The notes under the pieces are model-generated. The model did not search any database. It saw only the letters and a list, made by a program, of their open reading frames with translations, and was not told the DNA's origin. DNA of 64,000 nt from Thermodesulfobacterium sp. TA1 (GTDB lineage Bacteria; Desulfobacterota; Thermodesulfobacteria; Thermodesulfobacteriales; Thermodesulfobacteriaceae). Position numbers and translations under genes: made by a program. Within the stretch, counting starts at the first letter, position 1, and every line of letters starts with the position of its first letter. Shown here piece after piece: positions 1 through 64,000 of the stretch. The stretch covers positions 1,736,001 through 1,800,000 of the forward strand of contig NZ_CP043908.1 in assembly GCF_008630935.1 (NCBI RefSeq), given 5' to 3'.

Positions 1-588
1 TATGTAGAAACAAAGAATATTCTTGATTCATTTTATAAAACTCCCGGAGAAGTAAGAATAAAAGACAAAAGCGTGCTTATAAATGCTCTTAGAGAGGGAG
101 TAAAACAAGGGATTTTTGGGCTTGGTTATTTAGAAAATGGGGAACCAGTTTGTAAATATATAAAAACTGATGTGGAACCTTATTTTGAAGAAAAGGAAGT
201 TATTATTAATCCAGAATTATGCGTAGAAAGTAGAGAAGAAATTAGCCTTAAAACGAAAGAAGAAATTGCAATAGAATTTATAAAGCCGACTTTACCTGAA
301 TTTGAAAAGAAAGAGATTGTCAAAAAAGAAGAATTAGTTGAAGGAATAAAAAGACAAGTATCGCTACCAAAAATTAGTAAACTTTTGCTTAAATTCAATA
401 TTACTCCTGGTAAATTCTCTAACATTGTTAAAACAATAAACCTTATCAATGAAAAATTTGAAAGCGTCAATATAAAAATAGAGGTATCAGCTAAGCACGG
501 AGAAATGCTTAAATCAGAATACGAAGACAAAATTATAGAAACAATAAAACAACTTGGCTTAGAAATAGAAGAAGAGAAATTAGATTGA
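1..588 (+). CDS. DUF499-like ATPase, C-terminal fragment (5' end outside window)
   Basis: The reading frame is open from base 1 to a TGA at 586-588, so this is the last ~195 codons of a longer gene; the GTG at 73 is internal. The segment around residues 25-45 (ALREGVKQGIFGLGY) and the C-terminal module with an IKIEVSAKHGE stretch ending in a KIIETIKQLGLEIEEE helix resemble, from memory, the C-terminus of DUF499 proteins, large P-loop ATPases often found beside DUF1156 DNA-methylase-like genes in defence or modification loci. The Walker region lies outside the window, so no activity can be confirmed. The next gene starts about 38 bp downstream and is cut by an IS256-type element, which suggests a decaying accessory locus. 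It could be another large accessory ATPase; family assignment is moderate at best. Confidence 0.5.
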   Translation, partial: YVETKNILDSFYKTPGEVRIKDKSVLINALREGVKQGIFGLGYLENGEPVCKYIKTDVEPYFEEKEVIINPELCVESREEISLKTKEEIAIEFIKPTLPEFEKKEIVKKEELVEGIKRQVSLPKISKLLLKFNITPGKFSNIVKTINLINEKFESVNIKIEVSAKHGEMLKSEYEDKIIETIKQLGLEIEEEKLD

Positions 589-626
589 GTTTTGAATAAT
601 TACCTAAAATAAAGGGAAGTAGATAA

Positions 627-697
627 TTGATTGAAGAACTTTTTGATAAAAAAGGATTTGAAAATATAAGAATTTTACCATGGAAGCCAGAAGACCT
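627..697 (+). pseudogene. 5' remnant of an unknown gene cut by the IS256-type element
   Basis: A TTG start at 627 is preceded by an AAAGGGAAG ribosome-binding site at 611-619. About 24 codons (IEELFDKKGFENIRILPWKP...) then run straight into the conserved end of the insertion sequence at 698. It was probably co-transcribed with the DUF499-like gene. I do not recognise the protein, and the rest of the gene does not reappear beyond the element at 1391 onward, so the downstream part was lost rather than merely interrupted. Confidence 0.4.
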
Positions 698-1390
698 CAT
701 AGTGTCCCTTTTATTGTGTAAAAAATTTTCCGGGAAGGGCATGGTAGTTCCCCAATTCAATTTCATTAAACCCTCTTAACTTCCTTGAGTTTAACCTCTC
801 ATTCAGTTCTTTCAAGATTAAATATAACAACCTCTCAACAGAGCCTTCATCCGGAAATACTTCTATTACCTTTATCCTCCTTTTTATCTCTTTCGCTAAC
901 CCCCTTCCCTTCAGACCCAAATATCCAAAATCCAAGTATTTCTCTTCTCCCATCAGGCTTTATCCCTAAAGCTAAATATACTGGCTCCTTTGCTACCTCA
1001 TTTCGCCGAATAGATAAATAAGTTCTTTAACTTCATCTTCAGTCACCTTTATTAACCGGGAAATGCTTTTCAGCCCTCCTTCTTTCAGGAAGTAGGAAGG
1101 CACGAAAAGTAAATCTCTGGTATAAAAACCGTTTGCATAGTCTTCTTGCTCTTCTAAATAAATCCTTCTTTCTTCAAGCATAAGGTTTTCTAAAAGGTTT
1201 TTAATAAGATTGTTGACTTCTTGCTGAAAAAAGTCTAGAAATTCTTCTATAGGTTGTTTTGTTAAAGTTTTAGTTTTTTCTTTCACGGTAGCTTCCCCTC
1301 CTTTCTGGTAGTTTTGGTTATTATGCATTGGGGAAGCTACCATACCCTTCCCTTTCCCTCAAGTCTTTACACAATTAATGAGACACTACC
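698..1390 (-). mobile_element. IS256-family element, internally deleted copy A
   Basis: The ends are imperfect inverted repeats: the left end reads (CA)TAGTGTCCCTTTTATTGTG and the right end, on the minus strand, (GG)TAGTGTCTCATTAATTGTG. The same ends bound copies B and C in this window. The element is about 0.7 kb, half the size expected for the family, because three internal segments of the transposase gene are missing. No target-site duplication is visible in the flanks, so the insertion is old or was rearranged. It removed the gene that starts at 627. Confidence 0.75.
711..1286 (-). pseudogene. IS256-family (Mutator-type) transposase, deleted and non-functional
   Basis: The probable start is GTG at 1286 behind GGAGGGG. 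The first ~65 codons (KEKTKTLTKQPIEE..., NNLIKNLLENLMLEERR) match the N-terminus of the transposases in copies B and C. Relative to copy B, about 100 bp and about 50 bp are missing in the middle. Relative to copy C, about 0.4 kb covering the second catalytic Asp region is missing. The last ~55 codons (KEIKRRIKVIEVFPDEGS..., LNERLNSRKLRGF) are intact. The reading frame is broken at the junctions, so no active DDE enzyme can be made. Confidence 0.8.
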
Positions 1391-1472
1391 TCCTTGGCTC
1401 TGGTAAAAAACTTATTAAAGATATAAATTATGGATTGTAAAAATAAATATAGGATAAAATTGGAGGAAACAG

Positions 1473-1898
1473 ATGGAAGTCCAGAAGAAAGAAAAGGTTT
1501 GGGAGATTGCTAGATTTATGAGAAACCAAGATAAGGTTGCTGTGTGGTTGCAGGTAGACTTGATAGACGTAGATTTTGGATATGCCTTAATAGGCATGAA
1601 GGTTAGAGAAGACATGCTTAATGCGGCTAAGGTTTGTCAAGGAGGTGCCCTTTTTTCTTTTGCAGATTTTGCTTTTGCCATTGCTTCAAACTCTCATGGA
1701 AAATTAGCTTTAGCCATTTCTTCTACCATTTACTTTACCTCTTCAGCCAAAGAGGGAGAGTATCTTTACGCTGAAGCCAAGGAGTTAAGCCTCACCAGGC
1801 GAACCGGGGTTTATGAGGTAAAGGTTTTCGAAAAAGAAACAGGACGGCTGATTGCCATGTTTACCGGACAGGTTTATCGAAAAGAGGAATATTTTTAG
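1473..1898 (+). CDS. PaaI-family hotdog thioesterase
   Basis: This 141-residue protein has the length and single hotdog fold expected of PaaI-type acyl-CoA thioesterases, which hydrolyse small or aromatic acyl-CoA esters in the cytoplasm. The diagnostic stretch is around residues 52-70 (CQGGALFSFADFAFAIASN), where the family usually has HGGxxFxLADxAxAxAxN. Here Gln replaces the first His, while the Asp of the ADFA segment, the usual catalytic or binding acid, is kept. The ATG at 1473 has a GGAGGAAA site 6-8 bases upstream. It stands alone between IS copy A and the SRP RNA. The substrate cannot be read from the sequence. Confidence 0.8.
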   Translation: MEVQKKEKVWEIARFMRNQDKVAVWLQVDLIDVDFGYALIGMKVREDMLNAAKVCQGGALFSFADFAFAIASNSHGKLALAISSTIYFTSSAKEGEYLYAEAKELSLTRRTGVYEVKVFEKETGRLIAMFTGQVYRKEEYF

Positions 1899-1938
1899 GG
1901 GTTTAAGATCTAAAAAAATGTTGTATATTTTAAAATAA

Positions 1939-2039
1939 GGCTATTGGGACCTGTGCGACGGATCCTGGTGAACCCCGCCAGGCCCGAAAGGGAGCAACGG
2001 TAGCCAGGCTCTCCGGGTGCCGCAGGTTTCCCAATAGCC
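1939..2039 (+). ncRNA. ffs: Signal recognition particle RNA, small bacterial (4.5S) type
   Basis: A ~101-nt hairpin RNA. The ends GGCTATTGGG (1939-1948) and CCCAATAGCC (2030-2039) pair perfectly. The apical part carries the conserved SRP domain IV: GGTGAACCCCGCCAGGCCCG, the GGAA-type tetraloop region (CCCGAAAGGG), then AGCAACGGTAGCC. This RNA binds Ffh and directs co-translational targeting of membrane proteins. It is followed 17 bp later by tRNA-Sec. Confidence 0.95.
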
Positions 2040-2056
2040 CCTTTTTGGGATAAAAA

Positions 2057-2149
2057 GGAGGCGTGAGGGGGCTGGTGCCTCTCCCGGGCTTCAAACCCGG
2101 TGCACCCCCAAAAGGGGTGGGTGGGTTCAATTCCCATACGCCTCCGCCA
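2057..2149 (+). tRNA. selC: tRNA-Sec (anticodon TCA)
   Basis: The gene is 93 nt with an encoded CCA. The acceptor stem GGAGGCG/CGCCTCC closes the molecule. The anticodon stem-loop CCGGGCTTCAAACCCGG presents TCA, which reads UGA. The long variable arm CACCCCCAAAAGGGGTG and the extended acceptor/T arm (GTGGGTTCAATTCCCAT) are hallmarks of bacterial selenocysteine tRNA. The organism therefore should carry SelA/SelB/SelD and at least one selenoprotein, none of which is in this window. Confidence 0.95.
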
Positions 2150-2169
2150 CCTTAATTTTATAAAATAAA

Positions 2170-3624
2170 ATGCCCTTTTTGCTTAAAACCAGGTCTTACA
2201 TCCTAAAACTAAAAATCCTTCTTGCTTTATTCTTAGGTTTTCTTTTATTGTTCCCTCCGCAGGTAGCCCAAGCCCTTATCTCGTTAGAAGAAGAAGACAA
2301 GATAGGTAAAGAGGTTTTGTTTGAGCTTACGAAAGAGGTAGAGTTTATAGATGACTTAGAATTAAACCTATATATTAATGCCATAGGAGAGGAGCTCAAA
2401 AAAAAGGGGCTAACCTTTTCTCCTTTTGATTTTAAGTTTTTTTTGATAAACAACCCCAGTTTTAATGCCTTTTCTGTACCTGGAGGATATATCTTTATTA
2501 ATTCAGGTATTTTTAACAGTATTGAATCTGAAGACGAGCTTGCAGGTATTATGGCACATGAAATGGCCCATAACCTTGGTAGGCATATCGCAAGGAGGAT
2601 AGAGGACATCAAAAAAATGCAAGTTCTGGTTACAGCGGCAACGTTAGCAGGAATTATACTGGGAGGGGAAAAGGCTGCCGCTTTAAGTCTGTCTTCTATG
2701 GCCATAGCTCAAACGAGACTTCTTGCTTACAGCAGGGCTGATGAAGAAGAGGCAGACAGGACCGGTTTTCAAATTTTAACCAAGGCTGGTTACAATCCTT
2801 GGGGCATGGCAACGGTGATGGAAAGGCTCTCTAAAAAAGGCAACCTGGCGATAGAGCTTGAGTATAGATATCTTTTAACCCACCCTTTGCCTCAAGAAAG
2901 AGTAGCCTATTTGATAAGCCTCGCTGAACGTTATACCACAGATAGGTCTCCTAAAAACCTAATAGCCGAAGACCCGAATTATTTTAAAAGATTACTGGTT
3001 AAAGCTCAAGTGTTTTCAAAAAAGAAGGATTTGGCATCCTTGATAACCAATCTAAAAGTAGAACTCAGCCAAAAAGAAGACCCTTGGACAAGATATACCT
3101 TAGCCTTAGCTTTAAAAGAACAGAGATATTTTAAGGATGCTTTGGTTGAATTGGTTAAGGCTTTACAAGGTCTTCCGTTTAAGCCTTATTTTCTCTTAGA
3201 CTTAGCTGACATCTACTTAACCTCAGGAGAATATCTACAGGCCTTAAACGTGTTAAATCAAATACCACCTATTACCCCTTCAAAGCCTTATGAAACCCTT
3301 TATCTTACTAAACTGGATTATCTAAAGGCTTTAGCCTTAGCAGAAACTGGAGAACCTCAAAAAGCTTATAAACTTATGCAAAAGTTTCTAAGCCTTTCTT
3401 CCCTTAGCTATGACCCATACTTTTTTTATAACTTAGGAAAATTAGCTTCACAGTTAAACAAGATGGGAGAGGCTCATTTTTACTTTGCCAAACACTATCA
3501 ACTTAAAGGTGATTTAAAGCCAGCGCTTTATCATTACGAAAAAGCCCTTTCCTTTTTACCTAAAACAGATAAAATGTATTTAGAAGTAGAAAAGGCTATA
3601 GCTCAGATAAAACACAAAAAATAG
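2170..3624 (+). CDS. bepA: BepA/YfgC-like M48 metalloprotease with TPR repeats
   Basis: 484 residues. A Lys-rich N-terminus and hydrophobic segment at residues ~14-29 form a signal peptide. The M48 domain follows, with the zinc motif HEMAH at 130-134 and a third ligand Glu near 192 (DEEEADRTG). The C-terminal half is helical with several TPR-like repeats, as in BepA. The family works in the periplasm on outer-membrane protein assembly and removes misfolded LptD or Bam substrates. The ATG at 2170 lies only 20 bp after tRNA-Sec and has no clear ribosome-binding site. Two small genes follow closely (gaps of 12 and 2 bp), so they may form one transcript. Confidence 0.85.
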   Translation: MPFLLKTRSYILKLKILLALFLGFLLLFPPQVAQALISLEEEDKIGKEVLFELTKEVEFIDDLELNLYINAIGEELKKKGLTFSPFDFKFFLINNPSFNAFSVPGGYIFINSGIFNSIESEDELAGIMAHEMAHNLGRHIARRIEDIKKMQVLVTAATLAGIILGGEKAAALSLSSMAIAQTRLLAYSRADEEEADRTGFQILTKAGYNPWGMATVMERLSKKGNLAIELEYRYLLTHPLPQERVAYLISLAERYTTDRSPKNLIAEDPNYFKRLLVKAQVFSKKKDLASLITNLKVELSQKEDPWTRYTLALALKEQRYFKDALVELVKALQGLPFKPYFLLDLADIYLTSGEYLQALNVLNQIPPITPSKPYETLYLTKLDYLKALALAETGEPQKAYKLMQKFLSLSSLSYDPYFFYNLGKLASQLNKMGEAHFYFAKHYQLKGDLKPALYHYEKALSFLPKTDKMYLEVEKAIAQIKHKK

Positions 3625-3636
3625 AGAGGTTGATTG

Positions 3637-3906
3637 ATGGCAGAGAATTTTTCATCTATCAGAAAACATAGGATTAAAATCAAAAAGCCCATAAAAATTT
3701 TATATAAGGAAAAAATCGTCTGCCCCAATTGTCAAAACAATGAGGAATTCTACGAGGTAATCGAAAACGCAACCATCTTTATTTATTACCTACAGAACGA
3801 AGACGGCAGTTTAGAAGCTTTAGAAGAAGAGGTAGAGGTTATGGGACCGGTTAAGTTTTTCTGTGCTAACTGCAACACAGACCTTACCCATTTGCGGAAT
3901 AAATAG
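3637..3906 (+). CDS. Small zinc-ribbon protein, function unknown
   Basis: 89 residues from the ATG at 3637, which sits 7 bases after GAGAGG; an upstream TTG at 3634 is less likely. Two CxxC knuckles, CPNC near residue 29 and CANC near residue 79, are separated by a beta-rich, acidic segment, giving a four-cysteine zinc ribbon. It is sandwiched between the BepA-like gene and an ATP-grasp-like gene with almost no spacing. I do not recognise a named family. A structural or nucleic-acid-binding role is possible but unproven. Confidence 0.6.
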   Translation: MAENFSSIRKHRIKIKKPIKILYKEKIVCPNCQNNEEFYEVIENATIFIYYLQNEDGSLEALEEEVEVMGPVKFFCANCNTDLTHLRNK

Positions 3907-3908
3907 AC

Positions 3909-4709
3909 ATGAGGCCTTACTATATAGTTTTAAGCTACCAAGCTTTTAGAAAGCATTTTTCTGAATTAAAAGAAGGAGACCTTATAGGAATAAGACTACC
4001 CCTAAAAAAAGAAGAACATGGGCTTATCATAGACCTTATTTACCGAAAGGTAGAGGCCTTTCCCTCTTTTTTGTCTCAACTTTTATGTAGTTCCAAAACC
4101 TTTCAGGCAGAAATATTAAAAGAGTTTATGCCTCCTTTTACTTTTGTCGTAAGAGACAAAAACACCCTCCTTGCAAGCCTTACTCAACTTGCTCAAAATA
4201 AAAATTTTGAAAAATTTATTACCAAGGATGACCAAACTAACTGCGGTTTAGGGATAAGGCTGTGGGGTTCGTTAGAAGAAATTTTTAACGTCGCAGGCAC
4301 TCCGGTTTTACCTTTTCCCTTTGTATTACAACCTTTTTATCCTAACATCCGAGATGTACGGGTTATCATCTTAGGGGATCTTTATGTAGAAGCCTATGAG
4401 CGAGTAAACGACCTTAATTTTAGAAAAAACATCTTTTGGGGAGGAGTATCTATTCCCTATCGACTTTCAGAAGAAGAATTGTCCTTTTGCCAAAAGGTTA
4501 TGGAAAGAGGAAAATTCCCTTACGCCCATCTTGATCTTATTTACATAGAGGAAAAAGGCCCTTATCTTTCAGAAATAAACCTTAAAGGGGGAATAAAGGG
4601 AGCTAAGATTTCAACCGAGCAGTATACCCAAATAATAAACAATCTCCATCAAAAATATTACTCTGAATGGGAAAAAAAATTCAACCCAATTTTATACCTC
4701 ACCCCTTAA
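3909..4709 (+). CDS. ATP-grasp-like (RimK/glutathione-synthetase fold) protein, substrate unknown
   Basis: 266 residues starting 2 bp after the zinc-ribbon gene. The second half resembles an ATP-grasp fold: a basic segment FEKFITKDDQTNCGLGIRL, a VLQPFYPNIRDVRVIILGD strand-turn with the RDVRV motif seen in RimK-like ligases, and near residues 205-225 HLDLIYIEEKGPYLSEINLKG, matching the Mg-binding D...E-x-N signature. The N-terminal third is not recognisable. ATP-grasp enzymes make amide or thioester bonds through acylphosphates. A distant relative lies at 62043-62837. The substrate is unknown. Confidence 0.55.
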   Translation: MRPYYIVLSYQAFRKHFSELKEGDLIGIRLPLKKEEHGLIIDLIYRKVEAFPSFLSQLLCSSKTFQAEILKEFMPPFTFVVRDKNTLLASLTQLAQNKNFEKFITKDDQTNCGLGIRLWGSLEEIFNVAGTPVLPFPFVLQPFYPNIRDVRVIILGDLYVEAYERVNDLNFRKNIFWGGVSIPYRLSEEELSFCQKVMERGKFPYAHLDLIYIEEKGPYLSEINLKGGIKGAKISTEQYTQIINNLHQKYYSEWEKKFNPILYLTP

Positions 4710-4797
4710 GCCTGTGTTTTAACCACGTAATATAGGTCTTACACATTTTTTAAATAAGTTGTCAAAAAATAAAAAAGAAGTATATTGTAAAGTTAAG

Positions 4798-5997
4798 ATG
4801 AAAGGGCCTAATCGGAAGGGATATTTCGGAGGTTTTGGAGGGAGGTTTATTCCTGAAACCTTAATCCCTCTGCTTTATGATTTAGAAAAAGCCTATCTTA
4901 ACCTAAAAAAAGAACCTTCTTTTTGGAAAGAGTGGAAATACCTTCTTCAAGAATATGCCGGTCGCCCAACACCTTTATATTATGCAGAAAATCTTTCTCG
5001 TTATCTTGGGGGTAAGGTTAAAGTATATCTTAAAAGAGAAGACCTCCTTCATACCGGTGCCCATAAGATAAACAACACCATCGGTCAGGTTCTTTTGGCT
5101 AAAAGATTGGGTAAAACTCGTATCATCGCTGAAACCGGAGCAGGACAACACGGGGTAGCCACTGCTACTGCCTGTGCCCTCTTAGGGTTAAAATGTGTAG
5201 TCTATATGGGGGCTAAAGACACAGAAAGACAAAAATTAAACGTCTTTAGGATGAGACTTTTAGGGGCTGAGGTAGTTCCTGTCTATTCTGGTACTCAAAC
5301 CTTAAAAGATGCCATAAACGAAGCTTTAAGAGATTGGGTTACAAACGTAGACTCTACCCTTTATGTAATAGGTTCAGTAGTAGGTCCTCATCCTTATCCG
5401 ATGATAGTAAGGGATTTCCAAAGTATTATAGGAAACGAAATAAAAAAACAAATACTTAAAAAAGAAGGCCGTCTCCCAGATATTGTGCTTGCCTGTGTAG
5501 GGGGCGGTTCTAACGCGATGGGGACTTTTTATCCCTTTAGGTTTGATACTCAGGTAAGGCTTATCGGAGTTGAAGCCGCAGGAAAAGGGTTAAACACAGA
5601 CCATCATTCAGCTACTCTAGCCGTAGGAGAACCCGGTGTTTTACATGGAATGCTTACCTATCTTCTCCAAGACAAGGTAGGACAGATAAAAGGAGCTCAC
5701 TCTGTAGCCCCCGGGCTTGATTATCCAGGTGTAGGGCCAGAACATGCTTATTTTAAAGAATCTGGGCGGGCTGAATATGTGTCAGTTACCGATGATGAAG
5801 CCCTTGAGGCCTTTCAACTTCTTTCTGAAAAAGAGGGAATTATTCCTGCCCTTGAGTCTGCCCATGCGGTAGCTTATCTACTAAAAATCGCTAAAGACCT
5901 TCCCCAAGGTTCTATAGTAGTAATAACCCTTTCTGGAAGAGGAGATAAAGACGTAGCCTCAGTAAAGGAATACTTAGAGGAAGCGCACGCCCTATGA
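4798..5997 (+). CDS. trpB: Tryptophan synthase beta chain
   Basis: 399 residues from the ATG at 4798, which matches the usual ~397-400 residue length; the frame extends upstream to a TTG at 4759 that would add 13 atypical residues. It condenses indole with serine using PLP. Visible signatures are the N-terminal [13 protein letters not shown], the PLP lysine in HTGAHKINN, and the phosphate-binding loop GGGSNAMG. Its 3' end overlaps trpA by 4 bp (ATGA), the normal coupling for the alpha2beta2 channel enzyme. No leader peptide or attenuator was recognised upstream. Confidence 0.97.
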
Positions 5998-6797
5998 AAA
6001 AAAATGCCTTAGCCATAAAAAAGGCTATAGATAGGCTCAAAGCTAAAGGTGAAGTAGCCCTTATTCCTTATATATGTTGCTGGGACCCTGATCTTGAAAC
6101 TACTGAGGCTATACTCTGGGAGCTCGCAGAGGTTGAGCCAGTCTGCGTTGAGTTAGGATTCCCTTTTTCAGACCCTGTAGCCGATGGTCCAACCATTCAA
6201 AAAGCCATCATCCGTGCACTCGACCATCAGCCTACTTTTGAAGCCTATTTTGAGTTTATCGCAAGACTCAACCAAAAAGGTTTTCCTTTCCCGATAGTCT
6301 GCATGACCTATTATAATATTATTTTTCGTTTTGGCCTTGAAAAAACAGTAGACTATGCACTGCAATCAGGACTTGCTGGGTTTATCATCCCTGATTTACC
6401 GATAGAAGAAGCTAAACCTTGGCTAAAAGTTAATCAGGGGAAAGGACTGGCAACCATATTTCTTGCTACTCCTACCTCTTCAGAAGAACGTATAAAAAAA
6501 ATCGTAAAATATACCAAAGGTTTTCTTTACTATGTTTCTATAACCGGAATAACCGGAGCCAGGGATACTCTTCCAGAAGATTTAGCAGATAGATTAAAAA
6601 AGGCAAGACAAATCTGCGGAGAGAACCTACCTTTAGCAGTAGGTTTTGGGATCTCTAAAAAGGAACAGATTAAACTTCTTTATCCTTTCGCAGACGCCTT
6701 TATAATAGGTAGTGCTATCGTAAAAATCGTCGAAGAAAAAGGAAAAAACTCTCCTAAACAGATAAAAGCCTTTCTCAAAAGTTTGAAAGACTTGTAA
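5994..6797 (+). CDS. trpA: Tryptophan synthase alpha chain
   Basis: 267 residues, the standard TIM-barrel length. It cleaves indole-3-glycerol phosphate to indole and glyceraldehyde-3-phosphate, passing indole to TrpB. The catalytic Glu and Asp are visible in [15 protein letters not shown], and the phosphate-binding C-terminal loops ([23 protein letters not shown]) are intact. It is translationally coupled to trpB upstream and followed by aroB after one base. Other trp genes are not in the window, so the pathway is split on the chromosome. Confidence 0.97.
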
Positions 6798-6798
6798 C

Positions 6799-7878
6799 AT
6801 GTCTGTGTTGACCGTTAAAACTAAACCACCCTACCAAATCCTCATCAAACCTCAGGTTTTTGATAAAATAGCCGAGGACTTAAAAGACTCACTAATTTTT
6901 GGTAAAGTAGCGATTATTACCGACGATAGAGTAAAATCTCTTTACGGAGAAAAACTTTTATCCCAGTTAGAAAAAGCTAACGTTAAAGCCGAACTTTTTT
7001 CTTTTCCGGCAGGTGAGAAGTCTAAAAACATAGAAACGGTGGTCTCTTTAGCCAGAAAACTTATACAAAATAGGTTTGACAGAAAAGACCTCCTTATAGC
7101 CTTAGGAGGCGGAGTAGTAGGAGACATTACAGGGTTTCTTGCAAGTATCTACCTCAGAGGCATAAAATATGTGCAGGTACCAACCACGCTTCTTTCTCAG
7201 GTAGATTCTTCAGTAGGAGGGAAAACCGGGGTCGACCTGCCAGAAGGTAAAAATCTTATTGGGACATTTTATCAACCTGCTAAGGTCTATATAGACCCTT
7301 TAGTTTTAAAAACCTTGCCTAAGAAAGAAATCCAAAACGGGCTTGCCGAAGTAATAAAATACGGCTGCATTTTAAAAAAAAATTTGTTTAATTTTATAGC
7401 CCGTAAAGGAGAAACCCTTTTTGAACTTCCTCCAGAAGACCTTCAGTATATTATTTATGAAAGCTGTAAAATTAAAGCTTATGTGGTAGCTAAAGACGAA
7501 AAAGAAGCTGGGTTAAGACGGGTTTTAAACTTTGGTCATACTATAGGGCATGCCATAGAAACAGAGTTAAACTACTCTATCCCCCATGGATTGGCGGTAG
7601 CTATCGGAATGTTGGTTGAAGCCAGAGTTTCAGAAACTCTCGGCATAGCAGAAAAAGAGGTTTTTTACCCTATAAAAAAACTTTTAGCTAAACTCTCTTA
7701 TCCTTTAAAACTTCCCTCTTCTGTTTCTCCAGAGAAATTGATTAACCATCTTTCTAAAGATAAAAAGATAGCCCAAGGGAAACTAACCATAGTCCTTCTT
7801 AAACGGATAGGGAAGTTTTTTTTCTATGAAGACCCTCCTTTTCCTAAAATTCTTGAAGTTTTAGAAGAATTAAGTTAA
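6799..7878 (+). CDS. aroB: 3-dehydroquinate synthase
   Basis: 359 residues. It converts DAHP to 3-dehydroquinate, the second step of the shikimate pathway, using NAD+ and a divalent metal. The NAD-binding segment GGGVVGDITGFLAS and the active-site run VPTTLLSQVDSSVGGKTGVD are intact. Metal-binding His residues sit in LNFGHTIGHAIE and IPHGLAVAIGM, and the metal Glu in GLAEVIKYG. It begins 1 bp after trpA, so it is co-transcribed with trpBA and supplies the same aromatic branch. Confidence 0.97.
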   Translation: MSVLTVKTKPPYQILIKPQVFDKIAEDLKDSLIFGKVAIITDDRVKSLYGEKLLSQLEKANVKAELFSFPAGEKSKNIETVVSLARKLIQNRFDRKDLLIALGGGVVGDITGFLASIYLRGIKYVQVPTTLLSQVDSSVGGKTGVDLPEGKNLIGTFYQPAKVYIDPLVLKTLPKKEIQNGLAEVIKYGCILKKNLFNFIARKGETLFELPPEDLQYIIYESCKIKAYVVAKDEKEAGLRRVLNFGHTIGHAIETELNYSIPHGLAVAIGMLVEARVSETLGIAEKEVFYPIKKLLAKLSYPLKLPSSVSPEKLINHLSKDKKIAQGKLTIVLLKRIGKFFFYEDPPFPKILEVLEELS

Positions 7879-7914
7879 AATTGTAAAAAAAATATAAAAA
7901 ATAATGAGGTTCCT

Positions 7915-8772
7915 ATGGAGGAAGCCACAACTAAAACAGAAGTTGGTCAAATAGGCTTTTATAAGCTTTGTGCCTCAGGCAATGATTTTATCGTCATTTT
8001 AAACTTTTCCCAAGACATAACCCCAGAACAAGGAAGTGAGCTTGCCAAAAAATTATGTCGTTCTAAATTTTCAGTATCTGCAGACGGTCTTATTTTGATT
8101 GAGAGACCTTCTAACCCACAGGCTAAGTTTGCCTGGAGGTTTTATAACTCAGACGGTAGCGAAGCAGAAATGTGTGGTAATGGAGCAAGATGTGTGGCAA
8201 GACTGGTAACTGAACTTGGGCTTTTCGAAAGTCCTTTTTATTTTGAGACCAAAGCTGGGCTTATCTATGCTGAGGTTAAAGGAAAGCGCGTAAAAGTAGC
8301 CCTTACTTCTCCTAAGGATTTAAAGTTAAACCTTGTACTCAGGACTGATTATGATTGGTTTTTAGCTCATTTTGTAAACACCGGTGTCCCACATACAGTT
8401 ATCTTTTGGGAAGACATAGAAAACGCCCCTGTAAACAAAATCGGACCTAAAATAAGATATCATGAGGCTTTTAGTCCTGCGGGAACCAACGTAAATTTTA
8501 TTAACATCGTAGAAAAGGAAGGAAAAAAGGTTATACAAATAAGGACTTATGAACGAGGTGTAGAAGGAGAAACCCTGGCCTGTGGCACCGGTTCTGCGGC
8601 TTCAGCTTACATCGCCTATAAACTTGGGTTGGTTACCTCTCCGGTAAACGTCCTTACTCGAGGTGGAGAAATCCTTACGGTTTACATAGAAGAAAAAGAA
8701 AATAAAATTTACTTAGAAGGGGATACCCTGTTTGTGTTTAAAGGTGTAACTTTAGAAGATGCGTTAAAATAA
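7915..8772 (+). CDS. dapF: Diaminopimelate epimerase
   Basis: 285 residues. It interconverts LL- and meso-diaminopimelate for lysine and peptidoglycan. The two catalytic cysteines are visible in EMCGNGARC (about residue 86) and ETLACGTGSAA (about residue 223), each in the conserved glycine-rich loop. The N-terminal FYKLCASGNDFIV is typical, preceded by a short 15-residue tail. It starts 36 bp after aroB with a weak AATGAGG site and is followed by dapA after 22 bp. Confidence 0.96.
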   Translation: MEEATTKTEVGQIGFYKLCASGNDFIVILNFSQDITPEQGSELAKKLCRSKFSVSADGLILIERPSNPQAKFAWRFYNSDGSEAEMCGNGARCVARLVTELGLFESPFYFETKAGLIYAEVKGKRVKVALTSPKDLKLNLVLRTDYDWFLAHFVNTGVPHTVIFWEDIENAPVNKIGPKIRYHEAFSPAGTNVNFINIVEKEGKKVIQIRTYERGVEGETLACGTGSAASAYIAYKLGLVTSPVNVLTRGGEILTVYIEEKENKIYLEGDTLFVFKGVTLEDALK

Positions 8773-8786
8773 AAATTGCAGGAGGG
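8764..8786 (+). repeat. 23-bp segment matching the left end of the IS110-family element
   Basis: The dapF-dapA junction (TTAAAATAAAAATTGCAGGAGGG) is identical at 22 of 23 bases to 16714-16736 at the left end of the IS110-type element; 18 consecutive bases are the same. It covers the dapF stop codon and the dapA ribosome-binding site. Whether this is a shared ancestry, a captured element end or coincidence is not decided by the sequence. Confidence 0.5.
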
Positions 8787-8794
8787 AACCTAAA

Positions 8795-9676
8795 ATGAAC
8801 CTACAGGGCTCTATAGTAGCCTTAGTTACACCATTTAAAGACGGAAAGGTAGATGAAGCTTCATTAAGAGGGCTGATCCGCTGGCATCTTGAACAAGGAA
8901 CAGATGGTATCCTGGTTCTTGGAACCACAGGAGAAGCAGTGACGCTGGAAAAAGAAGAAAGAAAAAGGGTTATGGAAATAGCCTTAGAAGAAGCTAAAGG
9001 AAAGGTCCCTCTTATCGTAGGAACTGGCACTAATAACACAGCCCGGGTTCTTGAATACACCAAGCTTGCTGAAGAAATGGGATTTGATGCAGCCCTTATC
9101 GTTACCCCTTACTACAACAAACCTACTCAAAACGGTCTTTATGCTCATTATAGCTATATCGCTAAAAGCACTAAAATTCCTATTATTCTTTATAACGTCC
9201 CAGGTAGAACCTCGGTTAATCTGCTACCTGATACCGCGGCTAAACTTGCAGAAATAGAAAACATCGTTGCCATCAAAGAAGCTTGCGGAGACATTAAGCA
9301 GATTACCGAGTTGTTGTTAAAATGCCCTAAAGACTTTATCGTCCTTTCAGGAGATGACTTTACTGCTTTGGCTACGGTTTTCTTAGGAGGCAAAGGAGTG
9401 ATTTCGGTGGTAGCGAACATAACCCCTAAGGAGATGGCAACCCTTATGAAGTATGCCTTAAACGGAGATATCGCTAAGGCTAATGAACTTAATTTTTATC
9501 TTTATCCTCTTTATAAAGCTATGTTTATAGAAACCAACCCTGTTCCTGCCAAACATGCCCTCTGGTTGATGGGTAAGATTGAGACCCCCGAAGTAAGACT
9601 ACCTTTGGCCGGATTAACCGAAGCCTCTGCAGAACAGGTAAAAAAACTTTTAAAAGAAAAATATAGACTTATATAA
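8795..9676 (+). CDS. dapA: 4-hydroxy-tetrahydrodipicolinate synthase
   Basis: 293 residues, standard length. This TIM-barrel aldolase condenses pyruvate with aspartate semialdehyde at the start of the diaminopimelate branch. Visible signatures are GTTGEAVTL (pyruvate carboxylate site), the Tyr in ILYNVPGRTS, and the Schiff-base Lys in AIKEACGD near residue 161. A strong GCAGGAGGG ribosome-binding site precedes the ATG. It forms an operon with dapF, and the pair ends in the long palindrome at 9681-9718. Confidence 0.97.
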   Translation: MNLQGSIVALVTPFKDGKVDEASLRGLIRWHLEQGTDGILVLGTTGEAVTLEKEERKRVMEIALEEAKGKVPLIVGTGTNNTARVLEYTKLAEEMGFDAALIVTPYYNKPTQNGLYAHYSYIAKSTKIPIILYNVPGRTSVNLLPDTAAKLAEIENIVAIKEACGDIKQITELLLKCPKDFIVLSGDDFTALATVFLGGKGVISVVANITPKEMATLMKYALNGDIAKANELNFYLYPLYKAMFIETNPVPAKHALWLMGKIETPEVRLPLAGLTEASAEQVKKLLKEKYRLI

Positions 9677-9680
9677 GAAG

Positions 9681-9718
9681 AGTTAAGAGGATGTTCCACG
9701 TGGAACATCCTCTTAACT
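9681..9718. promoter_or_regulatory. parS centromere site inside a 38-bp perfect palindrome
   Basis: Bases 9692-9707 read TGTTCCACGTGGAACA, which fits the bacterial chromosomal parS consensus (TGTTNCACGTGNAACA) bound by ParB. The palindrome extends without mismatch 11 bp further on each side. Placed 4 bp after dapA, the same DNA could also fold into an RNA hairpin that helps end the dapFA transcript, although the following sequence is only modestly T-rich. A second identical 16-bp core lies at 17830-17845. Confidence 0.85.
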
Positions 9719-9916
9719 TTGAGATTCTCTTAAAAATTAGTTTCGTTAAAACCAGATTTATGGTCTTGTACTCCTACTGCTTTTTAACCCAGCACCTTAT
9801 TAGTTATGACCTTCCCTTCTTATAGACATTTATTGATTTTATACCTTAAGACGGATTTTAACGTACTTAAGTAATTCATAAAATAGGAAAATCCTTTAAG
9901 TGGCTTCACCTAAGTA

Positions 9917-9942
9917 CATAGTGTTCCTTTTATTGTGTAAGG
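9917..9942. repeat. Solitary IS256-type terminal repeat
   Basis: CATAGTGTTCCTTTTATTGTGTAAGG is a one-mismatch copy of the element end that recurs 39 bp further on at 9956. No transposase sequence follows it, so it is a leftover end of another related insertion. The rest of 9719-9916 holds no gene or motif that I can recognise. Confidence 0.55.
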
Positions 9943-9955
9943 ATTCTTTTGAGAA

Positions 9956-10804
9956 CATAGTGTCCCTTTTATTGTGTAAAAATTTTTCCGGGAAAGGCAT
10001 GGTAGTTCCCCAATTCAATTTTATTAAACCCTCTTAACTTCCTTGAGTTTAACCTCTCATTCAGTTCTTTCAAGATTAAATATAACAACCTCTCAACAGA
10101 GCCTTCATCCGGAAATACTTCTATTACCTTTATCCTCCTTTTTATCTCTTTCGCTAACCCCCTTCCCTTCAGACCCAAATATCCAAAATCCAAGTATTTC
10201 TCTTCTCCCATCAGGCTTTATCCCTAAAGCTAAATATACTGGCTCCTTTGCTACCTCATTTCGACGAATAGACAAATAAGTTCCATCTAAAAATATTGCC
10301 AAATATTCCTCTGAAAGAGCTCTTTCCCTCCAACTTTTTACTTCATCTTCAGTCACCTTTATTAACCGGGAAATGCTTTGAGGTGAATAGTATGCGCCAT
10401 AAATACTTTCCAAAAACTGAGAAATTTTTCTTGTGCTTACTCCCACTGCATAAAGGGTAATAACAGTAGATGTAAGGTCTAATTCAGCCCTCCTTCTTTC
10501 AGGAAGTAGGAAGGCACGAAAAGTAAATCTCTGGTATAAAAACCGTTTGCATAATCTTCTTGATCTTCTAAATAAATCCTTCTTTCTTCAAGCATAAGGT
10601 TTTCTAAAAGGTTTTTAATAAGATTGTTGACTTCTTGCTGAAAAAGGTTTAGAATTTCTTCTATAGGTTGTTTTGTTAAAGTTTTAGTTTTTTCTTTCAC
10701 GGTAGCTTCCCCTCCTTTCTGGTAGTTTTGGTTATTAAGCATTGGGGAAGCTACCATACCCTTCCCTTTCCCTCAAGGCTTTACACAATTAATGAGACAC
10801 TACC
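9956..10804 (-). mobile_element. IS256-family element, deleted copy B
   Basis: Bounded by the same terminal repeats as copy A, (CA)TAGTGTCCC at the left and the complement of (GG)TAGTGTCTC at the right. It is 0.85 kb long and retains two central segments (about 50 and 100 bp) missing from A and C, but shares with copy A the loss of about 0.4 kb over the second catalytic Asp region. No target duplication is evident. It abuts an IS3-type remnant on its right. Confidence 0.75.
9969..10700 (-). pseudogene. IS256-family transposase, frame-broken
   Basis: It starts at a GTG at 10700 behind GGAGGGG. The first frame covers the N-terminal domain. A second frame covers the HTH-like segment and the first catalytic Asp (AIFLDGTYLS) up to GFWIFGSEG. 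A third covers the C-terminus. The large internal deletion puts the C-terminal part out of frame, so the gene is dead. It is the best-preserved copy for the segment between the N-terminal domain and the first Asp. Confidence 0.75.
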
Positions 10805-10875
10805 GACTTGGATATCTGAGTCCGGAGGAATTTGAGGCAAGATATGAGGAAGAAAGGTTAAGGAGGGTAGCATAA
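10801..10875 (+). pseudogene. C-terminal tail of an IS3-type transposase
   Basis: The frame reads YRLGYLSPEEFEARYEEERL and ends RRVA-stop at 10873-10875. This is the typical end of IS3-family OrfB (the ...LGYLSPxEFE signature). Only 24 codons remain because IS256 copy B replaces everything upstream. The following ~60 bp (CTACAACTTTTGGACA...) probably include that element's terminal repeat. Confidence 0.65.
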
Positions 10876-10960
10876 CCTCTACAACTTTTGGACATAAAAA
10901 ATATCTTGACAAATGGGGTGCAGTACAACCTATAAAACTTTAGATTTGTTTTGTTAAATT

Positions 10961-11980
10961 TTATAATAAAAAATTTTTCCCATATAAGAAACTCATAATC
11001 TTTTGGTATTCTTTTTTTAAGTTATAATTATAAATTTCAGGATATATATTTTTAGCCATAAACTTTGTGGCATACAAAAATTTTAAAGTCCATAAATCAA
11101 AAGAAAAAGTATCTGAAAATTGAAAAATTGAATTTTTCTTTATAGCGTTGATCATTTGTAATTGTTTATTACTTTTAATGTTCAAAGGAGTTAATGACTT
11201 GCTGTACCACATTAAAATAACATCTGGATTAAGATAGATTAATTTCTCAATATTTAAAGTAACCGACTCTCCTTTAATGTGAGAGCAAATATTTCTTGCT
11301 CCTACTAAAGTTATCAATTCATCTACAATACTTCCCTTACATGAAGTCTGTAAGAAATTATGTTGCGCCCAACTAAAGTATACTTTTTTCTTATTTGGTA
11401 TTTTAGATGATATATTCTTAAAATATTTAACTTCTCTTTGAGCATATTCGACAAGCTCTTTTGCCCGCTTTTCTGCATCCAAAAGTTTTCCAAAATCCAA
11501 AATCTCTTTATAAACATCGTCTAATTTTGTTATAAAAACTCCATAAACGGGAATTCCTAATTTTTCGAAAGTTGATATGGCATCAGTTTGGCTTGCCCAA
11601 ATTATAATTAAATCTGGTTTTAAAGAAAGTACTTTTTCTATGTTTACTTTCTCCCAATTACCAACAGCAGGTATGTTCTTGTTTCTAATTCTTTCATCTA
11701 AGGAAGCATAATATTTATATGTCTCACTGTAATAGTAACCCTCTTCATAAACATTTGTAGGAATTCCTATGATTTTATGTTGCTGGTTAAGCATATAAAT
11801 TCCTGTTAAAGCACTTTCAATGAGACAGACAACTCTTTCTGCAGGCTTTTTCAAAATAATGTCTTTACCTCTAAAATCTTGAACTATAATAATAGCTTCA
11901 GTAGAATTGTAAAACAAAATAACAATTAAAACTGTATAAATAAAGTATATTATCTTTTTTCTCATAATTTTATTAGACAA
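10961..11980 (-). CDS. Periplasmic metal-chelate (Fe-siderophore/cobalamin type) binding protein
   Basis: 339 residues from a TTG at 11980; an in-frame ATG at 11965 is an alternative, and neither has an ideally spaced ribosome-binding site. A signal peptide with hydrophobic core (IIYFIYTVLIVILFY) is followed by a class III periplasmic-binding fold (FepB/BtuF type). Visible elements are PAERVVCLIESALTGIYML, LKPDLIIIWASQTDAIS, a long connecting helix LGKLLDAEKRAKELVEYA, and a second lobe with LNPDVILMW. It lies 25 bp after a TonB-dependent receptor on the same strand. The usual permease and ATPase do not follow; an IS3 tail and IS256 copy B lie where they might be expected. Confidence 0.8.
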   Translation of the reverse strand: MSNKIMRKKIIYFIYTVLIVILFYNSTEAIIIVQDFRGKDIILKKPAERVVCLIESALTGIYMLNQQHKIIGIPTNVYEEGYYYSETYKYYASLDERIRNKNIPAVGNWEKVNIEKVLSLKPDLIIIWASQTDAISTFEKLGIPVYGVFITKLDDVYKEILDFGKLLDAEKRAKELVEYAQREVKYFKNISSKIPNKKKVYFSWAQHNFLQTSCKGSIVDELITLVGARNICSHIKGESVTLNIEKLIYLNPDVILMWYSKSLTPLNIKSNKQLQMINAIKKNSIFQFSDTFSFDLWTLKFLYATKFMAKNIYPEIYNYNLKKEYQKIMSFLYGKNFLL

Positions 11981-12005
11981 GTATATAATTTTTAACCCCT
12001 TTGTT

Positions 12006-14027
12006 TTAGAAATTAAACTCCATCCTTACCATAGCATTGAAACCAGGGTCTTGAAACTGCCATGGCATTTCATATTTCTTATCAAATATGTTATTTAACT
12101 CAAAAATTAAATTTGAATAGTATTTTTCATTTTTATAGAAAATTTTTTGCATATTAAGATTTACAGTTGCGTAATCTCCAAAATCTCTTCTACTTAACTT
12201 ATCAGTGGTATCATAATATTTACCTACATACTGAATATAGAAAGAAACAGTAAAATAGTATGGAAGTTTTGCATTAAATCCAATATTTGTTATAAATTCT
12301 GGAACAAAAGGGATATCACTATTATCCTGATTTATGTCAATTCTATTATTGACTTTTGTATCTGTATAGGTAAAATTAACAAACCATTTAAATTTTTCAC
12401 TTATAAAATGGTTAACTTCAAACTCTAAACCACGTGTATAGGATTTTCCAGCATTTATATCCTGAGACTGTGAAGGGTTTGTGCTTACCACATTTGTAAC
12501 AACTGTATCTTTTACAATATGATAAAATCCCCTAAAGCCCAAGTTAAGATTATTAGTTAACCAAATATCTGTACCTAAATCAAAACTTAATCCTTTCTCT
12601 GGTTTAATCCCAGGATTTGGAAGCTGTCCATGTCTTCCTGGAACACCTCTGTCTTCAGGTCTTAATGTTCCACCAACAGATTTTGCTGAAGGCACAAGAA
12701 AGCTTGAACCTGCATTTGCATAAATTCCAATTTTATCAGTAATGTTATACCGTATACCAGAACTCCATAAAACTTTCTCCCAAGACTTCTCATCAACGGA
12801 AGGTTTAACTCCACTTATAAGGTCATAACTGTGTTTTGTATAGTTGTATCTTGCTCCTAATCTGAAAACCCATTTGTTATACACTATTTTTTCCTGAACA
12901 TAAAAGCCAAAATTTTTTGCTTTTACATCATTTCCAATGTTTTTAACTCCGCCAATTTTTGCATAAGTTTTATAGGTTGAGTATTGTGTATCAAATCCGA
13001 AAGTAAGTAAACTTTTACCCCAGTGTTTAAAATGTAAGACAATATCAAACGGATATATGTTTTGTTTAACGCCTGCTTCTTCTCTTAAACTCAAATTAGC
13101 TGGATAATTATCTTCCTCCCAAGACCTGTGGTAGTATCTATAGCCACCTTTAACCTGAAGGTCTAAATCATTGTTGAGAGGTACTACAAAATTTAAATTT
13201 ATTATATCGTATTGATGGTCATAGCCTCTATGAGGCCTACCTGTATCTCCATCATGTTTAGTATGATGAGCAAACATAGAAAGCTTTGTATCTCTCGTAA
13301 AAAAATAAGTAGTTTTAAAATAAGCCTTTATTTTCTTATATTCTGGGTCATCAATCATGCTTAACCATGAATCTTTTGTCCCGTAATTAGTGTAATCTGA
13401 CTGTTCATAATTAGCTCCGATAAAAAAATTAAAGGGACCAGCATTCCCTTCGTGATAAATTCTAGCATTTATTGTTTCCCAGCTACCATAACCAAGCGAA
13501 ATATTTGTAAAGGGTTTTTCTATCTTATCCTTTAAAATCAAATTAGTTGTTCCAGCTAAAGGAATTTCATTACCAGCAAAATCCATCGTCATATAATTTG
13601 GATAAAGAACAGATGCTGGACCTCTGTGAACCTCAATTCTATCAAGATAAATAAAATCAAGACTCATCGGATCAACAAAAGAATCAATTGGAAGTCCATC
13701 TAAAAGCCAGCTATTATATTTTGGACCAAGTCCTCCATAAGAACCCCAATTAGCATCGTTTCTTGAAAGAGGATTTACAAAATTACCTGGTAGATACTTT
13801 ATTGCCTCTGCAAGATTCCTATTAGGAAGGTTTATTTGTTTGATTTCTTCTTTTTCTACTGCATCAACCTTATGCGTAATTTCTTGAGAAGTTTGAGGAT
13901 ATTTTGATTCAGTAACAACTATTTCTTTAAGTTCATAAGATGATACACTACTTTTTTCCTCTGCTTTGACTATACTGTAAAATATTAAACTAAAAATACA
14001 CAGAAAAATAATCCTTAAATTTTTCAT
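12006..14027 (-). CDS. TonB-dependent outer-membrane receptor
   Basis: 673 residues from the ATG at 14027, which has a GGGGGGAT site 4-11 bases upstream; an earlier ATG at 14042 overlaps that site and is less likely. A signal peptide (residues 1-22, cleavage near IVKA-EEK) is followed by the TonB-box-like ELKEIVVTES. Next come the plug domain (AEAIKYLPGNFVNPLS; IEVHRGPASVLYPNY) and a 22-strand barrel with repeated aromatic-ended strands, closing on a terminal Phe (VRMEFNF). It should import a chelated metal or cofactor; the neighbouring binding protein supports this. The substrate is not evident. Confidence 0.9.
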   Translation of the reverse strand: MKNLRIIFLCIFSLIFYSIVKAEEKSSVSSYELKEIVVTESKYPQTSQEITHKVDAVEKEEIKQINLPNRNLAEAIKYLPGNFVNPLSRNDANWGSYGGLGPKYNSWLLDGLPIDSFVDPMSLDFIYLDRIEVHRGPASVLYPNYMTMDFAGNEIPLAGTTNLILKDKIEKPFTNISLGYGSWETINARIYHEGNAGPFNFFIGANYEQSDYTNYGTKDSWLSMIDDPEYKKIKAYFKTTYFFTRDTKLSMFAHHTKHDGDTGRPHRGYDHQYDIINLNFVVPLNNDLDLQVKGGYRYYHRSWEEDNYPANLSLREEAGVKQNIYPFDIVLHFKHWGKSLLTFGFDTQYSTYKTYAKIGGVKNIGNDVKAKNFGFYVQEKIVYNKWVFRLGARYNYTKHSYDLISGVKPSVDEKSWEKVLWSSGIRYNITDKIGIYANAGSSFLVPSAKSVGGTLRPEDRGVPGRHGQLPNPGIKPEKGLSFDLGTDIWLTNNLNLGFRGFYHIVKDTVVTNVVSTNPSQSQDINAGKSYTRGLEFEVNHFISEKFKWFVNFTYTDTKVNNRIDINQDNSDIPFVPEFITNIGFNAKLPYYFTVSFYIQYVGKYYDTTDKLSRRDFGDYATVNLNMQKIFYKNEKYYSNLIFELNNIFDKKYEMPWQFQDPGFNAMVRMEFNF

Positions 14028-14239
14028 ATTGATCCCCCCCATTTTTCATTTATATTCTTCTCTTCACCTTATAGGAAAGTCGTTCAACTGTATAATTTTC
14101 TCTTGTGTCTTGGCTTAGTAGATATTTTTTAAGACCTTGACTAGACTCCCTAATTCCAAATACTTTTATTTTTTGCACCAAAAAACCTAAAACTTTTCCA
14201 TAATTACTTTTTTAATAAAAATTATACTTCCCAAAATTT

Positions 14240-14300
14240 TTTATAACAAAAATTTTATTTTTGTCAATAGTTGAAAAAACTTTTTTTTGTAGAATATAAT
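14240..14300. promoter_or_regulatory. Divergent promoters for the TonB receptor and the slp remnant
   Basis: Minus strand: TTGACA at 14267-14262, a 16-bp spacer and TATAAA at 14245-14240 would start receptor transcription near 14233, giving a ~205-nt leader. Plus strand: TTGAAA at 14271-14276, an 18-bp spacer and TATAAT at 14295-14300 would start at about 14307, one base before the slp ATG at 14308, a near-leaderless message. An inverted repeat ACAAAAA-(5)-TTTTTGT lies inside the receptor promoter spacer and is a candidate operator. It does not resemble a Fur box. The remaining leader (14028-14232) shows no known riboswitch. Confidence 0.5.
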
Positions 14301-14307
14301 TTTTATA

Positions 14308-14547
14308 ATGATTAATATCTTGCGTTCATTGATTCTTGGTTTAGTTTTAATTTTTATCCTCCAAGGATGTGCTACCTTACCAAAAGAATTTAGGGAAATC
14401 CCAGTTAAAAAAGATATCACTCTATCCTTGGTCTTAAGCTCTCCTGAAATTTACCAAAACTCTCAAATACTCTGGGGCGGAAAAATTGTAAGCTGTTTAA
14501 ATAAAGAAGAGCTCACTCTCTTAGAAATAGTTCAACTCCTTTGGTAG
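14308..14547 (+). pseudogene. Slp-family outer-membrane lipoprotein, truncated by an IS element
   Basis: The frame starts with a lipoprotein signal: hydrophobic LILGLVLIFILQG followed by the lipobox LQGC near residue 21. It continues with Slp-like ATLPKEFREIP and ILWGGKIVSCLNKEELTLLEIVQ. At that point, where Slp proteins continue for another ~100 residues, the IS256 copy C begins. The terminal repeat itself supplies the TAG stop codon. The rest of slp is not found beyond the element at 17084 onward, so it was deleted. Confidence 0.65.
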
Positions 14548-15304
14548 TGTCTCATTAATTGTGTAAAGACTTGAGGGAAAGGGAAGGGTATGGTAGCTTC
14601 CCCAATGCATAATAACCAAAACTACCAGAAAGGAGGGGAAGCTACCGTGAAAGAAAAAACTAAAACTTTAACAAAACAACCTATAGAAGAAATTCTAAAC
14701 CTTTTTCAGCAAGAAGTCAACAATCTTATTAAAAACCTTTTAGAAAACCTTATGCTTGAAGAAAGAAGGATTTATTTAGAAGAGCAAGAAGACTATGCAA
14801 ATGGTTTTTATACCAGAGATTTACTTTTCGTGCCTTCCTACTTCCTGAAAGAAGGAGGGCTGAAAAGCATTTCCCGGTTAATAAAGGTGACTGAAGATGA
14901 AGTTAAAGAACTTATTTGTCTATTCGGCGAAATGAGGTAGCAAAGGAGCCAGTATATTTAGCTTTAGGGATAAAGCCTGATGGGAGAAGAGAGATACTTG
15001 GATTTTGGATATTTGGGTCTGAAGGAGAGAGTGCCAAGAATTGGGAAAACCTTTAAGAGAGTTAAATCGGCGTGGGGTAAAGAAAGTTCAACTTTTTATT
15101 ACGGATGATTTGCCTGGGATAGAAAATGCCATAAAGATGGTTTATCCAGCTTCGGAATGGCAACTTTGTGTATTACATACTGTAAGGAATTCTTTAAATA
15201 AGGTGCGGGCAAAAGATAGAGGTTTATTTGCAGAAGATTTAAAAAGGATATATAGAGCAGAAACAGAAGAAAGAGCTAAGGAGTCAACTATCAGAAAATA
15301 GGAA

Positions 15305-16504
15305 TTAAACATGAGAGACCTCCAGAACAGGGAACTTAGAAAAAGCAGGATTAAAGAAAGTTTTTTTTCTACAAATTGCATAGATAACTCTTATAAGTTT
15401 GTTTACAACTGCTATCATAGCTTTCTTATAACTGCCAAAGTTTTTCTTCTTACGTATAAAATAGGATCTGAAGTAAAAATTCCATTTTACTACACCTACC
15501 GCCATCTGGAAAAGAACATTTCTGAGAAAGCTCGACCCTTGCTTAGATATGCTCATCTTAGCTTTATACTTACCAGATTGTTTTGTTACTGGGTCTGTGC
15601 CCGCAAACTTTATGAGCTTTTTGGCATTAGAAAATCTTTTTACGTCTCTGATTTCAGCCAAAAAGAGACTTGCAAGTTTAGAGGAAATACCTTTTATAGA
15701 GGAAATGAGCTTAATTTGTTCTTGCTGGTCTTCATCCATTTTCTCTACAAGCATCTCTTCAAGCTTTTTTATTCTTGGCTCAAGGAAAAAGAGTTTTTCG
15801 ATGTAGATGATAAGAGTTTGAGAGAGATAAGGATTGTCAACCCCGATAGAGTTTTTAGCAAGGTTTATGACTTCATCGGGAGAAAAGGAAGGGGTTTTAC
15901 CTTTAGGAACAGAGGATTTAATAATTTCGGAAATTTCATTTGGTTTAGCTTTTTTAAGGGTTTTAGCAGAGGGGAATTTAAGGAGTATGTTAAGGAAGGA
16001 GTGGGAGTAAATATTAAAGTGCTTTTCAGCTTCTGGGAAAAGAACAGTGAGGGCGTATTTGATTTGAGTTTTAGCTTCAGCAAGTTCATGTTTAAGTTTT
16101 TGGATAAGACGAGAAGCACTACGGAGTTCAGAGTTTTCAGGATAGGATTTAAGGAATTCAGGGTTATTAAGAGCGAAGAGTGCAAGGATTTTGGCATCTT
16201 TTGTGTCGTATTTAGAGGGGTTGTTAGCGGAGATAAATTCAAAGAATCTGTGGACGATTTTAGGGTTAAGGATGAAGGTTTGGATATCTTTTTCAACGAG
16301 GAAGCAGTAAAGGGGGATGTGGAACCTACCAGAGGATTCCATAACAACGATAGGGTCAGAGAGGGTTTTGAGAAGGTTAAAGAAATCAGAGAAGCCTTGA
16401 AGAGACATAGAGAGTTTGCCGGAGGAGAGGGTTTTAGCTTCATGGTTAAGGATGCAGAAGTGGAAGTTATCTTTAGAAATGTCAACACCGATGTAATGGG
16501 TCAT
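15305..16504 (-). CDS. IS110-family recombinase (DEDD transposase)
   Basis: 399 residues, uninterrupted, starting at the ATG at 16504 with an AAAAGGAGG site. The N-terminal RuvC-like DEDD domain begins MTHYIGVDISKDNFHF (first Asp at about residue 8), continues with a conserved Glu in VVMESSGRFHIPLY, and has the paired acids in YDTKDAKILALFA. A coiled-coil middle leads to the C-terminal Tnp domain with IKGISSKLASLFLAEI and GKYKAKMSISKQGSSFLRNVLFQ, whose Ser residues include the expected catalytic nucleophile. The enzyme is predicted to recombine element ends with a target using an RNA guide. It appears intact, so the element may be recently active. Confidence 0.92.
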   Translation of the reverse strand: MTHYIGVDISKDNFHFCILNHEAKTLSSGKLSMSLQGFSDFFNLLKTLSDPIVVMESSGRFHIPLYCFLVEKDIQTFILNPKIVHRFFEFISANNPSKYDTKDAKILALFALNNPEFLKSYPENSELRSASRLIQKLKHELAEAKTQIKYALTVLFPEAEKHFNIYSHSFLNILLKFPSAKTLKKAKPNEISEIIKSSVPKGKTPSFSPDEVINLAKNSIGVDNPYLSQTLIIYIEKLFFLEPRIKKLEEMLVEKMDEDQQEQIKLISSIKGISSKLASLFLAEIRDVKRFSNAKKLIKFAGTDPVTKQSGKYKAKMSISKQGSSFLRNVLFQMAVGVVKWNFYFRSYFIRKKKNFGSYKKAMIAVVNKLIRVIYAICRKKTFFNPAFSKFPVLEVSHV

Positions 16505-16524
16505 GATGCTACCTCCTTTTTAAG

Positions 16525-16676
16525 ATTTTTGTCCCTCACACCATCCTCCCGAGTAGCTGGGGCTTTGGTAGCCCAACCAACTTATCGGGTGTTGAGGGAC
16601 AGAGGGACATACTCCTTAAGAGGCTCAAAGGCCTACCAAAAATGGAGTCCCTGTCCCTCTCTAACTTATAAGCTTT
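16525..16676 (-). ncRNA. Candidate IS110 bridge RNA
   Basis: On the coding strand of the element a promoter (TTGTTT at 16710-16705, 16-bp spacer, TATAAT at 16688-16683) predicts transcription from about 16676. The transcript folds into two stem-loops before the recombinase start. The first has the outer stem GAGGGACAG/CTGTCCCTC and a large internal loop. The second is ACACCCGA..AGTTGG..GGGCT-ACCAA-AGCCC..CAGCT..TCGGG..GGTGT. In the first, UAAGGAG (16618-16612) complements the right target flank. In the second, AGUUGGUU (16582-16575) and CGGGAG (16551-16546) can pair, allowing G-U, with the element's two ends across the core. This matches the known bridge RNA layout of target loop then donor loop; the left target guide is not convincing. 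Confidence 0.6.
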
Positions 16677-16682
16677 TGTTTT

Positions 16683-16710
16683 ATTATACAAAACAAAATG
16701 TGTTAAACAA
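16683..16710 (-). promoter_or_regulatory. Promoter of the IS110 left-end RNA and recombinase
   Basis: On the minus strand TTGTTT (16710-16705) and a perfect TATAAT (16688-16683) are separated by 16 bp. It sits ~20 bp inside the left end, so circularisation of the element would join it to the right end, possibly altering its -35 context. Confidence 0.55.
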
Positions 16711-17182
16711 ACCTTAACATAAAAATTGCAGGAGGGGATATTAAGATTAAGGGAAAGATGGGGTAAGGTATATCCTAAGGTAGTGAAGAAATGGGAGGAT
16801 AAAGCGTATGCATTATTAACCTTTTTGAGGTATCCGAGAGAGATAAGGCAGTTTATTTATACAACTAATTAGGTTGAGAGGTTAGCGAAAGAGATAAAAA
16901 GGAGGATAAAGGTAATAGAAGTATTTCCGGATGAAGGCTCTGTTGAGAGGTTGTTATATTTAATCTTGAAAGAACTGAATGAGAGGTTAAACTCAAGGAA
17001 GTTAAGAGGGTTTAATGAAATTGAATTTGGGAACTACCATGCCTTTCCCGGAAAAATTTTTACACAATAAAAGGGACACTATGGACACAGTTATTGAAAT
17101 GTCCACATCAAAAATAAGCAGGTCTTTTGTAAAATTTAAAAAGATGCTAAAATAAATAGAAAATTACTAATGAGGTGAGGTA

Positions 17183-17815
17183 ATGAAGGTAATAGCCTTT
17201 AATGGAAGCCCGAGGAAGAAAGGTAATACCCAACAGGCGCTTGAACTTTTGGCCGAAGAACTGCTTTCCCAAGGGATAAAGACAGAAATTATTCAGGTAG
17301 GAGATAAACCTATAAGAGGATGTCTTGCCTGTTATACCTGCAGAAAAAAACAGAATGAAAGATGTGCGATAGAAGATGAGGTAAACGATTGGATACAGAA
17401 GATGAAAAAGGCTGACGGAATAGTTCTTGCTTCTCCTGTTTATTTTTCAGGAATAACAGGAACGATGAAATGTTTTTTAGATAGAGCCTTTTTGGTTTCT
17501 GGGGTTAACGGAAACCTCTTTAGGCATAAAGTAGGGGCTGCGCTTGCGGTTTGTAGAAGGGCAGGCGGAGTAGCCACTTATGACCAGCTTTTACACTACC
17601 TTACTTATGCCGAGATGGTGGTAGCTACCTCTAATTACTGGAATGGCGTGTTTGGACTCACCCCAGGTGAGGTTTTACAGGACGAAGAAGGAAGACAAAT
17701 CGTAAGGGTTTTAGCTAAAAATCTGGCCTGGCTGCTTAAAACTACCCAAGGTAAAAGGTCTAAAAACCTTGCCCCTGAAAAAGAAATAAAAACCTTTACC
17801 AACTTTATCAGATAA
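17183..17815 (+). CDS. Iron-sulfur flavoprotein (flavodoxin-fold NADPH/FMN reductase family)
   Basis: 210 residues. The N-terminal FNGSPRKKGNTQQALE is the FMN phosphate loop of the PF03358 family. Near residues 47-61 the cysteines C-x2-C-x2-C-x7-C (CLACYTCRKKQNERC) form the compact [4Fe-4S] motif of ISF proteins from anaerobes. LASPVYFSGITGTMKCFLDR is the second flavin loop. Such proteins pass electrons between ferredoxin and oxidants such as O2 or H2O2. The ATG follows GAGGTGAGG. A Crp/Fnr regulator follows after a few bases, which suggests a shared redox or stress role. Confidence 0.85.
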   Translation: MKVIAFNGSPRKKGNTQQALELLAEELLSQGIKTEIIQVGDKPIRGCLACYTCRKKQNERCAIEDEVNDWIQKMKKADGIVLASPVYFSGITGTMKCFLDRAFLVSGVNGNLFRHKVGAALAVCRRAGGVATYDQLLHYLTYAEMVVATSNYWNGVFGLTPGEVLQDEEGRQIVRVLAKNLAWLLKTTQGKRSKNLAPEKEIKTFTNFIR

Positions 17816-17828
17816 CTTGTTTAGCGGA

Positions 17829-18530
17829 ATGTTCCACGTGGAACATAAAACTGTAAACCAAGAAAATTTAAAGGCTTTTTTAAAAAGTACTTTTTATTTT
17901 TCCAGACTCTCTGAAAAGGATCTCGAAAGGATTAGCAACCTCTGTGTGGTAAAAAAATTAGCCAAGAAAACTCATCTTTTTGCTGAAGGAGATAAAGCCA
18001 CTGGGTTTTATTTAATAAAAGAGGGTTGGATTAAAATTTACAAGCTTTCTCCCGAAGGTAAGGAAATGGTAGTTCACATCTATGGACCTGGAGAAATTTT
18101 TGGAGAGATAGTACTGGCAGGGTTTGAAGAGTATCCAGTGTGGGCTCAAGCCCTTACCGAAAGCGAGGTCATTTTCTTTGAAAAAAAACTTTTTAAAAAC
18201 CTAATCTCTCAATCTCCAGACCTCTGCCTTATTCTTTTAGCTACTTTTGCTTTAAAAATAAAAGAAATGCTATCTAATTTGGAAAATCTAACCTTAAAAG
18301 ACGCTAAAGAAAGATTGATGAAGTTTCTTTATAAAGCCTCTGAATCGTCGCCAGATAGGGTTATAAAACTTGAGATTCCAAAGGCTCAACTGGCTCTTTT
18401 GTTAGGGATTACTCCAGAGACCCTTTCCAGGTTGTTTAAAAAACTTGAAGAAGAAGGGGTTATAAAGGTTGAAGGCAAATACATTTGGGTTAACCCAAAC
18501 TCTTGTAGCTTAAACGAAGGCCGAGACTAA
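17829..18530 (+). CDS. Crp/Fnr-family transcriptional regulator
   Basis: 233 residues from the ATG at 17829; an upstream TTG at 17817 would add four residues, and neither start has a clear ribosome-binding site. A cyclic-nucleotide-binding-like beta-roll (residues ~25-130: LFAEGDKATGFYLIKEGWIKIYKLSPEGKE, YGPGEIFGEI) is followed by a dimerisation helix and a winged HTH (KAQLALLLGITPETLSRLFKKLEEEGVI). There is no Fnr-type N-terminal cysteine cluster. The first residues MFHVEH are encoded by a parS site that overlaps the start codon. It lies between an iron-sulfur flavoprotein and an arsenate reductase gene. Confidence 0.88.
   Translation: MFHVEHKTVNQENLKAFLKSTFYFSRLSEKDLERISNLCVVKKLAKKTHLFAEGDKATGFYLIKEGWIKIYKLSPEGKEMVVHIYGPGEIFGEIVLAGFEEYPVWAQALTESEVIFFEKKLFKNLISQSPDLCLILLATFALKIKEMLSNLENLTLKDAKERLMKFLYKASESSPDRVIKLEIPKAQLALLLGITPETLSRLFKKLEEEGVIKVEGKYIWVNPNSCSLNEGRD
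17830..17845. promoter_or_regulatory. parS centromere site overlapping a start codon
   Basis: TGTTCCACGTGGAACA is a perfect 16-bp palindrome identical to the core at 9692-9707 and fits the ParB-binding parS consensus. The T of the ATG start (17829-17831) of the Crp/Fnr gene is its first base. Two parS copies 8 kb apart imply that this chromosomal region is in the origin-proximal ParB-loading zone. Confidence 0.85.
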
Positions 18531-18580
18531 TGGTTTAACCTTCAAGGAAGGATAACTCTAAGAGGAGGAGAAAATAAAGG

Positions 18581-19006
18581 ATGAAAATAGCTTTTATTTG
18601 CACAGGAAATTCTGCAAGGAGTCAGATGGCAGAGGGATATGCTAAACACTTTGCTAATCTATATGGGGTTAACGTAGAGGTCTATTCTGCTGGTTCAAAA
18701 CCTGAACCTGTGGTTAACCCCTTAGTCATTAAGGTCATGGCAGAGGATGGCATAGACATAACCTCTCAGTATCCTAAGTCTATAGAAGAAATCCCTTTGG
18801 CAGAGGTTGACCTGGTTATAACCCTCTGCGGAGACGCTCAAGAAACCTGCCCATATTTTCCTGCTCAAAAAAGAGAACATTGGGGGCTTGACGACCCTGC
18901 TAAAGCCAAGGGCACAGAGGAAGAAAAATTGGGATTTTTTCGTAAAATAAGAGACGAGATAAAAGAGAGGGTAAAAATTCTAATCTTTTCCTTTAAGCGT
19001 CCTTAA
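18581..19006 (+). CDS. arsC: Arsenate reductase, thioredoxin-coupled (LMW-phosphatase fold)
   Basis: 141 residues. The P-loop C-T-G-N-S-A-R-S at residues 7-14 holds the nucleophilic cysteine. Two further cysteines in ITLCGDAQETCP (about residues 82 and 89) are the relay pair that separate ArsC from plain tyrosine phosphatases. DDPAKAKG is the family's general-acid loop. The enzyme reduces arsenate to arsenite in the cytoplasm. It has an AGAGGAGGA site and follows the Crp/Fnr gene by 50 bp. No arsenite efflux gene is present nearby, so export must be encoded elsewhere. Confidence 0.88.
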   Translation: MKIAFICTGNSARSQMAEGYAKHFANLYGVNVEVYSAGSKPEPVVNPLVIKVMAEDGIDITSQYPKSIEEIPLAEVDLVITLCGDAQETCPYFPAQKREHWGLDDPAKAKGTEEEKLGFFRKIRDEIKERVKILIFSFKRP

Positions 19007-19116
19007 ATCTTCTCCCATTTTTATCAAAATTTAAAAAGTTTTTAACCTTTTTTTAACCTTTTTTCTTTATTATCTTCTTCAAAATAGGTCAAAAAACCAA
19101 AAGAGGAGGTGGGCTG

Positions 19117-19680
19117 ATGAATCAAGAATTTTTTGTAAATCTTGTAAAAAAGTCTGTAAAAGCGTGGGGAATAGAGATGTTTGATAAGGTCCCTGTACTT
19201 ACTGAATTTTTTAACTACCAGAAAACCGGAGGGTTAAAAGATTTTTCCTATAAGGAATGGTATGAAAACGATTTTTTAGGTATGGTTTTAGTGATAACCG
19301 CAGAAAAAAACTTGGTGGTGAACTATGCTAAAAAGGTATATCCTCACTTTATGATAGATTTTAATTTACTTAAGGATTTAGAGCCTTTTTGTCTAAAAAC
19401 TTTACAAGAACTTACACAAAGATTAACCCAAAAGGTTTTAGAGGAGTTAAACCAAACAAGCTTAAGGTTTCAGTTAAAAAAACAAGAATGCTTTAAGTCT
19501 GTGAACTCTATTCAACCTCTTTGGGGAATGTTAAACCTTTCTTTTAATTATAGAATTGCTCCTATAGGAGATTTAGGAATTTATTTTATAAGTGGTCCTA
19601 AGGAGTATCTTTCCAAAAGATATCTATCGCAAAATTCTTTCAATAGTTTTTCTTCTAAGAAAAACTATTTAGCGGCTTAA
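19117..19680 (+). CDS. Hypothetical protein, possibly CheX/CheC-like
   Basis: 187 residues behind an excellent AGAGGAGGTGGG site. A beta segment FLGMVLVITAEKNLVVNYAKKVYPH is followed by a long amphipathic helix LKTLQELTQRLTQKVLEEL. That alternation loosely recalls CheC/CheX phosphatase domains, but the ExxN active-site motif is not seen, so this is a weak guess. It ends a few bases before a GGDEF gene and then an EAL gene, so a role connected with c-di-GMP or chemosensory signalling is suggested by context only. Confidence 0.5.
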   Translation: MNQEFFVNLVKKSVKAWGIEMFDKVPVLTEFFNYQKTGGLKDFSYKEWYENDFLGMVLVITAEKNLVVNYAKKVYPHFMIDFNLLKDLEPFCLKTLQELTQRLTQKVLEELNQTSLRFQLKKQECFKSVNSIQPLWGMLNLSFNYRIAPIGDLGIYFISGPKEYLSKRYLSQNSFNSFSSKKNYLAA

Positions 19681-19683
19681 AGA

Positions 19684-20736
19684 TTGTGGATGATAGTGGA
19701 TGTTTTTTTATTAGATAGAAGATTAAAAGATATAGCTGTTAGAGTTCAACCGATTTATCATCAAGTTTTTGTAAGAGAGGCTTTTTTGCTTTTTATGCAG
19801 GATGAAAAACTTAACCTTATACCGGTAATAAACCAAGATAAATTTGTGGTAGGACAACTACAAAGAAGAAGGTTTCTTGAACATATTGTTTTAGGAAAGT
19901 ATGGATATGGCATCCATCTTAACGGAAATAAAAAGGTATTAGAAATAATGGAGCCACCAGGGCTCATTCTTGATGCCTTTAATACCATAGAAGAGGCTGG
20001 TATAAAACTCCAACAGAGAAAACCTCCTGATACCTATGACGACATCATAGTGGTTGATAACAACCGATATTTTGGGGTGGTTTCTGTCTCTCTTTTAGTA
20101 GAGGCTTTAGCTCAAAAATCTCTTATGCTTGCCAAAGATGCTAATCCCCTTACCGGGCTTCCTGGAAACTGGGCCATAAAAAGTGTTATAGAAGAAAAGA
20201 TAGAGAAAGGAGAGGCTTTTGAGGTAATCTATATAGACATCAACTATTTTAAACCGTTTAACGATCGCTATGGTTTTGCTAAAGGAGATGAAGTAATCAT
20301 TGTCTTGGGAAAGGTGATAAAAGAGGCGGTTAGTCTCTGGAAAAACTCTTTTGTTGGGCATATAGGAGGGGATGACTTTATAGTAGTAACTTCTCCAGAA
20401 GCTTCCTTAGCAATAGCTGAAAGGATTAAGAAGGGATTTGAAGCTTTTTTGCCTGAATTTCACGGAAAGGACTACTTGGTAGGAAGATACCAGTCTAAGG
20501 ACCGAGAAGGTAAAGAAAGAACTTTCCCTCTCCTTTCTCTTACCTTGTCGATAGTAAGTAGTTTGAATAGAAACATAACCTCTTATGCTCATTTAGCCTC
20601 GATTGCTTCAGAGGTTAAAGCAAAGGCTAAAGCTTTGTCTAAAGAAGCAGGAACGTCCGTAATCTTTAAAGACCGAAGAAAAGATAAGTCTGAGGAAGAA
20701 GAATTTTATGCAAGAAATAAAGCCGTTACTCATTGA
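19684..20736 (+). CDS. CBS-domain diguanylate cyclase (GGDEF)
   Basis: 350 residues from a TTG at 19684; an ATG two codons later is equally possible. The N-terminal half (residues ~10-155) has the pattern of a CBS pair (NLIPVINQDKFVVGQL; DDIIVVDNNRYFGVVSV). The C-terminal GGDEF domain opens with ANPLTGLPGNWAI, has the metal Asp in VIYIDINYFKPFNDRYGF, and the signature reads GGDDF, a tolerated variant. No RxxD inhibitory site is visible at the usual position. It should make c-di-GMP from GTP in the cytosol. It overlaps the following EAL gene by 29 bp. Confidence 0.88.
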   Translation: MWMIVDVFLLDRRLKDIAVRVQPIYHQVFVREAFLLFMQDEKLNLIPVINQDKFVVGQLQRRRFLEHIVLGKYGYGIHLNGNKKVLEIMEPPGLILDAFNTIEEAGIKLQQRKPPDTYDDIIVVDNNRYFGVVSVSLLVEALAQKSLMLAKDANPLTGLPGNWAIKSVIEEKIEKGEAFEVIYIDINYFKPFNDRYGFAKGDEVIIVLGKVIKEAVSLWKNSFVGHIGGDDFIVVTSPEASLAIAERIKKGFEAFLPEFHGKDYLVGRYQSKDREGKERTFPLLSLTLSIVSSLNRNITSYAHLASIASEVKAKAKALSKEAGTSVIFKDRRKDKSEEEEFYARNKAVTH

Positions 20737-21532
20737 GGGAAACCTTGATATTTATTTTCAACCTGTAGTCAACCTTTTTACAGGCAAAGTGTTAGGTTTT
20801 GAGGCCTTGGTTAGAGGAATAAACCAAGAGAAAAACCTTATCATCCCTCCTAATGTTCTTTTTGAGCTGGCTAAAAAAGAAGGGGTTTTGATAGAATTTG
20901 ACCGCACTTGTAAAGACCTTGCTATGAAAAAATTTAAAGATTTTGGACTGGAAAAGGATTTTCTCCTTTTTCTGAATGTTAACAGCGAAACCATAGACCT
21001 TGGGCTTGCAGGAACTAATTGGATAAAAAAAAGAATCAGATATTACGGCATAAATCCTAAAGCTATAGTGGTTGAAATAAGCGAAGCCAAAATAATCCAT
21101 ACAGACAAACTGATTGCTTTTGCAGAAAAATACTTAAATTACGGATTTTCTATAGCCCTTGATGACTTTGGAACCAGGCATTCAAATTTGGAAAGATTGA
21201 TCCGTTTAGATATTCAATATTTAAAGTTAGCTAAAACCTTTATAGAGGACCTCCCTAATGGTGAGAAAAAACAAAAACTTTTAGAGGTTATAGATATCCT
21301 TAGCCAAAAGTTAGATTTTTTAAACATTGCAGAAGGGGTAGAAACTTGGGAAGAGGCCTTATTTTTAAAACAGTACAACATTTCGTTAGCCCAAGGATAT
21401 TTTTTTTCTTATCCAAATCCAAACCCAAGAGAAGCCCTATTTTTAGCAGAAAAGAAAATCAAAGAGCTAGAGTTAATAATTTCTAATAAACTGTGGTATA
21501 ATACTTATGAGGGTTTACTTCCATCTTCTTGA
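20708..21532 (+). CDS. EAL-domain c-di-GMP phosphodiesterase
   Basis: 274 residues consisting of one EAL domain. All catalytic landmarks are present: FEALVRG (EAL), FLNVN, the Glu in VVEISE, DDFGT, the Lys in YLKLAKTF, and AEGVET followed by the typical AQGYFFSYP end. It should hydrolyse c-di-GMP to pGpG. The ATG lies inside the end of the GGDEF gene, so translation is coupled. Many bacteria carry the same three modules in one polypeptide, so this locus may be a natural split. The 3' end overlaps a convergent CBS-protein gene by 18 bp. Confidence 0.9.
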   Translation: MQEIKPLLIEGNLDIYFQPVVNLFTGKVLGFEALVRGINQEKNLIIPPNVLFELAKKEGVLIEFDRTCKDLAMKKFKDFGLEKDFLLFLNVNSETIDLGLAGTNWIKKRIRYYGINPKAIVVEISEAKIIHTDKLIAFAEKYLNYGFSIALDDFGTRHSNLERLIRLDIQYLKLAKTFIEDLPNGEKKQKLLEVIDILSQKLDFLNIAEGVETWEEALFLKQYNISLAQGYFFSYPNPNPREALFLAEKKIKELELIISNKLWYNTYEGLLPSS

Positions 21533-22240
21533 AGGCACATCCTCTATCGTATCTTTACGGACAAAAAGAACCTTAATGGTTTCGTATTCATTAAAAGCTT
21601 CTATAACACTTTTTTCTACGTCGGCTAAAGGTTTAGAAAGCTGAAACCTAACCATCACGTCTTTAAGGTTGGTATCATGACTAAGAAGAAAAAGGGCATC
21701 CCACATGAGAATACTTGAAATCTTTGCCCCTAATTTGTTGTTAAGCACATCTCTTATGCTTTTTATATCGTCTACGCATCCAATAAGGGCTCCCATCAAA
21801 TAAGGGGCAAAATAAACCCCGGAAACCAAAGTATAAAACCTAAAAATATCGGTCTCGGTTATGATACCTACGACTCTATGGGCTTTATCTACTACCGGTA
21901 GGCCCGAAACCTTGTTTTCAAGCATAATAACCGAGGCTTTCTCTATGGTTTCATCAGGATAGGTGTAGATAGGGTCTTTGGTCATAACCTCTTTAATAGG
22001 AATTTTTTTTAGTTGATCAAAAAATTCTTCAAACTTAGGGTCTTTAATCAATTCCTTAGCCTTATAGGGTAAAAGACCTTTTATGTCTGTAAGGGTTATT
22101 ATTCCGGCAAGTTTGCCCTCTTTAGTAATAGGAACTTTTCTAAAAGTTTTAAAGTCTTCTAAAAGCTTAAAAGCCTTTTCTAAGGTTTCGTTTTCTTCTA
22201 AAGTTACTACGTTTTCTGTCATCCAATCTTTAACCAGCAT
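21515..22240 (-). CDS. CBS-pair protein
   Basis: 241 residues. Two CBS motifs (MLVKDWMTENVVTLEENETL; IKEVMTKDPIYTYPDETIEKA) occupy residues ~1-140, each with the VxGIIT(L/E)TDI ending that binds adenylyl ligands. The last ~75 residues form an alpha/beta extension with an ACT-like pattern (DVMVRFQLSKPLADVEKSVIEAF). Such proteins sense energy charge and regulate partners; no partner is obvious. The start has an AAAGGAGGATAAA site. It may be the last gene of the dnaE transcript, separated from it by 133 bp. Confidence 0.75.
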   Translation of the reverse strand: MLVKDWMTENVVTLEENETLEKAFKLLEDFKTFRKVPITKEGKLAGIITLTDIKGLLPYKAKELIKDPKFEEFFDQLKKIPIKEVMTKDPIYTYPDETIEKASVIMLENKVSGLPVVDKAHRVVGIITETDIFRFYTLVSGVYFAPYLMGALIGCVDDIKSIRDVLNNKLGAKISSILMWDALFLLSHDTNLKDVMVRFQLSKPLADVEKSVIEAFNEYETIKVLFVRKDTIEDVPSRRWK

Positions 22241-22373
22241 TTTATCCTCCTTTTGTGCTAAAATTTTAAAACCTGTGCTATATAATTTCTATTATAGAAG
22301 GTTTGTAAATGAAATCAAGGGTAATTTGAGGTTATTCTTTTAGTTTGAAAGAATAAGGGAATTTTGGAGAATC

Positions 22374-25300
22374 TTATTCAGAAAAGAGTATTTTTAGCTG
22401 GGGAAAATTATCTAAAAGTAAAAAGAGGTTCTCATAGGAAGGGGAAAGCTTAGCTTCGTTTAGTTCAAAGTGTACTATAGCATCAGGATAATGCAATTGG
22501 AGTTTTATAGGTAATGCGTTTTTTTCCTCTCTGTTTAAAAAGTTTTTCAAAAATTCTAAAAACTGTTGGTTAATCAGATTAGAAGGAATAATAAGTTTGA
22601 GTACCCCTTCTTTAAACAGCTTGAAATCGTTGATAGGAGCAAGGTCCTCTACTAAAAGGGTTAACGATTCTTCGTCTTTATCTACGGTAAGGCGTACCCA
22701 AAGGATGGCTCCTTCGTTTAAAACGGAAAAGTTTTGTTTATATAAGTCTGGAAAAATCAGTGCTCTTGCCGAAGAAAACTCATCTTCTATCCTAAGGATA
22801 GCCATCTTGTCCCCGTTTTTGGTCTGTTTAAGCTTTACTTCAGAAACCAACCCAAGCAAAATTAACCGAGAGCCATCTTCTACTTGGGAAATATTTTCTA
22901 AATTATAGGGGGTAAAAATGTCTATCCAAGGGCGAAGTCTTTTTATTGGGTGGTCTGTAAGGTAGAATCCTAAGGCTTCTTTTTCAAAAGCAAGTTTAGT
23001 GTCTAAATCCCATTCTGGAACTTCTTCTAAGGTATAAGAAGTGGCTGGATTTAAAAGGGTGGCTTGCCCAAATAAAGAAGAAAACTTGTTTTGAGAGGTA
23101 AAAGAAAGAACTGAAGGTAGGTTGTGCATAAGTTTTGCTCTGTTTGGTTCTATGCTGTCAAAAGCTCCGGCCTTTATAAGGGCTTCTATGGTTTTTCGAT
23201 TGGCCTTTTTGGTGTCTACCTTGTTGCAGAAATCCAGAAAAGAACGGTAAGGTCGTTTATTGATGATTTCGTTTACTGCTTCTTCCCCTACATTTTTTAC
23301 GGCTTGAAGTCCTATACGTATAGCCCCTTTCTCTACTGAGAAACCTATTTCACTTAGGTTTATATCAGGAGGAAGTATGGAGATACCCATTTCAGTAGCT
23401 ACTGAGATGTATTTACTTACTTCTTCGCTTTTGTTAGCTTCGTAAGTAAGAATAGAAGCTATAAAATAAACAGGATAATGAGCTTTTAAATAGGCGGTCT
23501 GATAAGCTACCAAGGCATAGGCTGCAGAGTGACTCTTGTTAAATCCGTAGTCAGCAAATTTTTCTATCAGGTCAAAAACCGTCTTAGCAGTATTTTCTGG
23601 TATCCCTCTTTCTACAGACCTTCTAACAAACTCTTCTTTTAAACTTTCCATCAATTCTTTTTCTTTTTTTCCGATGGCGCGTCTGAGAAGGTCTGCTTCT
23701 CCGAGGCTATAACCTGCCATCACTTGGGCTATTTGCATGACCTGTTCTTGATAAACAATGACTCCGTAGGTCTCTTTAAGGATCGGTTCTAAAAGAGGAT
23801 GAGGATATTCGGGCTTTCTTCTACCATGTTTAGTCTCTATATATTGGTCTACCAAACCACCTTCTAAAGGTCCTGGACGATAGAGGGCTAAAACCGCTAT
23901 TAGGTCGTTAAAATCAGAAGGTTTAAGCCTTCTTAAAAGGTCTTTCATCCCTTGAGATTCTAACTGAAACACTCCGTCAGTTTCTCCAGCTCTCAGTAAT
24001 TCAAAGGTTTTGGGATCATCAAGCGGTATCTGGTTTAAATCTATTTCTATCCCTTCGTATTTTTGGATAAGTTTAAGGGTTTTGTCTATGATGGTAAGGG
24101 TTTTAAGCCCTAAAAAATCAAACTTAATAAGGCCAACGGTTTCACAGGCCTTCATGTCAAACTGGACTAAAATTTCGTTTTCTTCTCCTTTCATCAAAGG
24201 GGCTACTTCTATGATCGATTTTCCTGAGATGATAACTCCGGCTGCATGCTGACTTGCATGTCTCGGAAGGCCTTCTAATCTTTTAGCCAGTGTAAAAAGT
24301 TTTTTAATCTCTTCGTTTTTTTGCATAAGTTCTTGAAATTCTGGTCTTTCAAGCTCTTTTTCTAAAGACACATCAGGTCCTGCGCTTATCATTTTAGCGA
24401 TAGGGTCTATTTCTTTAGGTTTAAACCCTAAGACTCTGCCTACGTCTCTTACCACCTGTTTAGCTTTTAACTGACCAAAGGTTGCAATTTTAGCGATGTA
24501 GTCTTTTCCGTAGGTTTGGGCTACATATTCTATAACTTCATCTCTTCTTTCCATACAAAAATCAACGTCTATATCAGGAAGGCTTGGACGTTCTTTGTTT
24601 AAAAATCTTTCAAAAAGAAGCCCCCATCTTATAGGATCAAGGTTGGTAATCCCTAAGGCATAAGAGGTAAGGGCACCTGCTGCAGACCCTCTTCCTGGAC
24701 CGACTGGTATTCCTTTTGACCGTGCCCACTCTATGAAGTCAGAAACGATAAGAAAGTAGCTGGCATATCCTTTTTCGATGATAACCTCTAATTCTTGTTC
24801 TAATCTCTGACGATAAACCTCTTTGTCCGCAGCCAGTTGGTTTCTTTGTTCTAATTCTAAAAGCCTTTTTTCAAGACCTTCTCTTGCCTTTTTAGCAAAC
24901 CAATCTTCTGCAGTCTCCCCTTCAGGGATTTTAGCCTTTGGGAAAAGGACCTCTCCGGTTTTAAGCTCTAAGTTAACTTTTTCAAAGACCTCTAAGGTAT
25001 TGGTAATGACCTCAGCCGGCAGGTCCTTAAACCTTTCTCTCATTTCCTCTGCACTTGCTAAATAAAGCTTATCGGTGTTAAACTTAAACCGGTCTGGGTC
25101 AGAAAGCTTGTGTCCTGTTTGGATGCAGAGTAACACCTCATGGGCTAAGGCATCTTCTTTATCTAAGTAATGACAGTCTGCGGTAGCTACACATTTTATG
25201 TTAAGGCTTTCGGCTATATCTAAAATTTTTTGATTACAAATCTCTTGTTCTGGCAGGTCGTTTCTTTGGACTTCAAGGTAAAAATCCTCTTTAAACAATT

Positions 25301-25793
25301 CTTTAAACCATTTGGCTACTTCTACTGCTTTGTCTGTTTGATTAAACAAAAGGAGTTTAGGAATTTCTCCTTCCAAACAGGCTGAAAGGGCTATCAATCC
25401 TTCATGATGTTTGGCTAAAAGTTCTTTATCTATCCTTGGTCTGTAGTAAAAACCTTCTAAATAAGCCAGAGAGGCAAGCTTAAGTAAATTTTTATAGCCT
25501 ATCTCGTTTTTAGCCAAAAGGACTAAGTGATGCCCCGCCTCACCCCGTTTGGATACCTTTTTATCAACTCGGGAGTTTTCTGCTACATAAAACTCGCATC
25601 CGATGATAGGTTTTAGTCCTGCATCTTTTAGAGCTTTGTAAAAATGAATAATCCCATATAAGGTTCCATGGTCGGTGATAGCACATCCAGGAAGATTATA
25701 GTCTAAAAGTCTTTTAACTAAATCTTTAATCCTTATAGCACCGTCAAGCAGGCTCCATTCAGTATGAAGATGAAGGTGGACAAATTCTCCCAT
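22374..25793 (-). CDS. dnaE: DNA polymerase III alpha subunit
   Basis: 1139 residues, the usual DnaE size. The N-terminal PHP domain begins HLHTEWSLLDGA. The catalytic palm has GRGSAAGALTSYALGIT and the aspartates of PDIDVDFCMERRDEVI, plus the later conserved KFDFLGLKTL. HhH (YRSFLDFCNKVD) and OB-fold segments (ILLGLVSEVKLKQTKNGDKMAILRIED) follow, then a shorter C-terminal tail. It replicates the chromosome as part of the holoenzyme. It starts 23 bp after ferritin within a run of minus-strand genes. Confidence 0.97.
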   Translation of the reverse strand: MGEFVHLHLHTEWSLLDGAIRIKDLVKRLLDYNLPGCAITDHGTLYGIIHFYKALKDAGLKPIIGCEFYVAENSRVDKKVSKRGEAGHHLVLLAKNEIGYKNLLKLASLAYLEGFYYRPRIDKELLAKHHEGLIALSACLEGEIPKLLLFNQTDKAVEVAKWFKELFKEDFYLEVQRNDLPEQEICNQKILDIAESLNIKCVATADCHYLDKEDALAHEVLLCIQTGHKLSDPDRFKFNTDKLYLASAEEMRERFKDLPAEVITNTLEVFEKVNLELKTGEVLFPKAKIPEGETAEDWFAKKAREGLEKRLLELEQRNQLAADKEVYRQRLEQELEVIIEKGYASYFLIVSDFIEWARSKGIPVGPGRGSAAGALTSYALGITNLDPIRWGLLFERFLNKERPSLPDIDVDFCMERRDEVIEYVAQTYGKDYIAKIATFGQLKAKQVVRDVGRVLGFKPKEIDPIAKMISAGPDVSLEKELERPEFQELMQKNEEIKKLFTLAKRLEGLPRHASQHAAGVIISGKSIIEVAPLMKGEENEILVQFDMKACETVGLIKFDFLGLKTLTIIDKTLKLIQKYEGIEIDLNQIPLDDPKTFELLRAGETDGVFQLESQGMKDLLRRLKPSDFNDLIAVLALYRPGPLEGGLVDQYIETKHGRRKPEYPHPLLEPILKETYGVIVYQEQVMQIAQVMAGYSLGEADLLRRAIGKKEKELMESLKEEFVRRSVERGIPENTAKTVFDLIEKFADYGFNKSHSAAYALVAYQTAYLKAHYPVYFIASILTYEANKSEEVSKYISVATEMGISILPPDINLSEIGFSVEKGAIRIGLQAVKNVGEEAVNEIINKRPYRSFLDFCNKVDTKKANRKTIEALIKAGAFDSIEPNRAKLMHNLPSVLSFTSQNKFSSLFGQATLLNPATSYTLEEVPEWDLDTKLAFEKEALGFYLTDHPIKRLRPWIDIFTPYNLENISQVEDGSRLILLGLVSEVKLKQTKNGDKMAILRIEDEFSSARALIFPDLYKQNFSVLNEGAILWVRLTVDKDEESLTLLVEDLAPINDFKLFKEGVLKLIIPSNLINQQFLEFLKNFLNREEKNALPIKLQLHYPDAIVHFELNEAKLSPSYENLFLLLDNFPQLKILFSE

Positions 25794-25816
25794 AGGTTTT
25801 CCAAAATGGTTGAGTT

Positions 25817-26338
25817 TTATTCATTTGGGGTTAAAAAGAGTTGGTTTAAGTCTAAAGGTCTTTGTCCAAGTTCTTTGTCTAAATAAAATAAAGCTTGAGG
25901 GTCGTTTTTGATAAGCTTAAGCTTAGAGAGGATAGACTTAAAAGAGGCTTCTTCCTCTACCTGCTCGTTTACAAACCACTGAAGGAAATTATCTGTAGCA
26001 TAGTCTTCAAGTTTTTTAGCTAAACTAACCAGTTGATTGATCCTTTTGGTAACCTCTTTTTCATGGTTATAAGCAAACTCAAAAACCTCTTCAGGAGACT
26101 TCCAGTTGGTAGGAGGGGCAGGAATTTCTTGTAAAACTACCTTTCCGTCTCTTTCTATAAGAAACTTATAGAACTTCATCGCATGCATAAACTCTTCAGC
26201 GGTTTGGGCTTTCATCCATTTAGAAAAACCTTCTAAACCTAAATCGTCAAAATAGGCCGCCATAGAAAGATAAAGGTAGCCTGAATAGATTTCCCACTTA
26301 ATTTGTTCGTTTAAAGCTGCTTCGATTTCTTTTTTCAT
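25817..26338 (-). CDS. ftnA: Ferritin
   Basis: 173 residues, normal for bacterial non-heme ferritin. The four-helix pattern is clear: LNEQIKWEIYSGYLYLSMAAYFDD with the first ferroxidase Glu, GFSKWMKAQTAEEFMHAMKFYKFL with the E-E-x2-H metal site, and QWFVNEQVEEEASFKSIL with further acidic ligands. It oxidises and stores iron in a 24-mer shell in the cytoplasm. The GGAGGAAT site is strong. It sits between rsmB and dnaE with gaps of 15 and 23 bp. Confidence 0.93.
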   Translation of the reverse strand: MKKEIEAALNEQIKWEIYSGYLYLSMAAYFDDLGLEGFSKWMKAQTAEEFMHAMKFYKFLIERDGKVVLQEIPAPPTNWKSPEEVFEFAYNHEKEVTKRINQLVSLAKKLEDYATDNFLQWFVNEQVEEEASFKSILSKLKLIKNDPQALFYLDKELGQRPLDLNQLFLTPNE

Positions 26339-26353
26339 GGTTATTCCTCCTTT

Positions 26354-27733
26354 TTAAGTTTTTCTCAATCTTATGGCAAAAAAGCCGTCTAAGCCATGTT
26401 TATGCGGATAGGTTTTTAAGTATTTACCTTCTAAACAAAGCTCTTTTACTTTTTCTGGACAGGTTCGGCTAAGCACTTTAAGAGGGTCTTCTATCACAAA
26501 CTCAGGATGAGATTGTAAAAACTTTTGCATTACCTCTTCGTTTTCTTCTGGTTCTAAACTGCAGGTTGCATATACCATTATACCACCTTTTTTAAGAAAA
26601 GGAGATAAACCTTCAAGTAGTCTAAGCTGTCTTTCTGGAATCTTCAAAAAATCTTCTTCTGTTCGAGCCCATTTTATGTCTGGATGTTTTCTTATTACCC
26701 CTGTCCCTGTGCAAGGAGCATCTATCAAAATACGGTCAAAAAGAGGGGGTTTAATTTCGTTAAGTTTTTCTACTACATCACCAACAAAAACCTGGGGGAG
26801 TTTTAACCCTAATCTTTGAAAATTTTCTTTAAGTTTTTCAATCCTCCATTCATAAAGGTCAAAAGCCCAAATGGTGCCTTTATCCTGCATAAGTTCAGCT
26901 AAATGGGTAGTTTTCCCTCCAACCCCTGCACAAGCGTCAAGCACTCTTTCTCCAGGCCTTGGATTTAAAAGGTAACTTACCAGCTGACTGGCTGAGTCTT
27001 GAACACTTATCCAGCCGAAATGATAAGGTTTGAGCTCGGTAACTTTACCTCTAAAACCTTCAAGCACAATCCCTGAAGGGGTATAAGGACAAGCCTTAGC
27101 TTCTGGTACTTGGTCTTTTTGTAGATAAATCAAAAGATTGTCACGAGAGACTTTTAAGAGATTAACCCGTATTACTAAGGCAGGTCTTTCATTACTGGCT
27201 TTAAGTAAAACCTCGGTTTCTTTTTCTCCAAACCTTTTAAGCCATCTTTTTACCAACCACTCAGGAAAAGAATGCTTAACCGAAAGATAATAAATTTTAT
27301 TAAAATCAGGTGGTTCAGGCAAACAGTTTTTGTTTTCAAGTAGTTTATGTAAAATGGCGTTTACCAGGCCTCTTATCCATTCTCCTCTTTTTCTTTGAGA
27401 GAGTATTTTTAGACCTTCTGCTATGGCTACCTTTTCTGGTATACGAGTATATAACAGTTGATACGCACCTAAACGTAGAAGATTTCTTACTTCTGGGTCC
27501 ATTTTATCTAAGGGATGTTCAGAAAACCTTGCGATAAGAAAATCAAGATAATAGAGATGTCTAACAACCCCGTTTACCAGTTCACCTACCAAAGCTCTAT
27601 CTCTTTCGTCTGGTAAAACACTTTTAGTTAAAACCTGGGAGAGGACTTCATCTAAAAGAGGTTTTCCTTTTTCCCAACGAATAAGCACCTTTAAGGCTAC
27701 GGCACGAGGGTTAGTTTTGGGTAGTCTTGGCAT
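26354..27733 (-). CDS. rsmB: 16S rRNA (cytosine-967-C5) methyltransferase
   Basis: 459 residues. A NusB-like N-terminal domain (residues ~1-140: ALKVLIRWEKGKPLLDEVL..., LLRLGAYQLLYTRIPEKVAIAEGLKI) is fused to a Rossmann methyltransferase. The SAM motif is VLDACAGVGGKTTHLAELM. The two RNA m5C cysteines are in IDAPCTGTGVIRKHPD and VYATCSLEPEENEEV. The NusB fusion is diagnostic of RsmB rather than RsmF. It is in the same strand run as uvrB (31 bp upstream). Confidence 0.94.
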   Translation of the reverse strand: MPRLPKTNPRAVALKVLIRWEKGKPLLDEVLSQVLTKSVLPDERDRALVGELVNGVVRHLYYLDFLIARFSEHPLDKMDPEVRNLLRLGAYQLLYTRIPEKVAIAEGLKILSQRKRGEWIRGLVNAILHKLLENKNCLPEPPDFNKIYYLSVKHSFPEWLVKRWLKRFGEKETEVLLKASNERPALVIRVNLLKVSRDNLLIYLQKDQVPEAKACPYTPSGIVLEGFRGKVTELKPYHFGWISVQDSASQLVSYLLNPRPGERVLDACAGVGGKTTHLAELMQDKGTIWAFDLYEWRIEKLKENFQRLGLKLPQVFVGDVVEKLNEIKPPLFDRILIDAPCTGTGVIRKHPDIKWARTEEDFLKIPERQLRLLEGLSPFLKKGGIMVYATCSLEPEENEEVMQKFLQSHPEFVIEDPLKVLSRTCPEKVKELCLEGKYLKTYPHKHGLDGFFAIRLRKT

Positions 27734-27764
27734 ATTGTTTCCCTTTTTAAAAAATTTTAAAGTT

Positions 27765-29771
27765 TTATGTCCACTGAAGGGCCATCTGTTTTAAGGTAAA
27801 AAGACGATCCCTCAATACTGCTGCTTTTTCAAACTCATAGTTTTTAGCTGCTTCTTTCATCTCTTTTTCAACTCTTGCTATTTCTTTTTGTAAATCTTCA
27901 AGGCTTTCAAAGACTTCAGAAACTTCAATCACTTTTTCTAAGTTTACAAAGTCTGCTTCTACCATCCGCATCAAAGGGTCATCTAAGGATTTTACCACGG
28001 TTTGAGGAATGATACCATGCCGTTGGTTGTATTCTTCTTGCAGTTTTCTTCTACGCTCAGTTTCTTTTACAGCTTTTTCTATAGCTGGGGTAATCGTTTG
28101 AGCATAGAGTATGGCTGTGCCGTTGACGTTTCTTGACGTCCTTCCTATCATCTGGATAAGACTTCTTTCAGAACGTAAAAAGCCTTCTTTATCGGCGTCT
28201 AAAATAGCGATAAGCGAAACCTCAGGCAGGTCTAAGCCTTCTCTTAAAAGGTTTATACCTATTAGCACATCATAGACCCCTCTACGCAAATCTCTTATAA
28301 TCTTTGCTCTTTCAAGGGTTTTTAAATCAGAGTGCATATAACAGGCTTTGATACCAAGATTTTGATAATACTCGGTAAGTTCCTCAGCCATACGTTTAGT
28401 AAGGGTACAAACAAGGACTCGCTCGTTTCTTTCTGCCCGTTTTTTTATCTCAAAAAACAGGTCTTCTACTTGATTTTCAGAGTTTTTTATCTCTACCTTG
28501 GGGTCAAGAAGCCCTGTAGGACGGATGATTTGTTCGATAACCCTTCCTTGAGCCTTTTCTATCTCATAATCTCCTGGGGTAGCCGATACATAGATTACCT
28601 GATTAACCCTTTCTTCGAACTCTTCAAACGTCAAAGGACGGTTATCAAGGGCTGACGGCAATCTAAAACCATATTCTACCAAAGTCTCCTTTCTACTACG
28701 GTCTCCCCGGTACATGCCTCTTAGTTGAGGGATGGTTATATGGCTTTCATCTATAAAAATTAAGAAATCATCTGGGAAATAATCAAGCAAGGTATAAGGA
28801 GGTTCTCCGGGTTTTCTGCCGTCTAAATATCGGCTGTAGTTTTCGATCCCTTTACAATATCCTACTTCTTGTAAAAGCTCTAAGTCATATAAAGTCCTTT
28901 TTTCAAGCCTTTCTGCATAAAGAAACTGCCCTTGAGCTTTAAACCACTCAACCCTCTCTTTCAATTCTTTTTTTATTTCTTCTATAGCGACCTTTAGTTT
29001 ATCTTCTGAGGTTACATAATGAGTAGCCGGAAAAATGAGCAGTTCGTTTACTTTCCCCAAAACTTTACCTCTAAAAGGGTCTATAATCTTTATCTCTTCT
29101 ATTTCGTTTCCCCAGAGAGAAATCCTTACTGCCCGTTTTTCTTCGTTGGAAGGAAAAATTTCTATAATGTCTCCTCTTACCCTAAAGGTAGACCTGGTAA
29201 ACTCAAGGTCAGTCCTTTCATAATGCATCGTAACCAAAGCCCTTAGCAACTCATCTCTTGAAATGGTCTGACCACGTCTTAGATAAAGGTGTTTCTGAAA
29301 ATATTCATGAGGAGAACCTAATCCATAAATACAAGAAACGCTGGCTACAACAATCACATCCCTTCTCGAAAGCACAGCAGCCGTGGCAGAATGTCTTAAA
29401 CGGTCTATCAATTCGTTGATAGAAGCGTCTTTTTCTATATAAGTATCGGTAACCGGCACATATGCCTCTGGCTGATAATAATCATAATAAGATACGAAAT
29501 ATTCTACCGCATTTTCAGGAAAAAGTCTTTTAAACTCATTATAAAGCTGGGCTGCTAAGGTTTTGTTAGGGGCTATAATCAAGGTAGGTTTACCTACCTG
29601 AGCTATGACGTTAGCCATCGTAAAGGTTTTACCAGAACCGGTAACCCCTAAAAGAACCTGATGTTTTATCCCTTGTTCTATGCCTTCTACCAGCGTTCTT
29701 ATGGCTTTAGGCTGGTCTCCCTTAGGCTCGACCTCAGCCTTTAAACTAAAGTTTGCCTTCTTTCCTCCCAT
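27765..29771 (-). CDS. uvrB: Excinuclease ABC subunit B
   Basis: 668 residues, full length. Walker A is [12 protein letters not shown], and the damage-probing beta-hairpin is [12 protein letters not shown]. Helicase motifs include [21 protein letters not shown] and [13 protein letters not shown]. The C-terminal UVR motif ([24 protein letters not shown]) binds UvrC. It verifies lesions in nucleotide excision repair. It begins 10 bp after the SPL-like radical SAM gene. Confidence 0.97.
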
Positions 29772-29781
29772 GCTTTTTTGC

Positions 29782-30642
29782 TTAACCTCCTTTTATCAAA
29801 AAGCTTCCATCACATCTTTCGTTAAGCTCAAACTCTGGTAACCCTTCCCGACAGGTGGCAAAACTAACCTCGTTTATTTCCTTAACCTTTTGATAAAGCC
29901 TTTTTATCAAACCTCTTCTTAATTCTTCGGGAAGATAAACTCCTCCCTTTTTTTTCTCTCCCAATTTTACATAAAGGGTCTTTAACCTTCTTGCTTGCTC
30001 AGGGAAAGCTTTGGTTAAACGGTTAAAAGATTGAGGTTTAGCTTTGTAGGTGCTGGTTACCACATGTTTTACAAAGGGTAAAACCTCGGTTAAAAGCTCT
30101 AAGCTTTCATCTTCGTTAATTCCTGGGATAATAGGGTCTATCCTTGCGATCGTAGGTATACCAGCCTTATATAGGGTTTTTAAAGCCAAAAGCCTTTCTT
30201 CAAAAGGGGGAGCCCATGGCTCAAGTTTTTTTTGATAATCCTTGGTAGTAAAGGTTATGGCGACTGCTACCTTGAGTTTCTTTAAAAGGTCTAAATCCCT
30301 AAGAATTAAGTTAGATTTGGTAATGATAAGTAGGTTTAAAGGAAGACCTAAGATCAGTTTTAAAAAACTTCGAGTAAGTTTATAAGTTTTCTCTAAAGGT
30401 TGATATGGGTCTGAAGAATTAGAAAGAGAGATAAGACTACCTGGAGGAAGCTTTAACAACTCTTTTTTTACTTTTTTTAAAAAATCTTTCTTTGGGCGAG
30501 GAGAATAAAAATCCTTGATAAAAGAGCTTGCATAACAATAAAGACATCCGTGTCCACATCCAGTATAGGGATTTAAAGAATATTTAGGCGGACAAGTACA
30601 AACCGGGGATTGCCAGGGGTCAAAAAGAGAGATATAGGACAT
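29782..30642 (-). CDS. SPL-like radical SAM protein
   Basis: 286 residues from the Met at 30642; the frame extends six codons upstream to 30660. The radical SAM cysteines are C-x3-C-x2-C in [16 protein letters not shown], a spacing and context shared with spore photoproduct lyase relatives (Rv2578c-like). [18 protein letters not shown] and the [18 protein letters not shown] strand belong to the same family. The organism shows no sign of sporulation, so true SPL activity is doubtful. Being first in a run with uvrB, a nucleic-acid role is possible but not shown. Confidence 0.8.
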
Positions 30643-30731
30643 ATGATTAAATATAAGCAAACTACTTTAAAATTCAACCTAAGGCTTATCTCATCAGGTC
30701 TATGCTTTAGGGTTAGATGGTTTTAAGCAAT

Positions 30732-30760
30732 TTTTGCAGTTTTTGCATCGATTGCAAAAA
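30732..30760. promoter_or_regulatory. TTTTTGCA direct/inverted repeat, possible operator
   Basis: TTTTTGCA occurs at about 30731 and 30740, and its inverse TGCAAAAA at 30753-30760, giving an inverted repeat with a 5-bp centre (TCGAT). It lies between the divergent SPL-like and small-secreted-protein genes (30643-30900). No T-run follows, so it is more likely a protein-binding site than a terminator. Confidence 0.3.
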
Positions 30761-30900
30761 ACGGGTATACCAAAATATGTCATATAAAATAATACTTCTT
30801 TAAATAGGCAAGCTTTATACCCAATCTATAAAAAGAAAAATCAGGCATAAATTTTGATATTTTTATTTAGCAAAATAAAACCAACATAGGAGGTTGGGCC

Positions 30901-31137
30901 ATGAAAAAAGCATTAGGCTTATTGACCGCTTTAGCACTTTTTGTCTCTCCTGTTTGGGCAGCAGGAGAAGGCACCTCGCCAGAGGTTGCCAAAGGTAATG
31001 CTACTGAGCAAAAGGTAGAGAAAAAAGCCAAGAAAAAAGCCGTTAAAAAGGCTTGCAAAAAGGCAGAAAATAAAGGGGCTACTCCAGATAAAACCACTCA
31101 GCCTGCTGGGGGCAAGAAAAAAGTAGAAGGCTGCTAA
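30901..31137 (+). CDS. Small secreted Lys-rich protein
   Basis: 78 residues behind ATAGGAGG. A clear signal peptide (MKKALGLLTALALFVSPVWA, cleavage before AGEGT) is followed by a ~58-residue mature part dominated by Lys and Ala (EKKAKKKAVKKACKKAE), with one internal Cys and a terminal Cys. No family is recognised. A Cys pair in a basic exported peptide could bind heme, metal or nucleic acid, or be disulfide-linked; this is guesswork. A good rho-independent terminator follows, so it is probably a single-gene transcript. Confidence 0.7.
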   Translation: MKKALGLLTALALFVSPVWAAGEGTSPEVAKGNATEQKVEKKAKKKAVKKACKKAENKGATPDKTTQPAGGKKKVEGC

Positions 31138-31172
31138 AAGAGTAGAAAACTTAGTAAAAATTGGTGATAGAA

Positions 31173-31203
31173 GGGCTGCCGAGAGGCAGCCCGATCTTTT
31201 CTA
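31173..31203 (+). terminator. Rho-independent terminator
   Basis: GGGCTGCC (31173-31180), loop GAGA, GGCAGCCC (31185-31192), then GATCTTTTCT. It closes the small secreted protein gene. Confidence 0.8.
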
Positions 31204-31313
31204 AAGCTTTTTCCAAGGTCTTAAAGCATAAATTCCCAAAACTATATTTTTGACTCCTAACCTTAAGATTTTTCGAATTTTGATAAATTCTGTAAAAACA
31301 CTTTTTTATATAA

Positions 31314-31484
31314 AAGGCGGTTTTTTTACGAGTCGTCAAGATAAAGGAAAAACTCCATCCTCAGGTCCATAATAGAAGGCTTCAACTAGCTGAGGAAAGA
31401 ATTTTGCTTTCCTGTATAAGAACGATTATGGGCATAATGGCTTTTGGTTTTGTGATAGAAAGGTTTGCTATTTTTGTCTTCTGA
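31314..31484 (+). pseudogene. DUF202/YidH-like membrane protein remnant
   Basis: In one frame, bases 31338-31484 encode KIKEKLHPQVHNRRLQLAEE, then RILLSCIRTIMGIMAFGFVI and ERFAIFVF before a TGA. This is the conserved first helix of DUF202 (LAxERTxLAWIRTxxALxxFGFVxxRF). There is no usable start codon upstream (a TAA precedes at 31311), and the second and third helices are missing after the stop. Bases 31485-31600 hold nothing else recognisable. Confidence 0.45.
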
Positions 31485-31626
31485 CGATAGCGGTTTTTTA
31501 AATCGTCTATGTTCTTTATAATATTGTGTTAAAGATTTATAAGGCGGTGTGGGATAGGGCTATCTGGTTAAGCTAAATAAAAAGACTTATTGACATAAAC
31601 ATAGGGTGTGGTAAAAGTTAGGCATA

Positions 31627-31888
31627 AAAGGCTGGATGTAAGGGAAGAGGGGTGAAAATCCCCCGCTGCCCCGCAGCCGTGACCGGGGACGAAAGCCGCT
31701 TGTCCGCATCGTTTGCGGATGGGGAAGGAGGTCCCAAGTAGGTTAAAAACCCAAAAGGAGGCTTCCTTCTCTGGGCTAAGAGCCTTTTTGTTTAAAAGCT
31801 CTTAGCCGACAGACCACTGGTGCCGAAAGGCACCGGGAAGGTGCGGCGAGTAGGTTGATCCGGAAGCCGGAAGACCTATCCAGCCTTT
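31627..31888 (+). promoter_or_regulatory. Cobalamin riboswitch
   Basis: The closing stem AAAGGCTGGAT (31627-31637) pairs perfectly with ATCCAGCCTTT (31878-31888). Inside are the hallmark core AAGGGAAGAGGGGTGAAAAT and CCCCCGCTGCCCCGCAGCCGT, long GC-rich peripheral hairpins, and the B12-box part CCGGAAGACCTATCC. It lies ~150 bp upstream of metE, the classic target: adenosyl- or methylcobalamin represses the cobalamin-independent methionine synthase when a B12-dependent enzyme can take over. Confidence 0.92.
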
Positions 31889-31913
31889 AAAAAACCTCGA
31901 GGGGGGTAAAACC

Positions 31914-31934
31914 ATGAGCAAATCACCGCCTTAA
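31914..31934 (+). CDS. Possible six-codon leader peptide after the riboswitch
   Basis: ATG AGC AAA TCA CCG CCT TAA follows GAGGGGGGTAAAACC, a strong ribosome-binding site at good spacing. The segment 31988-31997 (GGTGGCTCAT) can pair with ATGAGC and CACC of this mini-ORF, leaving a 4-base bulge. The region may be part of the riboswitch expression platform rather than a peptide made for its own sake. Confidence 0.35.
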   Translation: MSKSPP

Positions 31935-32035
31935 AGTCTATTTTTGTCCTTTTACATCCTTTTAGAGGTTAGGTTTAATCAGTACTTGGTGGCTCATTTT
32001 TAATTTCAAAACTCTTATAAAGGAGGGAGAATACT

Positions 32036-34291
32036 ATGCAAACCTTGGCCTATGGTTTCCCTAAGCTTGGGAAACAAAGAGAGTTTAAAAGATTGCTTGA
32101 AAGTTTTTGGAAAGGGGGGCTTTCTGAAGAAGAATTCTATCAGGGCATAGAGGATTTAAAACTTAAAAGGGCTGAAGTTTATCAGGCTAACGTGGACCTT
32201 TTCCCTTCAAACGAGGTTTCACTTTATGACTTTATCCTGGATACAGCGATTATGGTGGGAGCCATTCCAGGCAGGTTTCAACCTTATCAAGGTCTTAAGA
32301 CTTATTTTGAAATGGCTAAAGGTAAACAGGCCCTTGAACTTACCAAATGGTTTAACACCAACTACCATTATCTGGTTCCAGAGATAGAAAAGTTAGAGTT
32401 TTCTCTTTTAGAAAACTTTCCGCTTAAAGATTTTCTTTTTTATCAAAAACATGGGATTGATACTTTTCCTAAATTTATAGGCCCTTTTACTTTTTTAAAA
32501 TTGGCTAAACTGATAAAACCTTCTGCCGAGGGGATTAAGGTAGAAAAGATAAACGAACCTAAGGTGTTTGAAGAGGCTTTAGAAAGATTAAATCTTGTTT
32601 ATCAAGAGGTATTAAAAAGTCTGGCTAAAGCCGGGGCTAAAACTGTGTTGATAGAAGAACCTGGTTTAGTGATGGATTTAGAGCCTTGGGAATGGAGTTT
32701 GGTGAAAAAAAGCTATGAAGCACTTTCTGGGGATATAGATTTATGGATATTGACTTACTATGATAGTGTTTCTGATTATTCTTCTTTTATAGAGCTTCCG
32801 GTTAAAGGGTTGGGAATGGATTTGGTATCAAACCAAGAAAATCTGGCCAATCTAAAAGTTGTAGGTTTTCCTAAGGATAAGGTTCTTATAGCAGGGATTA
32901 TCAACGGAAGACAGGTATGGAAGGCTAAACTTGAGGATAAACTTAGAGAAGTAGAAAACCTTTTGCAGTTTACTCAAGACTTGGTAATAGCCAACTCTTG
33001 CCCGCTTTTTCACCTTCCCGTTTCTTTAGTAGGTGAAGACCATCTACCTGCCGAATTGACAAACAAGCTTTCTTTTGCCGAAGAAAAATTAGAAGAGCTA
33101 AAGCTTATCAAAAGAGGTTTAGAAGGAGACCAAGAGGCCTTAAACTTAATAGCCGACATCCAAAGGAAGGTGCAAATTTCTTTTGGACAGAAAGAAGAAA
33201 TAAATAAAAGAGTTTCTCAACTTACAGAAGAAGATTTTACTCGAGGCATTCCTTATTCAGAAAGAATAAAACTTCAGCAAAAAAGGCTTAAACTTCCTCT
33301 TTTTCCTACTACTACCATCGGATCTTTCCCTCAAACTGAGGAGGTAAGAGCCGCACGGGCTAAGTTTAACAAAGGAGAGATAAGTTTTGAAGAATATCAG
33401 CGATTTATCAAACAAAAAATCGCCGAGGTGATTAAACTGCAAGAAGACCTCGGGCTTGACGTTCTTGTCCACGGAGAGTTTGAAAGGACAGATATGGTAG
33501 AATTTTTTGCCCAAAAACTTGAAGGAATAGCTACCACCAAACAAGGTTGGGTGCTTTCCTATGGTTCGCGGGTTTATCGTCCTCCTATTATTTTTGGTGA
33601 TGTTTGGAGAAAGGCCCCTATGACCTTAGAGGAGATTAACTATGCTCAAAGTCTAACCTCAAAACCGGTAAAAGGTATGCTTACAGGTCCGGTAACCATT
33701 TTAAACTGGAGTTTTTATCGAGAAGACCTTCCAAAGGAACAAATAGCCTATCAAATAGCTTTAGCTTTGCTTGATGAAGTAAAAGATTTAGAAAGAGCAG
33801 GGATTAAAATTATTCAAATAGATGAACCAGCCTTTAGAGAGGGGGCTCCGATTAAACGAAAGGACTGGGACCAATACTTTAGCTGGGCTATAAAAGCCTT
33901 TAGACTTTGTGCTAAAGCAAATCCTGAGACCCAAATCCATACCCATATGTGCTACTCAGAGTTTAACGAAATCATCTCCTACATCGCGCAGATGGATTTT
34001 GACGTTATCTCTATAGAAGCTTCAAGAAGCAAGGGAGAAATCATAGAGGCCTTTGAAACCTTCCCAGGCTGGGATAGACAGGTTGGGCTTGGAGTTTATG
34101 ATATTCATTCTCCGAACCTTCCTACTAAAGAAGAAATGAAAGAAATAGTAAGAAGGGCTTTAAGAATCTTACCTAAGGAACTTTTATGGATAAATCCAGA
34201 TTGTGGATTAAAAACCAGAAGATGGGAAGAGGTAATCCCTGCACTTAGAAACTTAGTAGAGGTAGCAAAAGAGCTAAGACAACAATTTTGA
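32036..34291 (+). CDS. metE: Cobalamin-independent methionine synthase
   Basis: 751 residues, full length with both halves of the duplicated barrel. It transfers a methyl group from methyl-tetrahydrofolate-polyglutamate to homocysteine. Visible features are the N-terminal [16 protein letters not shown], the second-half start [15 protein letters not shown], and [14 protein letters not shown]. The zinc ligands are His and Cys in [10 protein letters not shown] and Cys in [10 protein letters not shown]. It has a very strong AAAGGAGGGAG site. It is controlled by the upstream cobalamin riboswitch. Confidence 0.97.
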
Positions 34292-34324
34292 GTTTAAGTT
34301 TTTTATGGTAAACTAAATTTTAGA

Positions 34325-36070
34325 ATGAGGGTAGCCATCCATGTAACCCATGAAGCCCTTTATAAGATAGGTGGTATAGGGGAGGTGATAAACAACCTTT
34401 GCACCTCCCCTTCCTATCTTTCTTATTTTGATAAAACCTTGCTTTATGGCCCTCTTTTTGAGTATTTAGGGTCTCCAAGCACTCGTTTAGGAAAAGACGG
34501 GATAGTCTTTTACAGCAGTAAAGACCATTACGATACCGGACATTTTGGAGTTCTTTTTAAACCTATTTTAGAAAAATACAACATAGATGTGGTATATGGA
34601 AAAAGAAGGATCGTCAACGAACTTAATCCTGAAAGAAAAGCTACGGTAGAAATTCTTTTGGTAGACATAACCCATGTAAAAAAAGACATCCTTAATTTTT
34701 ACAAGTATCTTTTTTGGGAAAACTTTGGTCTTTCTTCAGATCAATATGAAAAAGATTGGGACTATGAACAGTATTTTAGGATAGCCCTACCCTTTTTAGA
34801 TTTGGTTCAACTAATCTTTTCTTCAGCTAAGGAAATGGTGTTTTTTGGACATGAATACATGGGTGTACCCACTTTATTAAGTTTAGAACTTCATCCTGAC
34901 TATCAACCAGAAAGGCATAAAAGGATTTTTTATGCCCATGAGGTAGCGCCGGTAAGAAGGATAGTAGAAAACCTCGGCGGAGGAGACATAGGCTTTTACA
35001 ACATCCTTAAAAAAGCTAAGGAAGCAAACCTTTCATTAGAAGAGGTTTTTGGTCCACAAGACGATTGGTACCGTACCCCTTTGGTAAAACTTGCTAAAAG
35101 GGTTGATCAGATATTTGCGGTTGGAGATTGGGTAGTAGAAGAATACCGATTCTTATGCCCTGATGTAGAAGAAGAAAAAATAAGATTGGTATATAACGGA
35201 GTTTCTTCAGATCATGTAGATTTTGATAGAAAAGAAATCTCAAGGGAAAAGTTAGGAAGATGGCTTAGCTGCTATTATGGATTTGTGCCTGACCTTTATC
35301 TTACTCATATCTGTCGTTTAGTTAAGAGTAAAGGGATTTGGAGAGACTTTATCTTTTTAGCTTACTTAGACGACCTCTTAAGTAAACACAACCTTAAGGG
35401 AATATATATTTTGCTTTCCTCTTTAGTAGGTCAGGGGCGCCCACCTCATGAGGTAGAGAAGATGGTTAAGTCTTATCCTTGGCCTTTTGAACATAGAGAA
35501 GGATGGCCTGACCTCATAGGTTATGAAATAGAGGTTTATCGATGGGTTGAAAGGTTTAATCAAAAGGCTAAAAATATAAAAGCCCTTTTTATCAATCAGG
35601 TAGGGTTTTCTAACTATAAGTGTCCTTTTGTGTTAAAAGAAGATTTAGAGACCATAGACCTAAGGATTGCCTCTGACTTAGAACTGGGGATGTCTATCTA
35701 TGAACCTTTTGGAATAGCCCACATAGAGGTGCTTCCCTTTGGGGGGATATCAGTGCCTTCTACCTCTTGTGGGGTCTACTTTTTTCTTGAAAAAAGTTTT
35801 GCTAAGGAAGGACAACCCTTTTATGGAGTAGACTTTATCTCAATAGGTGAAAAATTTTCTGTAGAACGTTTGAAAGATTTAACCGAAGAACAAAGACGGG
35901 GATTAGAAGAGTTTGTTTTAGCAAGTAAGGTTGAAGAAATCTTTGCTAAAATACCAAAAAATCGTATAGAACGAGAAAAGCACTCTAAAGAAGCTGAAAG
36001 ATATAAAAGCAAACTTAGTTGGGATAGGGTGGTAAAAGAGTTTTTGTTAGAAAATTTAAAAAGTTTATAA
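34325..36070 (+). CDS. Starch/glycogen-synthase-like glycosyltransferase (GT5 type)
   Basis: 581 residues. The N-terminal half carries the GT5 pattern: a glycine-rich first loop IHVTHEALYKIGGIGEVINNL, and FGHEYMGVPTLLSLEL with HKRIFYAHEVAPVRRIVEN. The C-terminal GT-B lobe has ICRLVKSKGIWRDFIFLAYL and near residues 455-475 the donor-site segment LGMSIYEPFGIAHIEVLPFG. It is longer than GlgA (~480) owing to inserts. It starts 33 bp after metE and is followed by rpe after 12 bp. A role in storage polysaccharide or another alpha-glucan is likely; the exact product is uncertain. Confidence 0.7.
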   Translation: MRVAIHVTHEALYKIGGIGEVINNLCTSPSYLSYFDKTLLYGPLFEYLGSPSTRLGKDGIVFYSSKDHYDTGHFGVLFKPILEKYNIDVVYGKRRIVNELNPERKATVEILLVDITHVKKDILNFYKYLFWENFGLSSDQYEKDWDYEQYFRIALPFLDLVQLIFSSAKEMVFFGHEYMGVPTLLSLELHPDYQPERHKRIFYAHEVAPVRRIVENLGGGDIGFYNILKKAKEANLSLEEVFGPQDDWYRTPLVKLAKRVDQIFAVGDWVVEEYRFLCPDVEEEKIRLVYNGVSSDHVDFDRKEISREKLGRWLSCYYGFVPDLYLTHICRLVKSKGIWRDFIFLAYLDDLLSKHNLKGIYILLSSLVGQGRPPHEVEKMVKSYPWPFEHREGWPDLIGYEIEVYRWVERFNQKAKNIKALFINQVGFSNYKCPFVLKEDLETIDLRIASDLELGMSIYEPFGIAHIEVLPFGGISVPSTSCGVYFFLEKSFAKEGQPFYGVDFISIGEKFSVERLKDLTEEQRRGLEEFVLASKVEEIFAKIPKNRIEREKHSKEAERYKSKLSWDRVVKEFLLENLKSL

Positions 36071-36082
36071 AACGGAGGGGTT

Positions 36083-36739
36083 ATGGTTTGGATTGCACCA
36101 TCTATTTTGTCGGCTGATTTTAAAAAACTGGGAGAAGAGGTGAAATTAGCAGAAGAAGCCGGGGCAGACCTTATTCATGTAGACGTTATGGACGGCCATT
36201 TTGTTCCTAACATTACTATAGGTCCTTTGGTGGTAGAGGCGGTGAAAAACTCTACCAACCTTCCCCTTGACGTCCATTTGATGATCGTTTCTCCAGAAAG
36301 ATATGTTAAAGATTTTGTAACGGCTGGGGCAGATTATCTGGTAGTTCATGTAGAGGCTTGCACCCATCTTCATCGCACCGTTTGGCAGATTAAAGAATTG
36401 GGGGTAAAAGCAGGGGTAGCCTTAAACCCTGCAACCCCTCTTTGCTTGGTGGAAGACTTGTTAGAGGACTTAGACCTAATTCTTATCATGTCTGTAAACC
36501 CAGGTTTTGGCGGACAAAAGTTTATTCCCTTTTGCTTAGAAAAAATTAAAAAGGCAAAAAGTTTGATAAAAGAGAAAGGACTAAAAACCTTGGTAGAGGT
36601 TGACGGAGGAGTAAAATTAGAAAACGCTAAGGTTATAGCTGAGGCTGGTGCAGACATCTTAGTTATGGGGTCTGCTTTTTTTGGGTCTAAAGACTATAAA
36701 GTCTTTATGGAAACTTTAAAAAATGAAATTTGTATATAA
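36083..36739 (+). CDS. rpe: Ribulose-phosphate 3-epimerase
   Basis: 218 residues, standard TIM barrel. It interconverts ribulose-5-P and xylulose-5-P. Signatures are [15 protein letters not shown], the metal and catalytic [35 protein letters not shown], and VDGGV with the catalytic Asp. The ATG follows GGAGGGG. It ends in a 136-bp gap before the convergent rfbH gene. That gap has no clear terminator. Confidence 0.97.
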
Positions 36740-36875
36740 AATGGTTCAAACTTCATTATTACTAAGTTAGATAAGTTTTGTTCTATACATTTTATAAAAC
36801 CTATACAGAGGGAGGTTCTCTATTTAAAAATTAAAGCTAAAATCCTTATTACTTAACGGTTTTTTTTATATAAAA

Positions 36876-38531
36876 TCAGGCTTTAGCAACTTTTATTCCT
36901 TCTTTTATCTTGTTAGTCATATAATATATCATTTCCTCTGTAATTCCAGGGGATACACCTATCCAAAAACTGCTCAGAAGGACTTTATTTGAATTATTTA
37001 GTTTATCGATTATTTTATAACTTTTTTTAGATGACTGAAGGTCTTTAAAGCAAGGGTGTTTAAGGATATTTCCGGCAAATAACCCCCTCGTTTGGATTTT
37101 ATTGTTTTCAAGAAACTTTACTAATTTTTCTCTTAATATTTTTTTATCGTTTTTGATGGTTAGTAAGAATCCAAACCAACATGGGTCTGAGTTAGGAGTA
37201 GGTTCTGGTAGGATAAAAACATTTGAAAGGTCTGAAAGTAGATCTTTTAGTAACTGCCAATTTTCTTTTCTACGTTTAATAAAAAAGGGAAGCTTTTCTA
37301 TTTGAGCACATCCAATCGATGCTTGTAACTCTGTCATTTTAAGATTATACCCAAAACGAGAATATATATACTTATGATCATAACCATAAGGAAGTTCACC
37401 AAGTTTCCATTTAAATCTTTTTTTACAAGTGTTATCTTGACCGGTTTTACACCAACAATCCCTACCCCAATCTCTTAAAGATCGAACGATTTTGGCAAGT
37501 TTATCATCGTTAGTTAATACAGCACCACCTTCTCCGGTTGTAATTTGATGTGCAGGATAAAAACTTAACGTAGCTAAATGACCAAAATTTCCGGTATATT
37601 TCCATTTATTTTTGTAAAAATATCTGGAACCCAAAGCATCACAGTTATCTTCAATTAACCACAAATCGTTTTCATAACAAAAAGATAATATTTCTTCTAT
37701 GTTAAACGGATTACCCAACGTATGAGCTAACATAATGGCTTTTGTTTTTTTAGATAAAGCTTTTTTTAATTTTTTACAATCAATATTGTATGTAGGTAAT
37801 TCTATGTCTACAAATACCGGTATTGCTCCATATTGTATAATAGGAGAGATGGTTGTAGGAAAAGCGGTAGCCGTGGTAATAACTTCATCTCCTCTTTTTA
37901 TTCTTTTCTCTCCGAGTTCATGAGAAGTTAAAGCCATAAAAGCTAAAAGATTGGCTGATGAACCTGAATTAACGAGTATTACATGTTTAACCTCTAAAAA
38001 ATTAGCGATTCTTTTTTCAAATTCTTCACAATATCTACCTTCTGTTAGCCAAAATTCTAAAGAAGCTTCTAATAAGTTGTAAATTTCTTTTTCATCAAAT
38101 ATTCTTTGAGCATAATTAATTTTTGATTCTCCTGGTTTGAATACATGTTTTTTACTATGTATAGTTTTATAATAATTTTTAGCAAGATTTTGGGAATAAA
38201 AAGAAAAAAGTTCTTTGACTTTGTTTTCGTTTATTTTAGCAAATTTTTTTGTTATATTAAATACTAAAATTGAGGAAACATTGGTAAGATCAAACATTAA
38301 TTTATCTTCAATAAAACCAAAAGATAAATCATTTTTTTCTATAGATAATAATCTTAAATATAAATTGAAATTGTCATTATCTTTGCATGAAAAAGCAATA
38401 AGAACTTTTTCTTTTGAAAGAATGGATACTATAATCCCAGTGTGTAAAATTCCGTTTAATTCAAATTCGACAATATCTCCTACCTCAATGTTACCATCCT
38501 TAATAGCCAAAAAATGATCATTATCTTCCAT
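36876..38531 (-). CDS. rfbH: CDP-6-deoxy-4-keto-hexose 3-dehydrase (RfbH/E1 type) with N-terminal extension
   Basis: 551 residues from the ATG at 38531, chosen for its AGGAGA site; the frame extends to 38579. Residues ~98-551 match RfbH, a PMP- and [2Fe-2S]-dependent enzyme that removes the 3-OH of CDP-4-keto-6-deoxyglucose. FYPAHQITTGEGGAV has His where aminotransferases have the PLP Lys, and GRDCWCKTGQDNTC carries the C-x-C-x7-C cluster ligands, with a further Cys in EDNCDALGS. Residues ~1-97 are extra and not recognised (GDIVEFELNGILHTGIIV), a small beta-rich domain. It faces the rest of the sugar cluster across an empty 0.8-kb region. Confidence 0.88.
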   Translation of the reverse strand: MEDNDHFLAIKDGNIEVGDIVEFELNGILHTGIIVSILSKEKVLIAFSCKDNDNFNLYLRLLSIEKNDLSFGFIEDKLMFDLTNVSSILVFNITKKFAKINENKVKELFSFYSQNLAKNYYKTIHSKKHVFKPGESKINYAQRIFDEKEIYNLLEASLEFWLTEGRYCEEFEKRIANFLEVKHVILVNSGSSANLLAFMALTSHELGEKRIKRGDEVITTATAFPTTISPIIQYGAIPVFVDIELPTYNIDCKKLKKALSKKTKAIMLAHTLGNPFNIEEILSFCYENDLWLIEDNCDALGSRYFYKNKWKYTGNFGHLATLSFYPAHQITTGEGGAVLTNDDKLAKIVRSLRDWGRDCWCKTGQDNTCKKRFKWKLGELPYGYDHKYIYSRFGYNLKMTELQASIGCAQIEKLPFFIKRRKENWQLLKDLLSDLSNVFILPEPTPNSDPCWFGFLLTIKNDKKILREKLVKFLENNKIQTRGLFAGNILKHPCFKDLQSSKKSYKIIDKLNNSNKVLLSSFWIGVSPGITEEMIYYMTNKIKEGIKVAKA

Positions 38532-38579
38532 CGTAAAATCTCCTAAGTTTTTAATTTTTATATATAAAATTTTACTCAA

Positions 38580-39331
38580 ATTATTATAAAAGCAAGTATA
38601 GTTTTAAATATTAAAGCATACCGTATCCTTCTACGGTTTTTTTACCCCTCAGTCATGAAAGGTGTTTTTATAAGTTCTTTTGGGTCTTCTGTATATTCTT
38701 GTAAGGCAAAAATACACTGCGAAAGTTTCTGTCTCTTGTTCTGAATACATTTAAGCCTTCTATTCCTGAAAGACTGCTCAACTTTAGATTACCAAATAAA
38801 AGTATTGAAACACAACCAAAAACTTTTTTAATGTGGTGCTCATTAAGTTATCATAATTTATGTGCCAAGAATAACCGGCTTTATAGATTAAAAAGGGAAG
38901 TAAAAAGAGGTCCAAAATTATTGGATTAAGCTCAAGTTAAGGGATAGATATGTTTGATTTATAAAGATAGATAGGAGAGGTTAAGTTTAAGCAGGTTAAG
39001 CGGTTTAAATAGGTTAAAAAGAGGAGGCTAAGGCAAAAAAAGTGTAAAGACAACAAGAGAGATAATATGCTAAAGAAATTAAAAATTGTTCCGATTTTAA
39101 AAAAAACAAAAGAAAATAAGAGATAGATAAGCCTAATAGAGATTAGCTAGGTATTTTGATGGTTTATCATATAAAATTAACAAGGTCTAATAGATTTTAT
39201 TTGAGAGTTCTACTTTTGACTTTTGGTTTTGAGAAAAAGAGGGGAGAAAGATACCCCAGACCGAGAGTAAACATTTAGAAAAGGCTTTTATGATAAATTT
39301 TAAAGACTTGAAAAAATTTTAGGAGTAGTTT
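38580..39331. other. 752-bp gap without a convincing gene
   Basis: This AT-rich stretch separates divergent polysaccharide genes. It holds one small hairpin with a T-run (38621-38643). On the minus strand, about 38655-38800, short open stretches in different frames look like a frame-shifted coding remnant ending QEYTEDPKELIKTPFMTEG. An 18-codon ORF at 39067 looks random. An AGGAG site at 39321 serves the next gene. Promoters for both neighbours must lie here, but none stands out. Confidence 0.5.
38621..38643 (+). terminator. Short hairpin with T-run
   Basis: CCGTA, 6-base loop, TACGG, then seven T residues. It reads as a terminator on the plus strand, although no plus-strand gene lies just upstream, so it may end a short untranslated RNA or be a relic. 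Confidence 0.35.
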
Positions 39332-40042
39332 ATGCTACTAAAAGTAGTAATATTAGCAGGTGGAAGAGGCACAAGGATTTTAGAATTAACAAAATTTCGG
39401 CCTAAACCTTTAATTGAACTTGCAGGTTATCCGTTACTGTGGCATATCATGAATTTATATTCTAGACATGGATTTAATGAATTTATCCTTTGTTTAGGAT
39501 ATAAACAAGAAATGATAAAGGAATACTTTTTGGAAAAAGCCTATAAAGTAAAAAAATTTTCATCTAGTAGTTTATATTGTGAAATTGCAAGAGGCGATCT
39601 TCAACCTTGGAGGGTTTATTTAATTGATACAGGGGAAGATACTGAAACAGGAGGTAGATTAAAACGTATATCTAAATATTTAGAAAAGGATGAATACTTT
39701 TTACTTACCTATGGAGATTGTCTGACAGATGCTAATTTAGCTGATGAGATATATTATCATTTTAAACATAGAAAGTTAGGTACTTATCTATCGGTAAGAC
39801 CTTATCCTGGGCATAGTTATTTTAAAGATAGTGATGATTGCTATCTTTGTGGGGGATATTTTGTGCTTTCAACTAAAATTTTAAAATTGATAGAAGGAGA
39901 TAAAACACATTTACATAATGATATTATTGAACCTTTAATCCAAGAGAATAAATGTATTCCTTACATACATAAAGGCTTTTGGTCTTCGGTTGAGACCATA
40001 AAAGATAAACAAATTATAGAGAATATTTTTAAAGGAATATAA
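39332..40042 (+). CDS. Sugar-1-phosphate cytidylyltransferase-like nucleotidyltransferase (RfbF paralog)
   Basis: 236 residues, ATG at 39332 with AGGAG. The nucleotide loop LAGGRGTRILELTKFRPKPLIEL is intact, followed by PLLWHIMNLYSRHGFNEFILCLGYK and [15 protein letters not shown], all shared with the RfbF at 48798-49568. It is ~20 residues shorter and the central part (SVRPYPGHSYFKDSDD...) differs, so it may activate another sugar. The next gene, a NeuB-like synthase, begins 21 bp later, so the pair could supply a nucleotide-activated sugar. Specificity cannot be read from the sequence. Confidence 0.8.
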   Translation: MLLKVVILAGGRGTRILELTKFRPKPLIELAGYPLLWHIMNLYSRHGFNEFILCLGYKQEMIKEYFLEKAYKVKKFSSSSLYCEIARGDLQPWRVYLIDTGEDTETGGRLKRISKYLEKDEYFLLTYGDCLTDANLADEIYYHFKHRKLGTYLSVRPYPGHSYFKDSDDCYLCGGYFVLSTKILKLIEGDKTHLHNDIIEPLIQENKCIPYIHKGFWSSVETIKDKQIIENIFKGI

Positions 40043-40063
40043 ATATACATTAAGAGGTGAAAA

Positions 40064-41593
40064 ATGTATAATAATGAAATTTTTGATAATCTTTTTATTT
40101 TTGAAATGGCAAACAATCATATGGGGGATGTTGAACATGGTTTGCGTATAATTAATGAATTATATAAAATATGTAAAGATTTTCCTCAGTTTAAATTTGC
40201 GTTTAAATTTCAATATCGTGATTTAGATAGTTTTATTCATCCAAATTATAAAGAATCCACAGAATTTAAATATATTAAAAGGTTTAAAGAAACAAATTTA
40301 ACTCCAGAGCAAAGGAAAATTTTAAAAGAAGAGGCCCAAAGATTAGGTTTTTTAACCATTTGTACAGCTTTTGATGAAAAATCCGTTGATTTGGTTGAAG
40401 AGCATGGGTACGACATAATAAAAATTGCAAGCTGTTCTTTTACAGACTGGCCTTTACTTGAGAGAATCGTGAAAACAAACTTACCGATTATAGCTTCAAC
40501 GGCAGGTGCCTCGCTTGAGGACATAGACAGGGTCGTACTTTTTTTTGAAAATAGGAAAAAGGTTTTTGCGCTTATGCATTGTGTAGGAGAGTATCCTACA
40601 AGAAAGGAAAATCTTCAATTAAATCAAATAGACCTTTTAAAAAATAGATATCCTAATATTCCTATTGGGTATTCTACCCATGAATCACCAGATAATTTTG
40701 ATTCTATAAAAATTGCGATAGCTAAAGGGGCAAAAATCTTTGAAAAGCATGTAGCTATAAGTTCGGAAAAATACGGTATAAACGCTTATTCTGCTACACC
40801 AGAGCAGATTAGAAAATGGCTTGAGTCAGCCACAGATGCTTTTAGTATGTGTGGTCTATTAGGTCAAAGATATATACCGACGGAAAAAGAAAAATTAGAC
40901 TTAAAAGGTTTGCAAAGAGGAGTCTTTGCCAAAAGAGATATCAAAAAAGGAGAAAGGATAGACATTTCTAATACATTTTTTGCAATCCCTAATTTTGAGG
41001 GTCAGCTGGTTGCAAACGACATGTCTAAGTATCATGAATATATTGCGTTAAAAGACATAAAACCAGGAGAGGCTATCTTGCATTCAGATGTAAGTTTCAG
41101 AGAGCTTAGAGGAAGAGTTTTTGAGATTGTAAAAAAAGTCGGAGATATATTGGTTAAAAGTGGAGTGCCTTTGCCTAATAAACTGGAGATGGAGATTTCC
41201 CATCATTATGGGATTGACCGGTTTGAAGAAATTGGTTCTGTTATTATTAATTGTATAAACCGTGAGTACTGTAAAAAATTAATAATTCTTCTTCCTAATC
41301 AGAAACATCCTGTCCATTATCACCAAAAAAAAGAGGAAGCTTTTCATATTCTATTTGGTGAAATGGAAATAACTTTAAATGACGAAAGAAAATTTTGCAG
41401 GAAAGGTGATGTGGTTATTGTGGAAAGAGGGGTTAAGCATTCTTTTAAAACGGATATAGGGGTTATTTTTGAAGAAATATCTACTACCCATTATCCTGAT
41501 GATTCTTTTTATGAGGACGAAACTATCGTTTTAAATAAAAATAGAAAAACTCCCATCATCGTCTGGACAGATTGGCTGTTAAGGTTATATTAA
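40064..41593 (+). CDS. NeuB-like sialic-acid-type synthase fused to SAF and cupin domains
   Basis: 509 residues. Residues ~8-270 match the NeuB/SpsE TIM barrel, which condenses PEP with an amino-hexose to make nonulosonic acids (FIFEMANNHMGDVEHGL; FKFQYRD; HCVGEYPT; IGYSTHES; IFEKHVAI). A SAF/antifreeze-like domain follows (~285-350: GVFAKRDIKKGERI, ALKDIKPGEAI). The last ~130 residues form a cupin with the metal-type HPVHYHQKKEEAFHILFGE and VERGVKHSFKT. Ordinary NeuB lacks the cupin, which may add an epimerase- or isomerase-like step or a ligand-binding role. It is followed almost directly by a HAD-type gene. Confidence 0.8.
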   Translation: MYNNEIFDNLFIFEMANNHMGDVEHGLRIINELYKICKDFPQFKFAFKFQYRDLDSFIHPNYKESTEFKYIKRFKETNLTPEQRKILKEEAQRLGFLTICTAFDEKSVDLVEEHGYDIIKIASCSFTDWPLLERIVKTNLPIIASTAGASLEDIDRVVLFFENRKKVFALMHCVGEYPTRKENLQLNQIDLLKNRYPNIPIGYSTHESPDNFDSIKIAIAKGAKIFEKHVAISSEKYGINAYSATPEQIRKWLESATDAFSMCGLLGQRYIPTEKEKLDLKGLQRGVFAKRDIKKGERIDISNTFFAIPNFEGQLVANDMSKYHEYIALKDIKPGEAILHSDVSFRELRGRVFEIVKKVGDILVKSGVPLPNKLEMEISHHYGIDRFEEIGSVIINCINREYCKKLIILLPNQKHPVHYHQKKEEAFHILFGEMEITLNDERKFCRKGDVVIVERGVKHSFKTDIGVIFEEISTTHYPDDSFYEDETIVLNKNRKTPIIVWTDWLLRLY

Positions 41594-41595
41594 AG

Positions 41596-42171
41596 ATGAA
41601 AATCATTGCTTGGGATGTAGATGATGTTTTAAATAACTTGATGGAAAGCTGGTTTGAGTGGTATAAAATGGGAAAAAATTTAAATTTAAAATATCAAAAC
41701 TTGAAAGAGAATCCACCTTACAAAATTTTAGGCATATCTCTTGATGAGTATCTTATTTCCCTTGATGAGTTTAGACTTTCTAATTTTTATCAAGAGATGC
41801 AACCAAGAGAAGAGGTTTTAAAATGGTTTAAAACATATGGGGAAAAATTTCGTCACATAGCGATTACTTCAACCCCTATATCTACTGCTTCAACTACCTC
41901 TCAGTGGGTGTTTAAACATTTTGGGAAATGGATAAGAACCTTTCATTTTGTTCCTTCAAGTAGAAAAGATATTACTGCACCGATCTATGACCAAAATAAA
42001 GCGGATTTTTTAAAGTGGTTAGGAAAGGTTGACATATTTATCGATGATAACGAAGAAAATATTAATCAAGCAAAGGCATTAGGAATATTTACTATATTGT
42101 TTCCTGCGCCTTGGAATAGTTCAAAAAATACCGAAAAAGAAACATTAGAATTGATTTTTGATTCCAAATAA
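41596..42171 (+). CDS. HAD-superfamily phosphatase-like protein
   Basis: 191 residues from the ATG at 41596, 3 bp after the NeuB-like gene stop; the frame extends upstream within that gene. The catalytic DxD motif is WDVDDVLNN near residues 6-13 and the last acidic pair is VDIFIDDNEENINQAKALG. ITSTPIST is motif II. NeuB pathways use a 9-phosphate phosphatase of this superfamily, so it may dephosphorylate the nonulosonate product; that is inference from adjacency. Confidence 0.65.
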   Translation: MKIIAWDVDDVLNNLMESWFEWYKMGKNLNLKYQNLKENPPYKILGISLDEYLISLDEFRLSNFYQEMQPREEVLKWFKTYGEKFRHIAITSTPISTASTTSQWVFKHFGKWIRTFHFVPSSRKDITAPIYDQNKADFLKWLGKVDIFIDDNEENINQAKALGIFTILFPAPWNSSKNTEKETLELIFDSK

Positions 42172-42195
42172 AAGGTTGGGTTAAGCTTTATAGCT

Positions 42196-43998
42196 ATGAT
42201 TAAGCTTTCAGATTATGTTATCAATTTTATAGCCTCCCTTGGGGTAGATACGATTTTTCTTCTTCCAGGTGGAGGTTGTATGCATTTGGTTGATTCCCTT
42301 GGTAGGAATGCCAAACTTAACTATGTTTGCTGTCTTCACGAACAGGCAGCAGTTATAGCTGCAGATGGATATGCACAATATAAAAATGACCTTGGAGTAG
42401 CTTTAGTAACCACAGGGCCTGGTGGAACCAACGCTATAACTGGTGTTGCAGCAAGTTGGATTGATTCTACTCCTCTTTTGGTTATTTCTGGACAGGTAAA
42501 AAGAAAAGATATGAGTTTAGGTAAAGGTGTTAGACAAATGGGAGTACAAGAGGTAGATATTGTATCTATGGTTAAGCCTATAACGAAATATGCGTTTACT
42601 ATAATGGAGCCGGAAAGTATTAGATATCATTTAGAAAAAGCAATATATTTAGCAAAATCAGGCAGACCTGGTCCTGTTTGGATTGATATACCTCTTGATG
42701 TGCAAGGTAGTGTAATCGATGAAAACTCTTTGGAAGGATTTCAACCTACAAGTTTTATTTCTAATGAAGTGTCTTCTCTTAATTTAGAGTCTTTAGTAAA
42801 AGAAGTTATAAAACTTTTAAACAAAGCTAAAAGACCGGTAATTTTAGCAGGTAAGGGTATAAGACTTGCGAAGGCAGAAGAGGAATTTTTAAAGCTAATA
42901 GAGATACTTAAGATACCTGTGCTTCTTACTTGGAGATTAATCGATATAATCCCAGAAGATCATGAGTTAAATTTTGGCCGTCCTGGTTCTATTGCCTCAA
43001 GATATGCCAATTTTATACTTCAAAGTGCAGACCTTTTGATTTCTGTCGGTGCACGTCTTGATCTTTCTCAGGTAGGATATAATTATAAATGGTTTGCCAA
43101 AAATGCCAAAAAGGTTATTGTTGACATCGATGAAAAGGAAATACAAAAGCTTGAAGGGGTCGATTTACCAATAGTTGCAGATGCAAAGGACTTTTTAAAA
43201 GAGTTTTTAAAACAAATAGATAAAGTCGAAAAGGTTAATAGGAGTCCATGGTTAGAGCGATGTAAATACTGGAAAGATAAATATCCTGTTATTTTGCCAG
43301 AATATCTTGAAGATTCGCCATATGTAAACACCTATGCCTTTATTGACGTACTGTCTAATTTATTGAACGAAGACGATATTATAGTGCCTGGAAGTTCTGG
43401 AAGTTGTTCAGAGATAACTTGTCAAGCTATAAGAATAAAAAAAGGACAAAGAGTGATAAATTCTCCAGGACTCGGTTCAATGGGGTTTGGGCTTCCTCAA
43501 AGCATAGGGGTATGTATTGCCAGTGGTAAGAAAAGAACTATATGTATAGTAGGAGATGGTGGCCTCCAACATAACCTGCAGGAGTTAGAAACGATCAAAA
43601 GGCTTAATCTTCCTATAAAGGTATTTGTATTAAACAATAATGGTTATGGTTCCATAAGAAATACGCAGAGAAGATTTTTTGAAGGGAGGTTGGTTTGTTG
43701 CGACCCTTCTAGTGGTCTTACCCTTCCAGATACTTGTAAAATAGCTTCTGCTTATGGTATAAAGACTATTAGAATTTCAGAACAGAAAAATCTTAAAGAT
43801 AGAGTAAAAGAAGTTTTGGATATGAATGGTCCTGTCGTGTGTGAAATTATGATCGATCCCGATTTGCAAATCGCTCCAAGGCTATCTTCAGTTATCAAAG
43901 AAGACGGCTCTATAGAATCTAAACCACTTGAAGACCTATGGCCATTTTTAGAAAAAGAGGAGTTAGAAAAGGAGCTTCAATTTGATAACGATACTTAA
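42196..43998 (+). CDS. ThDP-dependent enzyme of the acetolactate synthase family (candidate YerE-like)
   Basis: 600 residues with the three-domain architecture of acetohydroxyacid synthases. The catalytic Glu is E49 in CLHEQAAVIAADGYA, GPGGTNAITGVAASWIDSTPLLVISGQV is the N-domain, and the ThDP-Mg motif is IVGDGGLQHNLQELETI...NNNGYG. A metabolic IlvB would not be expected inside an O-antigen cluster. YerE, a paralog of this family, adds a two-carbon unit from pyruvate to C4 of CDP-4-keto-3,6-dideoxyhexose in yersiniose synthesis. The presence of RfbF/G/H homologs makes a similar role plausible. Confidence 0.75.
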   Translation: MIKLSDYVINFIASLGVDTIFLLPGGGCMHLVDSLGRNAKLNYVCCLHEQAAVIAADGYAQYKNDLGVALVTTGPGGTNAITGVAASWIDSTPLLVISGQVKRKDMSLGKGVRQMGVQEVDIVSMVKPITKYAFTIMEPESIRYHLEKAIYLAKSGRPGPVWIDIPLDVQGSVIDENSLEGFQPTSFISNEVSSLNLESLVKEVIKLLNKAKRPVILAGKGIRLAKAEEEFLKLIEILKIPVLLTWRLIDIIPEDHELNFGRPGSIASRYANFILQSADLLISVGARLDLSQVGYNYKWFAKNAKKVIVDIDEKEIQKLEGVDLPIVADAKDFLKEFLKQIDKVEKVNRSPWLERCKYWKDKYPVILPEYLEDSPYVNTYAFIDVLSNLLNEDDIIVPGSSGSCSEITCQAIRIKKGQRVINSPGLGSMGFGLPQSIGVCIASGKKRTICIVGDGGLQHNLQELETIKRLNLPIKVFVLNNNGYGSIRNTQRRFFEGRLVCCDPSSGLTLPDTCKIASAYGIKTIRISEQKNLKDRVKEVLDMNGPVVCEIMIDPDLQIAPRLSSVIKEDGSIESKPLEDLWPFLEKEELEKELQFDNDT

Positions 43999-44011
43999 AT
44001 ATTTTGTCTAA

Positions 44012-44515
44012 ATGACGTTAAAAGAGTTAATCGAAAAAATTGAAAGTTTTATAGCTAATCCTTCTGAGGGTTTACCAGAAGAAATCTTTCTTTTAATTAG
44101 TAGAATAACTCCTCTTATAAATGTGGATTTGTTAATAAAAAATGAGAAAAATGAAACCCTTTTGACATGGAGAGAGGATAAATATTATGGTCCAGGGTGG
44201 CATGTTCCTGGAGGTATAATTCGGTATAAAGAAAAAATAGAAGAAAGAATAAACAAAGTTGCGCTTATAGAATTAGGAGCTAAGGTGGAATTTGAAGCCG
44301 AACCTCTTTGTATAAATGAGATTATAGTTGAAAGAAAAGAAAGGGGACATTTTATTTCATTATTATATAAATGTAAACTTTTATCACCTCCTTCCGAAAA
44401 AATTAAATATAAAGGCTTTGGCAGACCTAAAAATGGAGAGTGGATGTGGCATAAGGGTTGTCCTAAAAATTTGATTAAGGTCCATCATATTTATAAAAAA
44501 TATATAGATTTATGA
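44012..44515 (+). CDS. NUDIX hydrolase, GDP-mannose-hydrolase-like
   Basis: 167 residues. ITPLINVDLLIKNEKNETLLTWRED and PGWHVPGGIIRYKEKIEERINKVALIEL carry the NUDIX fold. The box is degenerate (KVALIELGA in place of REUxEExGU), as in GDP-mannose mannosyl hydrolases that lack one of the usual acids. It presumably hydrolyses a nucleotide-sugar or dinucleotide. It overlaps the following methyltransferase gene by 4 bp, placing it in the same transcript. Confidence 0.75.
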   Translation: MTLKELIEKIESFIANPSEGLPEEIFLLISRITPLINVDLLIKNEKNETLLTWREDKYYGPGWHVPGGIIRYKEKIEERINKVALIELGAKVEFEAEPLCINEIIVERKERGHFISLLYKCKLLSPPSEKIKYKGFGRPKNGEWMWHKGCPKNLIKVHHIYKKYIDL

Positions 44516-45645
44516 GAAAAACTTGTAGAATCTGTAAAAATAGATTATTTGAAAAGCCGATTTTTGAATTAAAAAACCAACCTAAGAGTGCTCAACAATT
44601 ACCAGATAAGAAAGGCTTGCAAAAAGACAGAGGATTAACCCTAAAAGTTTTTCAATGTTCAGGGTGTGGTGTGATTCAACTTAATAGAAAGCCGGTTAAT
44701 TATTATAGAGAAGTTATTAGAGCTATAGGTATATCTAAAGATATGGTTAATTTTAGAAAAGATTATTTTAGAAGATTTATAGAAAAATATGATCTTGAAG
44801 ACAAAAAAATTATTGAAATCGGTTGTGGAAAGGGTGAATATCTTGAAATACTAAATTCATTATCTGTAGAAGTTTATGGTCTCGAATACTCTGAAGAATC
44901 GGTATTAGTTTGTAAAAATAAAGGTTTAAAGGTGTTTAGAGGTTTTATAGAAAATGAACGATATAAAATAAAAGGAGCTCCATACGATGTTTTTTTGTGC
45001 CTAAGTTTTTTAGAGCACATACCAAATCCCAATCAATTTTTAAGAGGTATTTGGAGGAACCTTTCTGATGAAGGTTTAGGATTGATAGAAGTTCCTAATT
45101 TTGATATGATAGCAAGAAAGAAATTATTTTCAGAATTCATTACAGACCATATTTTTTATTTTACTAAAGATACTCTTAAAACCACTTTGGAAATAAACGG
45201 GTTTGAGGTTTTAGAAATAAAAGAAATATGGTATGACTACATAATTTCGGCTATCGTTAGAAAAAAACGAAAGCTTAATTTTTATTTTGAAGAAACGCTT
45301 AATCATATTAAAGCTGCCGTTGAAAATTTCATCAAAAAATATCAAAAAGTAGCGGTTTGGGGGGCAGGGCATCAATCACTTGCACTTCTTGCCTTACTTG
45401 ATTTAAAGAATAAAGTTAGCTATGTGGTTGATTCTGCTACTTTTAAACAGAACAAATATACACCTGCAACCCATATTCCAATTTATGCACCAGAAAGGCT
45501 ATTGAAAGATCCTGTTGATTGCATATTGATTATGGCTGGTAGTTATTCAGATGAAGTAGCTAATATTATAATTAATGAAATGAAAATAAAACAACCTATA
45601 GGGATGATAAAAGGCAATCGTTTAAAAATTATAAATAGAGGGTAG
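44512..45645 (+). CDS. Sugar C-methyltransferase-like SAM enzyme
   Basis: 377 residues with the three-part layout of NDP-sugar C-methyltransferases. An N-terminal zinc-binding region has CRICKNRLFEKPI and CSGCGVIQL. A Rossmann SAM domain has IIEIGCGKGEYLEIL near residue 105 and LSFLEHIPNPNQFL. A C-terminal Rossmann-like domain has VAVWGAGHQSLALLALL. Members (TylC3, NovU type) methylate a carbon of keto sugars, producing branched sugars. It overlaps the NUDIX gene and precedes a radical SAM gene by 3 bp. Confidence 0.75.
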   Translation: MRKTCRICKNRLFEKPIFELKNQPKSAQQLPDKKGLQKDRGLTLKVFQCSGCGVIQLNRKPVNYYREVIRAIGISKDMVNFRKDYFRRFIEKYDLEDKKIIEIGCGKGEYLEILNSLSVEVYGLEYSEESVLVCKNKGLKVFRGFIENERYKIKGAPYDVFLCLSFLEHIPNPNQFLRGIWRNLSDEGLGLIEVPNFDMIARKKLFSEFITDHIFYFTKDTLKTTLEINGFEVLEIKEIWYDYIISAIVRKKRKLNFYFEETLNHIKAAVENFIKKYQKVAVWGAGHQSLALLALLDLKNKVSYVVDSATFKQNKYTPATHIPIYAPERLLKDPVDCILIMAGSYSDEVANIIINEMKIKQPIGMIKGNRLKIINRG

Positions 45646-45648
45646 TTA

Positions 45649-46782
45649 ATGGAAAAGAAAATTTTAAAATTAAAAGTACATGAAGGAGAAGTTGATAAAA
45701 GAGAAAGGTTAAAAAAAGAAAAACCTTATGTTTATAAAAAAATTTTAGCATTTCAAGATAAAGTAAGAAAAGGCGAAAGCATAGCAATCCTTCAATTTCA
45801 ATATGATTATAAATGCAACTTTTCTTGTGAACACTGCTGTATTACCAAACTAAGGAAAAAAGACACCGCAAGGTATTTTACTCCAGAAGAGGTTAAAGAA
45901 TTATCAAAACAGGCAGACGAGATGGGTTTAGCTCATATAGTAATTACAGGAGGTGAACCTTTAGTTTTTCCTGACCTTGAAGAAGTTATTAAGGCCATAG
46001 ATCCACAGAAATTCTATATTACTATAGATACTAATGGATGGCTACTTGATGAAAAAAAAGCAATTTTTTTGAGAGATTTAGGGGTAGATAAGATACAATT
46101 AAGTCTTGATAGCCTTGAATCTTCTAACCATGACGAATTTCGTCATAAAGATGGTTCATTTCAAAGATGTATGAGAGCCCTTGAATCAGCAAAAAAAGCA
46201 GGATTAAACATAATCATTCAAACAGTAGTGACCAAACAAAGGGTAAGATCAGAAGAATTTATAAAATTTTTAGAATTTTTAAATTCAAAAGGAGTAGGAG
46301 TTTTTGTAACTTATGCTAAACCTGTTGGAGCTTGGGAGGGAAACTTTGATGTACTTGTGGACAGAAAGGATATGGATTATGTAAGAGAGCTGGAGAAAAA
46401 ATATAATGTCTTTACCCATTTAACCCCAGGATATGGGTTAGATTTAGGATGTATAGCAGTAAAAAGAATGGTTTCTATAACTAAATATGGTGATATAATG
46501 CCCTGCCCTTATATTCATGTTTCTCTTGGAAATTTTTTCGAAGAACCTTTAAAAGATATCATTAATCGTGGTTTAAAGATAAAATGGTTTGGAAAATATG
46601 TTGATACCTGTTTGATAGCAGAAGATCGATATTTTATAAAAGAGTATGTAGTAAAAAAAATATACGGTAATCCCTTACCTGTACCCTGGTATAAAGTATT
46701 TACGGAAGAAGATTTTATTAAAAATGAACAAGAGTTGAAGGCTATTGAAACACAAGAAGGCTTTTTAAAATGGAGAACATAA
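45649..46782 (+). CDS. Radical SAM protein with SPASM-like C-terminus
   Basis: 377 residues. The radical SAM cluster is C-x3-C-x2-C in YDYKCNFSCEHCCITK near residues 60-68, followed by VITGGEPLVFPDLEEVI (GGE motif) and IQLSLDS. Two later cysteine regions (LDLGCIAVKRMVS, GDIMPCPYIHVSLGNF) resemble the auxiliary cluster half of SPASM/twitch enzymes. Inside this sugar cluster it may rearrange or dehydrate a nucleotide sugar, or act on a peptide; no specific activity can be assigned. It overlaps the next gene by 13 bp. Confidence 0.7.
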   Translation: MEKKILKLKVHEGEVDKRERLKKEKPYVYKKILAFQDKVRKGESIAILQFQYDYKCNFSCEHCCITKLRKKDTARYFTPEEVKELSKQADEMGLAHIVITGGEPLVFPDLEEVIKAIDPQKFYITIDTNGWLLDEKKAIFLRDLGVDKIQLSLDSLESSNHDEFRHKDGSFQRCMRALESAKKAGLNIIIQTVVTKQRVRSEEFIKFLEFLNSKGVGVFVTYAKPVGAWEGNFDVLVDRKDMDYVRELEKKYNVFTHLTPGYGLDLGCIAVKRMVSITKYGDIMPCPYIHVSLGNFFEEPLKDIINRGLKIKWFGKYVDTCLIAEDRYFIKEYVVKKIYGNPLPVPWYKVFTEEDFIKNEQELKAIETQEGFLKWRT

Positions 46783-47864
46783 AAAATATATATACCCTTC
46801 CTATAGAAGACTTAAACTATATTTTAATTAATACTAAAGATTTGTGGGTTAATGCGTATAAAGCTAATTTTTTTATAACCGGTGGTACAGGTTTTTTTGG
46901 AATATGGATGTTAGAGAGTTTTTTATGGATTAATGAAAGATTAAACCTTAATGCCCAGGCAACAATTTTAACAAGAAATTACGAAGCTTTTAAGCAAAAA
47001 CATCCCCATCTAATCAATGCCTTAAGTTTAAAATATGTTACAGGTGATATTAGATCCTTTGTATACCCTAAAGAAAAATTCGATTTTATTATCCATGGAG
47101 CAAGTGCTTCTGCAGAAAGCAAATTTTTATGTGAGGACCCTGAAGAAAGATTGAGTATTATTTTAGATGGTACACGAAATATTTTGCGTTTCGCCGCTTA
47201 TAATAATACAAAAAGTTTTTTATACATAAGTAGCGGTGCTGTTTATGGTAAACAACCACCATCTATATCATCATTAGATGAACAATATAATGGATCACCT
47301 AATATTAATGAAGCTAACGCAGAAGTAGGTATCGGGAAAAAAGTATCAGAATTTTTATGTACAGTTTATTCTAAAAAACACAATATGGATATTAAAATAG
47401 CAAGATGTTTTACTTTTATTGGCCCCTATTTGCAATTGAATTTACATTATGCTGTAGGAAATTTTATAAGAGATGCTTTAATGGGTGGGCCTATTATTGT
47501 TAAAAGCGATGGAAGTGCTGTAAGATCTTACATGTACGCTTCTGAGTTGATCGTTTGGTTATGGACTATTCTTTTTAAAGGTAAAAACTGTGATCCATAT
47601 AATGTTGGTTCAGAAGAACCAATAACTATCAAAGACCTCGCTTTTAAAGTAGCTGAGATATATAAAGAATTGACAGGTAAATCTGTGGACGTTATAGTTC
47701 AAGGGAAGGCTTCACCAGAGAAGCGGGTTGATAGGTATATTCCTTCTACTAAAAAAGCTCAAACAGAACTTGGATTAAAACAAACCTTAACTTTAGAAGA
47801 GGCTATAAAAAAAACTTTTTTATTTTATCTTTCAGCACAAAAAAATTTTTATACCAATTTATAG
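46770..47864 (+). CDS. NAD-dependent epimerase/dehydratase (extended SDR) lacking the usual Tyr
   Basis: 364 residues. The cofactor loop is [16 protein letters not shown], the Ser of the triad is in [13 protein letters not shown], and [14 protein letters not shown] and [16 protein letters not shown] close the fold. In the position of YGxGK the sequence is [11 protein letters not shown], so the catalytic Tyr appears to be Val. The protein may still bind NAD and a nucleotide sugar, or be impaired. It could be the reductase or epimerase that completes the branched sugar. The 3' end overlaps the convergent rfbG gene by 62 bp. Confidence 0.75.
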
Positions 47865-48834
47865 TTAGATTTAATCCCTCTTCAAGAGAAAAAAGTGGTT
47901 TCCACTTTAAAATTTGTCTTGCTTTTTTTGAGCTTAAATATTGTTCACGTATTTCATTTGAAGCTTCGTTAAGTATTAAAGGGGTCAAATTAGCTTCCAT
48001 TAATTTTATAATCAGATTAACCAGTTCAATAACTGTTATTGGTTCTTCATTTGAAAAATTGAAAGCTTCTCCTATTAAATTTCTATCTTCAGAAAGTTTT
48101 TGAGCAAGCAAAAGGTATGCCTCAACAGCATCTTCTACATAGAAATAATCTCTCACATAGTTTCCGTCTGAGCGTATTAAAGGTTTTTGCCCCCTTAAAA
48201 TCGAACGGATAGTACCAGGTATAAGCCTATTCCAGTTTAGGTCTCCTCCTCCATATAGATTCCCACACCTCGTTATTACTACAGGAAGCCTATAGGTATA
48301 GGCATACATTTGGGCGATTAGGTCAGCACAAGATTTACTTACATCATAGGGATGCTTACCTTGCAGAGGATTTTCTTCAGTATAAGGTAGGATTTTATGT
48401 TCTCCATAGGCTTTGTCTGAGGAGGCAACTATTATTTGTTTTACCGTTGAAGAACGTCTGCAAGCTTCAAGGAGTACCCAAGTCCCTCTTATGTTAGTAT
48501 CGAGGGTAGAAACAGGGTTCCTATTGGCAATCCCAACAATCGTCTGAGCGGCAAGATGAAAAACCGTATCAATCTCATATTCTCCAAGAACTCTTTCAAT
48601 GAGTTCTTGATCCCTTACATCTCCTCTTACTACCTTTACCTTATCAAGGAACCCTGAAAGGATAAGCTCACTTTGAGGTACCCAGTCCCTTATTAAACAT
48701 ATTACATCTGCCTTAACCTCAACAAGCCTTTTAACAAGCCAACTGCCTAGTAAACCTGTAGCTCCAGTTACAAAAACCGGTCTATCAATCCAGAAATCTA
48801 CCATATTTTCCAAGGTGCCTTCCCACTTGCCCAA
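47803..48834 (-). CDS. rfbG: CDP-glucose 4,6-dehydratase
   Basis: 343 residues. The SDR loop [16 protein letters not shown], the Ser/Tyr/Lys triad in VASSDKAYG and [11 protein letters not shown], and the substrate-binding [20 protein letters not shown] are as in RfbG/DdhB. It converts CDP-glucose to CDP-4-keto-6-deoxyglucose, the substrate of RfbH. Its start overlaps the end of rfbF by 37 bp, a coupled pair. It is transcribed toward the SDR gene, and their ends overlap. Confidence 0.9.
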
Positions 48835-49568
48835 AGATCTTCTAAGTATCTTTTATCCCTAAGGGTGTCCATAGGATGCCAAAAACCATAATGTTTAAAA
48901 GCAACAAGCTCTCCTTTCTTAGCAAGAATTTTTAAAGGTTCTTGCTCCCAAGAAGTTTGGTCTCCTTTTATTAAATCAATAACTTTGGTTGAAAGCACAA
49001 AAAATCCTCCGTTAATCCAAGCTCCATCTCCTGGAGGTTTTTCTTGAAAATTAATCACTAAATTATCGTTAATTTCTAAAGCTCCAAACCTTCCTGGTGG
49101 CCTTACCGCAAGTATGGTGGCTAATTTACCATGTTTTTTGTGAAAATTTATTTCTTCGGTTATGTTTACATCAGCAACTCCATCTCCATAAGTAAAACAA
49201 AAGATTTCTTCTCCTTCAAGATACTTGGCTACTCTTTTAAGCCTTCCCCCGGTTTCTGTATGTTCTCCAGTATCAACTATAGTTACTCTCCAGGGTTCGG
49301 CTTCAGAACAATGTACAATCATTTGATAATTTTTAATGTCAAAGGTTACATCTGACATATGTAGAAAGTAATTAGCAAAGTATTCTTTAATTTTGTATCC
49401 TTTATACCCTGTACAGATGATAAAATCATTTATTCCATGAGCAGAATAAATTTTCATGATATGCCACAGTATAGGTTTACCACCGATTTCTATCATTGGC
49501 TTAGGTTTAATATTAGTTTCCTCAGCAAGTCTTGTTCCTAAACCCCCTGCAAGGATTACAGCCTTCAT
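48798..49568 (-). CDS. rfbF: Glucose-1-phosphate cytidylyltransferase
   Basis: 256 residues, exactly the RfbF size. The nucleotide-binding start is [20 protein letters not shown], followed by [41 protein letters not shown], and [20 protein letters not shown]. It makes CDP-glucose from CTP and glucose-1-P. The GGAGGATG site before the ATG is strong. It is coupled to rfbG downstream. Confidence 0.93.
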
Positions 49569-49666
49569 GGTTTATCATCCTCCCACAATGTTTATGTTAG
49601 GTATTTTTATATATTTTGGTTTAAAGTTCATTTGTTTTAACCCTTTGAGTTACTTGGGAGGATAGT

Positions 49667-49846
49667 ATGCGAGACAAAAATCGTAAAAAAGCTCTTTCTT
49701 TAATCTTGCTTTTTATAAGTTTTTTATTCAAGATATCTCTCATGCTTAACTCCTATTTTATAACAGTTGACTCTTTATCCGTGCTCTTTCCACCAGCCAC
49801 CATTTTCAAACATTGGATTATTAAGGGTTATATAAAGTTTTTGTAA
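49667..49846 (+). CDS. Possible 59-codon membrane peptide or gene fragment
   Basis: ATG at 49667 follows GGGAGGA at short spacing (4 bp). The reading frame begins MRDKNRKKALSLILLFISFL and continues with a hydrophobic, basic peptide, ending at a TAA at 49844-49846. The first ~30 residues look like a type II membrane anchor. The rest overlaps the 3' end of the minus-strand glycosyltransferase gene and reads as random, so this may be the stub of a lost membrane gene. Confidence 0.25.
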   Translation: MRDKNRKKALSLILLFISFLFKISLMLNSYFITVDSLSVLFPPATIFKHWIIKGYIKFL

Positions 49847-50833
49847 ATTTTTATAAACTTTTTCATACTGAGAAAGTAAAAATTTTCTTTGTTCACATAA
49901 TTTTCTTGCTTCGTTAACTCTTTTTTTTATGTAGTTTGCCATATTTTCATCTTTTAGCATATCCGCTATATCTAAAGTTAGTTTCCATCCTTTTTCTGGA
50001 TAGGGGTTATCTGTTAAATGGGTGAAAATCATAACGATAATAAATCTATCCCAGAGATAAAAATCAAGATATTTAAAAAAAAGAGAGGGCAATTTTTCTT
50101 TGAAAATACCGGCCTGAAAAAGGAGTTTTAATCCTTCAACAGTAAGAAAATATCTCCAGCCAATGTTTTCTTTTTCCCATCTTTTTACATCTTCCAAAGT
50201 TTGAGGTTCTATGGGTTGACATATTGGGAAGTCTAATACAACCGCAGGCGAATTGGAGGCTACATGTAAGATACCTAAGACATGAGTATAAGCACTTTCT
50301 TTGTATTTAGGGTATTGAGGTAAAGACATGTATTGGATAAGGATATCTTTTTTAATGATTATCGAGGTTGCCCATCCAATAAATTGATTAAACCCCATTT
50401 TATTAGCGAATTCAAGTACAGAGCCTTCATATATTTTATAGCTATGAGGGGTTAAAAACCCGTTACCGGCATGGATAAGGTGAGCGTTTTTAGTGTTTAA
50501 GATATGCCAGACAGCCTTTAGGCCATCTTTAAGTAGGATATCGTCATCACCGAAAATCCAGAGATATTCTCCTTGAGCTAAGCGATAAGCAATTTCTCCG
50601 CTATCGGCGGTATCTACATGTTTATTTAGTCTGGTATATTCGAGGAAGGGAAATTTTTTTTTAAGCTTTGATAGTACCTTAGGGGTATCGTCTGTTGATG
50701 CGTTGTCGGAGACGAAGATACCGATGTTGTTTTGTTCGCCAAGCTCAAGGATTTGATTAGCTATAGAGAGTATACATTTTTCAAGTTTTTTAGCTCTATT
50801 CCAGGTAGGAATAGCAAAACAAAGTTTTTTCAT
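49775..50833 (-). CDS. Family 2 glycosyltransferase, copy 1
   Basis: 352 residues from the ATG at 50833, with AGGGGAAC upstream; the frame extends to 50875. The GT-A N-terminal domain reads CFAIPTWNRAKKLEKCIL, FVSDNASTDDTPKVL and the metal motif FGDDDILLKDGL. The first ~220 residues are almost identical to the upstream copy, while the last ~130 diverge, apart from a shared GGWWKE end. GT2 enzymes add a sugar to the growing O-unit. Its ATG overlaps the stop of copy 2 by 4 bp. Confidence 0.88.
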   Translation of the reverse strand: MKKLCFAIPTWNRAKKLEKCILSIANQILELGEQNNIGIFVSDNASTDDTPKVLSKLKKKFPFLEYTRLNKHVDTADSGEIAYRLAQGEYLWIFGDDDILLKDGLKAVWHILNTKNAHLIHAGNGFLTPHSYKIYEGSVLEFANKMGFNQFIGWATSIIIKKDILIQYMSLPQYPKYKESAYTHVLGILHVASNSPAVVLDFPICQPIEPQTLEDVKRWEKENIGWRYFLTVEGLKLLFQAGIFKEKLPSLFFKYLDFYLWDRFIIVMIFTHLTDNPYPEKGWKLTLDIADMLKDENMANYIKKRVNEARKLCEQRKFLLSQYEKVYKNLQKLYITLNNPMFENGGWWKEHG

Positions 50834-50846
50834 GTTTGTTCCCCTT
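50178..50846. repeat. Direct repeat of the glycosyltransferase 5' region, unit 1
   Basis: About 669 bp here recur at 51248-51916 with an offset of 1070 bp and almost no differences (one, A/G near 50193/51263, was noticed). The repeat spans the ribosome-binding site and codons 1 to ~220 of both GT2 genes. Such a pair can recombine to give a single hybrid gene. Confidence 0.85.
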
Positions 50847-51903
50847 GTTGAGCTTCTTTCCACCATCCTCCCCACTCAAATATTTTTCTGCTATGTTCTT
50901 TTAACATTTCGTTTAAAGTGTTTTGAATTTCTTTAATCTGCATGTTGATCTTTTTTAAGGTTTCACATTGTTCCCTTGATTCCATAACACGATTTTTAAT
51001 AATTTCTGCCATTTCTTCGTTATCTATCATATCGGATATTGATAAAATCAAATCCCACCCCTCGTCTGGAAAGGGACAACCTGTTAAATGGCTGTTAATC
51101 ATATAAAATATACATCTATCCCAAAAATAAAACCTATCGTATTTAAAAAACATAGGGTTAACTTTTTCCTTTAAAATGCCAAGGTCAAAAAGAATTTTAA
51201 ATCCCTTAATAGTAAGTATAGTTCTCCAAAATATATTATTTAAAGCCCATCTTTTTACATCTTCCGAAGTTTGAGGTTCTATGGGTTGACATATTGGGAA
51301 GTCTAATACAACCGCAGGCGAATTGGAGGCTACATGTAAGATACCTAAGACATGAGTATAAGCACTTTCTTTGTATTTAGGGTATTGAGGTAAAGACATG
51401 TATTGGATAAGGATATCTTTTTTAATGATTATCGAGGTTGCCCATCCAATAAATTGATTAAACCCCATTTTATTAGCGAATTCAAGTACAGAGCCTTCAT
51501 ATATTTTATAGCTATGAGGGGTTAAAAACCCGTTACCGGCATGGATAAGGTGAGCGTTTTTAGTGTTTAAGATATGCCAGACAGCCTTTAGGCCATCTTT
51601 AAGTAGGATATCGTCATCACCGAAAATCCAGAGATATTCTCCTTGAGCTAAGCGATAAGCAATTTCTCCGCTATCGGCGGTATCTACATGTTTATTTAGT
51701 CTGGTATATTCGAGGAAGGGAAATTTTTTTTTAAGCTTTGATAGTACCTTAGGGGTATCGTCTGTTGATGCGTTGTCGGAGACGAAGATACCGATGTTGT
51801 TTTGTTCGCCAAGCTCAAGGATTTGATTAGCTATAGAGAGTATACATTTTTCAAGTTTTTTAGCTCTATTCCAGGTAGGAATAGCAAAACAAAGTTTTTT
51901 CAT
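50830..51903 (-). CDS. Family 2 glycosyltransferase, copy 2
   Basis: 357 residues with the same N-terminal GT-A domain as copy 1 (IPTWNRAKKLEKC, SDNASTDD, GDDDIL). A separate C-terminal region (WRTILTIKGFKILFDLGILKEKV...) ends in a Lys/Glu helix and GGWWKEAQQGEQT. It is the first gene of the pair and is transcribed from about 51.9 kb. The near-identical 5' two-thirds and divergent 3' third suggest a chimeric duplication that may let the two enzymes share a donor but use different acceptors. Confidence 0.88.
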   Translation of the reverse strand: MKKLCFAIPTWNRAKKLEKCILSIANQILELGEQNNIGIFVSDNASTDDTPKVLSKLKKKFPFLEYTRLNKHVDTADSGEIAYRLAQGEYLWIFGDDDILLKDGLKAVWHILNTKNAHLIHAGNGFLTPHSYKIYEGSVLEFANKMGFNQFIGWATSIIIKKDILIQYMSLPQYPKYKESAYTHVLGILHVASNSPAVVLDFPICQPIEPQTSEDVKRWALNNIFWRTILTIKGFKILFDLGILKEKVNPMFFKYDRFYFWDRCIFYMINSHLTGCPFPDEGWDLILSISDMIDNEEMAEIIKNRVMESREQCETLKKINMQIKEIQNTLNEMLKEHSRKIFEWGGWWKEAQQGEQT

Positions 51904-51916
51904 GTTTGTTCCCCTA
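51248..51916. repeat. Direct repeat of the glycosyltransferase 5' region, unit 2
   Basis: Second unit of the ~669-bp repeat described at 50178-50846. It ends right after the shared ribosome-binding site (complement of GTTCCCCT), beyond which the upstream DNA differs. Confidence 0.85.
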
Positions 51917-51965
51917 TAATTATTTTTTCGGAAGTTTTATAAGAGACTTTAAAAGATTTAAAGAT

Positions 51966-52003
51966 TTAAAAAAACCTAAAAGTAGAACTTTAATCTTTAG
52001 GTT
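51966..52003 (-). terminator. Rho-independent terminator
   Basis: On the minus strand AACCTAAA (52003-51996) pairs with TTTAGGTT (51980-51973) across a 15-base loop, followed by a T-run. It closes the radical SAM gene that ends at 52136. Confidence 0.65.
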
Positions 52004-52135
52004 TATATCAAAATTTTTTAATTTTAACATGAATTCTAATAAATTTCCTAAATTTGAAACCTTAGGAATTAAATTATAATATAAAGCCTAAATAAAATCA
52101 AGAAATGGGAAGCAGTTTAGTTAAGAATCATATAT

Positions 52136-53329
52136 TTAGGGAATTACATCGGTTAGAAGATTAAGGTAACCATAGGGATAGTACAGACTTTCTTCTGATA
52201 GTTGAGAAGCTTTAAGAGCTCTTTTTACCTCCGGTAAAAAACTCTTTGCTAAATCAACGAGGTCTTTTATTAGGATACAATATTGTTTAGCCCTTTCAGG
52301 GGAGGTTTTAATAAGCACAGGGCACCTTCCTCCGCAGAAAAACTCTGCTTCACAAAGGTTACAACCTAACCACTCTTTATAGGAAACCAAGGATAAAAGC
52401 TCTTTTTGGATTTTAGAAAAATCTAATGTTTCAACCTCATTTTTTCGAAAATCAGCTAAAACCAGATTTTCTCCCATGTCTACACATGGAATAACCTTGC
52501 CTGAAAGCACATCAAAGCTTCTTAGTTTTTCTACTCCACATCCTGTTTGCCCACGCTTGATCCCTTTTAATAAAAAGAACATAAGCTCAGCCAGTGGAAG
52601 CACAGGTAAAACCGTCCCTTTAGATAAATCAACTACAAACCTATCTAAAAGATAGGTAAGGTCTTTTAAATAATTTTCTCTAAAAGATATAAAATCTTTT
52701 ATAGGATAGTCCCTTTCTATAAGATGCCAGAAGAAAAAGTCAACAACCCCTCTTTGATAAAGTTTTAAAAATTCTTCTAAACAGTCTTGAAAACTCATCT
52801 CTTCCCGCAAGGTAGACCACATCAGCACTTTGGTATCGCTTTGAGATTTGAAAAATTCTAAGTTGTTTTCAATCTGAAGTAAAGAAGTACCCTTTCGGAC
52901 CCTTTCATGCTGGTCCTTTGTCCCATCGATAGAAACCATTAGTAAATCAAGACGTTTGAAAAATTCGGGGTCATCTTTTACCACCCTTTTTAAAAGGGTT
53001 CCGTTGGTATAAAGTACAAACTTAAGGTGTTTATAAGGATGAAGGGCCCTGAGTTTATAGAAAATCTCCCTCACTTTTTCAAAGACAAGAAGAGGCTCCC
53101 CTCCATAAAAGGCTATAAAAACAGGATTACCGTTAGTTTTATGTAAAAGCCAATCTACTGCTTGAAAAGTCTTTTCTGGAGCTTCTTCCCAAGAAGAAGC
53201 AAAAGAGTTCCTTTCCCCGTAAATCAAACCGTTTAAACAACCTTCACAACTTGCGTTACATTTTCCAGTAACCGTAATGTGATAAATTATAGGAAAAGAA
53301 TCTTTAAGAAATTCTTCTAATGTTATCAT
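52136..53329 (-). CDS. Radical SAM/SPASM protein, sulfatase-maturase-like
   Basis: 397 residues. The radical SAM motif C-x3-C-x2-C is in GKCNASCEGCLNG near residue 25, GGEPLLVF follows, and VSIDGTKDQHERVRKG is the family's third motif. The C-terminal SPASM-like cysteines are in GCGVEKLRSFDVL, VIPCVDMG, and a closing C-x2-C-x5-C-x3-C (CNLCEAEFFCGGRC). Such enzymes modify protein or peptide side chains (sulfatase Cys to formylglycine, RiPP maturation). No sulfatase or precursor peptide is visible nearby. It is a single-gene unit with its own terminator. The substrate is unknown. Confidence 0.8.
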   Translation of the reverse strand: MITLEEFLKDSFPIIYHITVTGKCNASCEGCLNGLIYGERNSFASSWEEAPEKTFQAVDWLLHKTNGNPVFIAFYGGEPLLVFEKVREIFYKLRALHPYKHLKFVLYTNGTLLKRVVKDDPEFFKRLDLLMVSIDGTKDQHERVRKGTSLLQIENNLEFFKSQSDTKVLMWSTLREEMSFQDCLEEFLKLYQRGVVDFFFWHLIERDYPIKDFISFRENYLKDLTYLLDRFVVDLSKGTVLPVLPLAELMFFLLKGIKRGQTGCGVEKLRSFDVLSGKVIPCVDMGENLVLADFRKNEVETLDFSKIQKELLSLVSYKEWLGCNLCEAEFFCGGRCPVLIKTSPERAKQYCILIKDLVDLAKSFLPEVKRALKASQLSEESLYYPYGYLNLLTDVIP

Positions 53330-53583
53330 GTTGGATCTTAAATAACATTTTTTATAAAATAAAATAATTCTATTTCACAAAAAGTCAAGTTTTTACTTTT
53401 AAAGCTTACTTTTCAGTTTTTTTACCTGAGAAGGTGATGGAAAGTGTAGACCATTTGGAATTGTATTTTAGAGAGAAGGAGATAATATTTTTAGAGTGTT
53501 TAATTTTTGGTTTTTGACAAAACTTAAAAATAGGTTAACCTTTTAAGTAAAGGTTTACAACTTCTGAGTAAGGTGAGGTGGTT

Positions 53584-54798
53584 ATGAAAAAAATGCTTAG
53601 GCTTTTGATAAACCTTTACTTGATTTTAAGTTTTTTGTGGATAGGGGCTTCTTTGGTGATGGCTGAAGAAAACATTAAGGATAACGGCACTGTAAAGAAG
53701 GTCCTTATTCTTCCTTTTGAAGTTTATGCAGATAAAGATTTATCTTATCTAAAAGAGGCTATTCCTGAGATGTTGGTTAGTAGGTTGTTTACCCCTAATA
53801 AGATCGAGGTAGTGGATTATGAATTGGTAAAAATGGAACTAACAGGACTTCCTAAGATCAATAAAGAAATCGCTCGGTCTCTTGGGCAGAAATTTAACGC
53901 AGATTATGTGGTTTGGGGAAGTGTTACAGTTTTAGGAGAATCGGTTAGTATAGACGCTCAGATGATGAGTTTAACCTCCCCCAAAAAGCCGGTTCAATTT
54001 TTCCAAGAGTTAAAAGGGGTTTCAGAGATTATCCCTCAGCTTACTCGTTTTGCTTTTAAATCTAAGGTTTACGTAGAGGGCACAGAAGAAGATTTTTATC
54101 GTGCTGAACCGATGTATGCTATGTCATCCTATGGTATAAGTAAAGAACATCCTGAAAGAGGTTATTATTATTACTATCCTTATCTTTTTCCTCCAAGGAC
54201 AGGAGAATCTAAGCCTAAGGTAACCAGGGCTAAGGGTTTTACTGACGTAGATGTCGAGGAATCCTTATCAAAAGGGTTGGTAATAGATGTAACCAAAGGT
54301 ACTGTTGGCTGGGCTGAAGATGAAGAAACTAAGCGTAAACCTTCTTCGTCAAACCAGACCAACGCAACCTCCGGTTATCCAGCTCCTTATCCAGGTTATT
54401 ATCCCGGGACTCCTTATTATCCTTACTCTCCTCCTCCATATTACTACTACCAGGAAGAAGACGAAGGCATACTTTCTAAATTTCTTTCTCAGTTTCCTTT
54501 CATAAAAGAAAGAAAAGAAAAGACCCCACAGTTTTATCAGACTCAGGTAATCCAGATGCCTCAGCTCCCACCACAGCCTTACACCCCTACCCCATCACCA
54601 ACTCCATCTACTCCACCAACTCCTTCTCAAAATCTACCTTTACCAACCTATCAATCTCAACCATCCCCTGCTAATCAAGGATACAGTCCCCAGCCTCAAG
54701 CTTTGCCTTCTCAAGGAAAGATGCCAGAACAGCCTCTTAAACAAATTCCTAATTCTCAAAACAGAACCGATAAAAACAATCCTTGGAGTTGGGACTGA
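53584..54798 (+). CDS. TolB-N/FlgO-like periplasmic protein with Pro/Tyr-rich tail
   Basis: 404 residues from the ATG at 53584, placed by AAGGTGAGG; a GTG at 53578 is also in frame. The signal peptide is LRLLINLYLILSFLWIGASLVMA. Residues ~38-165 form a TolB-N/FlgO-type fold (VKKVLILPFEVYADKDLSYLKEAIPEMLVSRL; ADYVVWGSVTVLGESVSIDAQM). The last ~230 residues are low complexity, with a tyrosine run (YYYYYPY), PYPGYYPGTPYYPYSPPPYYYY and Pro/Gln-rich repeats, likely extended and surface or wall associated. The function is unknown; envelope maintenance is plausible. Bases 53341-53577 upstream show no other gene. Confidence 0.7.
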   Translation: MKKMLRLLINLYLILSFLWIGASLVMAEENIKDNGTVKKVLILPFEVYADKDLSYLKEAIPEMLVSRLFTPNKIEVVDYELVKMELTGLPKINKEIARSLGQKFNADYVVWGSVTVLGESVSIDAQMMSLTSPKKPVQFFQELKGVSEIIPQLTRFAFKSKVYVEGTEEDFYRAEPMYAMSSYGISKEHPERGYYYYYPYLFPPRTGESKPKVTRAKGFTDVDVEESLSKGLVIDVTKGTVGWAEDEETKRKPSSSNQTNATSGYPAPYPGYYPGTPYYPYSPPPYYYYQEEDEGILSKFLSQFPFIKERKEKTPQFYQTQVIQMPQLPPQPYTPTPSPTPSTPPTPSQNLPLPTYQSQPSPANQGYSPQPQALPSQGKMPEQPLKQIPNSQNRTDKNNPWSWD

Positions 54799-54804
54799 GG
54801 TGTG

Positions 54805-55158
54805 CTAACAAGTAAGGTGAAAGGCCCCTGCTAATTCAACCCCTTGAGAATAAAGCTCGTTAAATCTGTTTGTGGCCTTTTGAGTATCAAAGGATTCAAC
54901 AATAATGCCTAATTCTTTGGCTTTACGTTCAACCTCTGGGTCAACTTGCATCAGTCCTTTTGCACCTGTCCCTATTATCAAAAATTTGATTTTTTCGTTC
55001 CACACCTCTTCTAAATCTTCGACCTGAAGCCTATGTCCTTCTTTTCTCCACCAAGAACTAAAGATTTTTTCTCCATCTTTGGTTTTGATGATAATAAGGT
55101 CTTTATTATAGTTTTGTCCTTTGAAAGTAAGACTACCAAAGCTATAATGTTCGATCAT
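54805..55158 (-). CDS. Mth938/DUF498-domain protein
   Basis: 117 residues, single domain. The N-terminal SFGSLTFKGQNYNKDLIII, the WWRKEGHRL segment and the central LIIGTGAKGLMQVDPEV, with SFDTQKATNRFNEL later, are the conserved features of this family (human relative NDUFAF3). Its biochemical role in bacteria is not established. It lies 23 bp after prfA on the same strand and is convergent with the TolB-like gene (7-bp gap). Confidence 0.85.
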   Translation of the reverse strand: MIEHYSFGSLTFKGQNYNKDLIIIKTKDGEKIFSSWWRKEGHRLQVEDLEEVWNEKIKFLIIGTGAKGLMQVDPEVERKAKELGIIVESFDTQKATNRFNELYSQGVELAGAFHLTC

Positions 55159-55180
55159 TTTCTCATCCCTTTTCGAGGGA

Positions 55181-56287
55181 TTAAGCCGCCATACTAAGGT
55201 TGTTTTCTTCTTGTTTTAACATTTCTGCCCTAAAATGAGCGATTAAAGCGTCTATGAATTGGTCTATATCCCCGTCAAGAACCTCAGGTAAGTTGTAGAT
55301 GGTGATGCCTACACGGTGGTCGGTGACCCTGTTTTGAGGAAAGTTGTAAGTTCTTATTTTTTCACAACGTTCTCCTGTACCTACTTGCGACCTTCTTTCC
55401 TTTTGTATTTTTTCATGTTGTTGCCTTTGGGCAAGTTCATAGAGCTTTGCCCGTAAGATTTTCATAGCAGTGGCTTTATTTTGGTGTTGACTTCTTTCAT
55501 TTTGGCAGGTAACTACTATCCCGGTAGGTATGTGAGTAATCCTTACGGCGCTTTCGGTTCGGTTAACATGTTGCCCACCATGTCCACTTGCCCTCATGGT
55601 CTCTATCTTAAGTTCATCAGGATTGATGTCCACGTCTACTTCATCTACCTCAGGAAGAACAGCTACAGTTACCGTAGAAGTATGAATCCTTCCAGAACTT
55701 TCCGTAACCGGGACCCTTTGGACCCTATGAACCCCACTTTCATATTTTAAACGAGAATAAGCTCCTTTCCCTTCTATTTTAGCCACAACTTCTTTAAATC
55801 CTCCAAGCCCGGTGTCATTAGTATCAAGAATTTCAAACCTCCATCCTTTTCTTTCAGCATATCTTTGATACATCCTCAAAAGGTCAGCCGCAAAAAGTGC
55901 TGCCTCTTCTCCCCCTGCTCCTGCTCTGATTTCTAAGATAACGTTTTTTTCATCATTTGGGTCTTTGGGAAGAAGAAGTATAGGAAGCAATTTTTCCAGT
56001 TCATCTACCCGGTTTTCTAAGATTTTTAATTCTTCTTTGGCTAATTCTACCAGTTCTTCGTCAGATTCTTCTTCGATGATAGTTTTGTTTTCTTCTATTT
56101 CTTTAAGAACTTTTTTATATTCCTTAAAAGTAGATACAATTTCCTCAAGCTCAGAATGTTCCTTGGCAAGCTTAGCATATAATGAAGGGTCTGAAATGAT
56201 TGCAGGGTCTGAAAGTTTTTCTGCTAATTCTTCAAATTTTTTTTCTATCGTTTCTAATTTTAGTAAATAAAGGTTAGATAAACTCAT
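55181..56287 (-). CDS. prfA: Peptide chain release factor 1
   Basis: 368 residues. It terminates translation at UAA and UAG. The codon-recognition PVT is in [19 protein letters not shown], and the catalytic GGQ is in [19 protein letters not shown] near residue 240. The N-terminal coiled coil and [12 protein letters not shown] segment are complete. UGA is left to RF2 and, in this organism, to tRNA-Sec. It begins 3 bp after rpmE, the usual neighbour. Confidence 0.96.
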
Positions 56288-56289
56288 GC

Positions 56290-56511
56290 TTATTTATCTT
56301 TGTTTTGATAAAAATTAGAGTATTTTTTCATAAACTTTTCTATCCTTCCCTCAGTGTCTACAAACTTCATCTCGCCGGTAAAGAAAGGATGACATTTAGA
56401 ACAGATTTCTACCTTTATTTCAGGTTTGGTAGACCCTACCCTTAATTCGTTACCACAGGCACACCTAATAACTGCATCAGGATAGTATTTTGGATGAATA
56501 CCCTTTTTCAT
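56290..56511 (-). CDS. rpmE: 50S ribosomal protein L31
   Basis: 73 residues. It has the zinc-binding form: CAC near residue 18 and [10 protein letters not shown] near residue 37 provide the four-cysteine site, and the [13 protein letters not shown] start is typical. It is the first gene of rpmE-prfA-DUF498. The upstream tRNA-Lys lies on the same strand 121 bp away. Confidence 0.95.
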
Positions 56512-56632
56512 TCCTTTACACCTCTCTTTAAATTTTTTTCAGTTTTAAAATATACCTCATATTTTAAAAAACTCAAGGAAGCTTTAGGTAGGTTTGAAAT
56601 GATAACTAGGAAAAAAAGAACTAAAAATAAAA

Positions 56633-56705
56633 TGGGCCGTGGAGGACTCGAACCTCCAACCTATGGATTAAGAGTCCATTGCTCTACCGTTTGAGCTAAC
56701 GGCCC
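56633..56705 (-). tRNA. tRNA-Lys (anticodon CTT)
   Basis: The cloverleaf reads on the minus strand: acceptor GGGCCGT/ACGGCCC, D arm TAGCTCAAACGGTAGAGCA, anticodon stem-loop TGGACTCTTAATCCA with CTT at its centre, and T arm GGAGGTTCGAGTCCTCC. The discriminator is A and no CCA is encoded, unlike tRNA-Sec in the same window. Confidence 0.95.
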
Positions 56706-56817
56706 AAGTGGTATTATTAATTTACTCTTTTATAGATTTTTGTCAAGGTTGTTTCAGATTTGTTTGATTAAATTTTTAAATAAGACTATATATAAAAGCC
56801 GCTTATAAATTTTTTTC

Positions 56818-58470
56818 TTAAAGATTGGGCGAAAAACGGCAATTTTTGATTAAACCATAGGTTTTTTTTACCAAATCCTCGTAAGTTGCCTCACCTTTAG
56901 CCACAAAGTCAAGCTTTCCCTCCATTTCAGCGGTATATTTATAGTCCATAAAAACCGGAGCCCCATCTAAAAGGGTTTGGCATACCAACCTACCTAATTC
57001 GGTTGGTTTTAGGTGTTTCCCTTCCTTTTTTATATAATTCCGTTTAAAAAGAATGTCCAAAATGGTTGCATAGGTTGATGGCCTACCAATTCCTAAACTT
57101 TCAAGTTTTTTAACCAGACTGTGAGGGGTATAACGCTCTGGAGGTTTGGTCTTATGCTCCTTTATCTCAAAAGAAAGCACTTGGAGTTTCTCGCCTTCCT
57201 TTAAATCAAGCGGGTTTTCATAGGAACTCTCATCTTTTAGAACCCTTAAAAAGCCATCAAAAACAAGCACCTTGCGTTTGGTAAACAAAAACCACCCCTT
57301 AGGCAAAAGGTCTTGGCCAAACACATAGCTTAACTCTAAAAATTCCGCCCCACGCATCTGACTTGCAATAAAGAAGACTTTTATAAGTTCGTAAAGGGCT
57401 TTTTCTCTTGAGGTTAAAAACGCAGGGTCCTTAAAAAGATTGGTTGGTCTTATACATTCATGGGCTCCTTGCTCAAACTTAGAGGTTTTAACCCTTCTTT
57501 CTTTCCCAAGATATTCCTTCCCAAAGGTTTTAAGTATAAAATCTTTAACAGCCTTTTTCGCAAGAGGGCTAACCCTTACGGAATCGGTACGCATATAGGT
57601 AATAAGCCCTTTTTCATAAAGCCCTTGGGCAAGAATCATGGTTTCTTTAGGGCTAAAGCCTAAGGAACTTCCAGCCACTTCAATAAGAGTAGTAGTTTTT
57701 AAGGGATAAGGAGGCTGTTTAACCAACCTCTTTTCAGTAATTTTGTTTAAGATAATGCTTTGCCCAGCTAGATGCTTAGCAAAAAATTCCTCTAAGCTTT
57801 TTTTGTCTTTATCTTTATACAATCCCTTTTTAAACCAGAGCTCAAGTTCGTATACCCTGTCTTTATTGTCTTGGACCTTAACCCTCAAAGAAAAGCTCGT
57901 TTCTGGAACAAAACTTTCTATCTCTTCTTCTCTTTCTACGATAAGCCTTAAAGCAGGGCTTTGCACCCTTCCTGCAGAAAGAGGTAGTTTAAGAGCCTTA
58001 GAAAGTTTTGGAGAGAGAAGATAGCCTATCAGTCGGTCTAAAACCCTTCGGGTTTGATAGGCAAGATAAAGCCCTGTATCAAGGCTTCTTACCGAACGCA
58101 GTGCTTGTTTAATCCCAAGTTCAGTAATCTCTATCAAATCAACTCTTTTGAAAATCAGATTTTCTTTGATAGACTTGAGATATTCATACAGATGAAAACT
58201 TATGGCTTCTCCTTCTCTGTCTGGATCAGTAGCTAAGTAAACCTCTTCTACTTTTAAAGCCAATTTTTTAAGTTCTTCCAGCACCTTTTTTTTAGAACTA
58301 AGATAATAAAAAGAAGGCTGAAAGGTGTTTAGGTCAACCCCTAAGCTTTTTGAGGGAAGATCTTTAATATGACCAAAAGTTGCTCTAAAGATAAAATCTT
58401 TTGAGGATAGGACTTTTTGTAAGGTCTTTATCTTAGTAGGAGATTCGACGATAAAAAGTTTTTTAGCCAT
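56818..58470 (-). CDS. topA: DNA topoisomerase I, core without zinc-finger tail
   Basis: 550 residues from MAKKLF at 58470; the frame extends nine codons upstream. The TOPRIM domain has LFIVESPTKIKTLQ and YLATDPDREGEAIS. The cavity-gate region has YQTRRVLDRLIGYLLSPKL and LSAGRVQSPALRLIVEREEEI. The catalytic Tyr is in YEKGLITYMRTDSVRVS near residue 305. The protein ends soon after the core (GEATYEDLVKKTYGLIKN) and has no C4 zinc repeats, which makes it one of the shortest TopA forms. It relaxes negative supercoils. It is divergent from the Pif1-like gene. Confidence 0.9.
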   Translation of the reverse strand: MAKKLFIVESPTKIKTLQKVLSSKDFIFRATFGHIKDLPSKSLGVDLNTFQPSFYYLSSKKKVLEELKKLALKVEEVYLATDPDREGEAISFHLYEYLKSIKENLIFKRVDLIEITELGIKQALRSVRSLDTGLYLAYQTRRVLDRLIGYLLSPKLSKALKLPLSAGRVQSPALRLIVEREEEIESFVPETSFSLRVKVQDNKDRVYELELWFKKGLYKDKDKKSLEEFFAKHLAGQSIILNKITEKRLVKQPPYPLKTTTLIEVAGSSLGFSPKETMILAQGLYEKGLITYMRTDSVRVSPLAKKAVKDFILKTFGKEYLGKERRVKTSKFEQGAHECIRPTNLFKDPAFLTSREKALYELIKVFFIASQMRGAEFLELSYVFGQDLLPKGWFLFTKRKVLVFDGFLRVLKDESSYENPLDLKEGEKLQVLSFEIKEHKTKPPERYTPHSLVKKLESLGIGRPSTYATILDILFKRNYIKKEGKHLKPTELGRLVCQTLLDGAPVFMDYKYTAEMEGKLDFVAKGEATYEDLVKKTYGLIKNCRFSPNL

Positions 58471-58570
58471 AGGTTTAATTCTAACACTTTTTATCAATAA
58501 AGGCTATTAAAGAAAATGAAGTGCGACTTTTAATTTAAAGAAAAAGGATTAAAATTTTTTAAGGACTCTC

Positions 58571-60115
58571 ATGAAAGACCTTGATTTTAACCAGCAGTTT
58601 CAAAGGGCTTGGGACCTTATTGCCAATTCCTCCCCAAATCTTTTAATAACCGGTCGTGCAGGAACTGGTAAATCTACCTTTCTTAGGTATTTGATAAAAA
58701 AACTGCCCAAGTCTATGGCAGTACTTGCACCCACTGGGGTAGCAGCTCTTAATGTAAGAGGACAAACGATTCATTCTTTTTTTGGTTTTAGACCTGACAT
58801 AACCTTAGAAAAAGTCTATCAACTTAAACCACCTGATGAGCTAAGAGAAGTTTATAAAAACCTTGAAACCCTCATTATAGATGAAATCTCTATGGTAAGG
58901 GCAGACCTTTTCGATTGTATAGAGGCTTTTTTAAGAAAATGGGGACCCTCTCCAAGGAAGCCCTTTGGAGGGGTTCAGATGGTGCTTATAGGGGATCTAT
59001 ACCAGTTGCCACCGGTAGTGACCTCAAAAGAAAAGGAGATATTTAAATATCTTTATGAAACCCCTTATTTCTTTTCGGCTAAGGCCTTTAAACAAAACCT
59101 TTTTGAATTTGTAGAGTTTGAAAAGATTTACCGCCAGACAGATTTAACTTTTATCGAAATTTTAAACCAAATAAGAAACGGTATAGTAGAAGAGGAAACC
59201 TTTGAAAGGCTTAACCAAAGGGTCATACCTAATTTTGAGCCAAAGGAAGAAGACTTTTACGTCTATCTTACTACTACTAATGCTAAAGCAGAACAAATTA
59301 ACCTTGCTAAGTTAGAAAGATTAAAAGGAAAGACTTTTGAGTTTTACGGTAAACTTTCAGGTAAAATAGAAACAGAAGATTTACCTGCACCGATAAGGTT
59401 AAAAATAAAGGAAGGAGCTCAGGTTATCTTGTTAGCTAACGACCCTCAAGGTAGATGGGTAAACGGAGATGTAGGTAGGGTGGTTTATATAGACCCTGAG
59501 GACTTGCTGATAGGAGTGGAGCTACAAAGAGGCTACGAGATAGAAGTAACCCCATTTAAATGGGATGTTTATGAACATTACTTTGATAAAGGTTCTTCCA
59601 AGGTTGAGATAAAGCCTGTAGGGTCTTTTACTCAGTTCCCTTTAAAGCTCGCCTGGGCGATAACCATCCATAAAAGCCAAGGACTTACCTTTGAAAAGGT
59701 AGTCATAGACCTTGAAAGAGGCACCTTTGCCCATGGACAACTTTATGTAGCCCTCTCCCGTTGCACCAGTTTAGAAGGTATTGTCCTTACTAAACCGGTT
59801 AAAAAAGGACATGTTAAGTTAGACCGTAAAGTAGTAAAATTTTTAACCAGTCTTCAATATCTAAAAGCAAAAGAAAAACTTGATTTAAACGAAAAAATAG
59901 CCCTTATTCAAAAGGCTATACAAGAAAAAAAAGAAATAGAAATTGTTTATCTTAAAAGCTCGGATATTAAAACCAGAAGAAAAGTTCTTCCCATTGAGAT
60001 AAAGGAAGTGGTTTATAAAGGAAAACCTTTCTTGGGACTTAGGGCTTTTTGCAGACTTCGTAACGAAGAAAGGATTTTTAACTTGGAAAAAATCCTTGAA
60101 ATTTCTAATGATTAA
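58571..60115 (+). CDS. Pif1-family helicase with C-terminal WYL domain
   Basis: 514 residues. Superfamily 1B motifs are clear: Walker A ITGRAGTGKSTFLRYL, PTGVAALNVRGQTIHSFF, Walker B LIIDEISMVRADLFD, GDLYQLPPV, and near the end WAITIHKSQGLTFEKVVIDL with YVALSRCTSLEGI. Residues ~440-514 (IQKAIQEKKEIEIVYLK..., FLGLRAFCRLRNEERIFNLEKI) match a WYL domain. The same fusion is known in other thermophilic bacteria, where WYL binds single-stranded DNA. It should unwind forked or G-quadruplex DNA. It is a single gene between topA and pgsA. Confidence 0.88.
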   Translation: MKDLDFNQQFQRAWDLIANSSPNLLITGRAGTGKSTFLRYLIKKLPKSMAVLAPTGVAALNVRGQTIHSFFGFRPDITLEKVYQLKPPDELREVYKNLETLIIDEISMVRADLFDCIEAFLRKWGPSPRKPFGGVQMVLIGDLYQLPPVVTSKEKEIFKYLYETPYFFSAKAFKQNLFEFVEFEKIYRQTDLTFIEILNQIRNGIVEEETFERLNQRVIPNFEPKEEDFYVYLTTTNAKAEQINLAKLERLKGKTFEFYGKLSGKIETEDLPAPIRLKIKEGAQVILLANDPQGRWVNGDVGRVVYIDPEDLLIGVELQRGYEIEVTPFKWDVYEHYFDKGSSKVEIKPVGSFTQFPLKLAWAITIHKSQGLTFEKVVIDLERGTFAHGQLYVALSRCTSLEGIVLTKPVKKGHVKLDRKVVKFLTSLQYLKAKEKLDLNEKIALIQKAIQEKKEIEIVYLKSSDIKTRRKVLPIEIKEVVYKGKPFLGLRAFCRLRNEERIFNLEKILEISND

Positions 60116-60163
60116 GCCGATAACCCTTTATTTTTTTTTAAATAATGGTATTATTTAAAATTT

Positions 60164-60736
60164 GTGAAGCCTCTGCTTAAAGACCTACTAAAATTTCCTA
60201 ATCTTTTAAGTCTTTATCGACTTGTTCTTGCCATCATCTTCCCTTATTTTTGGATCCAAAACCTTCCTGTTTATATTCTTTTACTTCTACTTTTTTCAGG
60301 AGTTATTAGCGATGCCTTAGATGGGTTTTTTGCCAGGAATTTTCACTGGGAAACCAAGTTGGGGAAGCTTCTTGACCCTATAGCAGACAAAGTTTTTATA
60401 AACATAGTATTCTTTTTGCTTTATTTTGATCGTCTACTTTCGTTAGACTTTTTTTTAATAGTTTTTGTTAGAGATCTTGGGATACTTCTTGGAGCTATCT
60501 ATCTTTATTTGAGGTCTTCAAGAAAAGCTGAATTTCAGCCAAGCTACTTGGGAAAAATTTCAACTGCCATGCAATTAGGATTTATCTTTACTTATATCGT
60601 GCATCTTTTAGTCTACCCGTTAGACCCAACGTTTATTTTTGTGTTTGGACAATTGGTTATCTTTTTTACGTTAGCCTCAGGATTTCATTATACCTTGCTT
60701 TTTATAAAGATTTATAAAACTTTTCCTAACAGATAA
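60164..60736 (+). CDS. pgsA: CDP-alcohol phosphatidyltransferase (probable PgsA)
   Basis: 190 residues from a GTG at 60164. The CDP-OH-P motif D-x2-DG-x2-AR-x8-G-x3-D-x3-D is exact in SDALDGFFARNFHWETKLGK followed by LLDPIADK. At least four transmembrane helices are visible. It most likely condenses CDP-diacylglycerol with glycerol-3-phosphate in the inner membrane, although a cardiolipin-synthase-type role (Cls of the same family) is possible. It ends inside the convergent mtaB gene (25-bp overlap). Confidence 0.82.
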   Translation: MKPLLKDLLKFPNLLSLYRLVLAIIFPYFWIQNLPVYILLLLLFSGVISDALDGFFARNFHWETKLGKLLDPIADKVFINIVFFLLYFDRLLSLDFFLIVFVRDLGILLGAIYLYLRSSRKAEFQPSYLGKISTAMQLGFIFTYIVHLLVYPLDPTFIFVFGQLVIFFTLASGFHYTLLFIKIYKTFPNR

Positions 60737-62046
60737 TCTCCTTCTTTAGCCATAAACCTAACTTTTAAAATCTTTCCTTTTGATAAAGGGAAAGGTGGTG
60801 GGAGGACTATTTTATGAGAGATGTAGTTTTCTGAAAGGCCTTTTATCTCAGATTCGTTAATGGTTTCAACTACCGCCCTTCTAACCTTCCCTACTTCTTG
60901 GTTTAGAAAATCCTCCCTTTTTTTCTTGCCTATATTTTTTAAAATTTCTATCCGCGCTTTTATTACTTCAGGCTTAACCTTAGGAGTAAGCTTTTCAGCC
61001 TGAGTCCCTGGTCTTGGGGAAAAAGGAAAAAGGTGTAACCAGTTTAGAGGAGAGTTTTCGATAACCTCTAAGGTTTTTAAAAAGTCTTTTTCTGTTTCTG
61101 AGGGAAAACCTACGATAACATCTGCCCCGAATGTAGCCTGAGGATAAAGGTTATAAAGTTTTTCTAAAATCGTTAAGTATTCTTTAGAGGTATAATGTCT
61201 GTTCATAAGACGTAGTATCCTGTCAGAACCACTTTGCAAAGGAATATGAAAATGAGGGGCTAAGAAAGCACTGTTTTTAGCAAACTCTAAAAAACTAGAG
61301 GTTATTTCTCTTACCTCTAATGAAGAAAGCCTTAAGATTAGGTCTTTTTTCTGTTTCGCGAAAAGTTTTTCTATCTCCCAGAGAAGGTCAGTTAAACTTT
61401 TAACAGGGGTTAAGTCTTTTCCCCACTGACCAAGATGAATCCCTGTAAGCACTATTTCTTCATAACCAGCCTGGATAAGTCGTTCTATTTCTGCTAAGAC
61501 CTCTTCTAAAGAAACACTTCTAGGAGCACCCCGTGCATAAGGCACGATACAATAGCTACAAAACTGGTCACAACCATCTTGTACCTTGACAAAGGCCCTT
61601 GAATGAGAAAAAAACCTTTTTATAAAAAGAACTTCAGTTCCTTTTTCTTGAAAAAGATCCTGAATAAAAACCTTAGGCTCAGAAAAGTGGGAGGTTTTTA
61701 AGAGCATTTCTAAAAAAACTTCTATTTTTAGTTTTTCTTTTTGACCCAATAAAACCAGGTTTTTAATTTGTTGTTTTTGAACCCAAGAAAAAAGAGCATC
61801 TTTGTAGGCCTGAGGATAACAACCTGCAACCACGATTAGTTTTGGATTTAGTTTAGACCAACGCTTGATGATTTTCCTTCCTTCAGCCTCAGCCTTAGCT
61901 GTTACCACACAAGAATTGAGAATAAAAATCTCAGCTTCTTCCTCTTTTTCTGCAAGTTTATACCCTTTTTCTTGAAGTTTTTCTACGATATAGGCGCTTT
62001 CTACCTGATTAACTTTACAACCTAAGGTTTTAATAAAAAACTTCAT
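60712..62046 (-). CDS. mtaB: tRNA t6A37 methylthiotransferase
   Basis: 444 residues. It converts t6A37 to ms2t6A in tRNAs reading ANN codons. The N-terminal UPF0004 domain has the three cluster cysteines in TLGCKVNQVES, LNSCVVTAKAEAEGRK and VAGCYPQ. The radical SAM cluster is in DGCDQFCSYCIVPYARG, and a C-terminal TRAM-like domain ends LKVRFMAKEGDYLLGKVL. NQVES and VVTAKAE favour MtaB over MiaB or RimO. Its start overlaps the ATP-grasp gene end by 4 bp. Confidence 0.92.
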   Translation of the reverse strand: MKFFIKTLGCKVNQVESAYIVEKLQEKGYKLAEKEEEAEIFILNSCVVTAKAEAEGRKIIKRWSKLNPKLIVVAGCYPQAYKDALFSWVQKQQIKNLVLLGQKEKLKIEVFLEMLLKTSHFSEPKVFIQDLFQEKGTEVLFIKRFFSHSRAFVKVQDGCDQFCSYCIVPYARGAPRSVSLEEVLAEIERLIQAGYEEIVLTGIHLGQWGKDLTPVKSLTDLLWEIEKLFAKQKKDLILRLSSLEVREITSSFLEFAKNSAFLAPHFHIPLQSGSDRILRLMNRHYTSKEYLTILEKLYNLYPQATFGADVIVGFPSETEKDFLKTLEVIENSPLNWLHLFPFSPRPGTQAEKLTPKVKPEVIKARIEILKNIGKKKREDFLNQEVGKVRRAVVETINESEIKGLSENYISHKIVLPPPFPLSKGKILKVRFMAKEGDYLLGKVL

Positions 62047-62837
62047 AAAACCTCGTTTAAAAATTTTTTAATCGCCCTTTTAAGAAGGATTTCATAACGT
62101 TTTTCCCCTAAGGCACGCCTACCAAAGGTAAAATTAAATTCATTTATAAGAGGTTTTTTGTCTTTAAACAAAAAGTCTATGGCTACCAGATTAAAACCCG
62201 TTTTAGCCATCACTTTTTTGGTAAGTTCAACCACTCTACGACTTAATCCCCTTTGAGGAGGCGGGATGATAACCCCTTCTTGGACCAAGTTTTTCTTAAA
62301 TCCTCCAGCCCTAAAAAACACTAATATTTTATCTCCTATAACTATACTTCTTGCATCAAACTCTTCAGGCACGTATTCTTGAAAGATTATTCCAAATCTT
62401 CCAGACCTCTCCCAAGCTTTAACCAAAGGCAATATTTTTTGAAAATCCTCTTTATTTCTTAATAAAAAAACTTCTGTGCCTTCGTCTCCCCAATTACCTT
62501 TTACCACCACAGGGAAACTGACCTTTATGCCTTTACGATAAGGGTTTTCTTCTAAACCACAAAGTCTTGGCAATACTATACAGTCTGGATGTGGAAGTTT
62601 AAGTTGTTTTAACATAAAAATTTGGCCTATTTTCCCTGGATATTGAAACCTTAAAGTATATTCAGGAAAAACCGGAATCCCTAAATTTTTAACCAAAAAA
62701 TAAAGATCTTGAGTGACCGTAGGCGGAAAAATCACTGCCTGAGCTTTAGATAAAAGATCAAAAAAACCCCTATCTAAGGGTTCAAACTGAAAGTAGTTGA
62801 CATCACCTTTAAATATGGGTAAAAAAGATATTATCAT
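62043..62837 (-). CDS. ATP-grasp protein, substrate unknown
   Basis: 264 residues. SFPVVVKGNWGDEGTEVFLLRN is the ATP-binding Lys and Gly-rich loop, IIFQEYVPEEFDARSIVIGD the second strand pair, and VAIDFLFKDKKPLINEFNFTFGRRA the Mg-binding acids. The short N-terminus lacks the usual complete pre-ATP domain. It is translationally coupled to mtaB (ATGA overlap), which suggests but does not prove a link to tRNA or amino-acid metabolism. It resembles in outline the protein at 3909-4709. Confidence 0.7.
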   Translation of the reverse strand: MIISFLPIFKGDVNYFQFEPLDRGFFDLLSKAQAVIFPPTVTQDLYFLVKNLGIPVFPEYTLRFQYPGKIGQIFMLKQLKLPHPDCIVLPRLCGLEENPYRKGIKVSFPVVVKGNWGDEGTEVFLLRNKEDFQKILPLVKAWERSGRFGIIFQEYVPEEFDARSIVIGDKILVFFRAGGFKKNLVQEGVIIPPPQRGLSRRVVELTKKVMAKTGFNLVAIDFLFKDKKPLINEFNFTFGRRALGEKRYEILLKRAIKKFLNEVL

Positions 62838-62849
62838 AGAGACGTTATT

Positions 62850-63021
62850 TTAACTCTGTTTAAAAAGATTGCTATAATTAAAAAAGTTTAAACCCGGAAA
62901 AAAGTGCTACAATTCTTTTTTATGTTCGACTTGGTTAATAGACCTTTAGGTAAAAACACGGCACATCCCTTAATGAGGATAGCTCTGTCTTGCCAAATAT
63001 GACAAAGCAGTGCTTTTTTGA
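62850..63021 (+). ncRNA. Possible small RNA or leader upstream of the rRNA promoters
   Basis: A promoter-like pair, TTAACT at 62850 and a perfect TATAAT at 62873-62878 with 17-bp spacing, is followed about 75 nt later by a compact structured segment. GGCA at about 62960 pairs with TGCC at about 62991, enclosing ATCC/GGAT. TGTC and GACA pair across TTGCCAAATA. A short hairpin AAAGC-AGT-GCTTT with a T-run at about 63018 closes it. No protein is encoded on this strand, and I do not recognise an RNA family. Confidence 0.3.
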
Positions 63022-63097
63022 AAAAACATAAAGGGACCACGACATGAAGAGGTTGACAAAATAAAAAAACATGTTAACTTCTTTAAAAGTTTAAACC

Positions 63098-63110
63098 TGC
63101 TCTTTGTTAA
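63098..63110 (+). promoter_or_regulatory. boxA antitermination element 1
   Basis: TGCTCTTTGTTAA closely resembles rRNA boxA (TGCTCTTTAACAA), the site where NusB/NusE load on the nascent rRNA leader. An identical copy is at 63187-63199. Confidence 0.7.
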
Positions 63111-63186
63111 AAGAAAAAGTAAAAAAAACAAAAAACACCTCTTGACAATTTGAAAAAAAGGTTTAAATTTTATTTTTGTGATGATT

Positions 63187-63199
63187 TGCTCTTTGTTAA
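63187..63199 (+). promoter_or_regulatory. boxA antitermination element 2
   Basis: TGCTCTTTGTTAA, identical to the copy at 63098-63110 and 89 bp downstream of it, the same period as the tandem promoters. Confidence 0.7.
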
Positions 63200-63438
63200 G
63201 AATTTTGGTTTAGAGGTAGCAAAATACCTCTTGACAAAAAAGTAAAGCATGTTAAATTAAATATCTGTTTTTACTTTTTTGTTCTTTTTAAGAATCTCTC
63301 TTGACAAATTAAAAATTTGTTTTATTTTTTAAAAGTAGTGGTCTTTGAAAATTGAATAGCGTTCGCAAGGGCTCCGCAATTCCTTTTTGATAAGTCTATT
63401 GCGGTCTGCCTGTTTTGACAGGTAGGGCCGGGAAATTT

Positions 63439-64000
<562 letters not shown>

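Follow-up and report, generated by a model that had tools for sequence, protein, structure and literature searches.

A tandem pair of GT2 glycosyltransferase genes with near-identical front halves and diverged rear halves in Thermodesulfobacterium sp. TA1

The glycosyltransferase genes and their surface-sugar locus

The window, that is, the whole stretch of 64,000 nucleotides that was analysed, carries two GT2 glycosyltransferase genes on the minus strand. The upstream gene, B, and the downstream gene, A, overlap in an ATGA motif that holds the stop codon of B and the start codon of A (Table 1). A is counted here from the ATG that it shares with B, while the list of open reading frames starts it at an earlier GTG, at 50875. 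Both proteins score equally against PF00535, the Pfam GT2 family, above its gathering cut-off of 23.3 bits, and their GDDD motif at residues 95-98 is invariant in the five sequences compared.

A surface-sugar locus occupies the stretch from 36 to 50 kb of the window. It comprises rfbF, an rfbG-like dehydratase gene, RfbH, a NeuB-like synthase (below the cut-off of its own family) and an acetolactate-synthase-like enzyme, which stays under the cut-off of every family listed. A and B co-occur in this way with genes of the CDP-glucose pathway, namely rfbF, the rfbG-like gene and RfbH, of which the RfbH-like enzyme presumably belongs to the CDP-3,6-dideoxyhexose route. Between 36876 and 48834 of the window, RfbH is combined with the acetolactate-synthase-like ThDP enzyme. 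We take this combination to recall branched 3,6-dideoxy sugars such as yersiniose; a literature search for yersiniose returned no paper.

The proximity to rfbF recurs in relatives. rfbF adjoins a homologue of A and B in seven of the eight homologue-bearing stretches covered (L015, L035, L037, L038, L039, L042 and L043). In L035 and L037 the pair is arranged face to face. It is not beside the homologue in L036, where 12,000 of 18,173 bases were covered, nor beside the second homologue in L035. Given this recurrent neighbour, the donor of A and B is likely to be CDP-linked, and the two proteins are candidate CDP-3,6-dideoxyhexose transferases, for instance of the abequosyl type.

A search for regulatory RNA near A and B gave one Rfam match only, at E 0.75 and with 17.7 bits where the gathering score is 59.6, and a promoter and terminator scan gave 6 and 1 sites, below the shuffle means of 11.5 and 2.0. 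Elsewhere in the window, an SRP RNA adjoins a selenocysteine tRNA (1942-2145) and a cobalamin riboswitch lies at 31617-31897.

Table 1. Features of the glycosyltransferase pair and its surroundings (window coordinates)
Feature	Position	Strand	Basis or remark
RfbH-like enzyme	36876..38579	-	NF011936, 683.4 bits vs cut-off 423
CDP-glucose 4,6-dehydratase-like SDR	47803..48834	-	TIGR02622, 220.1 bits, below cut-off 278.45
rfbF, glucose-1-phosphate cytidylyltransferase	48798..49568	-	TIGR02623, 459.9 bits vs cut-off 300.25
Internally deleted IS110-family derivative, about 193 bp, in the gap between A stop codon and rfbF	49579..49771		limits set by eye on the ends
GT A, GT2 glycosyltransferase gene, 352 aa from shared ATG	49775..50833	-	ORF; PF00535, 60.9 bits
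Rear half of A	49775..50196	-	alignment; genome search
Repeat copy 2	50176..50845	-	12 bp leader and about 219 codons of A
GT B, GT2 glycosyltransferase gene, 357 aa	50830..51903	-	ORF; PF00535, 60.9 bits
Rear (predicted helical) half of B	50830..51266	-	48.6% aa identity to A rear
Repeat copy 1	51246..51915	-	12 bp leader and about 219 codons of B; 669/670 vs copy 2
Radical SAM gene, syntenic anchor in relatives	52136..53329	-	synteny

Extent of the repeat and contrast between the gene halves

A position-by-position comparison delimits a direct repeat of 670 bp, identical at 669 positions, whose copies are spaced by 1070. Its lone mismatch (50196/51266) separates identical runs of 20 and 649 bases. 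The longer run was recovered in the whole-genome search at both places with 649 of 649 bases; were the sequences only as alike as the rear halves are, an exact match of this length would have a chance of about 1e-124. The near-identical 5' repeat of 669 bp described in an earlier note on this DNA is thus real, and had been placed there to within 2 bp. An automated repeat search did not report it and returned four direct families only, the longest of which (300 nt, 68%) fell largely within the rear halves; the evidence for the repeat therefore consists of the direct comparison, the alignment and the whole-genome match.

The repeat starts 12 bp before each ATG and ends at about codon 219. In the protein alignment, 212 identical codons are followed by one L/S change and then by six further identical residues, which bears out the figure of about 220 shared codons given previously. 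The shared 12 bp hold AGGGGA, a likely ribosome-binding site, and in copy 2 the leader bases double as coding sequence for the last residues of B. Since the leader common to both genes is only 12 bp long and codes for B in one copy, it points to a ribosome-binding site and not to a promoter, and the notion that the genes share promoter-proximal DNA shrinks to these few bases.

The rear halves are homologous throughout. They align without gaps until the last few residues, with 48.6% amino-acid and 64.5% nucleotide identity, and the GGWWKE end, up to which the earlier note had the genes diverge completely, lies inside this alignment and matches a G-W-(G/A)-G end in nine relatives. The rear domain is the same in all 11 sequences aligned, two from the window and nine from relatives, after front-part-only matches (L003, L011, L017, L018 and L019) had been left out. 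Judged by this alignment, A and B are ordinary paralogues. The description of a catalytic half placed onto different C-termini is therefore misleading, as A and B end in diverged forms of a single domain, which is also present in the nine aligned homologues. The full-length alignment likewise rules out unrelated, grafted C-termini.

The two halves differ sharply at synonymous sites. Over the 212 codons of the front there is no difference at all (dS 0 over 134 synonymous sites), whereas the next 140 codons of the rear give a pS of 0.49, a dS of 0.81 and a dN of 0.43 (Fisher p = 6e-20 on rounded counts). The identity of the front halves extends to their synonymous sites and so cannot be put down to purifying selection on the protein, and the contrast in dS implies that their common ancestor is far more recent than that of the rear halves. 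A synonymously identical segment adjoining a homologous, diverged one is the pattern by which gene conversion is recognised. These comparisons, with no difference in 212 codons against the pS of the rear, give good support to the earlier proposal in so far as the catalytic half underwent gene conversion, or was copied, recently.

The limits of the repeat have the look expected of a conversion tract, in that it starts at the edge of homology expected between a duplicate and its parent and stops where the identity drops to about two thirds. DNA identity at this level is too low for efficient homologous recombination. The base composition steps at the same division, with a GC content of 37.4% in the front and 30-31% in the rear of A and B. 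This step is larger than in nine relatives, and simple duplication does not explain it.

Between the rear halves of A and B, dN/dS is about 0.5, with a dN as large as that to another species. The branch of B is the longer one in the tree (0.95 vs 0.66 for A). Accelerated evolution of B alone was rejected as a candidate, relative-rate tests with six outgroups giving p 0.14-0.87. The dS to relatives is saturated, so that any dates are rough.

Origin and possible roles of the pair

Including that of strain TA1, 8 of 14 genomes of the genus hold a homologue (E 1e-15 or better). Exactly one is present in each of T. thermophilum (L014) and T. hveragerdense (L016), lying between the same radical SAM gene and rfbF, with the glycosyltransferase and rfbF frames directly adjoining (6056 and 6057). 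One genome, G008, has two homologues, which lie on opposite strands and whose front parts are no more than 50.4% alike. Among the 13 other genomes of the genus searched there was no near-identical pair, and the genus search found no relative with an unconverted A-B pair.

In the tree of the rear halves A and B are joined with support values of 79/85, which hints that they are sisters. Two alternative trees were 2.7-2.8 log units worse, with p-AU of 0.145 and 0.13; neither was rejected, and the second gene may therefore be an import. Codon sharing offers a further measure of kinship. Of 59 residues conserved between the two rear halves, 43 are encoded by the same codon in A and B, against 29.1 expected at saturation from the codon use of the window (p = 0.00005), 31.4 from that of the locus (p = 0.0009) and 35.3 from that of the rear halves themselves, where the departure is weaker (p = 0.015). 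Seven other pairs of rear halves showed no departure from saturation at 0.05 (p 0.053-0.32). In addition, A and B are closer to each other in pS than either is to T. thermophilum (p = 0.003 and 0.001, on rounded counts). Taken together, the single-copy synteny, the tree and the codon sharing favour a tandem duplication in this lineage, and duplication followed by conversion appears to be the most likely history.

We consider it probable, therefore, that A and B arose as tandem paralogues from one GT2 gene, that their front halves were converted after the copies had diverged, and that they work with the adjoining CDP-sugar genes. In this lineage, a head-to-tail duplication of a single gene would have produced the pair, rather than the import of a second gene, and the copies would have drifted apart to a DNA identity of about 65% in their rear halves. 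Recent gene conversion, presumably RecA-type copying without crossover, would then have made the front halves identical over a tract that begins at the border of the duplicated DNA, 12 bp upstream of the ATG, and closes roughly where the catalytic GT-A domain does. With a shared front half, the two enzymes would use the same, probably CDP-linked, donor, and their different rear halves would pick different acceptors or partners.

An import of the second gene, or of its rear half only, by horizontal transfer into a variable surface-sugar locus, with the front half joined or copied at the moment of integration, seems unlikely to us. The locus does vary, since genome G013 keeps the radical SAM anchor and has neither glycosyltransferase nor rfbF in the stretch covered beside it, and an import would also agree with the GC step and with a rear-half tree that permits A or B to group first with relatives. 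Against it, synonymous codons are shared between the two rear halves more often than saturation predicts, and no other tested pair reached p < 0.05. Nor was a near donor found, the closest sequence outside the own genome being 63% identical in the search of relatives and 62% identical in a search of genome contigs, from which very near genomes are possibly omitted. Far less probable still is an assembly artefact, in which misjoined reads would have given two copies of the front half. Although 670 bp exceeds the length of a short read, the genome is one contig of 1,829,881 bases (1.83 Mb), the copies differ by one mismatch, and both genes are intact, with their ATGA overlap and two distinct, intact rear halves that are unique in the genome.

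The direct repeats flank one rear half inside a surface-sugar locus, an arrangement that could suggest a programmed system recombining the two genes to change the surface sugar, and the earlier note had named O-antigen variation, or loss by recombination, as possible outcomes. We give the programmed system hardly any credence. Searches of the own genome found no copies of the front or rear half beyond A and B, the other matches being a weak GT2 match with 34% identity and one at chance level (E 0.124); a shufflon or cassette system was rejected, as there are two copies of either half only and no silent donor cassettes. A crossover between the repeats would either excise 1070 bp, so that A persisted intact behind the leader of B, or add copies of B. 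Such recombination would only delete or amplify B, with A intact, and would be no switch. Since the rear halves would not be exchanged and no spare halves were found, the pair is not a variation cassette, and the lack of a near-identical pair in the other genomes of the genus likewise speaks against a programmed system. The suggested mechanism of antigen variation is thus not borne out, while loss of B by recombination is possible.

In a predicted structure model, the last GT-A strand spans residues 196-201 and an all-helical part begins at 213, a hint that the identity stops close to the predicted boundary of the catalytic GT-A domain. The model has low confidence (mean pLDDT 61.8, under 50 in the linker, with five full-length homologues eligible for the alignment), so that the module boundary is only a hint. 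Its top Foldseek matches are the GT2 enzymes TarP and RmlT (PDB 6h1j and 8bz6), listed at 12-16% identity with an rmsd above 10 Angstrom, and TarP is also the top PDB sequence match, for the front part only (E 5e-06). These matches imply no kinship of the C-terminal domains. TarP and RmlT are wall teichoic acid enzymes in which a GT2 catalytic domain is followed by further C-terminal parts.

More tentatively, and with some doubt on our part, A and B may form a two-module set in which repeated conversion keeps the catalytic (donor) module identical, whereas weaker or positive selection lets the rear module, for the acceptor or partner, diversify. If so, the surface glycan would receive one donor sugar at two of its positions, and the conversion boundary would coincide with that between functional modules. 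The pair also offers a natural experiment, as an identical catalytic half with a differing rear could reveal the role of an uncharacterised GT2 C-terminal domain. As genome evolution, A and B would be a textbook half-gene conversion.

Parallels are known from other bacteria. Excerpts of a study of Helicobacter pylori describe how the alpha-1,3-fucosyltransferase genes futA and futB exchange 5' sequence within a population by homologous recombination, and how one lineage has the same 5' allele at both loci with numbers of C-terminal-side heptad repeats that still differ (PMC2583950). As proposed for A and B, sequence is exchanged there by homologous recombination between two paralogous surface-sugar transferases of one genome. 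However, as the excerpts describe it, the futA/futB exchange was seen within populations and involves phase-variable C tracts, whereas A and B are known from one genome and form an overlapping tandem pair of the GT2 family. The N-terminal parts of Cj1421 and Cj1422 of Campylobacter jejuni are probably near identical. These adjacent, related MeOPN transferases bring the same donor group to two capsule sugars, according to part of the source (PMC3907429), and so provide a model for the same donor and two acceptors proposed for A and B, although they transfer a phosphoramidate, not a sugar, and are phase-variable. Prokaryotic duplicates such as tuf, whose likeness at synonymous sites is attributed to gene conversion, and long-lasting, genome-wide conversion of bacterial paralogues are described in passages of a further paper (PMC6053082); in these passages the duplicates appear alike over the whole gene, A and B in the front half only. 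Titles and abstract beginnings of the literature matches listed, including those for Thermodesulfobacterium with glycosyltransferase, contained nothing on this locus. Because the fut exchange and the conversion of paralogues across genomes have already been described, A and B represent a new instance of a known process.

IS110-family elements

The 206-bp gap after A was considered as a decayed third glycosyltransferase, and proved to hold an IS110-family derivative instead. The derivative matches full copies over 92 bp and 42 bp at about 80-83%, its end sequences are recognisable, and it appears to supply the ribosome-binding site of rfbF, GGGAGG.

A full IS110-family element lies at 15283-16735 of the window, with its transposase at 15305-16504 on the minus strand (PF01548 and PF02371). 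There are 14 copies in the genome, this one included (the others among L050-L063). Both exact end motifs are present, within the stretch covered, in 12 of them; L061 has the left motif only, as the stretch ends, and L062 has neither. In each of the 12 copies, AAGGA or AAAGA immediately precedes GTCAACTATCAG, and GCAGGAGG forms the end. In 11 of the 12 an ATG follows 5-10 bases past this end, and in the window copy it follows after 22 bases. Thus, the element appears to insert into Shine-Dalgarno sequences and to rebuild one at its right end, the ATGs being putative gene starts only and the GGAGG at the right end being either the element's or the target's. Excerpts returned by a literature search combining IS110, Shine-Dalgarno, insertion and target site held nothing on insertion into Shine-Dalgarno sequences; in part of one source, the targets of IS110 elements are described as differing from IS to IS (PMC11187229). 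On the plus strand, an open frame of 468 codons (15311-16717) runs antisense to the whole transposase and is probably a by-product of codon use.
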